Shown here: positions 1 through 64,000 of the stretch, in pieces
How positions within the stretch are numbered: the first letter of the stretch is position 1
How the letters are laid out: every line of letters begins with the position of its first letter
From: Pandoraea pulmonicola
GTDB lineage: Bacteria; Pseudomonadota; Gammaproteobacteria; Burkholderiales; Burkholderiaceae
Length of the DNA stretch: 64,000 nt
Assembly: GCF_000815105.2 (NCBI RefSeq)
Contig: NZ_CP010310.2
Coordinates: forward strand, 5,766,001-5,830,000
Reading direction: 5' to 3'
Notes under the pieces: generated by a model
Database searches by the model: none
What the model saw: only the letters and a program-made list of their open reading frames with translations
Told to the model about the DNA's origin: nothing
Made by a program: the position numbers and the translations under genes

Positions 1-74
1 TCCGTTCGCGAGATCAGGTACTGATGCTCGTCGATGACGAATTCGTTCTGGGTGACGGGCTGGTTGTCGCGCAC
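1..74 (-). CDS. Aer-like methyl-accepting chemotaxis protein, N-terminus only (partial)
   Basis: Only the first 24 codons are in the window; the gene runs off the left edge. A GTG start at 74 is preceded by a GGAG ribosome site. The visible protein begins with RDNQPVTQNEF and continues to LISRT. This matches the start of Aer-type aerotaxis receptors, where a 'VTQ' segment precedes a PAS sensor domain. It follows cheW in the same direction, which fits a receptor closing the chemotaxis operon. The PAS, HAMP and signalling domains cannot be seen, so sensor type is inferred from the N-terminus and context. Confidence 0.6.
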   Translation of the reverse strand, partial: MRDNQPVTQNEFVIDEHQYLISRT

Positions 75-165
75 GTGCTCGGTCTCCGGGGTCGTGGGGT
101 GGATGGGTTATGTCTGTAGGATCGGTCGCGGGTGTCTCGGCCCGTCTGTCGGATCTCGCTCGGGT

Positions 166-681
166 TCAGCTCGTCAGACGCTCGATGAGCGCCATGTCGG
201 CACTGGTCATCAGCTTCTCGATGTCCATCAGGATCAGCATGCGGCCTTCGACCGTGCCCAGGCCCGTGATGTACTCGGTGGCCAGTTGCGCGCCGAACTC
301 GGGCGCCGGCTTGATCTCGCCGCGTGCGAGCGTGAGCACGTCGGACACGCCGTCGACGACCATGCCGACCACGCGACCCGCCACGTTCAGGATGATCACC
401 ACGGTCTGCGTGTCGTACTCGACGCGACCCAGGCGGAACTTGATGCGCATGTCCACGATCGGCACGATGATGCCGCGCAGGTTGATCACGCCCTTGATGA
501 AGTCCGGCGCGTTCGCGATGCGCGTGACCGCGTCGTAGCCGCGAATTTCCTGCACCTTCAGGATGTCGATGCCGTATTCCTCTTCACCGAGCGTGAAGAC
601 CAGAAATTCGTGACCGTCGCCATCGGTCTGCATGGCGCCGCCCTGGCGCGACACGGCCTGCTCTTGCGAAAGGTTGTCCAT
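166..681 (-). CDS. cheW: Chemotaxis coupling protein CheW
   Basis: This 171-residue single-domain CheW protein links methyl-accepting receptors to the kinase CheA in polar arrays. After about 22 polar residues comes the CheW beta-barrel: [21 protein letters not shown], then the conserved [13 protein letters not shown] segment, then VVDGVSDVL. Length is normal for the family. It lies 17 bp after cheA on the same strand and precedes the aer-like receptor gene, so it is translated from the same chemotaxis transcript. Confidence 0.96.
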
Positions 682-698
682 CTAACGCGTCTCCGACT

Positions 699-2909
699 TC
701 AGTTGAAGATGGTGGCAGCGGCCGAGCGCTGGCCGCGCTGGAGCGCCGCCACGTCGACGATCAATGCCACACTGCCGTCGCCCATGATGGTGGCGGCGGA
801 AATACCGTGAATACGGCGGTAATTGGTTTCGAGGTTCTTCACCACGACCTGCTGCTGCCCCACCAGCTCGTCGACGAGCAGCGCGAAGCGCCGGCCTTCG
901 GCCTGAAGGATCACGATGATGCCCTGCGTCGGATCGAGACGAGCATCAGGCACGTCGAACGCGCGGTACAGCTCCACGAGCGGCAGGTACTCGCCGCGCA
1001 CCAGCACGACCTGGCCCTCGCCGGTCACGGCGCGAATGTCGTCGCGGCGCGGTTGCAGCGACTCCATCACGAAGTTCAGCGGCAGGATGAAGATCTCCGG
1101 ACCGACCTTGACGGACATGCCGTCGAGAATCGCCAGCGTGAGCGGCAGGACGATGCGGATCGTCGTGCCCTTGCCGCGCGAGGACAGAATCTCCACGTGC
1201 CCGCCCATCTGCTGGATGTTCCGCTTGACGACGTCCATGCCCACACCGCGGCCCGACACGTCGGTCACCGCTTCGGCGGTCGAAAAACCCGGCGCGAAGA
1301 TCAACTGCCAGACTTCCTCGTCCGTCATCGAGTCGGACACGTTCATGCCCTGCTGCTGCGCCTTGGCAAGAATCTTCTCGCGACGCAGACCGGCGCCGTC
1401 GTCGCTCACTTCGATGACGATGTTGCCGCCCTGATGCGCGGCGGAGAGCACGAGCTGGCCGACCGGGTCCTTGCCCGACGCCAGACGCGCCTCGGACGTT
1501 TCGATGCCGTGGTCGAGACTGTTGCGCACGAGGTGCGTGAGCGGATCGATGATGCGCTCGATCAGGCTCTTGTCGAGTTCGGTCGCCTGACCGAACGTGA
1601 CGAGTTCGATCTGCTTGCCGAGCTTGCCCGCGAGATCGCGCACGAGACGCGGGAAACGCGAGAACACGTAGTCCATCGGCATCATGCGGATGGACATCAC
1701 GGCCTCCTGCAGATCGCGCGCGTTGCGCTCGAGCTGGCCCATGCCGTTGAACAGGCGGTCGTGGAGCATCGGGTCGAGGCTGCTGGCCGTCTGCGCGAGC
1801 ATGGCCTGCGTGATCACCAGTTCGCCCACGAGGTTGATGAGCTGGTCGACCTTCTCCACGCCCACGCGAATCGAGCTGTTTTCGTGACCCGCGTTGCCGC
1901 CCGCGGCGGGGGCGGCGGCGCGCTTCTCGGGCGGATGCTGGGCACCGCCGCCATTGCCGGCGGAAGCACCGGCTTGCGGCGCCGGTGCGGCAGGCGGCAC
2001 GACGATCGGCTCGGCGGCCGGCGGCGGCACCGGCGCGGTGGCGACCGGTTCGGCGGCGGGCACTTCGATCGGCGCGGCAGCGGCCGGGACCTGCTCGGAA
2101 ATTTCGGCCGTCGATGCCGGTGCGGCCGATGCGGCCGGTGCAACCGGTGCTTCGACCGGTGTGGCCGCCGCCGCGGCGGCGGCGTCCTGCACGTCGATCT
2201 GCGACGGCTCGATCACGAAACAGCACACGGCGAGGATGTCGTCGGCGCCGCACGTCGTGTCGAGCCACAGATGCAGCACGTCGCCGCTGGAATGACGGCC
2301 CGCAACCTGTCCGAGGTTGCCCAGTTCCTCCGCGAGCAGCGTCTGGTCCTTCTCGGCCACACCGGTGAGCGTGACTTTCAGGCGGGTCTGGCCGGCGGGC
2401 ACGGCGCTCGTCGGCGCGCCGCTCGCGTCCACGGCCGGCTCGGCGGCCGGTGCCGCGGATGCAGTGGATGCAGCAGGCGCTGCCGGTGCGGCCGCGGGCG
2501 TCGCGGCGGCTGCCGGCGCGCTGCTGTCTTCGGCCGCGAGTTGCTGGAGCACCGCGCAGATGCGCGTCATCGCCTCGACGTCGGGTTCACTGGAGGCGCG
2601 GTAGGCATTCAACTGTTGATGCAACACGTCTTTGGTTTCCAGGAAGGTGTCGACCATCTCGGTGCGCAACTTCAACTCGCCGCGACGCGCGCGATCGAGC
2701 AGGTTTTCCAGCAGGTGAGTGGTCTCGGTGAGCGCGGTGAAGCCGAACGTGGCGGCGCCGCCCTTGATCGAGTGCGCCGCGCGGAAGATCGCGTTGAGCT
2801 GCTCGTTGTCGGGCGCGTTGACGTCGAGCGCCAACAGGAGGTGCTCCATTTCGGCGAGCAACTCTTCGGCTTCATCGAAAAAGGTCTGGTAGAACTGGGT
2901 GATATCCAC
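699..2909 (-). CDS. cheA: Chemotaxis histidine kinase CheA
   Basis: This 736-residue sensor kinase autophosphorylates in response to receptors and passes phosphate to CheY/CheB. Order of domains: an N-terminal HPt domain with the phospho-acceptor His46 in AAHSIKGG; an Ala/Pro linker; a small regulator-binding domain at roughly 170-245; a second long Ala/Pro-rich linker; a dimerisation helix pair starting near 345 (VDQLINLVGELVITQ); an HATPase domain with N box (LVRNSLDHGIE), G1 (DDGAGL) and G2 (GRGVGMDVV); and a C-terminal CheW-like domain. It sits between cheY and cheW in the flhDC-mot-che run. The low-complexity linkers are normal for Burkholderiaceae CheA. Confidence 0.97.
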   Translation of the reverse strand: MDITQFYQTFFDEAEELLAEMEHLLLALDVNAPDNEQLNAIFRAAHSIKGGAATFGFTALTETTHLLENLLDRARRGELKLRTEMVDTFLETKDVLHQQLNAYRASSEPDVEAMTRICAVLQQLAAEDSSAPAAAATPAAAPAAPAASTASAAPAAEPAVDASGAPTSAVPAGQTRLKVTLTGVAEKDQTLLAEELGNLGQVAGRHSSGDVLHLWLDTTCGADDILAVCCFVIEPSQIDVQDAAAAAAATPVEAPVAPAASAAPASTAEISEQVPAAAAPIEVPAAEPVATAPVPPPAAEPIVVPPAAPAPQAGASAGNGGGAQHPPEKRAAAPAAGGNAGHENSSIRVGVEKVDQLINLVGELVITQAMLAQTASSLDPMLHDRLFNGMGQLERNARDLQEAVMSIRMMPMDYVFSRFPRLVRDLAGKLGKQIELVTFGQATELDKSLIERIIDPLTHLVRNSLDHGIETSEARLASGKDPVGQLVLSAAHQGGNIVIEVSDDGAGLRREKILAKAQQQGMNVSDSMTDEEVWQLIFAPGFSTAEAVTDVSGRGVGMDVVKRNIQQMGGHVEILSSRGKGTTIRIVLPLTLAILDGMSVKVGPEIFILPLNFVMESLQPRRDDIRAVTGEGQVVLVRGEYLPLVELYRAFDVPDARLDPTQGIIVILQAEGRRFALLVDELVGQQQVVVKNLETNYRRIHGISAATIMGDGSVALIVDVAALQRGQRSAAATIFN

Positions 2910-2951
2910 CGGTTTCCTCGTCCTAACTTGGTTGTGCCATCGACGCTCTCG

Positions 2952-3335
2952 TCAAGCGCCGTCGCCGACGAGCGAGCCCACCACGTCGACCAATGCCTCG
3001 GGATCGACCGGCTTGATCAGCCAGCCGCTGGCGCCCGCTTCGCGGGCGGCCGTCTTGTAGGCGCCGTCGACTTCGGTCGTGAGCACCAGAATGGGGGTCT
3101 GGGCAAACGCGTCGAGCTCGCGCAGCGCGCGAATGAGCGACAGGCCGTCCATGCCGGGCATGTGTTGATCGGTGAGCACCAGATCGAACGTGGCATTGGA
3201 CGCCAGCGCCAGCGCTTCCTGACCGTCGCGCGCGGTCGTCACGGCGTAGCCGGCTTCATCGAGCGTGGCCGCCAGGATCTGACGCATCGACGCGGAATCG
3301 TCGACGGCGAGAATCGTGTTGCGCAGTGCCTGCAT
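2952..3335 (-). CDS. cheY: CheY-like single-domain response regulator
   Basis: This 127-residue stand-alone receiver domain carries phosphate from CheA to the flagellar switch or adaptation machinery. Visible motifs are the acidic pair DD at 12-13, phospho-acceptor Asp56 in LVLTDQHMPG, the Thr of VLTTEVD and the Lys of WLIKPVD. There is no output domain. It lies between motB (17 bp upstream) and cheA (42 bp downstream) on the same strand. Many genomes have several cheY copies, so this may be the CheA-array partner and not the motor-binding copy; position alone does not decide. Confidence 0.92.
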   Translation of the reverse strand: MQALRNTILAVDDSASMRQILAATLDEAGYAVTTARDGQEALALASNATFDLVLTDQHMPGMDGLSLIRALRELDAFAQTPILVLTTEVDGAYKTAAREAGASGWLIKPVDPEALVDVVGSLVGDGA

Positions 3336-3352
3336 GCGTCTCCTCTTGTCGG

Positions 3353-4369
3353 TTATCGTGCACCCGTTCCAGCCGAACCCGCCGGCCCGGCCGGAGGCGT
3401 GGGCGGCGCGGGCACGGCCGGCGCCGTGGGCAACGTGAGCGGCTCGCCGCCCAGCGCCGCGTTGACGGCGTTCGCGCCCGCACCGCGTGCGTTCGCGGCG
3501 TCGATCGTCGGTTGATCGCCTTCGTGCTTGACCGACTGCTCGGCGCGGCGGTTGAGCACGATGATGCTGATGCGGCGGTTGATCGGGTTGTAGGCGTCGT
3601 CGCGATCGAGCGGCACGGTCGAAGCGAGTCCCACGACGCGCAGCACCTTCTCGCCGTCCAGTCCGCCCGCGATCAACTCGCGGCGCGAGGCGTTCGCGCG
3701 GTCGGCGGACAGTTCCCAGTTGCTGTAGCTCTTGTCGCCCTGCGCGTAGGCCGTGGCGTCGGTGTGACCGGATAGGCTGATGCGGTTGGGCACATCGTTG
3801 AGCGACTTGCCGATCTCGCGCAGGATGTCGCGCATGTACGGCTGCACCTGTGCGCTCGCGTTGGCGAACATCGGCCGGTTCTGATCGTCCACGATCTGGA
3901 TGCGCAGACCTTCGGTCGTCACGTCGATGAGCAACTGCTTGCGGAATTGCCGCAGCGTCGGATTATTCTCGATGGCTTTTTCGATGCGCGCCTTGAGTTC
4001 GCGCAAACGTGCCGCATCGGCGCGCTCGGCCAGCTCGGTCGTCGTGGCCTGACGCGAGCGGACCTGATCGCCGCGCGACTTCTGCCCGTCGGTGCGCGTG
4101 GTGTCGGCGCCGCCGCCCGGGATCACGCCGGCGTTGTCCGCCGCATTGCGTCCGCCCGTGAGCGCAACCTTCAGCGGCGTGCGGAAGTATTCGGCAATGC
4201 CCGCCAGTTCCTTGCTGCTCACGGAGCTGAGCAGCCACATCAGCAGGAAGAACGCCATCATGGCCGTCATGAAGTCGGCGTAGGCAATCTTCCACGCCCC
4301 GCCGTGGTGGCCGTGCCCGCCGGCTTTGCGGCGCTTGACGATGATGGGCCGCTCTTCTTTCTCGCTCAT
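3353..4369 (-). CDS. motB: Flagellar motor stator protein MotB
   Basis: MotB is the peptidoglycan-anchored half of the proton-driven stator. The 338-residue protein has a short basic cytoplasmic N-terminus, one membrane helix beginning near 25 that carries the essential proton-binding Asp32 (IAYADFMTAMMAFF), a long periplasmic linker, and an OmpA/MotB peptidoglycan-binding domain with the typical LSGHTDATAY and LSADRANASRREL segments. The C-terminus is a Pro/Ala tail. It follows motA by 12 bp in the same direction, as usual. Confidence 0.97.
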   Translation of the reverse strand: MSEKEERPIIVKRRKAGGHGHHGGAWKIAYADFMTAMMAFFLLMWLLSSVSSKELAGIAEYFRTPLKVALTGGRNAADNAGVIPGGGADTTRTDGQKSRGDQVRSRQATTTELAERADAARLRELKARIEKAIENNPTLRQFRKQLLIDVTTEGLRIQIVDDQNRPMFANASAQVQPYMRDILREIGKSLNDVPNRISLSGHTDATAYAQGDKSYSNWELSADRANASRRELIAGGLDGEKVLRVVGLASTVPLDRDDAYNPINRRISIIVLNRRAEQSVKHEGDQPTIDAANARGAGANAVNAALGGEPLTLPTAPAVPAPPTPPAGPAGSAGTGAR

Positions 4370-4381
4370 TGCTGCCGCCCG

Positions 4382-5242
4382 TCAACGTGCCTTGACCTGT
4401 CGCACGTGCTCTTCGAGCTCGGCGAACGACGGACGTACCGTGGAGTACAGCACCTTGCGGCCGAATTCGACCGACAGCGCCGGCGCATAGCCGTTCAGGC
4501 TGGCGAGCAGCGTGACCTTGATGCACTCGTAAAGCTTCACCGACTCGTTGATGCGGTGTTCGATGAGCTGCGCCAGTGGCGAAATGAAGCCATAGGCGAG
4601 CAGAATGCCGAGGAACGTGCCCACCAGCGCCTGGGCGATCAGCGCCCCCAGCACGGCCGGCGGCTGGTCGGCCGACGCCATGGTGTGCACCACGCCCATC
4701 ACGGCGGCCACGATACCGAAGGCCGGCATGGCGTCGCCGGTCTTCTGCAGGCAGTGCGCGGGCACTTCACCCTCGTGGCGGTACGTCTCGATCTCGTGAT
4801 CCATCAGGTTCTCGATCTCGAACGCGTTCATGTTGCCGCTGACCATCAGGCGCAGATAGTCGGTGAGGAATTCCATGATGCGCGGCTCGCCGAGAATGCG
4901 CGGGTATTGCGAGAACACCGGGCTCGACGCCGGGTCTTCCACGTCCCCTTCGATGGCGAGCATGCCGTCCTTGCGCGCCTTGGCGAGCAGCACGTACAGG
5001 AGCGCCATGAGCTCCATGTACAGCTCTTTGGTGTATTTCGAGCCCTTGAACAGCATCGGCAAGGCTTTCATCGTCGCCTTGATCGCCTTGCTGTTGTTGC
5101 CCACGACAAACGAGCCGACGCCCGCGCCACCGATGATCAGCAGCTCGGTCGGCTGAAACAGCGCGCCCAAGTGGCCCCCGCCAATGACGAAGCCGCCAAA
5201 GACCGATGCCAGAACGATGATGTAACCAATGACGACAAGCAC
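4382..5242 (-). CDS. motA: Flagellar motor stator protein MotA
   Basis: MotA is the 286-residue inner-membrane partner of MotB, forming the proton channel and contacting FliG. Hydrophobic helices lie at the N-terminus and in the C-terminal third; between them is the large cytoplasmic loop with charged residues. The conserved proline segment GDAMPAFGIVAAVMGVVHTM is present. The start is GTG at 5242 with a GAGAGG ribosome site. A gap of 117 bp separates it from flhC, enough for a promoter under FlhDC control; I see no clear consensus there. Confidence 0.97.
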   Translation of the reverse strand: MLVVIGYIIVLASVFGGFVIGGGHLGALFQPTELLIIGGAGVGSFVVGNNSKAIKATMKALPMLFKGSKYTKELYMELMALLYVLLAKARKDGMLAIEGDVEDPASSPVFSQYPRILGEPRIMEFLTDYLRLMVSGNMNAFEIENLMDHEIETYRHEGEVPAHCLQKTGDAMPAFGIVAAVMGVVHTMASADQPPAVLGALIAQALVGTFLGILLAYGFISPLAQLIEHRINESVKLYECIKVTLLASLNGYAPALSVEFGRKVLYSTVRPSFAELEEHVRQVKAR

Positions 5243-5359
5243 TGCCGGATACCTCTCGCAAAAATACGTCTACGGAAAATTGTCCTTCCTGTTCAGAGGG
5301 CTTAACGGCAGACACGCAGGGAAACTGTAGGGGGACGCGACCTCGTGATGTGGCCGCCG

Positions 5360-5956
5360 TCAGGCGGCGAGCGGGGAAATATCGCCGTCCGTCGCGGGCG
5401 AAGCGGCGGCGGGCGCGAGATCGGCGGCATGCGCGTGTTTCGCCTTGCGCGTCTTCCCGGCGCGCGAGGGCGGTGCGCACAGGCCGCAAACGTACTGGCC
5501 ATGCGGTTCGTGCGCGTGCGTGACGAAATGGCCGCCGCAACGCGTGCACGGCGTCATCTGCAGCATCTTGCTGTCGAAGAAGCGCACGAGCGTCCACGCC
5601 CGTGTAAACCCGAGCACCGCTTCCCAGCCATGCAATTCCACGTGTTCCAGGTACAGGCGATACGCCTTGACGATGGCTTCGATGCCCTGGCAACCGCCGT
5701 ACTGCACGAGATGGCGGTGAATGTTGTGGAAAAGCGACGAGTGGATGTTCGGCAGCCACGTCACGAACCAGTCGGTCGAGAACGGCAGCATGCCCTTGGG
5801 CGGCGAAGCGCCCTTGAGTTCTTTGTAGAGTTTGATGAGCCGGTCGCGGCTCAGGCTCGTTTCCGCTTCCAGCAACTGGAGGCGGGCGCCGAGTTCGATC
5901 AGTTCGATGGCCAGTTGAATCTCGCGGGCCTCGAGAACGACGCTTTTGGTACGCAT
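5360..5956 (-). CDS. flhC: Flagellar master regulator subunit FlhC
   Basis: FlhC is the zinc-binding subunit of the FlhD4C2 activator of class II flagellar promoters. The ATG at 5956 is preceded by GGAAG and gives 198 residues, close to E. coli FlhC (192). A longer frame exists upstream but would overlap flhD. Four cysteines of the zinc site are visible in CTRCGGHF and YVCGLC. The tail is Ala-rich and likely disordered. It lies 65 bp after flhD, so the pair is co-transcribed. Confidence 0.95.
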   Translation of the reverse strand: MRTKSVVLEAREIQLAIELIELGARLQLLEAETSLSRDRLIKLYKELKGASPPKGMLPFSTDWFVTWLPNIHSSLFHNIHRHLVQYGGCQGIEAIVKAYRLYLEHVELHGWEAVLGFTRAWTLVRFFDSKMLQMTPCTRCGGHFVTHAHEPHGQYVCGLCAPPSRAGKTRKAKHAHAADLAPAAASPATDGDISPLAA

Positions 5957-6021
5957 ATACAGGCTTCCTGGCTCGTCACGCGAAGCGCCGCCTTCGGGCG
6001 GCGCAATGTGTGTCGCGTGCT

Positions 6022-6339
6022 TTAGCCGATCTGTTCGACGGGTTGGCCCGCCAGCAGGATCGAGGCGTGCGACTGCTGCATACCCACGTCTTTTGCGCCA
6101 TGCGTGAGGCTCGAGAGAATCACGTGGTCGTCGAATCGAAATCGGCACAGGAGCTGGTTCGACCCCGCGAATTTGACGAGTTGAGCCAGAGTGAGACTGC
6201 CGAGCACGTCGGCAAGCTGATCGCTGATGCCCAGGCGGAACATTGCCGCGGCGCGATCCTCGCGGATCAGGCGCTGAGCCAGTACAAGGTAGGAGAGATT
6301 CAACTCGCGAATCTCATTCAGTGTTTCGCTGTTTCGCAT
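6022..6339 (-). CDS. flhD: Flagellar master regulator subunit FlhD
   Basis: FlhD is the 105-residue partner of FlhC; together they switch on the flagellar cascade. The N-terminal [18 protein letters not shown] helix and the [13 protein letters not shown] segment are typical, and a cysteine occurs in the [11 protein letters not shown] region as in other FlhD proteins. It is the first gene of the motility run. About 460 bp of gene-free DNA lie upstream and probably hold its control region. Confidence 0.95.
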
Positions 6340-6466
6340 GCGGCCCCCCGGCGCAATGGATGATCTGGCGGTACTACTGGTTTTACCCTCCGCATTGTGG
6401 ATAAAGGCGAAAGATAAAGAAATCGGAGAAAAACTACGGGAAATGATGAGAAAAGCGGAAGTTTTT

Positions 6467-6485
6467 TGTAGGAGTTTTTCCTACA
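6467..6485. promoter_or_regulatory. Perfect inverted repeat TGTAGGA-N5-TCCTACA
   Basis: A perfect 7-bp dyad separated by GTTTT lies about 130 bp upstream of the flhD start. The core TAGGA-N5-TCCTA resembles sites for NarL/FixJ-type regulators such as RcsB and BvgA, both known to repress flhDC-type genes in other bacteria. That link is by analogy only. Confidence 0.45.
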
Positions 6486-6694
6486 CGATGGGGACGTGCG
6501 TCCCCTGCGATGCGTCTGGAGGAGACGATCGATGGCGGGAGGATGACAACTTCACGAAAGCGTCACGAAGCTGCGCTTTACTACCTGACTGTATTTCGGC
6601 GGGCTACCGTCGAACTTTAGTCGTCCTGGCGAAAATACTTGGGGGGCTTTTCGCCGGGACATCTGAAGCGTACTTTGCCAATCGAGCGGACACC

Positions 6695-6720
6695 GTAACA
6701 GCGCAATTACAAACTGTTAC
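6695..6720. promoter_or_regulatory. Inverted repeat GTAACAG-N12-CTGTTAC
   Basis: A perfect 7-bp dyad with a 12-bp spacer lies about 360 bp upstream of flhD and 80 bp past the stop of the exporter gene. There is no T-run, so a terminator is unlikely; an operator is possible. No regulator can be named. Confidence 0.3.
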
Positions 6721-6798
6721 AGTCGGATGTCATACGCCAAATTCCTGATTTGGAAGGAAAGTTCCGGCTTCGGTTCCCGGGTTTTCGGGAAATCGTCG

Positions 6799-8010
6799 TC
6801 AGGCTGCGCCGGCGGCCGGCGGCAAGGCCGAGCCCGCGCGGCGAATGAGCACGGTGTGCAGGCACCACGACAGGACACCGCACACGGCGATGACGGCAGC
6901 CATCGGCACGGCCGAGCGGGCGTGCAACAGGCCGACCGCCGCACCGGCGCCGGACGCCGCAACAAACTGCAGCGCACCGAGCAGTGCCGCAGCCGCGCCA
7001 GCGCGTTGGTGCTGGCGGTTGAGCGCTTCCGCGATGGCGTTCGGCTGCGAGAAACCGAGACTCGTCACGAAGGCGAAGAGCGGCACCATCAGACCGGGCA
7101 GCCCGCCTATGCGCAGCGCCGCCACACACAACATCAACAAGCCCAGGATGGCCACCAGATTGTTGGTCCGCCGCAATACGTCGGCCGGCCGGCGGGTGCG
7201 CAGCAGATGCGCGTTGATCTGCGAACCCCCGATGATGCCGCACGCATTGATCCCGAAGAGCCAGCCATAGTTCGCCGGATCGACGCCATAGAGATTGATG
7301 AAGACGAACGGCGATCCAGTGATGTAGGCAAACATGCCGGCCTGCGCGACGCCACCCGCCAGCGCGTTGCCCATGAATTCGCGGTCGCACAGCAGGACGC
7401 CATAGTTGTGCCATGCCGTCGCGAGCCAGTTGCGGGCCTGTCGGGCCGCCGCGCGTGTCTCCGGCAGCCAGTAGACCGACATGGCGAAGCAGACCGCGCC
7501 GAACGCCGTCAGTCCCCAGAAGATCCAGCGCCAGCTGACGACGAGCAGCAGTTGTCCGCCGGCGAGCGGCGCGAGGATGGGCGCCGCCCCCATGATCAGC
7601 GTCATGCGCGAGAGCACGCGCGCCACGGTGCTCGTGTCGAACAGATCGCGCGCCATGGCACGGGCGATCACGAAGCACGCACAGCCGCCGAGCGCCTGGA
7701 CGAAGCGGCAGACGATCAGCGTTTCGATGTTGAGCGCCAGCGCGCAACCGGCCGAGGCGAGCGTGTAGAGCGCGAGGCCGGCGTAGAGCGGGCGCTTGCG
7801 GCCGAACCGGTCGGCGAGCGGCCCATGCAACAGTTGCCCCAGACCCAGCCCAATGAAGAACGACGCGAGTGTGAACTGCGCCGCGGCGTCCGTCGTATTC
7901 AGTTCGCGCGCAATCGCCGGCAATGCGGGCAGATACATGTCGATCGACAGCGAGCCGATGGCCGACAGAATGCCGAGTACGAAGACGGTGCGGAAATAGC
8001 GGGCGGACAT
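6799..8010 (-). CDS. Bcr/CflA-type MFS drug exporter
   Basis: This 403-residue major facilitator protein has twelve predicted membrane helices. The first helix contains SIDMYLPALPAIA and the loop 2-3 motif is GPLADRFGRKRP, both characteristic of the Bcr/CflA drug:proton antiporter branch. The segment CFVIARAMARDLFD fits the end of the fourth helix. It is expected to export small drugs or metabolites from the inner membrane. It stands alone on the minus strand, about 100 bp after the acyl-CoA synthetase gene. The ribosome site is weak. Confidence 0.88.
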   Translation of the reverse strand: MSARYFRTVFVLGILSAIGSLSIDMYLPALPAIARELNTTDAAAQFTLASFFIGLGLGQLLHGPLADRFGRKRPLYAGLALYTLASAGCALALNIETLIVCRFVQALGGCACFVIARAMARDLFDTSTVARVLSRMTLIMGAAPILAPLAGGQLLLVVSWRWIFWGLTAFGAVCFAMSVYWLPETRAAARQARNWLATAWHNYGVLLCDREFMGNALAGGVAQAGMFAYITGSPFVFINLYGVDPANYGWLFGINACGIIGGSQINAHLLRTRRPADVLRRTNNLVAILGLLMLCVAALRIGGLPGLMVPLFAFVTSLGFSQPNAIAEALNRQHQRAGAAAALLGALQFVAASGAGAAVGLLHARSAVPMAAVIAVCGVLSWCLHTVLIRRAGSALPPAAGAA

Positions 8011-8116
8011 GGCGCGAAACCCAGGGTAATCGCGAATGATACGGTATTGTCCCCGGTTTCGCCCAAAACTTGAGCAACGGGAGACCGGTCGCGCCGATCT
8101 CCTGCCGCCGTCGGCG

Positions 8117-9835
8117 TCAGGCCGTCTTCGCTTCCGACAGTCCCAGCGACTCGACCATCTGCTCGCGCATGATGAACTTCTGCACCTTGCCCGTGACCGT
8201 CATCGGCATGTCGTCGACGAAGCGGATGTAGCGCGGAATCTTGTAGTGTGCGATCTGATCCTTGCAGAACGCGCGGATGTCGTCTTCCGTGGCCGTCTGC
8301 CCTGGCTTGAGGACGATCCACGCGCACACTTCCTCGCCATACTTCGCGTCGGGCACCCCGAATACCTGCACGGCCTGCACCTTTGGATGGCGGAACAGGA
8401 ATTCCTCGATCTCGCGCGGGTAGATGTTCTCGCCGCCGCGGATGAGCATGTCCTTCACACGGCCGACGATGTTGCAATAACCCTCCTCGTCCAGCGTGGC
8501 GAGGTCGCCCGTATGCATCCAGCCGTCGCGAATGGCGTCGCGCGTGCGCGGCTCGTCGTCCCAATAGCCCTGCATCACCGAGTATCCCTTGGTGCACAAC
8601 TCGCCCTTCTCGCCGACCGGTACGATTTCGCCCGCGGCGTCGACGAGCTTGACCTCGAGGTGCGGCTGCACGCGCCCGACGGTGGTCACGCGCTTTTCGA
8701 GCGGGTCGGTCGTCGTGGTCTGGAACGATACGGGGCTCGTCTCCGTCATGCCGTACGCGATCGTCACCTCGCTCATGTGCATTTCGTTGATCACGCGCTT
8801 CATCGTCTCGATCGGGCACGGCGAACCGGCCATGATGCCCGTGCGAAGCGTGTCGAAATGGTAGTTGGCGAAGTCCGGGTGATCGAGCTGGGCGATGAAC
8901 ATGGTCGGCACGCCATGCAGCGCGGTGCAGCCCTCCTCCGAGACCGCCGCCATGGTTGCCTTCGGATCGAAGGCTTCGCCCGGGAACACCATCGTCGCCC
9001 CCGTGGAGACGCAGGCCAGCACCGCCAGCACCATGCCGAAGCAGTGGTAGAACGGCACCGGAATGCACAGGCTGTCGTGTTCGGAGAAGCGCATCGCCAT
9101 GGCGATGAAGCGCCCGTTGTTGACGATGTTGTGGTGCGTGAGCGTGGCGCCCTTCGGACTGCCCGTCGTGCCGCTCGTGAACTGGATGTTGATCGGGTCG
9201 AAGCAGTCGAGGCCCTCGGAGAGGGCGTGCAGCGCAGCGAGATCGGCGTCGGCGCCGAGCATGACCACGTCGCTGAAATTCATCATGCCGGGGGTGATGT
9301 CGGCACCCATGCGGATGATGGTGCGCAACGTCGGCAGTTTTTCGGATTGAAGCTGCCCGGGCGCGCACCGCGCGAGTTCGGGCGCGAGCGTGCCGAGCAT
9401 GTCGAGATAGCGCGACGTCTTGAACGACTCCGCCGCCACCAGCGCCTTGCAGCCCACCTTGTTGATCGCGTACTCGAGCTCGGCGAGGCGATACGCCGGG
9501 TTGATGTTCACGAGAATCAGGCCCACGCGTGCGGTGGCGAATTGCGTCACCAGCCATTCCACGCGGTTGGGCGACCAGATGCCCACGCGATCGCCCTTCT
9601 TCAGTCCGAGCGAGATCAGCCCGGCCGCGAACGTATCCACATGCGCAATAAACTCGCGCCAGGTCCAGTCCACACCCTGCTCGCGGAACACCACCGCCTG
9701 CCGCTCGGGAAACCTGGCCGCCGTCTCGGCGAGCAATCCGAATACCGTCAACGTCGAGAGCGGCACATCGGTGTCGCCCTTCACATAAGACAATCCATTA
9801 CGAGGTACAACGCCCGCACCTTCCCGGCTTTCCAT
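8117..9835 (-). CDS. Acyl-CoA synthetase (AMP-forming, ACSF2/FadD-like)
   Basis: This 572-residue ANL-family enzyme should activate a fatty or branched acid to its CoA thioester via an acyl-AMP. The P-loop [16 protein letters not shown], the adenine-binding AYGMTETSP, the [13 protein letters not shown] hinge region, and the catalytic lysine in TVTGKVQK near the C-terminus are all present. The ATG at 9835 has an AGGAGA ribosome site. A perfect 16-bp palindrome lies 139 bp upstream at 9974-9989 and resembles LiuR-type (MerR) sites that control branched-chain acid catabolism in beta-proteobacteria. The exact chain length preference is unknown. Confidence 0.9.
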
Positions 9836-9973
9836 GCTTGTGTCTCCTGAAGCAATGCTGAAGTGGCGAAATGCTGTCGCGCGACGCCCATGCCAGTGGT
9901 CAGCCCGTCCGTCGTTGTCTCGAACGATGACGGACTCGACTCCATAACAATAGCGCGTCGAACTGAGTTGACG

Positions 9974-9989
9974 TTTACGTTAACGTAAA
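9974..9989. promoter_or_regulatory. Perfect palindrome TTTACGTTAACGTAAA (LiuR-like operator)
   Basis: This 16-bp perfect dyad lies 139 bp upstream of the acyl-CoA synthetase start. MerR-family LiuR regulators of branched-chain acid degradation use ACGT-rich dyads of this kind. Assignment to LiuR is by resemblance from memory, not by search. Confidence 0.5.
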
Positions 9990-10051
9990 TTGCGTGACCT
10001 CACGAGTGGGGATGGCCCTGAGTCGCGTTCCGCGGGTTGAAAAACAAATCT

Positions 10052-10064
10052 ATGGTCACCCCCA
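10052..10064. repeat. Subterminal inverted repeat of the IS110/IS1111 element, left copy
   Basis: ATGGTCACCCCCA is the exact reverse complement of 11382-11394 at the other end of the element. Confidence 0.8.
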
Positions 10065-10306
10065 TTTTTGCAAGACTGATTTGATGCAGTGTTTGGCTTG
10101 CCTAAATCTATCCGGCGTCGATGTGGGGAGTTTCTCCCCGCGCCACGATGAGAGTCGCGCCTGACACTCCTAAAAAGCCCCTCGGCTTCAAGAGCCAATT
10201 GTTTTATCAGGTTGTTCGTCAGGCCGGTGTGCCGTTCACGTCATCCAATTTCAGTCGTCGCAAAACCAGGTGGGTGTTTCTCGGAAAATAGTTAGGGAGT
10301 AGGCGC
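10065..10306 (-). ncRNA. Candidate bridge RNA region of the IS110/IS1111 element
   Basis: This 242-bp non-coding segment lies between the transposase stop and the subterminal repeat. Recent work shows that IS110-family recombinases are guided by a bridge RNA made from the long non-coding end, which in the IS1111 group is the end downstream of the transposase. A stable stem is visible at 10125-10139 (GGGGAG-TTT-CTCCCC). I could not define the guide loops by eye, so position and strand are inferred. Confidence 0.45.
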
Positions 10307-11332
10307 TCAAGTTGGCATGGCGCTCGGCCTCGCATCGAATATCGTGTTGTGTGTGGCCAGCGCCCATGCGGTTCGTGCCAGCTTGTTCGCTAGCGCACAG
10401 GCCACTACGTTCGAATGCCTACGTGTGAGCATCGCGCGCACCCAGTCGGCGAGGCGGCCTGTCTGACGTTCCAGCCGCTGCATATATGCTCGGGCGCACT
10501 GCACTAACAAACGCCGCAAGTTCTTATCTCCACGCTTGCTTATACCCAGCAAAGTCGCACGGCCGCCCGTGCTGTACTGGCGTGGCACAAGCCCTGTGGC
10601 TGCGGCAAAATCGCGGCTGCATGCGTATTGCTTGCCATCGCCCATCTCAGCGGCCAACACGCTGGCGGTGATCGGTCCAACACCGGGGATGCTCAGCAGA
10701 CGTTGCCCCAGATCGTCCTCGGCAAGTTGGCGCGTCAGCTCCTTTTCGATTTCACAGATTTGCTCACAAAGGTACTTGTGGTGAGCGTGTAATCGCTCGA
10801 GCACAGCGATAAGCCGTGGCGGCAGCGAATACTCGGCCAACACCGCAGGCAAACGCCTGATGACTGCCTGACCGATCGGCAGGCTGATGCCGAATTCGAG
10901 CAAAAACCCATGGAGTTGGTTAATCGTCTTGGTCCGATCCCGAATCAGCGATTCGCGCACCCGATGCAATGCCCCGAGCGTCTGCTGCGATTCGGTCTTT
11001 GGTGTCACAAACCGCATGGCCGGACGAGATGCCGCCTCGCAAATCGCCTCGGCATCCACGAAGTCGTTTTTGTTGCTTTTGACGAAAGGCCGCACGAATT
11101 GCGGCGAGATGAGCCTGACTTGATGCCCAAAGCCCGCAAGTTGCCGGGCCATATGATGGGCTCCGGCGCACGCCTCCATGACCACCGTGCAAGCATGAAA
11201 TGTCGCGAAAAACTCGACCAGTTGCTTGCGACTCACCCTCTTGCGAAACACGGCTTTGCCTTGCCGATCCTGCCCATGAAGGTGAAACGTATGCTTGCCT
11301 AGATCGATTCCTACCAGCGTCACGGTTTGCAT
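10307..11332 (-). CDS. IS110-family transposase (DEDD recombinase)
   Basis: The ATG at 11332 with a GGAGG site gives 341 residues; the frame extends eight codons further but without support. The N-terminal DEDD/RuvC-like domain starts with VGIDLGKHTFHLH (first Asp at 10), then VVMEACAG (Glu) and NDFVDAEAI (Asp pair). The C-terminal Tnp domain has LLSIPGVGPITASVLAAEMG, a helix-hairpin-helix-like segment, followed by PRQYSTGG, where the catalytic serine of this family lies. All expected catalytic residues are present, so the enzyme looks intact. Confidence 0.93.
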   Translation of the reverse strand: MQTVTLVGIDLGKHTFHLHGQDRQGKAVFRKRVSRKQLVEFFATFHACTVVMEACAGAHHMARQLAGFGHQVRLISPQFVRPFVKSNKNDFVDAEAICEAASRPAMRFVTPKTESQQTLGALHRVRESLIRDRTKTINQLHGFLLEFGISLPIGQAVIRRLPAVLAEYSLPPRLIAVLERLHAHHKYLCEQICEIEKELTRQLAEDDLGQRLLSIPGVGPITASVLAAEMGDGKQYACSRDFAAATGLVPRQYSTGGRATLLGISKRGDKNLRRLLVQCARAYMQRLERQTGRLADWVRAMLTRRHSNVVACALANKLARTAWALATHNTIFDARPSAMPT

Positions 11333-11381
11333 GATGGCCCTCCAAAATGAAAACACCCTACCGCGTTACCCGCGTGTAGGG

Positions 11382-11394
11382 TGGGGGTGACCAT
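11382..11394. repeat. Subterminal inverted repeat of the IS110/IS1111 element, right copy
   Basis: TGGGGGTGACCAT is the exact reverse complement of 10052-10064. Confidence 0.8.
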
Positions 11395-11400
11395 CTCATT

Positions 11401-11430
11401 AGCCCCACGCATCGAAATGCATGGGGCTTT
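11401..11430 (-). terminator. Hairpin ending the atp operon
   Basis: A 12-bp stem with one mismatch closes a TTCG tetraloop when read on the minus strand, 86 bp past the atpC stop. Normally a T-run would follow. Here the insertion sequence begins within a few bases of the stem, and T-rich DNA (TTTGTTTTT on the minus strand) appears on the other side of the element at about 10035-10048. Confidence 0.65.
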
Positions 11431-11515
11431 CGTGCCGGGCCGATGTCGGCTCGGCTTGGCATCGGTGCAGCGCTATCCCGGCTTATCGCGATAGCGCCTT
11501 TGCACCGGCGCCGAC

Positions 11516-11935
11516 TTACATCTTCGCCTTGCGGAACTTCTGGATCGCCGCGAGTTGGGCGACGGCTTCGGCCAGTTCGGCCTGGGCCTTCGCGTACTCG
11601 ATGTTCGAGTCCTTGTTCGCGAGCGCCTCTTCCGCGCGACGCTTGGCTTCGGCGGCCTTCGCCTCGTCCAGGTCCTTGCCGCGGATGGCGGTGTCGGCGA
11701 GCACGGTCACCGTGTTCGGCTGCACTTCGAGAATGCCGCCGGCCACGAAGACGAAGTCCTCGTTACCTGCTTCATCTTCGATGCGCACTGCGCCCGGCTT
11801 GATGCGCGTGATCAGCGGCGTGTGGCCAGGCAGAATACCCAGCTCGCCCGCTTCGCCGGGCAGCGCCACAAAGCGCGCCTCACCCGAGAAGATCTGCTCT
11901 TCCGCGCTGACGACGTCTACGTGAATGGTTGCCAT
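11516..11935 (-). CDS. atpC: ATP synthase F1 subunit epsilon
   Basis: AtpC is the 139-residue central-stalk and inhibitory subunit. The ATG at 11935 follows a GGGAG site; a longer frame upstream is not supported. The N-terminal beta-sandwich ([19 protein letters not shown], then [14 protein letters not shown]) is followed by the C-terminal helical hairpin ([17 protein letters not shown]). It is the last gene of the operon, 148 bp after atpD. Confidence 0.97.
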
Positions 11936-12083
11936 AATCGCTCCCGTTGAGTGTGATGAAGCGGCAGGCGCGCCAGTCCGGACGTTTGCCGTCCTCGCTC
12001 CGCTACCCCGCCCTGCGACAGTCACCTGCCGGGGCACGATGGCGCCTCTCGCGAGCCGCCGCCGTTTCCCGGCACTCAACCGT

Positions 12084-13493
<1,410 letters not shown>

Positions 13494-13536
13494 TCAAATT
13501 CATTTCGCCTTACGGCGCATCGGCCCGTGCCACCGC

Positions 13537-14424
13537 TTACACTGCGGCGGCGCCACCCACGATTTCGGACAGTTCCTTCGTGATCGCTGCTTGACGGCCC
13601 TTGTTATAGACCATCTGCAATTCACCGATCACGGTCTTCGCGTTGTCCGACGCGGCCTTCATGGCCACCATGCGGGCGGACTGTTCCGACGCCATGTTCT
13701 CTGCGACTGCCTGATACACGACAGCTTCGACGTAACGCACCAGCAGGGCATCCACCACCGTCTTGGCATCCGGTTCGTAGATGTAATCCCACGAATGCTG
13801 TGCCGGCACCGCGCTCGCTTCTTCCGACTCGCCCTCGAGCTTCTCGGGCAGCGGCAGCAGCTGCTCCACCACGGCTTCCTGCTTCATCGTGTTGACGAAG
13901 CGGTTGTAAGCCAGGTACACGGCGTCGAGCTTGCCTTCGGCGTACGCGTCGAGCTGAACCTTCACCGCGCCGATCAGCTTGTCCAGATGCGGCGTGTCGC
14001 CCAGCTGCACGACGTGCGAGACCACCTTCGCGCCGATACGGTTCAGGAAGCCGAAGCCCTTGCCGCCGATGGCGGTGGCCTCGATCTTCAGGCCCTGTGC
14101 TTCGATTTCCTTCATCTTGTTCACCACGGCACGCAGCACGTTGGTGTTCAAGCCGCCGCACAGGCCCTTGTCCGTCGTCACCACGATGATGCCCGCCGCT
14201 TTCGCGTCTTCGTGCTTCACCATGAACGGGTGGTGGTATTCCGGATTCGCCTGGCCCATATGCGCGGCGATCTGGCGCACCTTGTCAGCGTACGGCCGGG
14301 CATGACGCATGCGTTCCTGCGCGCGGCGCATCTTCGACGCGGCCACCATTTCCATGGCCTTGGTGATCTTGCGCGTGTTTTGCACGCTCTTGATCTTGCC
14401 GCGAATTTCCTTCATTCCAGCCAT
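13537..14424 (-). CDS. atpG: ATP synthase F1 subunit gamma
   Basis: AtpG is the rotating central shaft. The 295-residue protein starts [34 protein letters not shown], the conserved N-terminal helix (shown here only as its recognisable beginning), has the central [14 protein letters not shown] segment ([13 protein letters not shown]) and ends with the matching C-terminal helix ([20 protein letters not shown]). It lies between atpA and atpD. Confidence 0.98.
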
Positions 14425-14512
14425 TGCTTACTCCTTGTCTCGGCGCGACATTCGCTTCAGCCTGAACATCGCGCCTTCCCGGGTCCGTTGAATAGTTGCC
14501 GATTCAACCGGA

Positions 14513-16054
14513 TTAGTAAGCGCCGGTCTTCTTGAAGTCCTTGATCGCAGCGTGCAGGGCGGCTTCGTCGTCCTTCGAGAGATCCTTCGTCTCTTCGATA
14601 CGGCCGATGAGCGCGCCGTGGCTGGTCTTCAGAACTTCGCGCAGACCCTTTTCGAACGGCAGAACCTGGGCGATTTCGAGATCGTCCAGATAGCCGTTGT
14701 TGGCGGCGAACAGCGACACGGCCAGTTCCCACACCTGCAGCGGCTGGTATTGCGGCTGCTTGAGCAGTTCCGTCACGCGGCGGCCGCGCTCGAGCTGCTT
14801 GCGGGTGGCTTCGTCCAGATCCGAGGCGAACTGCGCGAACGCAGCCAGTTCACGGTACTGTGCGAGGTCGGTACGGATACCACCCGACAGCTTCTTGATG
14901 ACCTTGGTCTGCGCCGCACCGCCCACACGCGACACCGAGATACCGGCGTTGATTGCCGGACGGATGCCTGCGTTGAACAGATCGGTTTCCAGGAAGATCT
15001 GGCCGTCGGTAATCGAGATCACGTTCGTCGGAACGAACGCGGTCACGTCACCGGCTTGCGTTTCGATCACCGGCAGTGCGGTCAGCGAGCCGCTCTGACC
15101 CTTGATCGCGCCGTTGGTGAACTTCTCCACGTACTCTTCCGAGACGCGGGCGGCGCGCTCGAGCAGACGCGAGTGCAGATAGAACACATCACCCGGGTAA
15201 GCTTCACGGCCCGGCGGACGGCGCAGCAGCAGCGAGATCTGACGATAGGCCCAGGCTTGCTTGGTCAAGTCGTCGTAAATGATCAGCGCGTCTTCGCCGC
15301 GGTCGCGGAAATACTCGCCCATCGTGCAGCCGGCGTACGGTGCGATGAACTGCATGGCAGCCGAATCCGAAGCCGTTGCCGTCACGATGATCGTGTATTC
15401 CATCGCGCCGTGCTCTTCGAGCTTGCGCACCACGTTCATGATCGACGACGCCTTCTGACCGATGGCGACGTAGACGCAGGTCACGCCCTTGCCCTTTTGC
15501 GAAATGATCGTGTCGATGGCCACGGCGGTCTTACCCGTCTGACGGTCACCGATGATCAGCTCACGCTGGCCACGGCCGATCGGCACCATGGCGTCGATGG
15601 CCTTGGTACCCGTTTGCAGCGGCTGCGACACCGACTTACGCCAGATCACGCCCGGGGCGATCTTTTCGATGGCGTCGGTCATCTTGGCGTTGACCGGACC
15701 CTTGCCGTCGATCGGCTGGCCGAGTGCGTCGACGACGCGGCCCTTCAGTTCCGGGCCGACCGGCACTTCCAGAATGCGGCCCGTGCACTTGACGGTGTTG
15801 CCTTCCGAGATGTGCTCGTACTCGCCCAGAATCACGGCACCGACGGAGTCGCGCTCGAGGTTCAGTGCCAGACCGAAGGTGTTGCCCGGGAATTCGAGCA
15901 TTTCACCCTGCATCACGTCCGACAGGCCGTGGATGCGGCAGATACCGTCAGTCACCGAGATCACGGTGCCTTCGTTACGGACTTCGGCGCCGCTCTCGAG
16001 ACCTTGAATCCGGCTCTTGATCAGTTCGCTGATTTCAGAGGGATTGAGTTGCAT
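14513..16054 (-). CDS. atpA: ATP synthase F1 subunit alpha
   Basis: AtpA forms the non-catalytic nucleotide sites alternating with beta. The 513-residue protein has the Walker A loop GDRQTGKT, the arginine-finger region around [12 protein letters not shown] and the standard N-terminal [15 protein letters not shown]. Length is normal. It lies 51 bp after atpH and 88 bp before atpG. Confidence 0.99.
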
Positions 16055-16105
16055 ATGTGCTCCTGATATTCAATTCTTGCCGTCGCAGGCGATTCGCGCC
16101 GGCCC

Positions 16106-16636
16106 TCAGGCCGTCAGCGACGTCCGCATGGCCGCCAGGCGGGCGCGCACCGAAGTGTCCAGCACCTCGTCGCCAACCACCACACGCACGCCACCGATAA
16201 GCGACGAATCCACCGTCACCGTCGGGTTGAGCTTGCGGCCGAACTTGTGCTCGAGGCCCTTGACCAGCGAGGTCAGTTGCTCACCTTCGAGCGGGAAGGC
16301 GCTTTCGATCGTGGCATCTGCCGAACCGGCGGAGGCGTTCTTCAACGCTTCGAACTGCCCGGCGATCTCCGGCATGGCTGCCAGACGACCGTTCTCGACC
16401 ACGGCGGCGACGAAGTTGCGCACTTCGGCGTCGGTCGATTTCACGGCGGCGGTCAGCACGTCGACGACCTGCGTCGGCGTCACTTTCGGATCGTCGGCCA
16501 GATTGGCCACTTCGGGCAGCGCTGCCACTTGCGCCAGTTCGCGCACCAGCTCCGACCAGCGATTCAGGTCACCGGCCTTGGCCACGCGGAACAACGCCTC
16601 AGCGTACGGACGAGCGATGGTTGCGAGTTCGGCCAT
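16106..16636 (-). CDS. atpH: ATP synthase F1 subunit delta
   Basis: AtpH is the 176-residue peripheral-stalk cap linking F1 to subunit b. The start [19 protein letters not shown] and the C-terminal [21 protein letters not shown] are the two family signatures. Its ATG lies 2 bp after the atpF stop, suggesting translational coupling. Confidence 0.98.
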
Positions 16637-16638
16637 GA

Positions 16639-17109
16639 TCAGAGCTCTGCCTTGAGTTGGTTCAGCAGGTCGGCGTGGGCCTTGGCGTCAACTTCACGCT
16701 TCAGGATCTGCTCGGCGCCCTTCACGGCCAGACCGGCAACTTCCTCGCGCAGCGATTCACGGACCTTGACGGCCTGGTTCTCGGCTTCGGCTTTGGCGTT
16801 GGCGATGATGCGAGCGGCTTCGGCTTGCGCCTGCGCCTTGATCTCGTCGGCCACGGCCAGTGCACGCTTCTCGGCGTCGGCAATGCGCTTCGCGCCTTCG
16901 TCGCGAGCATCCGCGAGCGCTTGCGTGGAGCGCTTGTTGGCGGCTTCGAGTTCAGCCTTGCCCTTGTCGGCAGCGGCCAGTCCGTCAGCGATTTTCTTCG
17001 CGCGTTCGTCGATAGCCTTGATCAGCGGCGGCCACACGAACTTCATCGTGAACCATGCCAGGATCAGAAACACGACGGTTTGCGCGAACAGAGTTGCGTT
17101 AATGTTCAC
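16639..17109 (-). CDS. atpF: ATP synthase F0 subunit b
   Basis: AtpF is the 156-residue stator stalk. One N-terminal membrane helix (about residues 5-25, ending [17 protein letters not shown]) is followed by a long charged, Ala/Lys/Glu-rich helix forming the dimeric right-handed coiled coil. It is almost in contact with atpH and lies 125 bp after atpE. Confidence 0.98.
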
Positions 17110-17234
17110 GGTGTTTCCTTTCGGTGATGCGAGTCGATTGGCAAAACAGCGCGCCCCATTGTGCCTGCTGGCTTGGGCGCGCCGTTCATGTCCAGTTGGC
17201 CGCGCGGATCAATGCGCGACCGGCCGAAAGAAAC

Positions 17235-17516
<282 letters not shown>

Positions 17517-17584
17517 TTAGAGACTTGAAACTTTAAATTTGAAAACCGAAAAACCGGGAAACACGTGACATCCGCAACAACCGA

Positions 17585-18436
17585 TCAGTGATGGTCGTGC
17601 GCCTGGCCGATATACACCAGCGTGAGCATCATCATGATGAACGCCTGGAGCAACACGATCAGGATGTGGAAAATCGCCCATGCGGTGCCGGCAATGACGT
17701 GGCCGACAAAACCCAGCACCGACGCATCTGCGCCAAAGCTCCAGATCCCGCCCAGCAGAGCGATCAGCAGGAACACCAGTTCGCCGGCGTACATATTGCC
17801 GAACAGTCGCATACCGAGCGACACGGTCTTGGCACAGAATTCGATGATGTTGAGCAGCAGGTTCGGAATCCACAGCAGGAAGTGGTTGCCGAACGGGGCC
17901 GTGAACAGTTCATGCATGAAGCCGCCGGCGCCCTTGATCTTGAAGCTGTAGAACAGCATCAGGATGAGCACGCCGACCGAGATACCGAGCGTGCCGTTCA
18001 GGTCGGCCGTCGGAACAATGCGGTGATGGGTGATGATCGACCCCAGGCCGACCCAGCCGATGATCTTCGACGGCAGGTCGACGGGCAGCAGATCCAGCGA
18101 GTTCATGAGCGCGACCCAGACGAACACGGTCAGCGCGAGCGGGGCGATGAAGGCACGGTTGCCGTGCACGATGCTCTTCGACTGGTCCTCGACCATCTCG
18201 ACGAGCATTTCGACGGCTGCCTGGAAGCGGCCCGGCACGCCCGAGGTTGCCTTGCGGGCGGCCAACCACAGCAGGAAACAACCCACAACGCCCATCGTGA
18301 TCGACCAGAACATCGTGTCCCAGTTGATGATCGAGAAATCGACGATCTTGGTCTGTGTCGAGCTCGCGAGGTTTTGCAGGTGGTGCGAAATGTACTCCGA
18401 CGGGTTCGGAGCGTGGCTTCCGGCTTCTACTGACAT
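17585..18436 (-). CDS. atpB: ATP synthase F0 subunit a
   Basis: AtpB provides the proton half-channels. I chose the ATG at 18436 (283 residues, [19 protein letters not shown]), which matches related proteins; a GTG 33 bp upstream is less likely. Five to six membrane helices are visible. The essential arginine lies in [17 protein letters not shown]. The C-terminus ends in a His pair. It follows atpI by 70 bp. Confidence 0.97.
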
Positions 18437-18506
18437 AGCGATCAAACACCCAATTATGAAAATCCGCACACGGTAGCGTGTCGACGCGTGAGCGGTTTTT
18501 CCACCG

Positions 18507-19010
18507 CTACCTCAGTGCCATCGCAAGCCAATAGGCCTTGAGCGTAAGCACGAAGGTGACCAGCAACGCTACCCAGTGGACTCCGGGGTAACCGAACGCT
18601 ACAGCCACCAACAACGCAATCGTCGTCGCTACCTTGACCGCTTCTCCCATCACCAGCGAACCGACGGAGAGGCGATCACCTGACATTCTCAGCCGCAGCG
18701 CAAACAGTGCGCCCGGCAACCAACCGATCATTCCGCCCAGCCAAGCGGACACCGCCGCGTCTCGTGGCGATGTCGAGAGTAGCCACCAGGCCAGTGTCGC
18801 AACCAGCGACAGCAGTACCTGGGCACCCACCACCCTGAATGGAGTCACACGGGATGCGCGCCCCACATCGGGACCGAACAGGCGCTCGGCCTGCGCACGC
18901 GTGAGCGGAACGATTGTTTCTTGCTCCTGCTCGTCGTCCCAAGCCTCTGATGTTGCACGTGCCGGCGCTTGCGGTTTCGGTTCCAAGTTCGACCGTTGTT
19001 CGTCGGTCAT
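18507..19010 (-). CDS. atpI: ATP synthase accessory protein AtpI
   Basis: This 167-residue protein starts at ATG 19010 with a GGAGG site. About 60 hydrophilic residues precede four membrane helices, the usual AtpI layout but with a longer cytoplasmic head. AtpI proteins help c-ring assembly or magnesium supply; they are poorly conserved in sequence, so assignment rests on topology and its place as the first gene of the operon. Confidence 0.85.
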
Positions 19011-19074
19011 CTCGTTGCCTCCCCGCCCGACTCGTGCAAAACGAATGGGCTCTTCAAGCAGATAAATCCGCGAG

Positions 19075-19104
19075 ATTTTACGGGACATTACGAATGGCAG
19101 TCAA
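19075..19104 (-). promoter_or_regulatory. Sigma-70 promoter of the atp operon
   Basis: Read on the minus strand, TTGACT (19104-19099) and TAAAAT (19080-19075) are separated by 18 bp. Transcription would start about 58 bp before atpI. Both hexamers are one base from consensus. Confidence 0.65.
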
Positions 19105-19254
19105 TCGAAACGCGCAACAAATTCGCCGAACTTGTGCAGTGCATGCGCCGATTTGGCGCCAACTCTCACGGACCGCCGTTTTCCTCATGGTGCGGCGCGG
19201 GATTGCCCGCGAACACTGCGCAATCCGTGCAGCTAGCCGTCGTTCGGCGCGTGA

Positions 19255-20562
19255 TCACACCCATTTCAGTGCAACGTAGCCAAGCAGAAATGCCATCAGG
19301 AAAAATGGGACGGACACCCAGTGGAAGTGCCACCAGATCTGACGAGATTTCGCCATGCGCAATGCAATCAGATTGGCGAGCGAGCCGACGGCCAGACCGA
19401 AGCCCCCCACCGCTACGCCATGCGCCAGCGCCGGCCAGTTCCGGCTGTACTCGGCGAGCAGGATCGCCGCGGGAACGTTGCTGATGACTTGCGAGAGCAG
19501 CGCCGCACCGGCATATGCCGCGGCGTTGCCCGAAAAATCCACCTGTCCAAGCGTGGCGCGGACCTCGGACAGCTCAGCGACACCGCGCAGCACGACGAAC
19601 ATCAGCACGAAAATCGCCAACAGCAGCCAGTCGATGCCCAGCACGGCATTGCGGCGCGCGAACAACAGCACCGCAGCCACGCCGGCACACGCCCACGCCG
19701 CGTGACCGTGGTCGGCGAGGCCCACGAAACCTACGAACAACGCGAGCGCGGTCCACAGCAACGGCCAGCGCACGTCGTGCGACGGACCGCGCCGTTGGAA
19801 ATGCAATGCGCGCGAATCGAAGGCGGCGGCACACATCGCGAGCAATACCGCCATGAGCGCGAACGTGATCGGCGCCATCATCGCGATGTACGCACCGAAG
19901 CCCATGCCGCTGTGCTGCCAGAGGAAGAGGTTCTGCGGATTGCCGAGCGGCGTGAGGCTGGAGCCCGCGTTCACGGCGAGCGCGAGGAAGATGATCAGAC
20001 GTTCGATCCGCACGGGTGCGATGCGCGCGAGCGACTGGGCCAGCGGGACCACGGCGAAGAGGGCCACGTCATTGGTGAGCAGCGTCGAGAGCGCAGCGGC
20101 GAACATCACCATCAACAGGGCGAGACGGCGTTCCGTGCGAAACGCTCGCAACAACCGTTGTGCGAGCCAATCGAGGAAACCGCTCTGATCGATCGCGCGG
20201 GTGAGCATCAGCAAACCGGCCAGCGTGAGGATCGTGTGCAGATCGATTCGGCGCCACAGCTCGCCGGCACTTGCAGGCCGCGCAAACTGCAGCACCGCGA
20301 AAGCGACGAGCAGGATGACGAGCACACGATCCGCGCGTACGCGCTCGTAAGTTGCGCGCAGCGCAGAAGCGAGGCGCGACGTGCGCGATGGATGCGACTT
20401 GCGGAAGGACTGCTGGGTGGACGAGGTGCGCGAGGCGGGTGATTCGCCCGACGCGCCGGCTTCGCTCACGGCGCTCGCCGGATCGGCTGAATTACGCACA
20501 TCGGCGTCGCCGGAGGCCTGCGGCGTTGCGCCGCTTGCCGGCTCTCCGGTGGGCTCGGTCAT
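19255..20562 (-). CDS. YbiR/SLC13-like anion permease
   Basis: This 435-residue membrane protein has about 70 hydrophilic Ser/Ala/Glu-rich residues, then around ten hydrophobic helices. The segment NAGSSLTPLGNPQNLFLW and its C-terminal counterpart (LLSQVISNVPAAILLA) are the repeated signature of the ArsB/NhaD/CitMHS ion-transporter superfamily, YbiR branch. Substrate is unknown. It lies 24 bp upstream of parB on the same strand in reverse order (parB first), so it may be co-transcribed from parAB. No clear ribosome site supports the ATG at 20562; an internal start nearer the first helix is possible. Confidence 0.8.
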   Translation of the reverse strand: MTEPTGEPASGATPQASGDADVRNSADPASAVSEAGASGESPASRTSSTQQSFRKSHPSRTSRLASALRATYERVRADRVLVILLVAFAVLQFARPASAGELWRRIDLHTILTLAGLLMLTRAIDQSGFLDWLAQRLLRAFRTERRLALLMVMFAAALSTLLTNDVALFAVVPLAQSLARIAPVRIERLIIFLALAVNAGSSLTPLGNPQNLFLWQHSGMGFGAYIAMMAPITFALMAVLLAMCAAAFDSRALHFQRRGPSHDVRWPLLWTALALFVGFVGLADHGHAAWACAGVAAVLLFARRNAVLGIDWLLLAIFVLMFVVLRGVAELSEVRATLGQVDFSGNAAAYAGAALLSQVISNVPAAILLAEYSRNWPALAHGVAVGGFGLAVGSLANLIALRMAKSRQIWWHFHWVSVPFFLMAFLLGYVALKWV

Positions 20563-20586
20563 GACTGGATATTCAGGAGGCCAAAA

Positions 20587-21486
20587 TTATTCGGGGCGAA
20601 TGCGCGCGAGGATGCCGTCGAGTGCGTCGAGGCTGCCGAATTCGATCGTGAGCTGCCCTGCTCCCTTGCGGCCGACCTTGATCTTGACGTTCGATGCGAG
20701 CAGATCCGAGAGTTCTTCCTCGAGGCGTGTCACGTCACGGCCGCCCTCTTGCGCCGAACGGCGGCGAATCCCATCGCCCTGCGGTTTGAGCGACGCATTC
20801 ACGATACGCTCCGTATCGCGCACCGACAGACGCTTGTTCACCACCTGATTGGCAAGCGTGATTTGCGTGGCGGCGTCGACGGCGAGCAGCGCGCGTGCAT
20901 GCCCCATGTCGAGATCGCCCGCGAGCAGCATCGTCTGCACCGGTTGCGCCAGATTGAGCAGACGCAGCAAGTTCGACACGGCGCTGCGCGAGCGGCCGAG
21001 CGATTCCGCGGCTTGCTCGTGCGTATAGTTGAATTCGCCGAGCAGGCGCTGAATGCCTTGCGCCTCTTCGAGCGGATTCAGATCTTCACGCTGAATATTC
21101 TCGATGAGCGCCATTGCGGCGGCGGCTTCGTCGGGCACGTCGCGCACGAGCACGGGGACTTCGGCGAGTCCGGCGATGCGTGCGGCACGGAAGCGTCGCT
21201 CGCCCGCAATAATTTCGTACTTCTCACCATCGACACGCCGCACCAGAATCGGCTGCATCAGACCTTGCGCACGAATACTCGCGGCGAGCTCCTGCAATGC
21301 GCCTTCGTCCATGCGCGTACGCGGCTGATACTTGCCCGCCTGGAGGCGCTCGAGCGCCATCACCGCGGGTGCGCCGTCGGCATTGGCCTCGGTCGCGCCG
21401 TTGTGGTTGTCGGCGTGTGCGCCGAGCAGCGCTTCGAGGCCGCGGCCCAGGCCCTTCTTTTTCAATGCGTTGGTCTTGGTCGCCAT
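20587..21486 (-). CDS. parB: Chromosome partitioning protein ParB (Spo0J)
   Basis: ParB is the CTP-dependent DNA clamp that loads at parS and spreads. The 299-residue protein has a Lys-rich start, the N-terminal CTP-binding domain with RRVDGEKYEIIAGERRFRAARIAG (GERRxR catalytic patch), the helix-turn-helix around YTHEQAAESLGRSRSAVSNLLRLL, and a C-terminal dimerisation domain. It follows parA by 27 bp. Nine parS-like sites lie 3-6 kb away, inside and beside mnmG. Confidence 0.98.
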   Translation of the reverse strand: MATKTNALKKKGLGRGLEALLGAHADNHNGATEANADGAPAVMALERLQAGKYQPRTRMDEGALQELAASIRAQGLMQPILVRRVDGEKYEIIAGERRFRAARIAGLAEVPVLVRDVPDEAAAAMALIENIQREDLNPLEEAQGIQRLLGEFNYTHEQAAESLGRSRSAVSNLLRLLNLAQPVQTMLLAGDLDMGHARALLAVDAATQITLANQVVNKRLSVRDTERIVNASLKPQGDGIRRRSAQEGGRDVTRLEEELSDLLASNVKIKVGRKGAGQLTIEFGSLDALDGILARIRPE

Positions 21487-21513
21487 GACAATGCGTTCCT
21501 GCGCGAATGCGCC

Positions 21514-22284
21514 TTACATAGTTTGAATGCGCGCGATCATTTCCGCGCCGAACTGCAGATACGCCTTCGCGCCGCGCGAGGCGGGATCGAAGACGACACC
21601 CGGCATACCGTAGCTCGGCGCTTCGGCAAGCCGCACGTTGCGCGGAATGATGGCGTTGAATACCTTGTCGCCGAAGTGCTCCTTGAGCTGGTCCGAGACT
21701 TGTTGCTGCAGCGTGATGCGCGGATCGAACATCACGCGCAGCAAACCGATCACCTTCAGGTCGCGATTGAGGTTCGCGTGCACCTGCTTGATCGTGTTGA
21801 CGAGATCCGACAATCCTTCGAGTGCGAAATATTCGCACTGCATCGGAATGATCACGCCGTGCGCGGCGCACAGGCCGTTGAGCGTGAGCAGCGAAAGCGT
21901 GGGTGGGCAGTCGATCAGCACGAAGTCGTACGCGTCGTCCACCTTGGCGAGCGCCTGCTTGAGACGCGTGTCGCGGTTCTCGAGCGAGACGAGTTCCACG
22001 TCGGCGCCGGCCAGTTCGCGGTTGGCGGGCAACACGTCGTAGCTGCCCGTCTCCGAGCGCTGGCAGCTCGTCGCGACATCGGCGCCATCAACCAGCACTT
22101 CGTACACGCTCGACTCGAGCGCGGCCTTGTCGATGCCGCTGCCCATCGTTGCATTGCCCTGCGGGTCCAGGTCGACCAACAGGACACGCTGCCCGTGCGA
22201 CGCCAGTCCGGCGGCGAGGTTCACCGTGGTGGTCGTCTTGCCGACGCCGCCCTTCTGATTGGCCACGCAGAAAATTTTCGCCAT
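21514..22284 (-). CDS. parA: Chromosome partitioning ATPase ParA (Soj)
   Basis: ParA is the deviant Walker ATPase that moves ParB-parS complexes over the nucleoid. The 256-residue protein starts AKIFCVANQKGGVGKTTTTVNLA with the signature lysine in KGGVGKT, and has Walker A' (LLVDLDPQGNATMG) and Walker B (FVLIDCPPTLSLLT). It lacks an N-terminal DNA-binding extension, as expected for chromosomal ParA. It precedes parB and follows the lipocalin gene by 198 bp. Confidence 0.98.
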   Translation of the reverse strand: MAKIFCVANQKGGVGKTTTTVNLAAGLASHGQRVLLVDLDPQGNATMGSGIDKAALESSVYEVLVDGADVATSCQRSETGSYDVLPANRELAGADVELVSLENRDTRLKQALAKVDDAYDFVLIDCPPTLSLLTLNGLCAAHGVIIPMQCEYFALEGLSDLVNTIKQVHANLNRDLKVIGLLRVMFDPRITLQQQVSDQLKEHFGDKVFNAIIPRNVRLAEAPSYGMPGVVFDPASRGAKAYLQFGAEMIARIQTM

Positions 22285-22428
22285 GCCGATGTAGTCCTCC
22301 GAATGCTGCCGTGTTGAAGCGATTGATGCAGATGATGCCGGGATGAAGCGGTATTGCGCAGGCGACGCCGCCGAAGAATGACCGGCCGGAACCCTGCCCC
22401 ACCGGCCACATCCTGCCAGTTCGATTAT

Positions 22429-22443
22429 CTGAGCAAAGCTCAG
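22429..22443. promoter_or_regulatory. Perfect inverted repeat CTGAGC-AAA-GCTCAG between lipocalin and parA
   Basis: A 6-bp perfect dyad with a 3-bp spacer lies 39 bp past the lipocalin stop and 145 bp upstream of parA. There is no strong T-run. It could be a short terminator for rsmG-lipocalin or an operator for parAB. Confidence 0.3.
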
Positions 22444-22482
22444 TTATTACCCGACTTGCCGGTGAAACAGGCCGGCGCGAGC

Positions 22483-23067
22483 TCAGGGTACGCTGGCCTT
22501 TTGCGGCGTCAACACCAGCTTGTCGGTGTCGTAGCCTTGCTTGCGCAATTGAGCTCGCATTTGATTCAGCGCGTTCTCGTCCATGGTCGGCGTACGCGAG
22601 AGGATCCAGAGATACTCGCGACCGGGCTCTCCGACGGCGGCATGCTGGTAGTCGCCGTCGAGCACGATAACCCAGTAGTTCGCCCAAAGCCAGGGAATCC
22701 AGCGCAACCAGTCCGGCGCGAACGTCACCTTGAAGCGTGCGGTGCCGGTGCCCTGCCCGTCGGTGCGGGCAAGGCCGCCGTCGCTCACCCAGGTGCCGTC
22801 TTCCTTGCGGCACTTGTTCGTGACGGCGATCTTGCCGTCCGACAGCGCCACATACTCGGCCGTGACATCCGAGACACATTTTCGCTCGAAGAAATTCGGA
22901 TAGCGTGCTATTTCGTACCAGGTGCCGACATAGCGTTCCTTGTCGATCTTCTGGACGGGGCGAACGCGCGTCGTAAGCGATTCCTGACCCGACTGCGCCC
23001 AGGCCACTGCCGCCACCACCGAGAGACCGAGCATGGCGGCCCCTACCCAGCGGGTCACCTTGTTCAT
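22483..23067 (-). CDS. Blc-type lipocalin
   Basis: This 194-residue protein begins with a signal peptide (cleavage expected after VAWA, about residue 24). The lipocalin signature is clear: [20 protein letters not shown], then DGTWVSDGG, and [13 protein letters not shown] near the end. There is no lipobox cysteine, so it is likely periplasmic, not an outer-membrane lipoprotein like E. coli Blc. Bacterial lipocalins bind lipids or hydrophobic molecules. Its ATG overlaps the rsmG stop (ATGA), so it is translationally coupled to rsmG, placing it inside the usual rsmG-parA junction. Confidence 0.92.
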
Positions 23068-23744
23068 GCCTTCACCTTCACGCGGAGCAGATGACGCTCG
23101 GCGTCGAGAAACGGAACGTCCAGCGCCAGGCGCTCGAGCAGTTCATAGCCCGGAGGAAGCGCGAGTTCGTTCTCCGCAGCCACCCCCTTCATCGCCCAGA
23201 AGCTGCCCCCCGGTGCGAGCAGCTTGCTGCCCAGCGTGACAAAATCGTTCAGTTCGGCGAAGGCGCGCGAGACGATCGCATCGAACGCCGCCGGCACTTC
23301 CTTGCCGACGACCAGCGACTCCACTCGCCCAGTCACCACGGTGAGGTTGGTCAGCTTGAACGTGGCACGCGCCTGTGTCAGAAACGCGGTCTTCTTGTGG
23401 ACGATGTCGTTGACAGTCACCTGCCAGTCGGGACGCACAATGGCGAGCACCACGCCGGGCAAGCCGCCCCCCGAGCCCACATCGAGGACACGCGAAATCG
23501 GTTCGCGATCCAGACGCGGCAGGATCGAAAGCGAATCGAGAAGATGCTTGACGACCATCTGCCGCGGATCGCGGATCGAAGTCATCTGCAACGACGCGTT
23601 CCATTTGGCCAGCAGCACCTGGTAGTCGAGCAGACGCGCTTGTTGTTCGTCGCCGATGGTCAGGCCGAGTTGCCGAATACCATCGGCCAATAGCACGGCC
23701 AGCTCGTTGCCGCCATTTGCGGCATTGCCTCGCGAAGCAGTCAT
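23064..23744 (-). CDS. rsmG: 16S rRNA (guanine-N7) methyltransferase RsmG
   Basis: RsmG (GidB) methylates G527 of 16S rRNA. The 226-residue protein has the N-terminal [20 protein letters not shown] segment, then the SAM-binding motif [18 protein letters not shown] and the [11 protein letters not shown] region. Length is typical. It lies 12 bp after mnmG and overlaps the lipocalin start, so mnmG-rsmG-lipocalin form one unit. Confidence 0.97.
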
Positions 23745-23756
23745 GAGATCTCCGCG

Positions 23757-25721
23757 TCAGGCTGCGTGCTGGTCGCCGGCATCGCCGGCGTCAGTCGTTT
23801 CCCCTGACGCGCGACGTCGTCCGAGTCCCTTCTTGAGATGGATCATCAGCAACGAGATGGCAGCGGGCGTCACACCAGAGATGCGGGATGCCTGGCCAAG
23901 CGTCTCGGGACGCTGCGCATTGAGTTTCTGACGCACTTCGATCGACAGCCCCCTGACATCGTTGTAATCGATGCTGGTAGGCAACACCGTGTTCTCGTTG
24001 GCTTCCTTGCGGGAAATTTCGTCGGCCTGACGGTCGATATAACCTTGATACTTGACCGCGATCTCGATCTGCTCGCGAATCTGAATGGCCTGCAGCGGAT
24101 CATCCGACAGCACGCCTTCGGGAGCAAGTCGCCCGCCCTGCACTGCCATGAGCGCGTCGTACCCGACTTCGGGGCGACGCAACAAATCCGCCAACGAGTA
24201 CTCGTGATCGATCGCCTTGCCCAGCAGCGGCACCGCGTCCTCCGCCGGGAAGGTTTTCGGATTCACCCACGTCGATTTGAGACGTTCTGTTTCACGTGAA
24301 ACAACGTCGCGTTTGCGGCAAAACGCGTCCCAACGAATGTCGTCCACGACACCGAGTTCGCGACCGATTTCGGTCAGACGCATATCGGCATTGTCCTCGC
24401 GAAGCGACAGACGGTATTCGGCGCGGCTGGTGAACATGCGATACGGTTCGGACACACCACGAGTGATCAGATCATCGACGAGCACACCGAGATAGGCTTG
24501 ATCACGGCGCGGGCACCATGCCTCGCGACCTTGCACTTGCAGTGCGGCGTTGATTCCGGCCAACAGCCCTTGGGCGGCGGCTTCTTCGTAGCCGGTCGTG
24601 CCATTGATCTGGCCGGCGAAGAAGAGTCCCGAGATGACGCGGGTTTCGAGCGAACTGCGCAGACCGCGCGGATCGAAGTAGTCGTATTCGATGGCGTAGC
24701 CCGGGCGCAGGATATAGGCGTTCTCCATGCCCCTCATCGAGCGGACCAGTTCAAGCTGGACGTCGAAAGGCAGGCTGGTGGAGATTCCGTTCGGGTAGAA
24801 CTCGTTGGTTGTGAGCCCTTCCGGTTCGAGGTAGATCTGATGCGACGTCTTGTCGGCGAAGCGATGAATCTTGTCCTCGATCGACGGGCAATAGCGCGGA
24901 CCGACGCCCTCGATCACGCCGGTGTACATCGGCGAGCGGTCGAGGCCGGCGCGGATGATATCGTGGGTACGCTCGTTGGTGTGCGTCACCCAGCACGGCA
25001 CTTGGCGGGGATGCTGCTCAGGCCGGCCGAGGAACGAGAAAACGGGCACCGGATCGAGGTCCCCGGGCTGCTCTTCCAGCACGGAGAAGTCGATGGAGCG
25101 ACCATCGATACGCGGTGGTGTACCGGTTTTCAAGCGACCTTGCGGCAACTTCAACTCTTTGAGGCGCGCGGACAGGCTGACGGCAGCGGGGTCCCCCGCA
25201 CGGCCACCGACATAGTTATTGAGGCCAACGTGGATCTTGCCGTCGAGGAACGTTCCAGCGGTCAGCACGACGGCACGTGCGCGGAAGCGCAGGCCTACTT
25301 GAGTGACGGCACCGACGACGCGCTCCCCTTCGACGATCAGATCTTCGACGGCTTGCTGGAAGAGCCAGAGATTCGGCTGATTCTCGAGGCGATGACGAAT
25401 CGCCTGTTTATACAGAATACGGTCGGCCTGGGCGCGGGTGGCGCGGACGGCCGGGCCTTTGGACGAATTCAGGATACGAAACTGGATGCCGCCCTCGTCG
25501 GTGGCAGCGGCCATCGCGCCACCCAGCGCGTCCACCTCTTTCACGAGATGGCCTTTGCCGATCCCGCCGATGGAGGGATTGCAGCTCATCTGGCCGAGCG
25601 TCTCGATGTTATGGGTAAGCAGGAGGGTTTTACAGCCCATACGGGCCGAGGCGAGCGCAGCCTCGGTGCCGGCATGGCCACCACCCACTACGATCACATC
25701 GAACTCGGTCGGATAAAGCAT
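23757..25721 (-). CDS. mnmG: tRNA uridine 5-carboxymethylaminomethyl modification enzyme MnmG
   Basis: MnmG (GidA) with MnmE installs cmnm5 or nm5 groups on wobble uridine. The 654-residue protein begins with the FAD-binding [21 protein letters not shown], then the conserved [22 protein letters not shown] and, near the middle, [16 protein letters not shown]. The C-terminus is the MnmE/tRNA-binding helical domain. The [10 protein letters not shown] segment is encoded by a perfect parS site (24288-24303). It is the first gene left of the putative origin. Confidence 0.98.
24288..24303. promoter_or_regulatory. Perfect parS site inside mnmG (TGTTTCACGTGAAACA)
   Basis: This is an exact 16-bp match to the canonical parS palindrome, lying within the mnmG reading frame where it encodes VSRET. 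Confidence 0.9.
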
Positions 25722-25811
25722 CGCAATTTTGCCGCGCGCGGCAAACTCTCTGGATTCGGTAATTGCGGAATTATAGCGGTATTGCGATGCATCATTTGTA
25801 ACCGCTCGAAT

Positions 25812-25825
25812 GTTTCACGTGGAAC
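25812..25825. promoter_or_regulatory. parS-like site GTTTCACGTGGAAC
   Basis: One base away from the perfect palindrome GTTTCACGTGAAAC. It lies 91 bp upstream of mnmG. No hairpin follows it. Confidence 0.8.
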
Positions 25826-25942
25826 GTGGTGGGATTCCGTGATTTTAGTGATGTGTTGATGGGATGAGGGCGGTGTTGCGTCTCAGGTGGGTTTGAAGAC
25901 CTTCGGTACAATAGCGCCTGCACCCTCTCCCGCTTCCGGGCC

Positions 25943-26012
25943 GCAGAGATTACCGGCACCCTGGCTAGGCTCCACCTGAAAGTCGCTACGCCAGGGCACC
26001 GGCAATCTCTGC
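25943..26012 (-). other. Hairpin of inverted unit A
   Basis: Arms 25943-25965 and 25990-26012 pair over 23 bp around a 24-nt loop holding GACTTTCAGGTGGA (minus strand). As minus-strand RNA every position pairs, three as G-U. Confidence 0.7.
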
Positions 26013-26052
26013 CAAGCAAATGTCCGAAATGGTGGAGGAGAAGCGGCGCTCT

Positions 26053-26066
26053 GTTTCACGTGAAAC
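26053..26066. promoter_or_regulatory. Perfect parS site GTTTCACGTGAAAC
   Basis: Exact 14-bp parS palindrome. On the minus strand it precedes hairpin A by about 40 bp. Confidence 0.9.
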
Positions 26067-26155
26067 CGGGTGACTTCGCTTGGCGTGGAGGTACTTTCAA
26101 TCGTTGACAACCACGTCCCGCTATCCCGCTCTCGCTCTTCTTGCACCTCCGGGCA

Positions 26156-26225
26156 GCGGAGATCGACCATGCCCCGCCTAGGCTCCACCTGAAAGTCGCT
26201 ACGGCAGGGCACGGCCGATCTCCGC
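26156..26225 (-). other. Hairpin of inverted unit B
   Basis: Arms 26156-26178 and 26203-26225 pair over 23 bp around the same 24-nt loop type. As minus-strand RNA all 23 positions pair, three as G-U; on the plus strand those three are A-C mismatches. Several base pairs are changed on both sides compared with hairpin A. Confidence 0.7.
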
Positions 26226-26267
26226 CAAGCGAGCTTCCGAACGCCGGTATATCTAACTCACCACGAT

Positions 26268-26281
26268 GTTTCACGTGGAAC
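26268..26281. promoter_or_regulatory. parS-like site GTTTCACGTGGAAC
   Basis: One base from the perfect palindrome, same orientation as the site at 25812. It precedes hairpin B on the minus strand by about 42 bp. Confidence 0.8.
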
Positions 26282-26737
26282 GTCGCACATTTCGAGATGG
26301 ATTCAGTAAGCCTGGCCTGCGACGAGAAATTCAGTACCAAATACTCCGCCGGACGATGATCGCAAACAACATTACTGTTACACCGGCCCACCGCATAACT
26401 TCAAATACCTTTCACGCCAGATCGCAAACTTTGTCCATGTGCACCGCCGCACACGCTGTTACCCCCGAACTACATACGAAGGAAACTCGGCTGCCTTTCT
26501 CAAAGCCCCGGATTCCAAGCTCATCCCCGACCCAATCTTGTGCGAGTTTCGTCAGGTCCGGATACTACAAAGCAACTCCGGCCCAGCCAAGCCCTGACCG
26601 GCAAAGAATCCCCATCCGCCAACACGCTCCCCTTCCTTAACCTGACGCCCCACGCAAAACTCTCAGGTGAGTCGGCGGGGAAACCAATCTTTCTACTCGT
26701 TGTAGCCGAGGTTCCAGTTTCGAAAGTCCACAAGACT

Positions 26738-26751
26738 ATTCGACGTGAAAT
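26738..26751. promoter_or_regulatory. Decayed parS site ATTCGACGTGAAAT
   Basis: It matches 11 of 14 bases of the array's own parS version and sits exactly at the expected position of the first unit. It is probably weak or inactive. Confidence 0.45.
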
Positions 26752-26925
26752 CACCAAACAAGCACCGCAGCCCTTCGGGAATTCGACGGCGGAGACCGGC
26801 GGTGCCCTGACGGAGTGACTTTCAGGTGGAGCGCAGTCAGGGTGCCGCCGGGCTCCGCTGCCCGGATGCTTGCTAGCACCTCAAGCCAATGTAGCGGGAT
26901 GTGGTGGAGAAAACCCATCCTCAGC

Positions 26926-26939
26926 GTTCCACGTGAAAC
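26926..26939. promoter_or_regulatory. parS-like site GTTCCACGTGAAAC
   Basis: One base from the perfect palindrome. The off-consensus C lies on the opposite side from the sites at 25812 and 26268, reflecting the reversed unit orientation. Confidence 0.8.
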
Positions 26940-27114
26940 CACCCAACAAGCGCCGCAGCCCCTTCGGGCGTTCGACGGCGGAGACCGGTGGTGCCCTGAC
27001 GGAGTGACTTTCAGGTGGAACGCAGTCAGGGTGCCGCCGGGCTCCGCTGCCCGGATGCTTGCTAGCACCTCAAGCCAATGTAGCGGGATGTGGTGGAGAA
27101 AACCCATCCTCAGC

Positions 27115-27128
27115 GTTCCACGTGAAAC
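27115..27128. promoter_or_regulatory. parS-like site GTTCCACGTGAAAC
   Basis: Same sequence, 189 bp after the previous copy. Confidence 0.8.
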
Positions 27129-27303
27129 CACCCAACAAGCGCCGCAGCCCCTTCGGGCATTCGACGGCGGAGACCGGTGGTGCCCTGACGGAGTGACTTT
27201 CAGGTGGAACGCAGTCAGGGTGCCGCCGGGCTCCGCTGCCCGGATGCTTGCCAGCACCACAAGCCAATGTAGCGGGATGTGGTGGAGAAAACCCGTCCTC
27301 AAC

Positions 27304-27317
27304 GTTCCACGTGAAAC
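27304..27317. promoter_or_regulatory. parS-like site GTTCCACGTGAAAC
   Basis: Same sequence, 189 bp after the previous copy. Confidence 0.8.
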
Positions 27318-27492
27318 CCCCAAACAAGCGCCGCAGCCGTTTCGGGCATTCGACGACGGAGACCGGCGGTGCCCTGACGGAGTGACTTTCAGGTGGAACG
27401 CAGTCAGGGTGCCGCCGAGCTCCGCTGCCCGGATGCTTGCCAGCACCACAAGCCAATGTAGCGGGATGTGGTGGAGAAAACCCGTCCTCAAC

Positions 27493-27506
27493 GTTCCACG
27501 TGAAAC
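27493..27506. promoter_or_regulatory. parS-like site GTTCCACGTGAAAC
   Basis: Same sequence, 189 bp after the previous copy. Confidence 0.8.
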
Positions 27507-27681
27507 CCCCAAACAAGCGCCGCAGCCGTTTCGGGCATTCGACGGCGGAGACCGGCGGTGCCCTGACGGAGTGACTTTCAGGTGGAACGCAGTCAGGGTG
27601 CCGCCGGGCTCCGCTGCCCGGATGCTTGCCAGCACCACAAGCCAATGTAGCGGGATGTGGTGGAGAAAACCCATCCTCAAC

Positions 27682-27695
27682 GTTCCACGTGAAAC
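27682..27695. promoter_or_regulatory. parS-like site GTTCCACGTGAAAC (truncated last unit)
   Basis: Same sequence, 189 bp after the previous copy. Homology to the unit stops near 27740, before the hairpin, so this site has no stem-loop. Confidence 0.8.
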
Positions 27696-27913
27696 CCCCA
27701 AACAAGCGCCGCAGCCGTTTCGGGCATTCGACAGCGGAGCCCGGGCATCTGCAAATGCAGAAAAGCTATTGCACCGATAGGTTTAGACAACAACCCAAAA
27801 AACCGATCACCGCCAAGAAACGTCAACGCGAACGAAAACCAACATCAAAACGCCAAAGCCTTCCAGCAACGAGCACGTTCGCGCATGCGGAAAAAATCGA
27901 GAATCCGTTCGTG

Positions 27914-27922
27914 TTATCCACA
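27914..27922 (+). promoter_or_regulatory. DnaA box TTATCCACA
   Basis: Perfect match to the consensus. Confidence 0.75.
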
Positions 27923-27965
27923 CCCCAGACAGAGGAAGCAAATCCCGTCGGAGAATTTGCTTTTC

Positions 27966-27974
27966 TGTGGATAA
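27966..27974 (-). promoter_or_regulatory. DnaA box TTATCCACA
   Basis: Perfect match on the minus strand, 52 bp from the previous box. Confidence 0.75.
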
Positions 27975-28060
27975 CCCAAATCCCAGTTTCGTCGAGATTC
28001 CTGAAAAAATCCTGTAACCCCTTATTGCGGCAGTGCGCAATGGATTTAAATTACTCACAA

Positions 28061-28069
28061 CTATCCACA
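28061..28069 (+). promoter_or_regulatory. DnaA box CTATCCACA
   Basis: Eight of nine bases match the consensus. Confidence 0.6.
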
Positions 28070-28075
28070 AGCAAC

Positions 28076-28084
28076 TGTGAATAA
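28076..28084 (-). promoter_or_regulatory. DnaA box TTATTCACA
   Basis: It fits the relaxed consensus TTWTNCACA on the minus strand and faces the box at 28061. Confidence 0.6.
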
Positions 28085-28178
28085 GTGACATTGCTCTCCC
28101 CGACGTCCTCGCAAAGACTGAGATGACGAAAATAGGGACGGAACGGAATTTGAGAACGCTCGTTCACCATGTCGGGAC

Positions 28179-28209
28179 GAAAAAAAGCCCGCCGGGATTG
28201 GCGGGCTTT
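28179..28209 (-). terminator. Rho-independent terminator of the first liv operon
   Basis: On the minus strand AAAGCCCGCC and GGCGGGCTTT pair over 10 bp around a 6-nt loop, followed by a T-run. It lies 62 bp after the livF stop and stops transcription from entering the origin. Confidence 0.9.
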
Positions 28210-28270
28210 CAGAGATTTCCGGATACCTCCGGGGACAGCGAGAGAACCGACGAGACGGCCCTCGGAAAGC

Positions 28271-29017
28271 TTATGCAGCCTTCTTCGCCAGCCCCAGGTA
28301 TGTCTCGATGACCTTCGGGTTGCTGGCCAACTCCTGTGCCGGACCTTCCAGCGCGAGCTCGCCCGTCTCAATCACGTAGCCGTAATCGGCCACCTGCAAC
28401 GCCGCACGGGCATTCTGCTCGATCAGCAGCGTTGCCACCCCCGTCTTACGCAAGTCGTTGATGATATGGAAGATTTCCTTCACGATCAGCGGTGCGAGGC
28501 CGAGACTCGGTTCGTCGAGCATCAACAACTGCGGCTTGGCCATCAACGCACGGCCCACCGCCAGCATCTGACGCTCACCGCCCGAAAGTGTACCTGCCTG
28601 CTGCGTGCGACGCTCCTTGAGCCGCGGAAACAGCTCGTAGACCACTTCCATCTGGTCCAGGAAATTCTTCTCCCCGGCTCGCTTGCGACGGTACGCACCC
28701 AGCAACAGGTTGTCCTCAACCGTCATCGTCGAGAACAACTCGCGCTTCTCCGGCACCAGACACATACCGCGCGCCACGCGCGCTTCGATCGTCAGCGCCG
28801 ACATCTCGTGACCGAGATACGCCACGCTTCCCTTGCTCGAACCGTTGTGCGGCAACGCCCCCATGATCGCGTTGAGCATGCTCGACTTGCCCGCCCCGTT
28901 CGGACCAATCACCGTGACGATCTGGCCCGCTTCCACACGCAGATGTGCACCGTGCAGCGCCTCGACTTTGCCGTACGCGACGGCGAGGTCCTTGACCTCC
29001 AGAATTGCGTCCGCCAT
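28271..29017 (-). CDS. livF: Branched-chain amino acid ABC transporter ATPase LivF
   Basis: This 248-residue ABC ATPase has Walker A (GPNGAGKSS), signature LSGGERQMLAVGRALM and Walker B LLMLDEPSLGLAP, with the H-loop region missing the usual histidine as is common in LivF. The ATG at 29017 overlaps the livMG stop (TGATG) and has a GGAGG site; a GTG one codon earlier is less likely. It ends the livH-livMG-livF operon. Confidence 0.95.
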   Translation of the reverse strand: MADAILEVKDLAVAYGKVEALHGAHLRVEAGQIVTVIGPNGAGKSSMLNAIMGALPHNGSSKGSVAYLGHEMSALTIEARVARGMCLVPEKRELFSTMTVEDNLLLGAYRRKRAGEKNFLDQMEVVYELFPRLKERRTQQAGTLSGGERQMLAVGRALMAKPQLLMLDEPSLGLAPLIVKEIFHIINDLRKTGVATLLIEQNARAALQVADYGYVIETGELALEGPAQELASNPKVIETYLGLAKKAA

Positions 29018-30813
29018 CACTCCACTCCTCCAAGGTACGCCTCGAGCACCGCCGGGTTCTTCTGCACGTCTTCCGGCATCCCCTCAGCAATCTTGGTGCC
29101 GAACTCCATCACCACCAGGTGATCGGTCAGATTCATCACGAAATCCATGTCGTGCTCGACCAGCAGCACGCTCATGCCCTCGTCCTTCAGCTTCCTGAGC
29201 AAATCGCCCAGCGCCTGCTTCTCCTTGTAACGCAGGCCCGCAGCCGGTTCGTCGAGCAGCAGCAGCGTCGGATCGCAGGCCAACGCCCGGGCGATTTCCA
29301 GAATACGCTGCTGCCCCAACGCCAGGCTGCCCGCTTCGTCGTACATGTGCGCGCCCAGCCCCACACGCTCGATCTGCTTGGCCGCCTCGTGCAACAGCAT
29401 CGCCTCTTCACGACGATCGAGCCGCAGCACGCTCGACCACACACCACCCTGCGGACGACGACGCAGCCCATTCCCGTCGCGCAGATACGCGCCGATCGCC
29501 ACGTTCTCCAGCACGCTCATGTGCGGCATCAGACGCACGTGCTGGAAAGTCCGACCAATACCGCGCTTGACGATCTCGCGCGACGGCAGACGCTCGATGC
29601 GCTCGCCGAGGAACGAAATCTCGCCGCGCGTCGCCTGCAGCACACCCGTCACCAGGTTGAATGTCGTCGACTTACCCGCACCGTTCGGCCCGATCAGGCC
29701 GACGATCTCGCCCGCCTTCACTTCGAACGACACGTCGTTTACCGCGACCAGACCACCGAACTCCTTGCGCGCCTTCTCCAGCTTGAGCACCACTTCGCCC
29801 ACGGCCGGCTTGGCGCGATGCCCCAGCGCATCAGCCTGCTCAGGCGCCTTCGCCACGCGCCGCGCCGGGAAGATCTTGCCGAAGAACGGCCACACACCAT
29901 CGCGCGCATACTGCAGCAGCAACACCAGCAAGACGCCGAAGACGATCGTCTCGAAGTTGCCGTTCGCACCCAGCAGCACCGGCAGAATGTTCTGCAGGTA
30001 GTCCTTGAGCACCGTGAGGATCGCCGCGCCCAGCACCGCACCCCAGACGTGCGAGACGCCACCGACCACGGCCATGAACAGATATTCGATGCCGTGATTC
30101 AGGTTGAACGGCGTGGGGTTCACAGCACGCTGCAGGTGCGCGTACAGCCAGCCCGAAATCGCCGCGAGCACCGCCGCATAGACGAACACCACGACCTTCA
30201 TCCACGCCGTGTTCACGCCCATCGCCTCGGCCATCACGCCACCGCCCTTGAGGGCGCGAATCGCTCGGCCCGGACGCGAGTCGAGCAGGTTCTTGACCGA
30301 CACCACCGCCAGCACCACCACGATCCAGATCAAATAGAACATCTGACGCCCGCTCACCAACTCGAGCCCGAACAGGTTGATGGTCGGAATGTCGTTCAGG
30401 CCGTCGTACTTGCCCAGGAACTCCAGGTTGCCGAACAGGTAGTACAGCGACAAACCCCAGGCGATCGTGCCCAACGGCAGGAAGTGGCCGGACAGACGCA
30501 TGGTGATCGCGCCGATGACCAGCGCCGCGGCCGCCGTAATGGCGATACCGACAATCAGGCCGAGCCACGGCGACGCGCCATAGGCGGTCGTGAGGTACGC
30601 CGTCGCATACGCGCCCAGACCGACGAAGGCGGCCTGGCCGAACGACGTCATCCCGGCCACGCCGGTGAGCAACACCAGGCCGATCGCGACAATGCTGTAC
30701 AGGCCGATGTAGTTGAGCAGCGTCACCCAGTATTCAGGCAGACGCACCGGTGCCGGCAGGACCGGCAACACGGCCAGCAGCACCAAAAAAATCAGGAAGT
30801 ATTTGTTTTTCAT
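29017..30813 (-). CDS. livMG: Fused LivM permease - LivG ATPase
   Basis: This 598-residue protein joins two normally separate subunits. Residues about 1-310 form a LivM-type permease with around nine membrane helices (LLTGVAGMTSFGQAAFVGLGAY and VVGGVSHVWGAVLG are typical). After a short linker, residues about 345-595 are a LivG ATPase with Walker A GPNGAGKSTT, signature LALGQQRILEIARAL and Walker B LLLLDEPAAGL. It lies 18 bp after livH and overlaps livF. Confidence 0.95.
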   Translation of the reverse strand: MKNKYFLIFLVLLAVLPVLPAPVRLPEYWVTLLNYIGLYSIVAIGLVLLTGVAGMTSFGQAAFVGLGAYATAYLTTAYGASPWLGLIVGIAITAAAALVIGAITMRLSGHFLPLGTIAWGLSLYYLFGNLEFLGKYDGLNDIPTINLFGLELVSGRQMFYLIWIVVVLAVVSVKNLLDSRPGRAIRALKGGGVMAEAMGVNTAWMKVVVFVYAAVLAAISGWLYAHLQRAVNPTPFNLNHGIEYLFMAVVGGVSHVWGAVLGAAILTVLKDYLQNILPVLLGANGNFETIVFGVLLVLLLQYARDGVWPFFGKIFPARRVAKAPEQADALGHRAKPAVGEVVLKLEKARKEFGGLVAVNDVSFEVKAGEIVGLIGPNGAGKSTTFNLVTGVLQATRGEISFLGERIERLPSREIVKRGIGRTFQHVRLMPHMSVLENVAIGAYLRDGNGLRRRPQGGVWSSVLRLDRREEAMLLHEAAKQIERVGLGAHMYDEAGSLALGQQRILEIARALACDPTLLLLDEPAAGLRYKEKQALGDLLRKLKDEGMSVLLVEHDMDFVMNLTDHLVVMEFGTKIAEGMPEDVQKNPAVLEAYLGGVE

Positions 30814-30831
30814 TCTGTGGTCCGCCCCGGC

Positions 30832-31887
30832 TTATTCCTCGTCTTCTTCCACGTGCTTGCTCGTGAGCGAAAGCCACAGCAGCACCGGAAGGATCAGCGT
30901 GAAGACGATGACCTCCTTGTACGCACTCGCCCAGAACGACGAATACGACTCGAGCAGGCCCACCAGAATGGCGCCCAGCGCCGCGACCGGATAGCTCACC
31001 AGACCGCCGATGATCGCACCCACGAAGCCCTTCAGACCGATCAGGAAGCCCGACTCGTAGTAGATGGTCGTGATCGGCGCGATCAGAATGCCGCACAGCA
31101 CGCCCAGCACGGCCGCCAGCGTGAACGCCAGACGTCCCGCCTGCACCGTGCCGATGCCCACCAGACGCGCGCCAAGCCGGTTCACGGCCGTCGCGCGCAA
31201 CGCCTTGCCCGAGAGCGATCGATCGAAGTAGAAGTACAACGCCAGGATCATCACGACCGAAACGCCCACCACCCACAGACTCTGCCCCGAAATCATCACC
31301 GAACCGATGTTGAAACTCGCATCGGAGAACGCCTGCGTGCGCGAACCCTCGGCGCCGAACATCACCAGACCCAGTCCCGTAAGCGCAAAGTGCACGCCGA
31401 CCGAGACGATCAGCAGCAACAGCGTGCTCGCCTCGGCGAGCGGCTGGTACGCGAGGCGATAAAGCATCGGTCCCATGGGCACCACGACCAGCAGCGTGAC
31501 GGCGATCTGCACGAGCATCGGCAGCGTCATCGGGGCAAGCGCCTTGACGACAAAGAACACGGCAATCGGAAACACCAGATATTTGCCCGCGAGCACCGGC
31601 ACAATGCGACCGGCCAGCTTGCGACGCTCGCTGTGACGCAACACGCCGACCGTCTCCACGATGAACGTGCACACGCCCATCGCCACGAGCAGCCAGCTCG
31701 TCAGCGGAAACTTCTGGGTTTGCAGTGCCGCCAGCGTGAGCGCGCCATACGACACGAACTCGCCCTGCGGAATAAAGATGACGCGGGTGACGGAAAACAC
31801 CAACACGAGCGCCAATGCCAGCAAGGCATAAATCGCACCCGTAGTGATGCCGTCCTGCGCCAGGATGGCTGCAATCGAAAGATCCAT
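30832..31887 (-). CDS. livH: Branched-chain amino acid ABC transporter permease LivH
   Basis: The ATG at 31887 with an AGGAG site gives a 351-residue inner-membrane permease starting MDLSIAAILAQDGITTGAIYALLALALVLVFS, the usual first helix. It is longer than typical LivH (about 300) because of an extra hydrophobic stretch around residues 60-130. The conserved EAA-like loop is visible near RLGARLVGIGTVQAGRLAF. A possible MarR-type operator lies upstream at 32032-32051. Confidence 0.92.
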   Translation of the reverse strand: MDLSIAAILAQDGITTGAIYALLALALVLVFSVTRVIFIPQGEFVSYGALTLAALQTQKFPLTSWLLVAMGVCTFIVETVGVLRHSERRKLAGRIVPVLAGKYLVFPIAVFFVVKALAPMTLPMLVQIAVTLLVVVPMGPMLYRLAYQPLAEASTLLLLIVSVGVHFALTGLGLVMFGAEGSRTQAFSDASFNIGSVMISGQSLWVVGVSVVMILALYFYFDRSLSGKALRATAVNRLGARLVGIGTVQAGRLAFTLAAVLGVLCGILIAPITTIYYESGFLIGLKGFVGAIIGGLVSYPVAALGAILVGLLESYSSFWASAYKEVIVFTLILPVLLWLSLTSKHVEEDEE

Positions 31888-32031
31888 GCTCCTCTCACTT
31901 CGTTTGAGTACTTCTTGAACCGGCTGGCGAGACAGCCGGTGTGATGCACGGTGCGGCGCGCTGCCGCCCCGTTCCCCTTCACATCGATACACCCCGCACG
32001 TTCCCCGTGACGCAGCGCAGCGAATTATGAA

Positions 32032-32051
32032 TTGTATAAATCGTTATGCAT
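32032..32051. promoter_or_regulatory. Imperfect AT-rich dyad upstream of livH
   Basis: ATAA-ATCG-TTAT at 32036-32047 extends imperfectly to about 20 bp, a size usual for MarR operators. It lies between the MarR gene and livH. Confidence 0.35.
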
Positions 32052-32082
32052 TGGTAAAACCCGGGCGACTACTGAGACGCCA

Positions 32083-32583
32083 TCACATCACCGACTTCCG
32101 GCGACGACGCGGCTTGGCCGGCAGCGCCGGCGCTTCGGCCAGCACGTCGGGCGGAAGCGCATCGTGCACGACATCGAGCAACCGGTAGATCTCGGCGAGC
32201 GTGTCGCGCCCGACCTTGTCTTCCAGAAAGCGATAGCGCGCCTCGACCAGCGGGCCGAGCTTCTTGCACAACGCCCGGCTCGACGGCGTGAGCGAAACCA
32301 TCACCCGACGCTGATCGGCCGCCACCCGCCGGCGCAGAATCAGTCCCGCCGCCTCCATGCGCTCGAGCATTCCCGACAGACTCGGGCTGAGAATGCAGCA
32401 CTCGCGCGCCACCTGCCCGATCTCCATCTCCCCGGATTCGCTATCGTTGACGGCGCGTATGACACGCCATTGTTGTTCCGTGATGTCGTAACAATTGAGC
32501 AAGGGCCGAAACAGCCCCATTACCGCCTCACGCGTCTGTAATAACACCAGGGATAGATTGCGGTGTTCGAATTCACCCGTCAT
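32083..32583 (-). CDS. HpaR-like MarR-family regulator
   Basis: This 166-residue winged-helix protein begins at ATG 32583. The start (SLVLLQTREAVMGLFRPLL then DITEQQWRVIRAV) and the recognition region (ECCILSPSLSGMLERMEAAGLILRR) closely resemble HpaR, the repressor of homoprotocatechuate degradation. It ends with a Lys/Arg-rich tail. Its place between livK and livH suggests it controls this transporter, perhaps in response to an aromatic acid; that is inference. Confidence 0.85.
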   Translation of the reverse strand: MTGEFEHRNLSLVLLQTREAVMGLFRPLLNCYDITEQQWRVIRAVNDSESGEMEIGQVARECCILSPSLSGMLERMEAAGLILRRRVAADQRRVMVSLTPSSRALCKKLGPLVEARYRFLEDKVGRDTLAEIYRLLDVVHDALPPDVLAEAPALPAKPRRRRKSVM

Positions 32584-32717
32584 GGTTTTACGCTCGAAAG
32601 GATCGCCTGGGACAGCCCCCCGGCTGCGGCGATCAGGTTGGGACAACGCGGCCTCTCATGTGCCGCTCTCAAGTGCATGTCCTGCCGTCTCTTTGCGAGC
32701 GCGAAACTACCACGCTC

Positions 32718-32743
32718 AAAAAAAACGGGCGCGAACGCCCGTT
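32718..32743 (-). terminator. Rho-independent terminator after livK
   Basis: AACGGGCG and CGCCCGTT pair around a TTCG tetraloop on the minus strand, followed by eight T. It lies about 90 bp past the livK stop, so livK and the MarR gene are likely separate transcripts. Confidence 0.9.
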
Positions 32744-32832
32744 CTTCCGGCCCGGTCAACCGCGACCGGACACGACTGCTGCGGATACGACAACGGGGCA
32801 TGCCTGCGTGCTATAGGCAGCCCCGAAGCGCA

Positions 32833-33978
32833 TCAGTTCGCCAATTTCCACTTGCCGTCGACGATTTGCACCATCACGCGCGAGCGCTGATCCAGACCGT
32901 TGTGGTCGTTCTTGCTCATATTGAAGATACCGGCGGTGCCCGGCATGTCCTTCACGTTCTCCAGCGCGTCGCGCAGCGCCGCGCGGAATTCCGGCGTACC
33001 CGGCTTGGCCTTCTTCAGCGCGACCGGAATCGTCGCCTGCAGCAACAGGCCGCCGTCCCAGGCGTGACCGCCGAACGTCGAGATCGAGCCGGCGCCATAG
33101 GCCTTCTCGTAAGCCGCCTTGTACGCGGCGGCCGACTTCTTCACCGGATTGTCGTTCGGCAGTTGCTCGACCACGAGTAGCGGGCCGGCCGGCAGGTACG
33201 TGCCTTCGCAGTCCTTGCCGCACACGCGCAGGAAGTCGTTGTTGGCCACGCCGTGCGTCTGATACAGCTTGCCCTTGTAGCCGCGCTCCTTGAGCGTGCG
33301 CTGCGGCAGTGCCGCCGGCGTGCCCGAACCGGCGACCAGCACGGCGTCCGGGTTCGCGCCCATGACCTTGAGAACCTGACCCGTCACCGACGTATCGGCG
33401 CGGTTGAAGCGCTCGTTGGCCACGATCTTGATCTTGTTCAGGTCGGCGGCCTTCTGGAATTCCTTGTACCAGCCCTCGCCGTAGGCGTCGGCAAAACCGA
33501 TGAAGGCAGCGGTCTTCACGCCGTTGTCGGCCATGTGCTTGGCAATGGCGGTCGCCATCAGAATGTCGTTCTGCGGCGTCTTGAAGGCCCACATGCGCTT
33601 GGCGTCGACCGGCTCGACGATGGCGGCGCCCGCGGCCATCGAGATGACCGGCGTTTGCGTCTCCGCCGCCACGTCGACCATGGCCAGCGAGTTCGGCGTC
33701 ACGGTCGAACCGAGCACGGCGTCGACGTGATCTTCGCTGATGAGCTTGCGCATGTTCTTGACGGCGGTCGTCGTGTCCGTGGCGTCGTCGAGCACGATGT
33801 ATTGCACCGACTGACCGCCGATCGTCTTCGGCATCAGCGAAATGGTGTTCTTCTCGGGAATGCCCAGCGAAGCGGCGGGACCGGTCGCCGACAGCGACAC
33901 GCCAATCTTCACCTGAGCGTTCGCAACGCCCGCGGCCAGCATCATCGCCGATGCCATGCACAGCAACTTCAGTTTCAT
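32833..33978 (-). CDS. livK: Branched-chain amino acid-type substrate-binding protein LivK
   Basis: The ATG at 33978 with a GAGGAG site gives 381 residues with a signal peptide (cleavage expected after VANA, about residue 21). The mature part is a type I periplasmic binding protein: VKIGVSLSATGPAASLG, then VDAVLGSTVTPNSLAM and AFIGFADAYGEGWYKEFQ. Two cysteines (VCGKDC) may form a disulphide. The ligand may be an amino acid or an aromatic acid. It feeds the livH-livMG-livF membrane complex. Confidence 0.92.
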   Translation of the reverse strand: MKLKLLCMASAMMLAAGVANAQVKIGVSLSATGPAASLGIPEKNTISLMPKTIGGQSVQYIVLDDATDTTTAVKNMRKLISEDHVDAVLGSTVTPNSLAMVDVAAETQTPVISMAAGAAIVEPVDAKRMWAFKTPQNDILMATAIAKHMADNGVKTAAFIGFADAYGEGWYKEFQKAADLNKIKIVANERFNRADTSVTGQVLKVMGANPDAVLVAGSGTPAALPQRTLKERGYKGKLYQTHGVANNDFLRVCGKDCEGTYLPAGPLLVVEQLPNDNPVKKSAAAYKAAYEKAYGAGSISTFGGHAWDGGLLLQATIPVALKKAKPGTPEFRAALRDALENVKDMPGTAGIFNMSKNDHNGLDQRSRVMVQIVDGKWKLAN

Positions 33979-34018
33979 TTGGGTCTCCTCACAAAAATTC
34001 GAATTCGTTCTTTTGACA

Positions 34019-34042
34019 TTAACCGACCGCACAGTCGGTAAA
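34019..34042. promoter_or_regulatory. Operator-like inverted repeat ACCGAC-N6-GTCGGT upstream of livK
   Basis: The dyad at 34022-34039 extends to TTAACCGAC/GTCGGTAA with one insertion. It lies 44 bp before the livK start, in the promoter position. ACCGAC/GTCGGT half-sites are common for TetR-family repressors, PaaR among them. No regulator of that family is in the window. Confidence 0.5.
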
Positions 34043-34170
34043 TTGTCGCCCATCTTACGGGCACCGGCACCTTCTCGTAAAGTGCGGTTTCCCCACATGT
34101 GGCATCGCACGCATACGCGTCTGCCTGCCACGCCCGGCGGCGTTCCCGCCGCTTTTCTTGCCGCGCCCGA

Positions 34171-34947
34171 TCAGTTGCGCAGGAATGCGTCGTATCCGGT
34201 CTTCACGATCAGCACGGCGAGCACCGCCAGAAACATGCGACGCACGAAGCCCACGCCGTGCTTGAGCGCCAGCCGACTGCCGACCTGACTGCCCATGACG
34301 TTCATGACGGCCATGCCGAGGCCGACCTGCCACCACACATGCCCGCCCATGCCGAAGAGCAGCAACGCGGCGAGATTGGTCGCCACGTTCACGATCTTCG
34401 ACGACGCCGAAGCGTTGACGAAGTCCTGCCCGAACAGGCGCACGAACAGAAACACGAGGAAGCTGCCGGTGCCCGGGCCGAAGAAACCGTCGTAGAAGCC
34501 GATGGCGCCGCCCACGGCCACCGCCATGAGGGTCACCCCCGTCCCGCCCTTCACAGGGGCGTGGACCGTGCCGAAATCCTTCTTGCGCAGCGTGTAGATG
34601 GCGACGCCGGCCAGCACGAACGGCAACGCCTTGCGCAACACATCCGCCGGAATATGGGTGACGGCGTACGCGCCGCAAAACGAAAACACGAAGGCCGCCA
34701 CGGTCGCCGGCACCAGGATCGCCCAGCGAAGCTGGATGCCGCGCGCGTAGTGCATCGCGGCCGACGCCGTGCCCCAGATGCCGGCCAGCTTGTTCGTGCC
34801 GAACAGCACGGGCGGCGCAGCGTTCGGGAAGACGGCGAAAAGCGTCGGCACCGAGATCAGACCGCCGCCGCCAACGACGGCATCCACCAGACCGGCAAGA
34901 AACGCCCCGCCCGCGAGCATCAGTAAATCACTCAGTGCCCAGTCCAT
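34171..34947 (-). CDS. TSUP-family (TauE/SafE) anion permease
   Basis: This 258-residue membrane protein starts at ATG 34947 with a GGAGGA site. Eight hydrophobic helices carry the duplicated family motif: GGAFLAGLVDAVVGGGGLISVP near the N-terminus and GFYDGFFGPGTGSFLVF in the middle. TSUP proteins export or import sulphite, sulphonates or organic acids; substrate is not determinable here. It stands alone, separated from livK by about 190 bp. Confidence 0.9.
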   Translation of the reverse strand: MDWALSDLLMLAGGAFLAGLVDAVVGGGGLISVPTLFAVFPNAAPPVLFGTNKLAGIWGTASAAMHYARGIQLRWAILVPATVAAFVFSFCGAYAVTHIPADVLRKALPFVLAGVAIYTLRKKDFGTVHAPVKGGTGVTLMAVAVGGAIGFYDGFFGPGTGSFLVFLFVRLFGQDFVNASASSKIVNVATNLAALLLFGMGGHVWWQVGLGMAVMNVMGSQVGSRLALKHGVGFVRRMFLAVLAVLIVKTGYDAFLRN

Positions 34948-35488
34948 CACGATGTCCTCCCTGCACGCGCGTCGCGCACTCGCGAGAACCGATGAATGCG
35001 CTCGTCGGCGGGCGCCACGAACGGAGAGGACGACGGAACGACAAGCAGGCAGGACATACGACGGCGGCGAATGTTCGGGGGAGCCGAATGAACACGATAA
35101 AGAAACGGGACGCGAGGCGCGGGAGCAGACACGCGCGATGGGAGACCGGGGCGCCCGGAGCCTCCGGCGAGAACACCGCTCGAGACTGCCCCATGTCGGC
35201 CGATACCGCCCAACGCCGCCGAATACCGACTGCGAATCGCGTAGCAAAACGGCGAGCATAGCGTCTTTAGGCCGCATTGCGCGTATTTGGCCGACACGAT
35301 TCTCGCAGCGTGGCGTGAAATCGATGGCCCGACAAACAGAAACGGTGCAAAAAGGGGTGATAAAACAGGCGAGAAAGCCGCCGCGAAAGCGGACGCAAAG
35401 AATGAAGGAGGATGCGATGTGACGCGAAGCCAGCATGGCCGACTGCAACAGGAAGCCGTTGGCACGCGATGGCGGAGCGCAATATAAA
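34948..35488. other. Stretch without a recognisable gene
   Basis: Open frames here have no ribosome site or family resemblance. The plus strand is noticeably purine-rich (many GA and CGA runs) between about 34980 and 35400. I see no repeats, RNA gene or clear promoter. Confidence 0.4.
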
Positions 35489-35520
35489 AAGCGCTGTTGG
35501 AGTTCTCTCCAACAGCGCTT
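35489..35520 (-). terminator. Strong rho-independent terminator after the second liv operon
   Basis: A perfect 14-bp stem (AAGCGCTGTTGGAG and its complement) closes a 4-nt loop. On the minus strand it is followed by TTTTTATATT; on the plus strand by CCTTTTT. It lies about 215 bp past livM. Confidence 0.88.
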
Positions 35521-35733
35521 CCTTTTTGGCGGTGCGCGTTTTCGCGCTTATTGTCTCCTCGTTCCTCGCCCCTATATCCTGCTGTGACGCGAACTGAGGG
35601 AGAGAATAAAGGAGCACCCGATGCACCACAAGTCAGCATTTACCCCTACGGATTAGCTTTTTTCCGACATACATGCCTCAGGGCGACGATCTGGCGCCCC
35701 ATTCCGGTGCGCCCGCCGCCCTGCCCCGGCGCG

Positions 35734-36735
35734 CTACGACTGGTGTTGCGCCATCGTCCGGAAGAACCGGCTGCGCGCCACCAGCTCGCCGACCAGCCCT
35801 CGACGGAAAGCCAGCACGCAGATGATGAAGATGGCGCCGATCACGATCGTCACCGACTCGCCCAGCGTCTGGAACCACGTCACCCCGGTCGCCGTGGCAA
35901 GCCAGTTGCCGATATCGCCGAGCTTGTTCTCCAGCACGATGATCACGACCGCGCCGACCACCGGCCCGAGCATCGTGCCCAAACCGCCCACGAGCGTCAT
36001 CAGGATCACCATGCCCGACATCGTCCAATGCACGTCGGTGAGTGTCTCGAAGCCGAGCACCACGGTCTTGGTCGAGCCGGCGAGCGCGGCGAGTGTGGCC
36101 GAGAGCACGAAGGCCAGCAGCTTGAAGCGATCGACGTCGTAGCCGAGCGAGATGGCGCGCGGCTCGTTCTCCTTGATCGCCTTGAGCACCTGGCCGAACG
36201 GCGAGTGCACCACGCGCATGATCAGCAGGAAGCCCAGCGCGCAGATGGCCAGCACCACGTAGTACAGCGTCAGGTCCGAGTCGAGCGGCAGCACGCCGAA
36301 CAGGCTGCCGCGCGGCACGCCTTGCAGGCCGTCTTCACCGCCGGTGAACGGCGCCTGCAGACAGAAGAAGTACAGCATCTGCGCGAGCGCCAGCGTGATC
36401 ATCGCGAAGTAGATGCCCTGACGGCGAATCGCCAGCAGGCCGATGACCAGTCCCAGCACGGCCCCGGCGATCACGCCGGCGACGATGCCCACCTCGGGCG
36501 TGAAGCCGAGATTGCGGATCGCGTAGCCGGTGATATACCCCGCGCTGCCGAAAAATGCCGCGTGGCCGAACGACAGCAGCCCCGTGAAGCCGAGCAGCAG
36601 GTTGAACGCGCACGCGAACAGCGCGAAGCACAGCACCTTCATGACGAAGACCGGATACGCGCCGGCGAACGGCGCGACGATCAACGCGAGCAGCAGAAGC
36701 GAATAAAGCACGCGTTGTTGCATTCCTTGTTGCAT
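35734..36735 (-). CDS. livM: LivM-type permease, second liv operon
   Basis: This 333-residue inner-membrane permease starts at ATG 36735. About nine helices are visible with the LivM landmarks NLLLGFTGLLSFGHAAFFG, AIRRQGIYFAMITLALAQM and VGGLGTMLGPVVGA. It is a separate protein here, unlike the fused form at 29017-30813. It is the last gene of the livGFKHM operon, 11 bp after livH. Confidence 0.95.
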   Translation of the reverse strand: MQQGMQQRVLYSLLLLALIVAPFAGAYPVFVMKVLCFALFACAFNLLLGFTGLLSFGHAAFFGSAGYITGYAIRNLGFTPEVGIVAGVIAGAVLGLVIGLLAIRRQGIYFAMITLALAQMLYFFCLQAPFTGGEDGLQGVPRGSLFGVLPLDSDLTLYYVVLAICALGFLLIMRVVHSPFGQVLKAIKENEPRAISLGYDVDRFKLLAFVLSATLAALAGSTKTVVLGFETLTDVHWTMSGMVILMTLVGGLGTMLGPVVGAVVIIVLENKLGDIGNWLATATGVTWFQTLGESVTIVIGAIFIICVLAFRRGLVGELVARSRFFRTMAQHQS

Positions 36736-36746
36736 TGCTCTGCCCC

Positions 36747-37631
36747 TTACTTTTGTTTGCCGAACAGCCCTGCCGGGCGCAGCAGCAACACGATCACCAT
36801 GATCACGAACACGACCGTCGCGGACGCTTCCGGGTAGAACACCTTGGTAAAGCCCTCGATCACGCCGAGCATCAGGCCGGTCACGATCGACCCCATGATG
36901 GAACCCATGCCCCCGATCACGACGACCGCGAACACGGTAATGATCATCGACTGCCCCATGAGCGGCGAGATCTGGATGACGGGCGCGGCGAGCACGCCGG
37001 CGAACGCCGCGAGTGCGACGCCGAAGCCGTACGTCAGCGTGATCATCAGCGGCACGTTCACGCCGAACGCTTCCACGAGCTTGGGGTTCTCCGTGCCCGC
37101 GCGCAGATACGCGCCGATCTTCGTCTTCTCGATCACGAACCAGGTCGCGAAACACACGATGAGCGACGCCACCACGACCCATGCACGATAGTTCGGCATG
37201 AACATGAAGCCGAGGTTGGTGGCGCCGGAGAGCATGTCGGGCGCATCGTACGGCTGGCCGGACACCCCGTAGATCGAGCGGAACACACCTTCGAGCACGA
37301 GCGTGATGCCGAATGTGAGCAGCAACCCGTAGAGGTGGTCGAGCTTGTAGATCCAGCGCAGCATGGTGCGCTCAATGATCACGCCGACGACGCCCACGAC
37401 CAGCGGCGCGAGAATCAGCATGACCCAGTAGTTGAGGCCGAGATAGCTGCCGCCCATCCAGGCAAGCATGGCGCCCAGCATGAACAACGCGCCGTGCGCG
37501 AAGTTGATCACGTTGAGCAGACCGAAGATCACCGCCAGGCCGAGGCTCAGCATGGCGTAGAACGAGCCGTTCACCAGACCCAGCAGCAGTTGGCTCAACA
37601 GCGCCGGCAGGGGGATGCCTAGAAATTCCAT
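36747..37631 (-). CDS. livH: LivH-type permease, second liv operon
   Basis: This 294-residue permease starts at ATG 37631 (MEFLGIPLPALL). Eight or so helices with the typical NGSFYAMLSLGLAVIFGLLN, INFAHGALFMLGAM and VVVIGGMGSIMGSI segments. The ribosome site is weak; a frame extends 13 codons further but with no better site. It lies 82 bp after livK. Confidence 0.95.
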   Translation of the reverse strand: MEFLGIPLPALLSQLLLGLVNGSFYAMLSLGLAVIFGLLNVINFAHGALFMLGAMLAWMGGSYLGLNYWVMLILAPLVVGVVGVIIERTMLRWIYKLDHLYGLLLTFGITLVLEGVFRSIYGVSGQPYDAPDMLSGATNLGFMFMPNYRAWVVVASLIVCFATWFVIEKTKIGAYLRAGTENPKLVEAFGVNVPLMITLTYGFGVALAAFAGVLAAPVIQISPLMGQSMIITVFAVVVIGGMGSIMGSIVTGLMLGVIEGFTKVFYPEASATVVFVIMVIVLLLRPAGLFGKQK

Positions 37632-37713
37632 CGAAATCGATTCTCTGGGGGAAAGGTCGCGACGGGGCACACGCCCCGCCGCTTTCGGTGCATTGCGTCA
37701 AGACTCGCGACGC

Positions 37714-38913
37714 TTACTTCAGCTTGCAGGTCGATTCCGCTTCGGTCGTGAAGGCCTTCTCACCCGGGATCGTTGCCACGACCTTGTAGTAGTCCCACGG
37801 CGACTTCGAGTCCTTCTTCGACTTGACCTGCATCAGGTACATGTCGTGGACCATCGTGCCATCCTTTCGGATGTAGCCCTTGCTGAACATGTCGTCGATC
37901 TTGATCTTGTGCAACTGCTCCATGACCTTGTCGGCGTCGGTGGTGCCCGCGGCCTGCACGGCCTTCAGGTAGGTCATCGTCGCCGAGTAGTCGCCGGCCT
38001 GCAGGCTCGACGGCATCTTCTTCATCTTGTCGAAGTAGCGCTTGGCGAAGGCGCGGGTCTTGTCGTCCTTGTCCCAGTACCAGCTGTCCGTCAGGTACAT
38101 GCCTTCGGTGTTGTCCAGACCCAGCGAGTGAATGTCGTTGATGAACACGAGCAGACCGGCGATCTGCATCTTGCCCTTGATGCCGAATTCCTTCGCCGCC
38201 TTGATCGCGTTGATCGTGTCGCCGCCGGCGTTGGCCAGACCCAGCACTTGCGCGCCGGACGACTGCGCCTGCAGCAGATACGACGAGAAGTCCGATGCCG
38301 AGAGCGGGTGACGCACCTGGCCCTTGACCGTGCCGCCGTTGGCCTTGACCACGTCGGCGGTGGCCTTCTCGAGCGCGTGACCGAAGGCGTAGTCGGCCGT
38401 CAGGAAGAACCACGACTTGCCGCCGGCCTTCACCACGGCCGAGCCGGTGCCGCGCGCGAGCGCGACGGTATCGTACGCGTAGTGCACGCCGTACGGCTGG
38501 CACTGGTCGTTGGTGAGCGCGTCGGAGCCGGCGCCCACGTTGATGTAGACCTTCTTCTTCTCGGCGGAAACCTTGTTCATGGCCAGGCCGGTGCCCGAGT
38601 TGGTGCCGCCGATGAGCATGTCCACGCCACCGCGGTCGAACCATTCGCGCGCCTTCGACGCAGCCACGTCGGCCTTGTTCTGGTGATCGGCCGTCACCAG
38701 TTCGACCGGCTTGCCGAGCACCTTGCCGCCGAAGTCGGCGATGGCCATCTTGATGGCTTCCGCGCCGCCCTGGCCGTCGATGTCGGTGTACAGGCCCGAC
38801 ATGTCGGTAATGAAGCCGATCTTCACCGTATTTCCATCGGCATGGGCCTGCGAGGCCATTGCCGCAAAACCGAACGCAGCCGCAACGGCCAACGCCTTCA
38901 TCCGCATCGTCAT
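37714..38913 (-). CDS. livK: Liv-type substrate-binding protein, second liv operon
   Basis: This 399-residue periplasmic binding protein starts at ATG 38913 with a GGAG site. The signal peptide ends near AHADG (about residue 25). The type I fold is shown by VKIGFITDMSGLYTDIDGQGG, VDMLIGGTNSGTGLAM and FFLTADYAFGHALEKAT. Members with the 'DMSGLY' start are often annotated for urea, amide or aromatic ligands as well as amino acids, so the ligand is open. It lies inside the operon between livF and livH. Confidence 0.93.
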   Translation of the reverse strand: MTMRMKALAVAAAFGFAAMASQAHADGNTVKIGFITDMSGLYTDIDGQGGAEAIKMAIADFGGKVLGKPVELVTADHQNKADVAASKAREWFDRGGVDMLIGGTNSGTGLAMNKVSAEKKKVYINVGAGSDALTNDQCQPYGVHYAYDTVALARGTGSAVVKAGGKSWFFLTADYAFGHALEKATADVVKANGGTVKGQVRHPLSASDFSSYLLQAQSSGAQVLGLANAGGDTINAIKAAKEFGIKGKMQIAGLLVFINDIHSLGLDNTEGMYLTDSWYWDKDDKTRAFAKRYFDKMKKMPSSLQAGDYSATMTYLKAVQAAGTTDADKVMEQLHKIKIDDMFSKGYIRKDGTMVHDMYLMQVKSKKDSKSPWDYYKVVATIPGEKAFTTEAESTCKLK

Positions 38914-38983
38914 CTTCGTCTCCTTCGTGGATTTGATCGCCTGGGTCCATCGCCCGGAACGGACGCGCTCCGGGTAGCTCACC

Positions 38984-39769
38984 TCATACGCCCAACAACT
39001 CGTGCAGCACCGGCATCTTCGTTTCCAGCTCCGGAGCGCCGAAGCGCTCCACGATCTTGCCGTGCTCCATCACATAGAAGCGATCGGCAAGCGGGGCCGC
39101 AAAACGGAAATTCTGTTCCACCATCACGATGGTGTAGCCACGCGCCTTGAGCGTGGTGATCATGCGCGCGAGCGTCTGCACGATCACCGGCGCGAGGCCT
39201 TCGGAGATTTCGTCGAGCAGCAGCAGGTTCGCGCCCGTGCGCAGAATGCGCGCCACGGCCAGCATCTGTTGCTCGCCGCCGGACAGGCGCGTGCCTTGGC
39301 TGTGACGTCGCTCCTTGAGGTTCGGGAACATGTCGTAGATCTCTTCGAGCGACATGCCGCGTCCGCCGTCCTCGCGACGATTGCCGCTCATGCCGATGTA
39401 CGGCGGCAGCAACAGGTTCTCCTCGCACGACAGGCTGGCGAAGATGCCTCGCTCTTCCGGGCAGTAGCCCACGCCGTGATGCGCGACCTTGTAGGTCGGC
39501 AGATGAATGGTTTCCTCGCCCGCGATGCGAATCGAGCCCTGGCGCTGGCCGGTCAGCCCCATGATCGCGCGCAGCGTGGTGGTGCGACCGGCGCCGTTGC
39601 GTCCGAGCAGCGTGACGACTTCGCCGCGCCCGACGGTCAGATCCACCCCATGCAGGATGTGCGATTCGCCGTACCAGGCCTGCAGCCCTTCGACTTCCAG
39701 TGCCGGCACGTTGCTGCCACCCTTGCCCGCGCCACTGCCGTTGCCATTACCGTACATAGACGTCCTCAC
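38984..39769 (-). CDS. livF: LivF-type ATPase with altered Walker A, second liv operon
   Basis: This protein of 261 residues (GTG at 39769 overlapping the livG stop; an ATG at 39757 has an equally good GAGG site) carries a Gly/Ser-rich head, then LEVEGLQAWYGESHILHGVDL. The Walker A reads GRNGAGRTTT: the invariant lysine is arginine (residue 62, codon CGC at 39584-39586). Signature LSGGEQQMLAVARIL and Walker B LLLLDEISEGLAP are intact. Confidence 0.92.
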   Translation of the reverse strand: MRTSMYGNGNGSGAGKGGSNVPALEVEGLQAWYGESHILHGVDLTVGRGEVVTLLGRNGAGRTTTLRAIMGLTGQRQGSIRIAGEETIHLPTYKVAHHGVGYCPEERGIFASLSCEENLLLPPYIGMSGNRREDGGRGMSLEEIYDMFPNLKERRHSQGTRLSGGEQQMLAVARILRTGANLLLLDEISEGLAPVIVQTLARMITTLKARGYTIVMVEQNFRFAAPLADRFYVMEHGKIVERFGAPELETKMPVLHELLGV

Positions 39770-40545
39770 CCGTGGGCTCCCTGCAGTTCGCCGTCCGCAG
39801 TGCCCATGTAGGCCTCCATGACCTGCGGATTCTTCGAGACTTCGTGATACGGGCCTTCCGCGAGCACTTCGCCGCGCTGGAGCACGGTGATGGTGTCGGA
39901 GATGCCGGCGATCACGTTCATGTTGTGCTCGACCATGAGGATCGTGCGACCCGCCGACACTTTCTTGATGAGCGCGGTCACGCGATCGACGTCTTCGTGG
40001 CCCATGCCTTGTGTGGGCTCGTCGAGCAACATCAGTTCGGGCTCCATAGCAAGTGTGGTGGCGATTTCCAGCGCGCGTTTGCGGCCGTACGGCAGTTCCA
40101 CGGTAAGCGTATGGGCGAATTCGGTGAGTCCCACTTCGGCGAGCAGTTCCATCGCGCGGGCGTCGAGCTGGCGAAGCGAGCGGCTGCTGCGCCAGAAGTG
40201 GAACGCGGTGCCCAGGTTGCGCTGCAGACCGATGCGCACGTTCTCGAGCACGGTGAGGTGCGGGAACACGGCGGAGATCTGGAACGAGCGGATGATGCCG
40301 CGTCGCGCGATCTGCGCGGGCGCTTCGCGGGTAATGTCTTCACCGTTGAAGGAGATCGTCCCGGCGCTGGGCACGAGAAATTTCGTGAGCAGGTTGAAGC
40401 AGGTGGTCTTGCCCGCGCCGTTCGGGCCGATGAGTGCATGAATGGTGCCGCGCGCGACGCGCAGGTCGACCCCGTTCACGGCGGTGAAGCCGCGGAACTC
40501 TTTCGTGAGTCCACGGGTTTCGAGGATGTAATCGTTGTTCGCCAT
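39766..40545 (-). CDS. livG: LivG-type ATPase, second liv operon
   Basis: This 259-residue ATPase starts at ATG 40545 with an AGGAG site. Walker A GPNGAGKTTC, Q-loop region RSFQISAVFPHLTVLENV, Walker B LMLLDEPTQGMGHED and H-loop LMVEHNMNVI are all present. The signature is the divergent LPYGRKRALEIA found in many LivG. It is the first gene of the operon; with an arginine in the LivF Walker A, LivG keeps the normal lysine. Confidence 0.95.
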   Translation of the reverse strand: MANNDYILETRGLTKEFRGFTAVNGVDLRVARGTIHALIGPNGAGKTTCFNLLTKFLVPSAGTISFNGEDITREAPAQIARRGIIRSFQISAVFPHLTVLENVRIGLQRNLGTAFHFWRSSRSLRQLDARAMELLAEVGLTEFAHTLTVELPYGRKRALEIATTLAMEPELMLLDEPTQGMGHEDVDRVTALIKKVSAGRTILMVEHNMNVIAGISDTITVLQRGEVLAEGPYHEVSKNPQVMEAYMGTADGELQGAHG

Positions 40546-41166
40546 GTCTCCTGCCACATTCCTGGTTAGCGGTGCGCCCGGCACCATCGTCTGTGACAAC
40601 CGCGAGGCAGCCGAACGACGCTATGGTTTACGTCCTCCGCGAAATACCCCGCGTCCCGCGTGATGCGCCGAATTCTTGGTTCGTTCGCACATAGGGAAAC
40701 GTTATTGTGTGTGGTTTGCTGCAACGCGATCATTGGGATTTGCACTAGGCTTCCCAACCCTCGAAACGCGCATGCCCGCACGCGTTCGAGAACGTTCGGT
40801 CACATCGTGCGGGCGTGCTCACAGCCCTTATGGGGCAAGGCTTTTGCGGCACATGCAAATGTACGGACGACGGCCCTTAACAGCGCCGCGAGAACCGTTT
40901 GCGCAACCGACATTAGGTATTACTACGTAAGTTTCATTGGGAGAAATCTGGGAATCCGGAAAAGCGGAAATCGGAATTTCTTCAAACCCGGTTGTCTCGA
41001 ATCATGAAAGGATGGTCTCGGCCGAGGCGCCATTCGCCTTGAACCAGGAAACTGTCATGAAAGAGAGCAACCACGGCTCTTTGTGGGCGCAAGGTACTGG
41101 ACAGGCGATGAACCCGATCCGGCGCGTGGCGCCGCTCTGTCCCGACAATCGTAACGGAACGTTGCC
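40546..41166. other. Intergenic region between livG and a divergent MFS gene
   Basis: About 620 bp without a convincing gene; it must hold promoters for the leftward liv operon and the rightward exporter. The part from about 40670 to 41060 is visibly richer in A and T than flanking DNA. I cannot assign a promoter with confidence. Confidence 0.4.
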
Positions 41167-42393
41167 ATGAGCACCGTCGGCAAACGCCCAGGCGAACCGC
41201 CCATGACGCCCGCCGCCGCCATCATTCTGACGAGCGCGCTTACCGCCCTCAGTGCGCTTCCCCTCGATGTCATGCTGCCCTCGTTCGCCTCTATCGCGAA
41301 CCGATACGAAACCGGTGTCGACTCCGTCGCGTCGCTCGTGGGGTACTTCGCGATGAGTTTCTCGCTCCTACAGCTCTTCGTCGGCCCTCTGTCCGACCGT
41401 TTCGGACGCAGGCTCGTGCTGGTCACGGGATTGGTCATTGCATCCATAGGCGCCATCGGCGGCGCGCTGGCGCCGACTTACGCATCGCATGTGGCATTCC
41501 GTCTGCTTCAGGCTCTGGGATGTTCATGCTTCGTGCTCGCTCAGGCGATCATTCAGGATACCTTTCCGGGGGGCACCGGGCTCCGCGCCAGAATCGTAAA
41601 CGTCACCTTCGGTGGCCTTTGCATCGCGTGCTCACCGCTTCTTGGCGCCGTACTTGAGGAACACTTCGGGTGGCAGGCAAGTTTCTGGTTATTTGCCGCG
41701 ATTGCCACCAGCGTCTGGATTTATGCGGCACGGCATCTGAACGACCTTGCTCGCGCTCCCACCATGAGCCTTGCCAAATGCATGCGGCTCTATCTCGCTC
41801 TGGCTACCCATCGAACTTTTCTCTGCTATACGTTTCTCGGTGCCATCGCCTTTGCCTGTCACTTCGCCTTCGTCATCCTGTCACCGAGCCTATTTGTCGA
41901 AGCGCTTGGATATAGCCCGTACGAATACGCCAACGTGCTCCTCCTGTATGGCGCCATTTACCTGCTGGGCGGTTTCGTCGCGGATCGGATGTCCAAGCGA
42001 GTCACTGTCAGAAGGCAGATCCAACTGGGCATCGCATTGTTGGGGGCGGCGAGTATGGCGATGATCGGACTTTACGTCTGGCTCGGAGATCATCTGGCCA
42101 CCGCGATCGCACCCATGGCGCTGGCAACGCTGGGGACAACACTCATACGCCCCGCAGCAGCAACGCTCGCGATGGAGGTCTTCGAGTCATACGCAGGCAC
42201 CGCGGCGGCGGCGGTCGGCGCCATTCGCTTCTTCATGGCAGGCGTCCTTAGCGTCGGGCTCTCCACCGTCGCGTTGTCGAAGTTCCTCGCGCTTGCGGCC
42301 TTGCTTCTCTGCGCATCGGCAATTTGCACTTTCATTCGTCGAGGCGAACGCCCCACGGTTTCGCCGTCGCGACAGCCCGAACGTCGGGCATGA
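41167..42393 (+). CDS. Bcr/CflA-type MFS drug exporter
   Basis: This 408-residue twelve-helix transporter has the Bcr/CflA marks: first-helix LPLDVMLPSFASIA, loop GPLSDRFGRRLVL and CFVLAQAIIQDTFPG after the fourth helix. It is a second, clearly different member beside that at 6799-8010. Codon use seems less GC-biased than in neighbours and the upstream region is AT-rich, so it may have been acquired. The ribosome site before the ATG at 41167 is poor; a start 12 codons on (MTPAAAI) is possible. Confidence 0.86.
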   Translation: MSTVGKRPGEPPMTPAAAIILTSALTALSALPLDVMLPSFASIANRYETGVDSVASLVGYFAMSFSLLQLFVGPLSDRFGRRLVLVTGLVIASIGAIGGALAPTYASHVAFRLLQALGCSCFVLAQAIIQDTFPGGTGLRARIVNVTFGGLCIACSPLLGAVLEEHFGWQASFWLFAAIATSVWIYAARHLNDLARAPTMSLAKCMRLYLALATHRTFLCYTFLGAIAFACHFAFVILSPSLFVEALGYSPYEYANVLLLYGAIYLLGGFVADRMSKRVTVRRQIQLGIALLGAASMAMIGLYVWLGDHLATAIAPMALATLGTTLIRPAAATLAMEVFESYAGTAAAAVGAIRFFMAGVLSVGLSTVALSKFLALAALLLCASAICTFIRRGERPTVSPSRQPERRA

Positions 42394-42487
42394 GTATCGA
42401 CGAGGCGCGACTCTATCAATGCTCGCGTTATCAAGAAACCGATACTCCCAACCTTCTCCGAAAGTCCCTGCCCATTCCGCCAACCCG

Positions 42488-44119
42488 TCACCCTGACTTA
42501 CGCGCCGCCCGAATCATGTCGCTCGCCCGCTCGGCAATCATGATCGTCGGCGAGTTGGTGTTGCCCGAAGTAATCACCGGCATGACGGATGCGTCGACCA
42601 CGCGCAGGTTCTGCACGCCGCGCACGCGAAGCTGGGCGTCGACCACCGCGGCGCGATCGTCCGCCCGCCCCATGCGACACGTGCCGACCGGGTGGAAGAT
42701 GGTCGTGCCGATGTCGCCCGCCGCTCGCATCAGTTCTTCGTCGCTCTGGTACGACGGCCCCGGCAAATACTCGCGCGGCTCGTAGCGCGCGAACGCCGGC
42801 GCGCCCACGATGCGACGCGTGAGCTTGATCGCATCCGCCGCGACCCGCCGATCGTCTTCCGTCGACAGATAACGCGGCGCAATCGCCGGCGCCACGCGCA
42901 CGTCCGGCGACGTCAGATGCACACTGCCGCGCGACGTCGGTCGCAAATTGCACACCGACGCCGTGAACGCATTGAATTTGTGCAGCGGCTCGCCAAACCG
43001 ATCGAGCGACAGCGGCTGCACGTGATATTCGAGATCGGGCCGCGCCACGTCGTCGCGGCTGCGCGCGAACGCCCCCATCTGCGACGGCGCCATGCTCATC
43101 GGCCCGCGTTGCGCGAACGCATACTGCATCCCGATCATCAGCTTGCCCACCAGACTGTTGGCGCTCAAGTTCAGCGTCTTCGCACCGCGCAGTTTGTACA
43201 CCGTACGCAACTGCAGATGATCCTGCAGGTTCTCGCCCACGCCCGGCAAATCCGACACGACGTCGATCCCCAATCCGCGCAACCGTTCGCCGTCGCCGAT
43301 CCCCGACACCTCCAGCAAATGCGGCGAGTTCACCGCGCCCGCCGCGAGAATCACCTCCGCCCGCGCTAGCGCCGTGAAATCCTCATTCCCGCCGCGATAC
43401 GCCACGCCGATGCAACGCGTCCCCTCGAACAGGAGACGGCTCACGCTCGCCCCCGTGACGGTCGTCAGGTTCGGCCGCTGCATGGCCGGGCGCAAGAACC
43501 CTTTCGCCGCACTCCAGCGCACCCCACGCCGCTGATTCACTTCGAAATAGCCGATGCCGAAGTTGTCGCCGCGATTGAAGTCGTCCGTCTTCGGAATGCC
43601 GATCTGCTCGGCGGCATCGGCGAACGAATCGAGCACGCGCCACGACAGGCGCTGTTTCTCGACGCGCCACTCGCCGCCGCTGCCGTGAAATTCCGTGCCA
43701 CCCTTGTAGTGATCCTCGCTGCGCTTGAAAAGCGGCAGCACGTTGTCCCAGCGCCAGCTGTCGTCGCCGGCCACCTCGGCCCACACGTCGTAATCCTCGC
43801 GCTGACCGCGCATGTAGATCATGCCGTTGATCGACGAGCTGCCCCCCAGCACCCGCCCGCGCGGATACGCCAGCGAGCGCCCGTTGAGACCGTCCTCCGC
43901 CTGCGTGCGATACAGCCAGTCGGTGCGTGGATTGCCGATGCAGTACAGATAGCCGACGGGGATGTGAATCCAGTGATAGTCGTCCTTGCCGCCCGCCTCG
44001 AGCAGCAGCACGTTGACGTCGGGGTCCTGCGTGAGCCGGTTGGCCAGCACACAGCCGGCCGAACCGGCCCCCACGATGATGTAGTCGAAGCTCTCCTGCT
44101 TTGCTGCCTGCTTGGTCAT
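42488..44119 (-). CDS. GMC-family oxidoreductase (choline dehydrogenase-like)
   Basis: This 543-residue flavoprotein starts at ATG 44119 (MTKQAAKQESFDYIIVGAG). The FAD-binding GAGSAGCVLANRL and LLLEAGG, the GMC signature 1 (PRGRVLGGSSSINGMIYMRG), signature 2 (AAGAVNSPHLLEVSGIG) and C-terminal HPVGTCRMG and the NTNSPTIMIAERA segment are present. GMC enzymes oxidise alcohols; the His of HPVGTCRMG and the downstream Asn act in catalysis. It lies 172 bp after mmsA on the same strand, suggesting an alcohol or aldehyde pathway. Confidence 0.92.
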   Translation of the reverse strand: MTKQAAKQESFDYIIVGAGSAGCVLANRLTQDPDVNVLLLEAGGKDDYHWIHIPVGYLYCIGNPRTDWLYRTQAEDGLNGRSLAYPRGRVLGGSSSINGMIYMRGQREDYDVWAEVAGDDSWRWDNVLPLFKRSEDHYKGGTEFHGSGGEWRVEKQRLSWRVLDSFADAAEQIGIPKTDDFNRGDNFGIGYFEVNQRRGVRWSAAKGFLRPAMQRPNLTTVTGASVSRLLFEGTRCIGVAYRGGNEDFTALARAEVILAAGAVNSPHLLEVSGIGDGERLRGLGIDVVSDLPGVGENLQDHLQLRTVYKLRGAKTLNLSANSLVGKLMIGMQYAFAQRGPMSMAPSQMGAFARSRDDVARPDLEYHVQPLSLDRFGEPLHKFNAFTASVCNLRPTSRGSVHLTSPDVRVAPAIAPRYLSTEDDRRVAADAIKLTRRIVGAPAFARYEPREYLPGPSYQSDEELMRAAGDIGTTIFHPVGTCRMGRADDRAAVVDAQLRVRGVQNLRVVDASVMPVITSGNTNSPTIMIAERASDMIRAARKSG

Positions 44120-44291
44120 TCCCGCATGTCTCCGTCGATGGCGCGGCACTCGCCAGGTGCAGTGCTCGCACCGGTGCGGCACCCGAGTGAGGTGGACTGT
44201 CGCCCCCTGCCCCGGGTTCACTTTGTCGTCAGGCGCAAGGCCGCGGCGTGCTCGCCTGCTTCTCTTGTTCTCCCTCGACCGGCAGCTTCGC

Positions 44292-45800
44292 TTACTTCGC
44301 CACCGGCATGGTGAATTCCGCGCCCTTGGCAATGCTGTCCGGCCAACGCTGCATCACGCTCTTGAAACGCGTGTAGAAACGTATCCCCTCTTCGCCGTAT
44401 GCATGATGATCGCCGAACAGCGAACGCTTCCAGCCGCCGAACGACTGCCATGCCATCGGCACCGGGATCGGCACGTTGATGCCGACCATGCCGATCTTCA
44501 CCTGACGCGAGAAGGCTCGCGCCACCCCGCCGTCGCTCGTGAAACACGACACGCCGTTGCCATACTCGTGCGCGTTGACGAGCGAAATGGCCGACGCAAG
44601 ATCGGGTACGCGCACGACCGCCAGCACCGGCCCGAAAATCTCCTCGCGGTAGATCGTCATTTCAGGCGTTACATGATCGAACAGCGTCCCGCCGAGGAAG
44701 AACCCCTGCTCGTGTCCCGGCACCCGCAGGCCTCGTCCGTCGACCAACAGCTTCGCGCCAGCGCGCACGCCCTCGGCAATATAGCCTTCGATCTTCGCCT
44801 TGTGTGCACCCGTGACGACCGGCCCCATCTCCGAGGCATCGTCCTCGCCCGAGCCCACGCGCAATGCCTTCACGCGCGGCACCAGCGCATCGACCAGACG
44901 GTCCGCCACCTGACCGACCGCCACGGCGACCGATATGGCCATGCAGCGCTCGCCCGCCGATCCGTAAGCCGCGCCGATCAAGGCGTCGACCGCCTGGTCG
45001 AGATCGGCGTCCGGCATGACCACGAGATGATTCTTCGCGCCGCCAAGCGCCTGCACGCGCTTGCCACGTCGCGTACCTTCCGTATGGATGTACTCGGCGA
45101 TCGGCGTGGAGCCGACGAACGACAATGCTTCGACGTCCGGATGCGCGAGCAGCGCATCGACCGCCACCTTGTCGCCCTGCACGACGTTGAACACGCCGTC
45201 CGGCAACCCTGCCTCGCGCAGCAACTCGGCAATCAGCAGGCTCGCGGACGGGTCGCGCTCGGACGGCTTGAGCACGAACGTGTTGCCGCAGGCGAGCGCC
45301 ATCGGGAACATCCACATCGGCACCATCGCCGGAAAGTTGAACGGCGTGATGCCCGCGCACACCCCGACAGGCTGACGCAAGTGCCAGTTGTCGATGCCGC
45401 CGCCAATGTTGTCGCTGTGCTTGCCCATGAGCAGATGCGGTGCGCCGCACGCATATTCCACGATCTCGATGCCGCGCGTGACTTCACCGCGCGCGTCCGA
45501 GAACACCTTGCCGTGCTCCCGCGTGATGAGGCGCGCGAGCGCGTCATGATGCTCGTCGAGCAATGCCTTGAAGCGAAAGAGCACGCGGGCGCGCTTGAGC
45601 GGCGCCGTCTCCGACCACGCCGGCAGTGCCGCCCTGGCTGCGGCAACGGCCGCGTTCACCTCCGCCGCGCCCGCCAGCGCCACGCGTGCGCTTACGCGGC
45701 CCTGCGCCGGATTGAAGACGTCGGCAAACCGGTCACTCTCGCCGGCGACAAGCCGGCCACCGATGAAGTGCTGCACCGTCGTAACATCAGCCTTACTCAT
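44292..45800 (-). CDS. mmsA: CoA-acylating methylmalonate-semialdehyde dehydrogenase
   Basis: MmsA converts methylmalonate or malonate semialdehyde to propionyl- or acetyl-CoA in valine and inositol catabolism. The 502-residue protein (ATG 45800, GGAGAG site) has the NAD-binding [16 protein letters not shown], the [11 protein letters not shown] segment that takes the place of the usual ALDH glutamate region, and the catalytic cysteine in [12 protein letters not shown]. The end [12 protein letters not shown] is typical. A LysR gene is divergent with a shared operator. Confidence 0.94.
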
Positions 45801-45997
45801 ATTCGTTGCTCTCCGAATGCTCGTCGCACGGCCCCTCTGGCCCGTATGTCTGTCATGGTGAATGGGTTCGGCACACGGCCGCCACATGCATTGCCAGCTT
45901 TGAATACCGGCCCCCGAGTCAACACTGTGCGCCGCGATGATTGCAGAGCGTACTGCGGCATGGGCGCGCAATCCAATGAGAAATTATCAAAAGCAAT

Positions 45998-46012
45998 ATA
46001 AGATTCTCTTAT
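45998..46012. promoter_or_regulatory. LysR-type box ATAAGA-TTC-TCTTAT
   Basis: A perfect 15-bp dyad containing T-N11-A (TAAGATTCTCTTA) lies between mmsA and the divergent LysR gene, 51 bp before the latter. Confidence 0.7.
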
Positions 46013-46063
46013 GTTGCCTTTCCCGAGGAATGGCGCTGCCCCCCTCACATCGACGCAGACGGT

Positions 46064-46939
46064 ATGGAACTCGCCCATCTTCGCGCTTTCGTCGCGATCG
46101 CCCACGAGGGCAACCTCACGCGTGCGGCGCAGCGTCTGCACCTCACGCAGCCCGCCGTCAGTCTCCAGGTCAAGGCGCTGCAGGAAGCGCTGCGTCTCAC
46201 GCTCTTCACCCGAACCGCGCACGGCCTGACGCTCACACGCGACGCACAGGCGTTGCTACCGCTGGCCGAGCGAATGCTCGCCGCCTTCGGCGACTTCGAG
46301 CAGGCTGCCGTCGCGCTGCGCGAAACGGTGCGCGGCCGGCTTCGCATCGGCACCATCCTCGATCCGGAATTCACCCGCCTCGGCGCGTTCCTCAAACGAC
46401 TGGTCGAGTCGTATCCGCAGATCGAAACGGCGCTGCGTCACGGCATGTCCGGCTCCGTGCTGCAGGCGCTGGGGCGCGGCGAGCTCGACGTCGGTTTCTA
46501 TCTCGGCAGCCCGGACCCCGAACGCTTTCACGCCATCACGCTCACGCCGTTCTCGTATCAGGTGGTGGCGCCGGCGGGCTGGCGCGAGCGGGTCGCGCGG
46601 CGTGGTTGGCGCGAACTCGCCGCGCTGCCGTGGATCTGGACGCCACCCGAGTCGGCGCACCATCGCCTGCTGTCGGAGCGTTTCGGCACGCTCGGCGTGT
46701 CGCCGGTGAAAGTCGCGGAAGTGGATCAGGAGCCGTCGATGCTCGATCTGGTGAAGTCGGGCGTCGGCCTGTCGCTGGTGCGAGATTCCATCGCGCTGCG
46801 CGAAGCGCGCGCTCACGGTCTCGTGATCGCCGACGGCGTCGCCGTGCCGACCGAACTCACGTTCGTCACGCTGGCCTCGCGGCGCGACGAACCGGCCATT
46901 GCCGCCGCGCTGCAACTCGTGTCGGCGGTCTGGGCCTGA
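46064..46939 (+). CDS. LysR-family regulator, divergent from mmsA
   Basis: This 291-residue regulator has an N-terminal winged helix (LRAFVAIAHEGNLTRAAQRLHLTQPAVSLQ) and a periplasmic-binding-like effector domain beginning near residue 90 (GRLRIGTILDPEF). Divergent arrangement with mmsA and GMC oxidoreductase, with a T-N11-A box between, suggests it controls them and itself. Effector unknown. Confidence 0.9.
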   Translation: MELAHLRAFVAIAHEGNLTRAAQRLHLTQPAVSLQVKALQEALRLTLFTRTAHGLTLTRDAQALLPLAERMLAAFGDFEQAAVALRETVRGRLRIGTILDPEFTRLGAFLKRLVESYPQIETALRHGMSGSVLQALGRGELDVGFYLGSPDPERFHAITLTPFSYQVVAPAGWRERVARRGWRELAALPWIWTPPESAHHRLLSERFGTLGVSPVKVAEVDQEPSMLDLVKSGVGLSLVRDSIALREARAHGLVIADGVAVPTELTFVTLASRRDEPAIAAALQLVSAVWA

Positions 46940-47209
46940 CACGTCGTCGGTCGACGTCGAACGCGAGCGCCATCCCGCGCCGGATTCATACATCGCACCT
47001 GCGTCAACGGGGAGCAACCGCAGCAACGCCTTCAGACGACTCGCCCGGGTCACGAATCCGGCGCATAATCCGAGGCTGCCAAGACCTTCGGCGTCGAAAG
47101 GTCCCTGCCCCGCAATTCATTCCCATGCAGCGACACTCCACGGAATGCGCTGCCATGCCGGATCGTCACGAAAGCTCTACTATTCAAGTCTCTCTACGAG
47201 GAGTCGATC

Positions 47210-48598
47210 ATGTCTGTAAGAATGGAACGCGATACTTTCGGCGAAATTGCGGTGCCCGCCGATCGTCTGTGGGGCGCTCAAACGCAGCGCTCGCTGCAAA
47301 ATTTCAAGATTTCCACCGAGAAGATGCCGCGTGAGCTCGTGCAAGCGCTCGCGCGTGTGAAACGCGCCGCCGCCCTGGTCAACAAGGACCTGCGCGTGCT
47401 CGATGCGAAGAAGGCCGACGCCATCATCCAGGCCGCCGGCGAGGTCGTCGACGGCAAGCACGACGACGAATTCCCGCTGGCCGTGTGGCAGACCGGCTCG
47501 GGCACGCAGTCGAACATGAACATGAACGAAGTGCTCGCCAATCGTGCCAGCGAACTGCTCGGCGGCGTGCGCGGCGAAGCGCGTGTCGTGCACCCGAACG
47601 ACGACGTGAACAAAGGCCAGTCGTCGAACGACGTATTCCCGACGGCCATGAGCGTGGCCGCCCTCGAAGCCCTCGTCAAACACCTCAAGCCGAGCATCGG
47701 CCAACTGCGCGACACACTCGCCGCGAAGGCGAATGCGTACGACAACATCGTCAAGATCGGCCGCACACACCTACAGGACGCCACGCCGCTCACGCTCGGC
47801 CAGGAAATTTCCGGCTGGGTCGCGCAGCTCGATCACGGTCTGAAGCACGTCGACAGCGCCCTGCCCCATCTGGCCGAACTCGCCCTCGGCGGCACCGCCG
47901 TCGGCACCGGCCTGAACGCTCACCCCGAATTCGCCAAGAAGGTCGCCGACGCGCTCGCGAAAGACACCGAGCTGCCTTTCGTGACCGCACCGAACAAGTT
48001 CGAGGCGCTGGCCGCCAACGACGCCATCGTCAACGCGCACGGCGCGCTCAAGACCCTCGCAGCAAGCCTGATGAAGATCGCCAACGACGTGCGATGGCTC
48101 GCCAGCGGGCCGCGCTGCGGCATCGGCGAGCTGACGATTCCCGAGAACGAACCGGGCAGCTCGATCATGCCGGGCAAGGTCAATCCTACGCAGTGCGAAG
48201 CCATGACGATGCTGTGCTGCCAGGTGCTGGGCAACGACGTGGCGATCAACGTCGGCGGCTCGATGGGCAACTTCGAGCTGAACGTGTTCAAGCCGATGCT
48301 CATCCACAACTTCCTGCAAAGCGTTCGCATGCTCGCCGACGGCGCCGTGAGCTTCAACGACAATTGCGCCATCGGTATCGAGCCCAATCGCGCCCGCATC
48401 GGCACGCTGCTCGAAGAGTCGCTCATGCTGGTGACCGCGCTCAACCCGCACATCGGCTACGACAAGGCCGCGCAGATCGCGAAGAAGGCGCACAAGGAAG
48501 GCACCACGCTCAAGGCCGCCGCGCTCGCGCTCGGTCACGTGACATCCGAACAGTTCGACGTCTGGGTGCGCCCGGAGCAGATGGTCGGCAAGCGCTGA
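47210..48598 (+). CDS. fumC: Class II fumarate hydratase FumC
   Basis: FumC catalyses reversible hydration of fumarate to malate in the TCA cycle without an iron-sulphur cluster. The 462-residue protein starts [28 protein letters not shown], contains [31 protein letters not shown] and the family signature [15 protein letters not shown] with its catalytic serine. The ribosome site is GAGGAG. It appears monocistronic or joined to the following LysR gene (37 bp gap). Confidence 0.98.
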
Positions 48599-48635
48599 TC
48601 GCGCGCCGACCGCCAACGTCCGATCGTCGTCGCGC

Positions 48636-49538
48636 ATGCCCATCTCGCCGCTACCGCCGCTGCATTGCCTGATCGCGTTCGATGCCGCCGTGCGGCATGC
48701 GAGCTTCACCCGGGCGGCCGCCGAGCTCAATCTCACGCAAAGCGCCGTGAGCCGTCAGATCGCGCAGCTCGAGGAGTTTCTCGGGCGCGCGCTCTTTACG
48801 CGTGAGCATCGCACGCTGCGACTGACGGTGGCGGGTCAGCGCTACGCCGAGCAGATTCAACGCCTGCTCGGCGAATGCGCCGAAGCGACCGCCGACCTGA
48901 TGAAGCGCCGCGGCGATCTCGAGCTCACGGTGGCGTGCTCGTCCGGCGTGGCCGTGCTGTGGATGACGCCGCAACTCATGCGCTTTCGCGCCGCGCACCC
49001 CGACATCAAGATCCGCGTGATCGTGAAGGACGGCATCACGTCGCTCTCCGCTTCCGAATTCGACCTCGGCGTGTACTACGTGCGCAACGATCTGCCGTCC
49101 GACTTCGCGGGGCGACGCCTGTTCGACGAGGAAGTCTTTCCCGTGTGCTCGCCCGCCTATCTCGACGGCCGCAAGCTCAGTGCCGCCGATCTCGTCGACG
49201 AAACGCTTCTCTTCATCGAAGACGGCCAGCGCAAATGGATGTCGTGGCCCGACTGGTTCGAGCTGCAAGGCGTGAGCGTGCGCAAATTCCCTCGCATGGT
49301 CAGCGCCAACTACTACCCGTTGCTCGTGCAGATGGCCATCGAAGGCGGCGGCCTGGTGATGGGCTGGCGTCACATGATCGATCCTTGCCTCGACGCCGGG
49401 CTGCTCGTGCGCGCCTGCGAAGCGAGCGCCAGCCTGGGCGGCGGCTACTATCTCGTGTGGCCTGCCGAGCGCCACGAGCATGCCGCGGCGCGAATTTTCC
49501 GCAACTGGATTTACTCGCAAACTCGTTTCCCATCATAG
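48636..49538 (+). CDS. GcvA-like LysR-family regulator
   Basis: This 300-residue regulator starts PLPPLHCLIAFDAAVRHASFTRAAAELNLTQSAVSRQI, the GcvA-type opening, followed by an effector domain with the GcvA-branch EFDLGVYYVR motif. There is no visible ribosome site. It lies between fumC and an MHS symporter-amidohydrolase pair, all plus strand; it likely controls the latter pair. Confidence 0.88.
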   Translation: MPISPLPPLHCLIAFDAAVRHASFTRAAAELNLTQSAVSRQIAQLEEFLGRALFTREHRTLRLTVAGQRYAEQIQRLLGECAEATADLMKRRGDLELTVACSSGVAVLWMTPQLMRFRAAHPDIKIRVIVKDGITSLSASEFDLGVYYVRNDLPSDFAGRRLFDEEVFPVCSPAYLDGRKLSAADLVDETLLFIEDGQRKWMSWPDWFELQGVSVRKFPRMVSANYYPLLVQMAIEGGGLVMGWRHMIDPCLDAGLLVRACEASASLGGGYYLVWPAERHEHAAARIFRNWIYSQTRFPS

Positions 49539-49752
49539 GGATTACGTGCATCTTGCAAAGTTGCCATGCGTTGCACGCATGACAACATGACGAATTATCG
49601 TTTTGCCTGTCATTTTGTCTGACCTATTTTGTGATGCATCCGCGCACGTCCGACGATCCTCTCGGCGGACGTGATTCGACAAAAGCAGGCGTATTCGGCA
49701 TGACGTGAATTCCAGGCACGCAACGGACGCCATCATCCTCCGGGAGACCCAG

Positions 49753-51033
49753 ATGCAGGCGACCTACGCTGTGCCTCAAGACAATATGGCCCGCCAGCGC
49801 CGTCAAGCCATCGTGGCGACGGTGATCGGCAATGGTCTGGAGTGGTTCGACTTCACCGTGTACAGCTTCTTCGCGGCCATCATCGCGAAGCAGTTCTTCC
49901 CCACGGGCGACGAGCTGTCCTCGTTCCTGCTCGCCGTGGCGACCTTCGGCGTGGGCTTCTTCATGCGCCCGGTCGGTGGCATCGTGCTCGGCATCTATTC
50001 CGATCGCGTCGGCCGCAAGGCAGCGCTCTCGCTGACCATTCTGCTCATGGCCGCCGGCACCGCCATGATCGGCCTCGCGCCGACCTACGATCAGATCGGC
50101 CTCGCCGCTCCGCTCATCATCGTGCTCGCGCGCTTGCTGCAAGGCTTCTCGGCCGGCGGCGAAATGGGCGGCGCCACCGCGTTCCTGACCGAATACGCGC
50201 CGGCGAACCAGCGCGCGTATTACTCGGCATGGATTCAATCGAGCATCGGCTTCGCCGTGCTGCTCGGCGCTGCCGTGGGCACGTTCGTGACGACGGAGCT
50301 CGACCGCGCCGCGCTCGAATCGTGGGGCTGGCGCGTGCCGTTCATCGTCGGCATGCTGATCGGCCCGGTCGGCTTCTACATCCGCAACAAGATCGACGAG
50401 ACGCCGACGTTCCAGCACGCCGAGAAGTCGGACACGCCGCTGCGCGACGTCTTCTCGCAGTACCCGCGCGAGACGCTCGCGAGCTTTTCCATGGTCGTGC
50501 TGTGGACCATCTGCACCTACGTGCTGCTGTTCTACATGCCGACGTACGCCCAGCGCGTGCTCCATCTGCCCGCCTCGAACGGCTTCACCGCCGGCATGGT
50601 CGGCGGCGCGATGATCCTGGTGTTCGCGCCGGTCGTGGGACGTCTGGCGGATCGCTACGGCCGCCGCCCGTTCCTGTCGGGCTCGGCACTGCTGATCCTG
50701 CTGCTTGCCTGGCCGATGTTCACGTATCTGAACGTGGCGCCCGGTCTGCCGTCGCTGCTCGCGTTCCAGATCGTGTTCGGCGCGCTCATCGCCTGCTACA
50801 CCGGCCCGATCCTCGCCGCCTTCTCGGAGCTGTTCCCGGCGAAGGTGCTCTCGACGGGGCTGTCGGTCGCGTACAACTTCGCGGTCACGATCTTCGGCGG
50901 ATTCGCCGCGCTCATCATCACGTGGCTGATCGCCCGCACCGGCAGCAACATGGCGCCGGCGATCTACGTGATCATCGCCGCCGCCATCAGCCTCGTCGGC
51001 ACACGTTTCGTGAAGCCGCTGCCCAAGGCCTGA
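49753..51033 (+). CDS. MHS-family MFS metabolite:proton symporter
   Basis: This 426-residue twelve-helix transporter begins at ATG 49753 with a GGGAGA site. VIGNGLEWFDFTVYSFFAAIIA at the first helix, RPVGGIVLGIYSDRVGRK in loop 2-3 and LQGFSAGGEMGGATAFLTEYAP are diagnostic of the metabolite:H+ symporter group (ProP/CitA/KgtP). Substrate is likely an organic or amino acid, perhaps the substrate of the next gene, an amidohydrolase. A strong terminator follows directly. Confidence 0.92.
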   Translation: MQATYAVPQDNMARQRRQAIVATVIGNGLEWFDFTVYSFFAAIIAKQFFPTGDELSSFLLAVATFGVGFFMRPVGGIVLGIYSDRVGRKAALSLTILLMAAGTAMIGLAPTYDQIGLAAPLIIVLARLLQGFSAGGEMGGATAFLTEYAPANQRAYYSAWIQSSIGFAVLLGAAVGTFVTTELDRAALESWGWRVPFIVGMLIGPVGFYIRNKIDETPTFQHAEKSDTPLRDVFSQYPRETLASFSMVVLWTICTYVLLFYMPTYAQRVLHLPASNGFTAGMVGGAMILVFAPVVGRLADRYGRRPFLSGSALLILLLAWPMFTYLNVAPGLPSLLAFQIVFGALIACYTGPILAAFSELFPAKVLSTGLSVAYNFAVTIFGGFAALIITWLIARTGSNMAPAIYVIIAAAISLVGTRFVKPLPKA

Positions 51034-51045
51034 GTCCCCCCAAGG

Positions 51046-51084
51046 ACAAGGCGCGCCCGGTCCGGCGCGCCTTGTGCATTTTTT
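51046..51084 (+). terminator. Rho-independent terminator between symporter and amidohydrolase
   Basis: ACAAGGCGCGCC and GGCGCGCCTTGT pair perfectly over 12 bp around a 6-nt loop, followed by GCATTTTTT. It ends only 14 bp before the amidohydrolase start and abuts its ribosome site. Confidence 0.88.
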
Positions 51085-51098
51085 CAAGGAAATCCCCC

Positions 51099-52331
51099 AT
51101 GTCCGTTACTCTGCTTCGCGGCGGCAACGTGCTCGATGCCGCCGCCGGCCGCTTGCTCGAGCGTCACGATGTCGCCATCGACGGCAACCGCATCTCGGCC
51201 GTGAGCGCCACGCCGCTCGACATCGACGGCGCCACGGTGATCGACGTCACCGGCAAGACCGTCATGCCCGGCATGATCGACTGCCACGTGCACGTGCTCG
51301 CCTCGCATCCGAACCTCGGCACCAACGCCAGCCAGCCCAACGTGCTCACGGTGCTCAAGTCGCTGCCGATCATGCAGGGCATGCTCAATCGCGGCTTCAC
51401 CACGGTGCGCGACGCGGGCGGCGCCGACTGGGCGCTGCAACAGGCGATCGAACAAGGCGTGATCCCGGGCCCGCGCATCTTCCCCTCGGGCAAGGCGCTC
51501 TCGCAGACCGGCGGCCACGGCGACTTCCGTCCGCGCGGCGACACGCTGGAGCCGTGCTCGTGCGCGTTTCGTGCCGGCGCCATCGGCCGCGTGGTCGACG
51601 GCGTCGACCCGATCCGCCTTGCCGTACGCGAGGAAATTCAGAAGGGCGCAACGCAGATCAAGCTGATGGCGTCGGGCGGTGTCGCCTCGCCCGTCGACCC
51701 GATCGCCAACACGCAGTATTCGGAAGACGAGATCCGCGCGGCGGTCGCCGAAGCGCAAGCGGCACAGACTTATGTGATGGCCCACGCCTATACGCCGAAG
51801 GCGATCGCACGCGCCGTGCGCTGCGGTGTGCGCACCATCGAACACGGCAATCTGTGCGACGCCGAAACGGCCCGGCTGATGGCCGAGAAAGGTGCGTATG
51901 TCGTGCCGACGCTCGTCACCTACGACGCGCTGGCGAAGGACGGCGCATCGCTGGGCCTGCCGCCAGAGTCGGTGGCGAAGGTCGAAAGCGTGCAGCGCGC
52001 CGGGCGCGAGTCGCTCGCCATCTATCGCGACGCCGGCGTGAAGATGGGCTTCGGCTCGGATCTGCTCGGCGACATGCACAAGTACCAGTCCGACGAACTC
52101 ACCATTCGCGCCGATGTGCTTGGCGCCGCCGACACGCTGCGCTCGGCCACCGTGATCGGTGCGGAGATCCTCAACCGCGTGGGCGAACTGGGCGTGATCG
52201 CGCCGGGCGCGATCGCCGACGTGCTGGTTGTCGACGGCAACCCACTCGAATCGATCGACGTGCTGACGGGCCAGGGCGAAGGCATCCGCTGGGTCTTCAA
52301 GGACGGCAGGATCGCCAAGCAGCCGCAATAA
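51099..52331 (+). CDS. Metal-dependent amidohydrolase (imidazolonepropionase/prolidase-like)
   Basis: This 410-residue amidohydrolase starts at ATG 51099 (AAGGA site). The metal-binding MPGMIDCHVHV near residue 60 is followed by a lysine in QIKLMASGGV, His residues in VMAHAYT and TIEHGN, and the catalytic Asp in MGFGSDLLG. The C-terminal IAPGAIADVLVVDGNPLESI closes the beta-sandwich. This is the Xaa-Pro dipeptidase/imidazolone-type group (COG1228-like). Context with the symporter suggests hydrolysis of an imported amide or cyclic compound. Confidence 0.9.
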   Translation: MSVTLLRGGNVLDAAAGRLLERHDVAIDGNRISAVSATPLDIDGATVIDVTGKTVMPGMIDCHVHVLASHPNLGTNASQPNVLTVLKSLPIMQGMLNRGFTTVRDAGGADWALQQAIEQGVIPGPRIFPSGKALSQTGGHGDFRPRGDTLEPCSCAFRAGAIGRVVDGVDPIRLAVREEIQKGATQIKLMASGGVASPVDPIANTQYSEDEIRAAVAEAQAAQTYVMAHAYTPKAIARAVRCGVRTIEHGNLCDAETARLMAEKGAYVVPTLVTYDALAKDGASLGLPPESVAKVESVQRAGRESLAIYRDAGVKMGFGSDLLGDMHKYQSDELTIRADVLGAADTLRSATVIGAEILNRVGELGVIAPGAIADVLVVDGNPLESIDVLTGQGEGIRWVFKDGRIAKQPQ

Positions 52332-52362
52332 TCGCAGCTGTCGCAGCCATCGCCGATCAACG

Positions 52363-52401
52363 AAAAAGGCAGTCCGCCGATGTCGTGCGGACTGCCTTTT
52401 T
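52363..52401. terminator. Bidirectional terminator between amidohydrolase and trpS
   Basis: AAAAAGGCAGTCCGC and its complement form a perfect 15-bp stem with a 9-nt loop; A- and T-runs at both ends allow termination in both directions. It serves the two convergent genes. Confidence 0.92.
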
Positions 52402-52446
52402 GCCGTCTGACGTTCTGCCCGGCGCGTGACACGCCGGGCGACTGCC

Positions 52447-53475
52447 TCACTTCTTCCAGCCGGGCGTGACGAACACCGAGCGCACGTCGTCGAGCGTCTG
52501 CGAGACCGTTTCGCGAGCGCGCTCCGTGCCGGCGCGCAGCATGTTCCACACGTACTCGGGATCCTTCGCGTACTGCTCGCGACGCTCGCGCATCGGACGC
52601 AGCATCTCCTGCAGGCGTTCTTCCAGGCGCGCCTTCACCTTGGAATCCGCCAGCCCGCCGCGCACGTAGTGATCCTTGAGCGCCTGCAAGCCTTCCTTGT
52701 CCTCGTCGAACGCATCGAGATAGGCAAACGCCACGTTGCCTTCCAGATGTCCGGGATCTTCCACCTTCAGATGCAGCGGATCGGTGTAGCACTTCTTCAC
52801 GGCGGCGCGGATCTCGTCCGGCGTGGAGGAGATGTTGATCACATTGCCCAGCGACTTGCTCATCTTGGCCTTGCCGTCGATGCCCGGCAGACGGCCGATC
52901 GGCGGCACGAGCGCCTTCGTCTCGACGAGGATCTCGCGATCGGCGAGACGGTTCAGACGACGCACGATCTCGTTCGTCTGCTCGATCATCGGCAACTGGT
53001 CTTCGCCGACCGGCACCAGCGTGGCGCGAAACGCCGTGATGTCCGCGGCCTGGCTGACCGGATACGTGAGAAAGCCCGCCGGAATGTCGCGCTCGAAATT
53101 GCGCAGACCGATTTCCTGCTTGACGGTCGGGTTGCGCTCCAGGCGCGCCACCGTCACGAGGTTCAGGTAGTAGAACGTGAGTTCGGTCAGCTCGGGCAGC
53201 CACGTCTGCACGCAGATCGTCGTGACGTCCGGGTCGATGCCGACCGCCAGATAGTCCAGCGCCACTTCGGAAACGTTGCGGTGCACCTTGCCGCGATCAT
53301 CCGTGTTGTCGGTCAGTGCCTGCGCGTCGGCGACCAGAACGAACTGCTTGTACTCGTGCTGATACGCCACGCGGTTCTTCAGACTGCCGACATAGTGGCC
53401 CAGATGCAGCGGGCCCGTCGGGCGATCGCCCGTGAGGATCACCTTGCGATCCCCAGGTGCCTTCGAAACACTCAT
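52447..53475 (-). CDS. trpS: Tryptophanyl-tRNA synthetase
   Basis: TrpS charges tRNA-Trp. The 342-residue protein starts at ATG 53475 (GAGAGGA site). Class I motifs are visible: the HIGH-type [10 protein letters not shown] and the KMSKS loop [11 protein letters not shown]. The insert and size fit the standard bacterial form. It stands alone between two terminators. Confidence 0.98.
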
Positions 53476-53670
53476 TTTCCTCTCCCTAATCAAGCATTTA
53501 GGGGCGTCCCGCGGCTGCACGCGCGGCCATCGCCACACCGCTGTCAGCCCTAAGTCCGCCCCAACGCGTCTACCGCAACCTACGAATGGTAGCGCGTCGG
53601 CCCGATGCCGGTACAGAAACGCGCTCGCGTTCCTGGCAGCACATGCGCGTTGGCGCGGTGACGGTGCATG

Positions 53671-53696
53671 AAAAAACGGGAGCCGAAGCTCCCGTT
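53671..53696 (-). terminator. Rho-independent terminator after the indolepyruvate oxidoreductase gene
   Basis: AACGGGAGC and GCTCCCGTT pair around a TTCG tetraloop on the minus strand, followed by six T. It lies 56 bp past the stop. Confidence 0.92.
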
Positions 53697-53751
53697 CTCA
53701 CTGACATCACGCGTTGGCGCGAGTCGTCTGTCGCGCAGGGTCCTGCGACGC

Positions 53752-56700
53752 TCAGCGTGCCGTCACCACCGGAATGCCCTTGAGCGACTTGCCGCCCGCG
53801 CGTGCATGCGCCAGAGCCTGCTCGACGGCTTCGCCCGTGGCGGGCGTCACCCCCAGGCGGCCCGCGATCGTCGCTTCGACGCGCTTGGCCATCGCCAGGT
53901 TCGCCAGCTTCACGTGACCGTAGCCGCGGATCTTCGCCGGCGTCTGCGCGAGTGCGATGACGTCCTCGAGCGTTTGCTCGTTGAGCACCGCCAGTGCGCG
54001 CTCGAGCGTCGCGCGGTAGTCGGCGATCAACTGGCGCTCCATGCGACGCTCCAGCGTGTAGCCGAAGACGTCGAGCGCGCCGCCACGCAGACCGCGCAGC
54101 TTCGCCATGCCGCGCAGCACCGGCCACAGCCACGGGCCGATGGTGACCTTCTTCGGCGGCGCACCGTCCTTGCCGCGCGCGATGAGCGGCGGCGCCATGT
54201 GGAATTCGAGACGGAAGTCACGGCCCGGCTTGCCTTCGAAGGTCTCGCCCAGCGCGTCGGCGAAGGCCGTTTGCGCATACAGCCGCGCGACTTCGTACTC
54301 GTCCTTGTAGGCCATCAGGCGCGAGAGCTGCTGCGCAACGACGCGCGTGAGGCGCCCCGGCGCACCGGCCACGCGGGCCTCGGCATCCGAGACCTGCTTG
54401 ACGAACGCGGTGAACTGCGCGGCATACGCCGCGTTCTGGTACTGCGCGAGCAGATCCACGCGATGCGCGACGAGTGCGTCGAGCGTCATTTCGTCGGCCA
54501 CCGGCGCATGCGCGGGGGCGTGCACGGCCTTGGCGGTCGTCTCCGTCAGGGCGGCCGGATCGCCGGCGGCCAGTCGTCCGATCGCCAGCGCGAGCTGGTT
54601 CATCGGCACGGCCACGTTGTTCAGCTCGATGGCGCGTTGCAGCGCCTGCAGCGAGACCGGCACCAGCCCCAGTTGCCATGCGAAGCCGAGCATGATGATG
54701 TTCGCGCCCATCGTGTCGCCGAGGAAGCGCTGCGCGAGCGCCTGCGCGTCGCACGTATCGAGTTTGTCGCTGCCGGCGGCGTGACGCATCTTCGCGAGCA
54801 GCGCATCGCCATGCAGGCTGGCATCCGGATTCTGGACGAACGAGGCGTTCGGAATCGCATGCGTGTTGACGATCACGCGCGTGCGATCGCGCCGCACAGT
54901 CTGCAGCGCATCGGCGCTCGCGCCCACGACCATGTCGCAGGCAAGCAGCACGTCGGCCTGCTGCGTGTCGATGCGCACCTGATTGAGCGCCTGCGGCGTG
55001 TTGGCGAAGCGCACGAACGAAAGCACGGCGCCGCCCTTCTGCGCGAAGCCCATGAAGTCGAGCACCGAGGCGCTCTTGCCTTCGAGGTGCGCCGCCATCG
55101 TGATCAGGGCGCCGATCGTCACCACGCCCGTGCCGCCCACGCCGGTGACCATGATGTCGAACGGTGCGTTGCCGGCGAGCGCCGTTGGTTGCGGCAGTGC
55201 GTTCAGCCGCGCTTCGAAAGCCGCTTGATCGAACGCCGCGGCCAGTGCCCTCTTCAACTGTGCGCCCTTGACCGAGACGAAGCTCGGGCAGAAACCGTTC
55301 ACGCAGGAGAAGTCCTTGTTGCACGACGATTGATCGATGCGACGCTTGCGTCCCAGCGCGGTTTCCACCGGCTCGACCGACAGGCAGTTCGACGCCACGC
55401 CGCAATCGCCGCAGCCTTCGCAGACGGCTTCGTTGATGAACAGACGGCGATCCGGGTTCGGGAATTCGTTTTTCTTGCGACGGCGACGCTTCTCGGCCGC
55501 GCACGTCTGGTCGTAGATCAGCACGGTCGCGCCGGGGATCTCGCGCAATTCGCGCTGCACGGCGTCGAGCTCGCTGCGGTGGTGGAACGTAGTGCCCTTC
55601 GGGAACTGGCCTTCATGGCCGATGTACTTCTCCGGCTCGTCGCTCACCACGACGAGTTTGGCGATGCCTTCGGCTTCGACCTGGCGCGCGATCTGCGGCA
55701 CCGAGATCGAGCCGTCCACGGGCTGGCCGCCGGTCATCGCGACCGCGTCGTTGTACAGGATCTTGTAGGTGATGTTCGCCCTGGACGCCACCGCCTGACG
55801 AATCGCAAGCAGGCCCGAGTGGAAGTACGTGCCGTCGCCCAGGTTCTGGAAGACGTGCGGGCGCTTGGTGAAGTGCGAATGCGCCGCCCAGTCCACGCCC
55901 TCTCCGCCCATCTGGATCAGGCCGGTGGTGTCGCGGTCCATCCACGACGCCATGAAGTGGCAGCCGATACCGGCTTGCGCGATGGAGCCCTCGGGCACCT
56001 TCGTCGACGTGTTGTGCGGGCAGCCCGAGCAGAAGTACGGCACGCGACGCACGCCATCGGCTTCGTTCGACAGGATCTCGTGTGCCACCAAATCGACCAC
56101 GCGCTCGCGACGATCAAGCGCCGGGCGATGCTTCGCGAGCCACTCGGCGAAGACGGGCAGCACGCGCGAGGGACGCAGTTCGCCCAGCGCCGAGAGCAGC
56201 GCACGGCCATCGGCGTCGGTCTTGCCGAGCACGATCGGGCGCGTGCCCGTCGTGCGGTTGTAGAGGGACTGCTTGATCTGTTGCTCGACGACCGGGCCCT
56301 TCTCCTCGATGACGAGGATTTCCTTGAGGCCGCTCACAAAGGCGTCCAGACGCGTCATGTCCAGCGGGAACGACAGACCGACCTTGTAGATGCGCACGCC
56401 GGCGGCGGCGAGATCGTCGACGGTGATGTCCAGGCGACGCAGCGTCTCCATCAGATCCAGATGGGCCTTGCCGCAGGTCACGATGCCGATGTCCGCCTCG
56501 GGGGCCGGCGCGATCCACTTGTCGATGCTGTTCACGCGCGAGAAGGCGCGCACGGCGTCGAGCTTGGCCGTCAGGCGGGCTTCCAGCGCGAGGCTCGGCA
56601 GGTCGGGCCAGCGGTTGTGCAGACCGCCTTCCGGTGCGACGTAGTCGAGCGGCTCGGCCCAGTCGGTGCGGATCTTGTCGAGGTCGACGGTGCCGCGCGA

Positions 56701-57369
56701 CTCGACCGTCTCCGAAATCGCCTTGAGACCGGCCCAGGCGCCCGAGAAACGCGAGAGCGCGTAGCCGTACAGGCCGAATTCGACGAGTTCGCCGATATCC
56801 GCCGGGTTAAGCACCGGCATGCTCCACGACATCATCGTGAAGTCGCTCTGGTGCGGCATCGACGACGACACGCAACCGTGGTCGTCACCGGCCACCACGA
56901 GCACGCCGCCGTGGCGCGACGCACCGTAGGCGTTGCCATGCTTGAGCGCGTCGCCCGCGCGGTCCACCCCCGGGCCCTTGCCGTACCACATGCCGAACAC
57001 GCCTTCGACGGTGCGCTCGGGATCGGCCTCCACGCGCTGCGTGCCCATGACGGCCGTGCCGCCCAGTTCCTCGTTGATCGCGGGCAGGAACTTGACGTTC
57101 GCCGCATCGAGCAGCTTCTTCGCCTTCCACAACTGCTGGTCCACGCCGCCCAGCGGCGAGCCGCGGTAGCCGCTGATGAAGCCAGCCGTGTTCAGGCCGC
57201 GCGCGGCGTCTAGCTGGTGCTGCATCAGGAGGATGCGCACGAGCGCCTGCGTGCCGGTCAGAAAGATCTGGCCATGGCGCGCGGTAAGTGCGTCGGAGAG
57301 CTGGTAGTCGGGATGGGCCAGGGGGTTGGCCGTCGGCGTCGCGAGCGCGGCGCGCATGGGGGCATTCAT
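53752..57369 (-). CDS. iorAB: Indolepyruvate ferredoxin oxidoreductase, fused alpha-beta
   Basis: This 1205-residue enzyme oxidatively decarboxylates indolepyruvate and other aryl pyruvates to acyl-CoA. ATG 57369 has a GGAG site. The N-terminal pyrimidine-domain part includes GFISGYRGSPLGGVDQQLW; the thiamine diphosphate region has CSGCPHNTSTKVPEGS and GGEGVDW; a ferredoxin-like segment has CEGCGDCGVASNC and CNKDFSCVNGFCPSF; the gamma-type domain starts at VTGVGGTGVVTIGALI. The C-terminal 250 residues are the DUF6537-type extension usual in proteobacterial fused forms. The divergent Lrp gene likely regulates it. Confidence 0.94.
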   Translation of the reverse strand: MNAPMRAALATPTANPLAHPDYQLSDALTARHGQIFLTGTQALVRILLMQHQLDAARGLNTAGFISGYRGSPLGGVDQQLWKAKKLLDAANVKFLPAINEELGGTAVMGTQRVEADPERTVEGVFGMWYGKGPGVDRAGDALKHGNAYGASRHGGVLVVAGDDHGCVSSSMPHQSDFTMMSWSMPVLNPADIGELVEFGLYGYALSRFSGAWAGLKAISETVESRGTVDLDKIRTDWAEPLDYVAPEGGLHNRWPDLPSLALEARLTAKLDAVRAFSRVNSIDKWIAPAPEADIGIVTCGKAHLDLMETLRRLDITVDDLAAAGVRIYKVGLSFPLDMTRLDAFVSGLKEILVIEEKGPVVEQQIKQSLYNRTTGTRPIVLGKTDADGRALLSALGELRPSRVLPVFAEWLAKHRPALDRRERVVDLVAHEILSNEADGVRRVPYFCSGCPHNTSTKVPEGSIAQAGIGCHFMASWMDRDTTGLIQMGGEGVDWAAHSHFTKRPHVFQNLGDGTYFHSGLLAIRQAVASRANITYKILYNDAVAMTGGQPVDGSISVPQIARQVEAEGIAKLVVVSDEPEKYIGHEGQFPKGTTFHHRSELDAVQRELREIPGATVLIYDQTCAAEKRRRRKKNEFPNPDRRLFINEAVCEGCGDCGVASNCLSVEPVETALGRKRRIDQSSCNKDFSCVNGFCPSFVSVKGAQLKRALAAAFDQAAFEARLNALPQPTALAGNAPFDIMVTGVGGTGVVTIGALITMAAHLEGKSASVLDFMGFAQKGGAVLSFVRFANTPQALNQVRIDTQQADVLLACDMVVGASADALQTVRRDRTRVIVNTHAIPNASFVQNPDASLHGDALLAKMRHAAGSDKLDTCDAQALAQRFLGDTMGANIIMLGFAWQLGLVPVSLQALQRAIELNNVAVPMNQLALAIGRLAAGDPAALTETTAKAVHAPAHAPVADEMTLDALVAHRVDLLAQYQNAAYAAQFTAFVKQVSDAEARVAGAPGRLTRVVAQQLSRLMAYKDEYEVARLYAQTAFADALGETFEGKPGRDFRLEFHMAPPLIARGKDGAPPKKVTIGPWLWPVLRGMAKLRGLRGGALDVFGYTLERRMERQLIADYRATLERALAVLNEQTLEDVIALAQTPAKIRGYGHVKLANLAMAKRVEATIAGRLGVTPATGEAVEQALAHARAGGKSLKGIPVVTAR

Positions 57370-57598
57370 CGTGTATCTCCTGATCCCCACCACCGCCGCG
57401 GTCCGCCATCTCGGGAGAGCGGCGCACCAGCCAGGCTTCGGGGACACCTGTTCTGTTCGTCTGGACGCCGTGTCCCATAGCGCGGGCACGCGTCTGCATG
57501 GAAGCAGTGTAGGGGGAGGTACGAGAAAGATTTTTACTATTTCACTCCGTTTGGCGCACAATAAGAAACGTTCATTTCGAAAAATGCGATTTTGAAAA

Positions 57599-58060
57599 AT
57601 GGAATTACTCGATAACTTTGCGCGCCAGATCCTGCGTCTTTTGCAGATCGACTCGCGGCGTTCGGCGCAGGAGCTATCCGATAACGTGGGCCTGTCGGCC
57701 ACGCCCTGCTGGCGCCGGATCAAGGGCATGGAGCAAAGCGGCGTAATCCAGCGCTACACGGTGCTGCTCGACCGCGAAAAGCTCGGCCTGCACGTATGCG
57801 CGCTGGCGCATGTGCAGCTCACCCGCCACACGGAAGGCGGCACGGAACAGTTCGAGCGCGAAATCCGCAGTTGCCCGGAAGTCACCGAGTGCTACAGCAC
57901 GACGGGCGAGGCCGACTACATCCTCAAGATCGTGGCGCCCGACATCAAGGCGTACGACGCCTTTCTCCACGAACACATCTTCCGCCTGCCCGCCGTGTCC
58001 AACGTGAAGACCAGCGTGGTGCTGCGCGAAATCAAGTTCGATACGAGTCTGCCGATCTGA
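57599..58060 (+). CDS. Lrp/AsnC-family regulator
   Basis: This 153-residue protein has an N-terminal helix-turn-helix (SAQELSDNVGLSATPCWRRIKGME) and a C-terminal RAM ligand domain (ALAHVQLTRHTE, EVTECYSTTGEADYILKIVAPD). It is divergent from iorAB across 229 bp, so it probably senses an amino acid, likely an aromatic or branched one, and controls that gene. No good ribosome site before the ATG; the preceding 60 bp are A/T-rich. Confidence 0.92.
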   Translation: MELLDNFARQILRLLQIDSRRSAQELSDNVGLSATPCWRRIKGMEQSGVIQRYTVLLDREKLGLHVCALAHVQLTRHTEGGTEQFEREIRSCPEVTECYSTTGEADYILKIVAPDIKAYDAFLHEHIFRLPAVSNVKTSVVLREIKFDTSLPI

Positions 58061-58175
58061 GCGGCCTCCTTTCATCCGCGCTTCCCCCACCCTCCAACCT
58101 CCCCCGCGCGCATTCCCAGACGTTGACGACATACCGAATTGCCGCTTGACGTCCGTTTCTTTTTCGCTTAAAAAT

Positions 58176-58194
58176 GCAAATGATTCTCATTTAA
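58176..58194. promoter_or_regulatory. Fur box upstream of hmuR
   Basis: GCAAATGATTCTCATTTAA contains the perfect dyad AAATGA-TTC-TCATTT and matches 12 of 19 positions of the classical Fur box. It lies about 180 bp before the receptor start. Confidence 0.75.
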
Positions 58195-58377
58195 TATCAA
58201 TTCGAGTTCGTCGTCCCAAGGCCGATTTCCGGAGTCCGGTAAGGCCGCGTGGCACGAGATATTTCGCCAGCCGCGCCTGCCCGCGTGCGCATCCGTCTCT
58301 TCCCCGACGGATGCACACCGCGATTGCCACGAGCGCTTGCCAGCCAGCAACGGGGTTTTTTGCACTGGGAGCCAGCA

Positions 58378-60813
58378 GTGAAGCAGTCGTCGAGCGGCGG
58401 GGGCCGCGCTTTTGTCATGACCACGCGCCAGGAACATGGCGCAAACGGTTCGCACCGTGCCGTTCGCGACCAAGCGGCGCGAACGCACGCATCGCCGCGT
58501 TGGCGCCTGCATCCGCTCGCCGGCGCGGTGCTCGCCGCCGTCTGGCTGCCGGCCGCCTTCGCGCAGCAGACCGACGCCGAAACGGCAGCGGCCCCGGCCG
58601 CCAGCGTGCAACTCGCGCAGGCGCCGCGCCAGACATCTCACCAGGCGCCGCTGCAGATCGCCGAAGCGAACCTGCGCGAGGTTAACGTGACGGCGACACG
58701 CACCCCGACCGAAGCGGAGCGCACACCGGCATCCATCTCCGTCATCACCGATCAGGATCTCGAAGAGCAGCAGGCGCAGGACATCAAGGAGGCGCTGCGC
58801 TACGAGCCGGGCGTCACCGTGCGCCGCGCCCCCTATCGTCCCGCCTCGGCCGCGGCCGGGGGCGGGCGCGACGGCAATTCGAGCATCAACGTGCGCGGCC
58901 TCGAAGGCAACCGTGTCGCGATCTTCGAAGATGGCATCCGCATGCCCTCCTCCTATTCGTTCGGCCCGCTCGAAGCCGGCCGCGGCGACTACATGAGCAT
59001 GGATCTGCTGCGCCGCATCGAGATCCTGCGGGGCCCGGCGTCGTCGCTGTACGGCAGCGACGGCCTGACCGGCGTCGTGAACTTCCTCACCAAGGATCCG
59101 CAAGACCTGCTCGACGTGTTCGGCAAGTCGACCTATTTCTCGCTGCGTCCGTACTACAACTCGATGGACCGCAGCTTTGGCACGACCGCGCAGGCGGCAT
59201 GGGGCGGCGAGCAATTCCAGGGCATGGTGATCGTCGACGGCAACAAGGGCCACGAGCTCGATGGCAAAGGCACGAACAACTCGGCCGGCACCACTCGCAC
59301 GACCGCCAACCCGCAGGACACCAACGGCAATTCGATCCTGGGCAAGCTGGTCTTCAAGGCCACGCCGAGCTCGCAGTTCAAGCTCACGGCGGAGAACGTG
59401 CGACGCCGCACGGACACGAACGTGCTCTCGGCCATTGCGCCGCCCACGACGCTGGGGCTGACCACGAGCGACCGTCTCGAGCGCAATCGCGTGAGTCTCG
59501 ACTACGACTTCAACGACAACGCGCAGGCCTACGTCCAGCACGCCCACGCGCTGCTGTACTTCCAGGACGCGAAGAACAGCCAGTACTCGTACGAGAAGCG
59601 CACTGCGGGCGATCGCACGCGCGACAACACCTACAAGGAACGCACCGTCGGCGGCTCGCTGCAGGCCGAGAGCCACTTCTCGACCGGCCCGCTTGCCCAC
59701 AAACTCGTGTACGGCACCGACGCGAGCCTCGCGTACATCACCAGCTACCGCAACGGCACGGTGCCGGGCGTGGGCGAATCGTTCCCGAACAAGGCGTTCC
59801 CCGACACGAACTACACGCTCTTCGGCGCCTTCCTGCAGGACGAGATCCGCTACGGCGCGCTCACCGTCACGCCAGGTATCCGCTACGACGCATACTGGCT
59901 CTCGCCCAAACAGAACGATCCGCTGTACGTGTCGCAGACGAGAACCGGCACCCGCCTGCAGCCAACGTCCTCGAACGATTCGGCCTTCTCGCCGCGCCTG
60001 GCGATCATGTACGAGATCGCCCCGTCGCTCGTTCCGTACGTGCAATATGCGCGCGGCTTCCGCACGCCGACGCCCGATCAGGTCAACAACGGCTTCTCGA
60101 ACCCGATCTTCGGCTACATGTCGATCGCCAACCCGAACCTGAAGCCGGAAACGAGCGACACCTTCGAGCTAGGTCTGCGCGGCCGGCTCGCGACCACGCT
60201 CGGGCCGGTCACGTACAGCACGGCGGTGTTCGCGGGCAACTACCGCAACTTCATCTCGCAGCAGAACATCAGCGGTTCCGGACGTCCGAACGACCCGCTC
60301 ATCTACCAGTACGTGAACTACAGCCGCGCCCGCATTCAGGGCTGGGAAGGTCGCGCGACGTGGTCGCTCAAGGGCGGTATCACGCTGCGCACGGCAATGG
60401 CCTACACACACGGCACGACCGAGAACAACGGCGAAGCGAGCCAACCGCTCAATACCGTCAATCCGTTCTCGATGGTATTCGGCGTGCGCTATGAACCGAA
60501 CAGCACATGGTTCGCGCAAGCCGATCTGCTCTTCCAGGCGGCCAAGTCGCAAAGCCGAATCGCGAATACCTGCACGTCCGGCATGCAGCAGAACCAGAAC
60601 TGCTGGGCGCCACCGTCGTCGATCGTGCTCGACCTGTCGGGCGGCTACCGCATCAACAAGTACGCCACGGTTTATGCGGGCGTCTACAACGTGTTCGACC
60701 GCAAGTACTGGAACTGGTCGGACGTCCGCAACATCGCCGACAACTCGACCATCAAGGACGCGTACTCCGCGCCGGGCCGCAGCGTGGCGGTCAGCCTGAA
60801 GCTTCAGTACTGA
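58378..60813 (+). CDS. hmuR: TonB-dependent haem/haemoglobin receptor
   Basis: This outer-membrane receptor imports haem. The GTG at 58378 has a GGGAG site (811 residues); ATG 58417 is an alternative. After a basic head, a hydrophobic stretch ends in PAAFAQQ (signal peptide). The plug domain has VNVTATRTPTEAERTPASISVI and SSINVRGLEGNRVAIFEDGIR, ending LYGSDGLTGVVNFLT. The barrel carries FRTPTPDQ and NPNLKPE boxes of the haem receptor group, and ends VAVSLKLQY with terminal aromatic residue. No histidine occurs between the FRxP and NPNL boxes. Confidence 0.93.
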   Translation: MKQSSSGGGRAFVMTTRQEHGANGSHRAVRDQAARTHASPRWRLHPLAGAVLAAVWLPAAFAQQTDAETAAAPAASVQLAQAPRQTSHQAPLQIAEANLREVNVTATRTPTEAERTPASISVITDQDLEEQQAQDIKEALRYEPGVTVRRAPYRPASAAAGGGRDGNSSINVRGLEGNRVAIFEDGIRMPSSYSFGPLEAGRGDYMSMDLLRRIEILRGPASSLYGSDGLTGVVNFLTKDPQDLLDVFGKSTYFSLRPYYNSMDRSFGTTAQAAWGGEQFQGMVIVDGNKGHELDGKGTNNSAGTTRTTANPQDTNGNSILGKLVFKATPSSQFKLTAENVRRRTDTNVLSAIAPPTTLGLTTSDRLERNRVSLDYDFNDNAQAYVQHAHALLYFQDAKNSQYSYEKRTAGDRTRDNTYKERTVGGSLQAESHFSTGPLAHKLVYGTDASLAYITSYRNGTVPGVGESFPNKAFPDTNYTLFGAFLQDEIRYGALTVTPGIRYDAYWLSPKQNDPLYVSQTRTGTRLQPTSSNDSAFSPRLAIMYEIAPSLVPYVQYARGFRTPTPDQVNNGFSNPIFGYMSIANPNLKPETSDTFELGLRGRLATTLGPVTYSTAVFAGNYRNFISQQNISGSGRPNDPLIYQYVNYSRARIQGWEGRATWSLKGGITLRTAMAYTHGTTENNGEASQPLNTVNPFSMVFGVRYEPNSTWFAQADLLFQAAKSQSRIANTCTSGMQQNQNCWAPPSSIVLDLSGGYRINKYATVYAGVYNVFDRKYWNWSDVRNIADNSTIKDAYSAPGRSVAVSLKLQY

Positions 60814-60941
60814 TCCGGCGCATCGCGATCGCCCGATCTCCGGATCGATTGTCGGAACTCGCATCGGCGCGCACCGCTCACGCATCACCCGCGCGCCGGT
60901 GTGCGCCAGCCACTGCCAGCAAACCGCAACGAGGAATTGCC

Positions 60942-62042
60942 ATGATGAACGCTCAAAACGCCATTTCCGCCACCCCGGCCACCCGCCCGACGGCGCCCCC
61001 GCTCGCCGACGTGAACCGTCTGCGCAGCGAATTCCAACGCGTGAAGACCGAACAGAATCTGCGCGACCGCGACGCCGCCGCGGCCCTTGGCGTCTCCGAG
61101 GGCGAGACGGTCGCCGCGTTCGTCGGCGAACACGTGGTGCGCCTGCGCCCGGACTTCATCGAGATCGTCGAAGCGCTGCCCGCGCTGGGCCGCGTCATGG
61201 CGCTCACGCGCAACAACGCCGCCGTGCATGAGAAAGACGGCCAGTACGAGAAGCTCTCGCACTCAGGCACTGTCGGCCTCGGACTCGGCAAGGACCTCGA
61301 CCTGCGCATCTTCTATCACCACTGGGCCAGCGGTTACGCCGTCGAAACGCCGACGGAAACCGGCCCGCGCCGCTCGCTGCAGTTCTTCGACAAGTCCGGC
61401 ACCGCCGTGCACAAGGTGTTCCTGCGCGAGCACAGCGACGCGGCGGCATACGACACGCTCGTCGCACGCTTTCGCGCCGACGACCAGACACCGGGCGAGC
61501 ACGTGGTCGCCGTCGACGCGCCCAAACCCGAAACGCCCGACGCCGACATCGACGTCGCGGCCTTCCAGCGCGACTGGCTGGCGATGACCGACACGCACCA
61601 GTTCTTCGAAGTGCTCAAGCGTCACGGTCTCTCGCGCGCGCAGGCACTGCGTCTCGCGCCTACAGACTACGTGCAACGCGTGCCCGCCGCGTCGGTGAAG
61701 ACATTGCTCGAAGACGCCGCCGGCACCGGTCTCCCGATCATGGTGTTCGTGGGCAACGCCGGCATGATCCAGATCCACACCGGCCCCGTGAAACAGATTC
61801 GCGTGATGGGCCCGTGGGTCAACGTGCTCGATCCGGGCTTCAACCTGCATCTGCGCGAAGACCTCGTCGGCAGCGCCTGGATCGTGCGCAAGCCTACTTC
61901 CGACGGCATCGTCTCGTCGCTCGAACTGCTCGACGCCGCAGGCATGGTGATCGCCATGTTCTTCGGCGAACGCAAACCCGGACAGGCCGAACGTGAAGAC
62001 TGGCGACAGACGCTCAAGCGTGTTGAGGAGGCTTCCGCGTGA
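60942..62042 (+). CDS. hmuS: Haem transport/degradation protein HmuS
   Basis: This 366-residue cytoplasmic protein has the duplicated HemS/ChuX fold: first half around FVGEHVVRLRPDFIEIVEALPALGRVMALTRN and second half around GLPIMVFVGNAGMIQIHTGPVKQIRVMGPW. HemS-type proteins accept haem from the ABC importer and may open the ring. ATG 60942 has a GAGGAA site. It lies 128 bp after hmuR and overlaps hmuT. Confidence 0.95.
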   Translation: MMNAQNAISATPATRPTAPPLADVNRLRSEFQRVKTEQNLRDRDAAAALGVSEGETVAAFVGEHVVRLRPDFIEIVEALPALGRVMALTRNNAAVHEKDGQYEKLSHSGTVGLGLGKDLDLRIFYHHWASGYAVETPTETGPRRSLQFFDKSGTAVHKVFLREHSDAAAYDTLVARFRADDQTPGEHVVAVDAPKPETPDADIDVAAFQRDWLAMTDTHQFFEVLKRHGLSRAQALRLAPTDYVQRVPAASVKTLLEDAAGTGLPIMVFVGNAGMIQIHTGPVKQIRVMGPWVNVLDPGFNLHLREDLVGSAWIVRKPTSDGIVSSLELLDAAGMVIAMFFGERKPGQAEREDWRQTLKRVEEASA

Positions 62043-62995
62043 ACCAGCCAATCGATGAGCGCGGCGTGACGCGTCGCGCGCTGCTCGCCGGTGGCGCCAC
62101 GCTCGCCGCCGGCGCATGGATGGGAGCGCTGCTGCCGGCGTCGCTCGCGCATGCGGCGAGTGCAGCGAGTGCGGCCAGTGCGGCCGCGCAGAGCAAGAAC
62201 GCGCCCCGGCGAGTCGTGGTCGCAGGCGGCGCGCTCACGGAGATCGTCTACGCGCTCGGCGCGCAGGATCGCGTGATCGCCAACGACTTGACCAGCCTGT
62301 ATCCGGAAGCCGCAACCCAACTGCCGAAGGTCGGCTATCTGCGTTCGTTGTCGGCGGAAGGCGTGCTCTCGCTGCATCCCGATCTGCTGCTCGCCGGTGC
62401 GGAAGCCGGACCGCCCAACGTGCTCTCCCAGATCGCAGCCGCCGGCGTGTCGGTCAAGCGCTTCAAGCACGGCTACACCGCCGAGCTGGTCAACGACAAC
62501 ATTCGCGAAGTCGCCGCCGCACTGCGCATGCCCGGCGACGGCGCGCGCGTGTCGAACCGCTTCATGACCGACTGGCTGCGCGCGCGCGAAGACATCGAAC
62601 AGCGCTGGGGAATTCAGAAGCGGCCGCGTGTGCTGTTCATCCTCGGCCATACAGGCAATCAGGTCATGGTCGCGGGCCAGGACACGGCGGCAGATGCCAT
62701 GCTCGCCTATGCCGGCGCCGAGAACGCGCTGCGGGGATTCAACGGTTATCGCCCACTCACGGCGGAGGCGGCCGTCGCGGCACAGCCCGACGTGCTGCTC
62801 ACGACCACGGCGGGCCCCGCTTCCGACGATCGCGTCGATCCGGCGGCAACGCTGCTCGCGCAGCCGGGACTGGCCAACACGCCTGCGGGGCGCGCGCGCC
62901 GCGTGGTGAGCTTCGACGCGCTGTATCTGCTCGGTTTCGGTCCACGTCTGCCGCAAGCGATCGCCGATCTCGCGCGACGCGTGCACACCGTCTGA
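62039..62995 (+). CDS. hmuT: Haem ABC transporter substrate-binding protein HmuT
   Basis: This 318-residue periplasmic protein starts with GTG at 62039, overlapping the hmuS stop, with a strong GAGGAGG site. The signal contains a twin-arginine-like TRRALLAGG segment followed by a hydrophobic run ending near SLAHAA. The mature part is a class III binding protein: RRVVVAGGALTEIVYALGAQDRVI and VLFILGHTGNQVMVAGQDTAADAML are typical of HmuT/PhuT. Confidence 0.93.
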   Translation: MNQPIDERGVTRRALLAGGATLAAGAWMGALLPASLAHAASAASAASAAAQSKNAPRRVVVAGGALTEIVYALGAQDRVIANDLTSLYPEAATQLPKVGYLRSLSAEGVLSLHPDLLLAGAEAGPPNVLSQIAAAGVSVKRFKHGYTAELVNDNIREVAAALRMPGDGARVSNRFMTDWLRAREDIEQRWGIQKRPRVLFILGHTGNQVMVAGQDTAADAMLAYAGAENALRGFNGYRPLTAEAAVAAQPDVLLTTTAGPASDDRVDPAATLLAQPGLANTPAGRARRVVSFDALYLLGFGPRLPQAIADLARRVHTV

Positions 62996-63037
62996 CGGGG
63001 CATTGCGCCCAACCAGCCAATCGCCAGTGAACGCCCC

Positions 63038-64000
63038 ATGTCAGCCGCACCTCCGCTTCCGAAATCCATGAAGTCCGTGGCCTCTTCCGCCCGGGATCGC
63101 CACGGCGCCACGCGCCGGCGTCCGGCGCGGTGGTCCGTGATGACGGTGCTCGCCGTCCTGCTTGCCCTCGCCATCCTCGCCGCGCTGTGCGGCGGCGCTT
63201 ATCGCATCGCCCCTGGCGAAGCGATGACAGCCCTGTTCCGCGGCGCGACGGGCGACTTCGTGCAGGACCAGGCGCGCAACGTCATGCTGCAGATTCGCCT
63301 GCCGCGCATCGTGCTCGGCATCCTGGTGGGCGCGGGATTCGGCGCCGCAGGCGCCGCGCTGCAGGCGCTCTTTCGCAACCCGCTCGCCGACCCCGGCCTC
63401 ATCGGGGTGGCCAGCGGCGCCGCGCTCGGCGCGGCGGGCGTCATCGTGCTGGGCGGCGCGATGCTCCCGGCGGCGCTCGCCGCATCGCTCGGTCTATGGC
63501 TGTTGCCGCTGGCGGCCTTCGTCGGTGCGCTGGGCGTGACGGCGCTCGTCTACCGCCTCGCCGCCGGACGCGGCCGCCTCGCCCTGCCCCTGCTGCTGCT
63601 CGCGGGCATCGCCATCAACGCGGTGTCCGGTGCGGCGATCGGCCTGCTCACGTATCTGGCCAACGACACCCAGCTGCGCACGCTCACGTTCTGGACGCTC
63701 GGCAGTCTTGGCGGCGCGCAGTGGTCGATGCTCGCCGTGATCGTATGGCCCGTCGCCCTGGGCATCGTCGCGCTCGCCACGCAATGCCGCTCGCTCAACG
63801 CGCTGCTGCTCGGCGAGGCGGAGGCGCTGCATCTGGGCGTGGCGGTGCAATCGGTCAAGCGGCGTGTGATGGTGGCGTGCGCGCTGTGCGTGGGGGCGCT
63901 CGTGGCGTCGAGCGGCATGATCGGCTTCATCGGGCTGATCGCGCCGCATGTCGTGCGTCTGGTCGTCGGCCCCGACCCGCGCGCCGTGCTGCCGGCGGCG
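63038..64000 (+). CDS. hmuU: Haem ABC transporter permease HmuU (partial)
   Basis: The first 321 codons are present before the window edge. It is a FecCD/BtuC-type permease with about eight helices visible: IRLPRIVLGILVGAGFGAAGAALQALFRNPLADPGLIG is the family hallmark, followed by LTFWTLGSLGGAQW and FIGLIAPHVVRLVVGPD. ATG 63038 has a weak ribosome site; internal ATGs at 63068 or near 63138 are possible starts. It lies 42 bp after hmuT. An hmuV ATPase is expected beyond the edge. Confidence 0.92.
   Translation, partial: MSAAPPLPKSMKSVASSARDRHGATRRRPARWSVMTVLAVLLALAILAALCGGAYRIAPGEAMTALFRGATGDFVQDQARNVMLQIRLPRIVLGILVGAGFGAAGAALQALFRNPLADPGLIGVASGAALGAAGVIVLGGAMLPAALAASLGLWLLPLAAFVGALGVTALVYRLAAGRGRLALPLLLLAGIAINAVSGAAIGLLTYLANDTQLRTLTFWTLGSLGGAQWSMLAVIVWPVALGIVALATQCRSLNALLLGEAEALHLGVAVQSVKRRVMVACALCVGALVASSGMIGFIGLIAPHVVRLVVGPDPRAVLPAA

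Follow-up and report, generated by a model that had tools for sequence, protein, structure and literature searches.

The window analysed here, a stretch of 64,000 nucleotides from Pandoraea pulmonicola, contains an intergenic region in which parS-pattern sites stand among long hairpins, raising the question of whether these hairpins form part of the segregation site or represent an element of another kind lodged within it. The region holds eight such sites against seven hairpins (Table 1), the first bases of the sites lying at 25812, 26053, 26268, 26926, 27115, 27304, 27493 and 27682. Each unit of the tandem array comprises one hairpin and one parS-pattern site, the final copy being partial. 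A ninth site, at 24289-24302, falls within the mnmG coding sequence, and most of the Pandoraea parS arrays compared likewise include a site separated from its neighbour by about 1520 nt. ParA and ParB domains are found further left of mnmG in the window. In addition, DnaA-box-like 9-mers at 27914 and 27966 probably mark oriC beside the array.

Table 1. Features of the hairpin/parS region, in window coordinates (WC, Watson-Crick)
Feature	Position	Strand	Description
mnmG	23757-25721	minus	One border of the hairpin/parS stretch
Intergenic parS-pattern sites (n=8)	25812-27695		Pattern GTTYCACGTGRAAC
Hairpin A	25943-26012	minus	Loop GTAGCGACTTTCAGGTGGAGCCTA; 20/23 WC pairs, 3 G-T; model match
Hairpin B	26156-26225	minus	Loop identical to A; 20/23 WC pairs, 3 G-T; model match
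Tandem array	26774-27829	plus	Unit spacing 189 nt; direct repeat family D1
Tandem-array hairpin 1	26789-26858	plus	20/23 WC pairs
Tandem-array hairpin 2	26978-27047	plus	19/23 WC pairs
Tandem-array hairpin 3	27167-27236	plus	19/23 WC pairs
Tandem-array hairpin 4	27356-27425	plus	18/23 WC pairs, including two A-C pairs
Tandem-array hairpin 5	27545-27614	plus	20/23 WC pairs
ABC-transporter ATPase gene	28271-29017	minus	Other border of the hairpin/parS stretch

All seven 70-nt units consist of a 23-nt arm, a 24-nt loop containing GACTTTCAGGTGGA and a second 23-nt arm. An earlier note on this DNA had placed the hairpins at these positions, and its description holds: 18-20 of 23 positions form Watson-Crick pairs, the 14-mer is present in every loop, and the arm sequences quoted as examples are found in the DNA. 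Its claim that the 14-mer is invariant stands within the window and fails across the genus, where the loop varies. Similarly, the non-Watson-Crick pairs of units A and B, three in each, are all G-T in the loop sense as it had stated, while the plus-strand units, which have an A-G mismatch at pair 7 in common and among which 27356-27425 includes two A-C pairs, depart from this pattern in ways previously unmentioned. A search for the 23-24-23 register with at least 19 Watson-Crick pairs returned six matches within 25.8-27.7 kb, none in the remaining window and none in three mononucleotide shuffles. Four of the seven units were folded, the loop strand giving -51.9, -55.0, -51.6 and -46.1 kcal/mol as RNA and the complement -39.4, -40.4, -39.8 and -37.5 kcal/mol; as DNA the same units gave -24.3, -25.7, -27.7 and -23.5 against -20.7, -19.9, -21.7 and -20.8. 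In these four units the advantage of the loop strand over its complement thus amounts to about 9-15 kcal/mol for the RNA folds and about 3-6 for the DNA folds.

The hairpins of the window are members of a dispersed family. In the 5.87-Mb source genome there are 12 exact occurrences of the loop motif and a further 5 that differ from it by one mismatch (control, 0), all 17 being loops of long stems whose sequence differs widely between places. Model R1 finds 19 matches in this genome at E≤0.01, 12 of them beyond the window's seven, including one at 2228897 in which the full stem is not formed. The same model and threshold detect the family in 27 of 32 Pandoraea genomes, each of which has 1-25 matches. 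Searched with stricter filters, the 299 genomes of the bacterial family yielded 27 positives with R1, all Pandoraea, and 28 with the broader model R2; the extra genome, G083, gave the sole match outside the genus below E=0.01 (E=1.1e-4), a long palindrome with another loop that was not counted. For the five remaining Pandoraea genomes, R2 gave no match up to a threshold of E≤5. An exact 18-mer was present in 38 stretches of genome contigs, 13 from Pandoraea; the 25 others, reaching at most 22.3 bits with R2 (E=0.014), were rejected as members, and a near-match search of plasmid records gave no match. As far as sampled, the family thus appears restricted to a clade of Pandoraea. Its dispersed stretches number 61 and fall into nine clusters of orthologous places, the largest of which was divided in two by eye.

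This dispersal bears directly on the relation between hairpin and parS. The earlier note had tied a hairpin to each parS, a tie contradicted by the 12 further source-genome matches, by the absence of the parS pattern from all 48 dispersed hairpin stretches scanned, and by Pandoraea arrays in which hairpins are lacking or reduced to remnants. Specifically, the arrays of G015, G016, G020 and G022, with 7-9 parS sites, are without a hairpin match under either model (E≤5 for R1, E≤1 for R2), and those of G005 and G013, with 11 and 8 sites, contain only weak remnants of 11-28 bits. It is improbable, therefore, that the hairpin forms part of the Pandoraea centromere and acts with ParB at parS, although hairpins and parS-pattern sites do alternate in the arrays of 21 genomes, the source genome included, some of these arrays (for example in G003, G012, G024 and G026) holding decayed units. 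A parS-specific function was rejected on the same grounds. Moreover, the hairpin loop is no parS itself: it resembles half a site (TTTCAGGTGGA), with a variable middle base and without the palindrome. Since they belong to a repeat family that is dispersed and in which one strand, not both, is kept foldable, the hairpins are probably passengers in the parS array and no part of the segregation site.

The repeat unit spans about 100-112 nt. Its 23-bp stem varies in sequence and is followed inwards by 3-nt internal loops, an inner helix of 2 bp and the apical loop, whose edges are fixed (GACTT...TGGA) and whose middle varies. A change from C-G to T-A is seen in the inner helix, and the G-A and A-G beside it could form a tandem sheared motif. 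Some copies extend the stem with an outer helix, GGGC/GCCC, at least 5 pairs being present in 81 of 152 copies, where shuffled flanks average 43.5. A second subtype, with a stem like ATCGGG...GGGGGCC and an often lengthened loop, stands next to the main subtype at the cyo place and at the 4.33-Mb place, the two being inverted relative to each other.

The stems vary by paired changes. In alignment A1, comprising 15 source-genome copies, 22 of 23 pairs are changed on both sides and 97.1% of cells are paired, values reached by 0 of 500 shuffles on each measure. Next to the cyo genes, a place aligned from 16 genomes as 15 distinct rows has two-sided changes at 10 of 25 pairs and is 96.0% paired; no shuffle among 500 reached it on four measures and 82 did so on further pair types, and pair 8-66 is non-standard in 11 of 15 rows, mostly A-G. 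A joint alignment of two other places, whose covariation is partly the difference between the two, has 13 pairs changed on both sides and 97.6% paired, with 7 of 500 shuffles matching it on further pair types. Because stems differ between these two places in nearly the same genomes, the copies look inherited in place. Across 142 copies aligned by the model, which leans to structure, 660 cells are changed on both sides against 141 after shuffling, and 22 pairs carry such changes, a number reached by 3 of 500 shuffles. Covariation across model-found homologues, proposed earlier as the check on the hairpin, is therefore strong by these shuffle-based measures, even within one orthologous place.

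Only one strand is kept foldable. Pair counts were made on 147 distinct hairpins from 11 places, drawn from 83 dispersed and 79 array matches by removing duplicates, with the register set by Watson-Crick pairs alone and two degenerate source copies at 2.2288 Mb left out. Read in the loop sense, these hairpins comprise 2892 Watson-Crick, 380 G-T, 13 A-C and 96 other pairs, the copies having been found by a folding model that nevertheless also recovered decayed ones. G-T outnumbers A-C at every one of the 11 places, of which three are represented by a single copy, whereas re-dealing the 3' letters 200 times gave a mean of 421 G-T against 206 A-C and a ratio never above 2.3-fold. At four places, differences per letter in the flanks were 1.43, 0.38, 0.61 and 0.73 for A/G and 0.99, 0.41, 0.35 and 0.46 for C/T, and in the hairpins 0.65, 0.12, 0.20 and 0.12 for A/G and 0.77, 0.19, 0.34 and 0.31 for C/T, so that C/T exceeds A/G in the hairpins at all four places, and in the flanks not at three, with near-equality at the fourth. 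Since the flanks lack a matching substitution bias, a mutational strand bias fails to account for the surplus of G-T. Together, the ratio of 380 to 13, the paired changes in place and the lack of a matching bias in the flanks support the view that the loop-sense strand, and not its complement, is held foldable as RNA or single-stranded DNA, in agreement with the selection for folding in one orientation suggested in the earlier note. A cruciform would give no G-T bias and was rejected.

Dispersed copies occupy intergenic positions, frequently in inverted pairs or tandem runs. None of the 83 matches overlaps a called gene, and by flanking genes 35 are convergent, 46 codirectional, one divergent and one undetermined, as counted with a home-made gene caller and with orthologues taken separately. 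In our own reading of the gene map, the loop strand is antisense at five of seven codirectional places and sense at two, namely the L054 group and, with exceptions, the L221 group. Among 11 full-length dispersed source copies, six run with the replication fork and five against it, relative to an inferred origin and terminus. Hairpin polarity is fixed by neither adjacent transcription nor replication. Neighbouring copies on opposite strands take the order (-,+) in 23 of 24 cases and (+,-) in one, orthologues again counted separately. The 20 flanking and other proteins scanned revealed no function common to the neighbours. An intrinsic terminator was rejected: of 158 copies examined for TTTT within 12 nt after the stem, none had it on the loop strand and one had it on the other. 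At one copy (L203, about 1870-1936), repeated AGGGGGT-like units lie on the loop strand immediately beside the hairpin.

At two places the source genome carries a hairpin that the other genomes examined lack: one stretch has it among 26 orthologous ones at the first place and one among 30 at the second, counts that set aside four weaker matches for the first and genomes without the locus for the second. Relative to G017, 250 bp of the source genome is unmatched at the first place, and 473 bp in the source genome corresponds to 175 bp at the second. Moreover, the copy upstream of dusB and the 478-kb copy have 112 nt in common at 92.9% identity. In the comparison with G017, neither a target duplication nor an exact element end was seen at the two places, and their surroundings are variable, so that the presence and absence may also result from loss or local rearrangement. 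An IS110-type transposase gene (L048 4158-5411; source 478657-479910) ends about 40 nt from the 478-kb hairpin; this being the only one of 38 stretches compared in which the transposase adjoins the hairpin (one relative of the protein lies further off in L230), the gene was set aside.

Our preferred reading, to which we give a probability of about one half, is that the seven hairpins are copies of a REP-like mobile hairpin which is confined to the genus and travels as a passenger in the parS array. The repeat would spread as a non-autonomous element, and an enzyme recognising the hairpin would handle it as single-stranded DNA of one polarity, as with REP/BIME. The candidate for this enzyme is RAYT, the sole Y1-type transposase found in the source genome. 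Copies would have fallen into the parS array beside oriC and then multiplied with parS by tandem duplication. A RAYT-type gene (PF01797) is present in 32 of 32 Pandoraea genomes, that of the source scoring 80.3 against NCBIfam NF047646, just over the cut-off of 80. No hairpin was detected near RAYT in 30 stretches (about 1.5 kb on each side, covering 30 of 34 PF01797 matches) or in one wider source stretch, and co-occurrence is uninformative because RAYT is present in the five hairpin-less genomes too. The strongly reduced Pandoraea genome G018 (1.2 Mb) still has its one RAYT-type gene, a 245-aa frame, besides one parS-pattern site, and lacks the hairpin, which suggests a RAYT role apart from the repeat.

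The likeness to known systems is close in some respects and fails in others. REP/BIME with TnpAREP/RAYT, as described in PMC8266576, comprise short intergenic palindromes with inverted pairs and tandem copies of which one strand is recognised, and their RAYT-type gene has a counterpart in every Pandoraea genome examined. According to the same account, the substrate of the E. coli TnpAREP is REP in single-stranded form, the inverse sequence not being acted on; such handling would keep one strand foldable. The G-T bias agrees with binding or cleavage of one polarity of single-stranded DNA, and RNA would give the same bias. In contrast, the GTAG-type foot 5' of the REP palindrome is almost absent (3 of 158 Pandoraea copies have GTAG/GGAG no more than 8 nt from the stem), REP copies reach hundreds per genome against 1-25 matches per positive Pandoraea genome, REP copies lie beside the RAYT gene where none was found beside the Pandoraea RAYT, and the Pandoraea repeat has a long 23-bp stem of free sequence with a large conserved loop. 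As foot, copy number and RAYT adjacency fail, a fair reading is that the repeat works like a REP, and we do not claim that it is one. REPINs, in the account of PMC3116915, likewise are mobile hairpins of about 100 nt with reported compensatory changes between arms, but conserve the outer REP ends around a varying spacer, whereas the Pandoraea repeat conserves the apical loop and varies the stem. Stem-loop families of bacterial genomes (PMC2267715) also are repeated intergenic sequences with a common fold; that survey covers 40 genomes, naming Bordetella and Neisseria species among the beta-proteobacteria, and no family with the Pandoraea loop was seen in it, its family tables aside. The best reading is thus of a genus-restricted variant of REP-like stem-loop repeats, for which the literature searched (REP, RAYT, REPIN, parS hairpins, Pandoraea, Burkholderia) gave no earlier description. 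A purely selfish repeat need not keep its stems paired in place across species, which counts against this reading.

The main competitor, possible if tentative, is a structured non-coding RNA family, in which a loop-sense transcript would present the conserved loop edges on a free stem to a protein or RNA partner. G-U in place of A-C, the stable fold, the paired changes in place and the conserved loop edges all favour it, and judged by the folding data it would do equally well as the REP-like single-stranded DNA reading. It is opposed by array copies that decay in several genomes and by the absence of Rfam matches over the hairpins; the seven matches found in 24.5-29.5 kb at E≤5 all lie elsewhere, a known Rfam family being rejected. 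Moreover, codirectional neighbours have the loop strand as their sense strand at some places but as their antisense strand at a larger number, and a transcript would therefore need its own promoter. The same orientation counts weigh on Rho-dependent termination, whereby genes whose 3' end faces a copy would read a C-rich complement and then the hairpin. Copies do lie at gene 3' ends, with only one of 83 between divergent genes, and the loop strand of the flanks of dispersed matches is G-rich (37% G, 25% C), but the codirectional places are split, five antisense and two sense, and the conserved loop and the choice of the loop strand as the foldable one are left unexplained, making this account doubtful at best. 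Template switching, which can repair stems as quasi-palindromes and so make paired changes without selection, might, together with strand-biased mutation leaving G-T, dispense with selection altogether; this is highly improbable given a polarity independent of replication and a C/T excess confined largely to the hairpins. Finally, the repeat may be a cellular element and not a parasite, each copy showing the same loop edges, on a stem of free sequence, to one partner as RNA or single-stranded DNA; it would be selected at about ten orthologous places and multiplied beside oriC, so that in most of the genus the centromere array would be compounded of parS and hairpin. We regard this as unlikely, somewhat less so than termination by Rho.

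The REP-like reading and its RNA counterpart share a wider interest, the repeat being a clear example from nature of foldability maintained on one strand only, at many sites that are not linked. Through it, whether REP-like repeats live as single-stranded DNA or as RNA becomes testable, with the hairpin loop serving as an exact bait for a protein that reads the hairpin. It also indicates that conserved-looking structure within a centromere array can be a passenger. Two further arrangements were observed in other genomes. In another species, tandem hairpins without parS (L235, 1812-2283) are spaced at 189-190 nt, compared with 189 nt at 26789-27614 of the window. In G028, a different hairpin with a 20-nt stem and a 20-nt loop (GTACGTGTGTTCTGTCGGGA) occurs as two inverted copies about 800 nt apart (L150, 461-520 and 1277-1336), near the parS sites of this Pandoraea genome, which is without the main hairpin.
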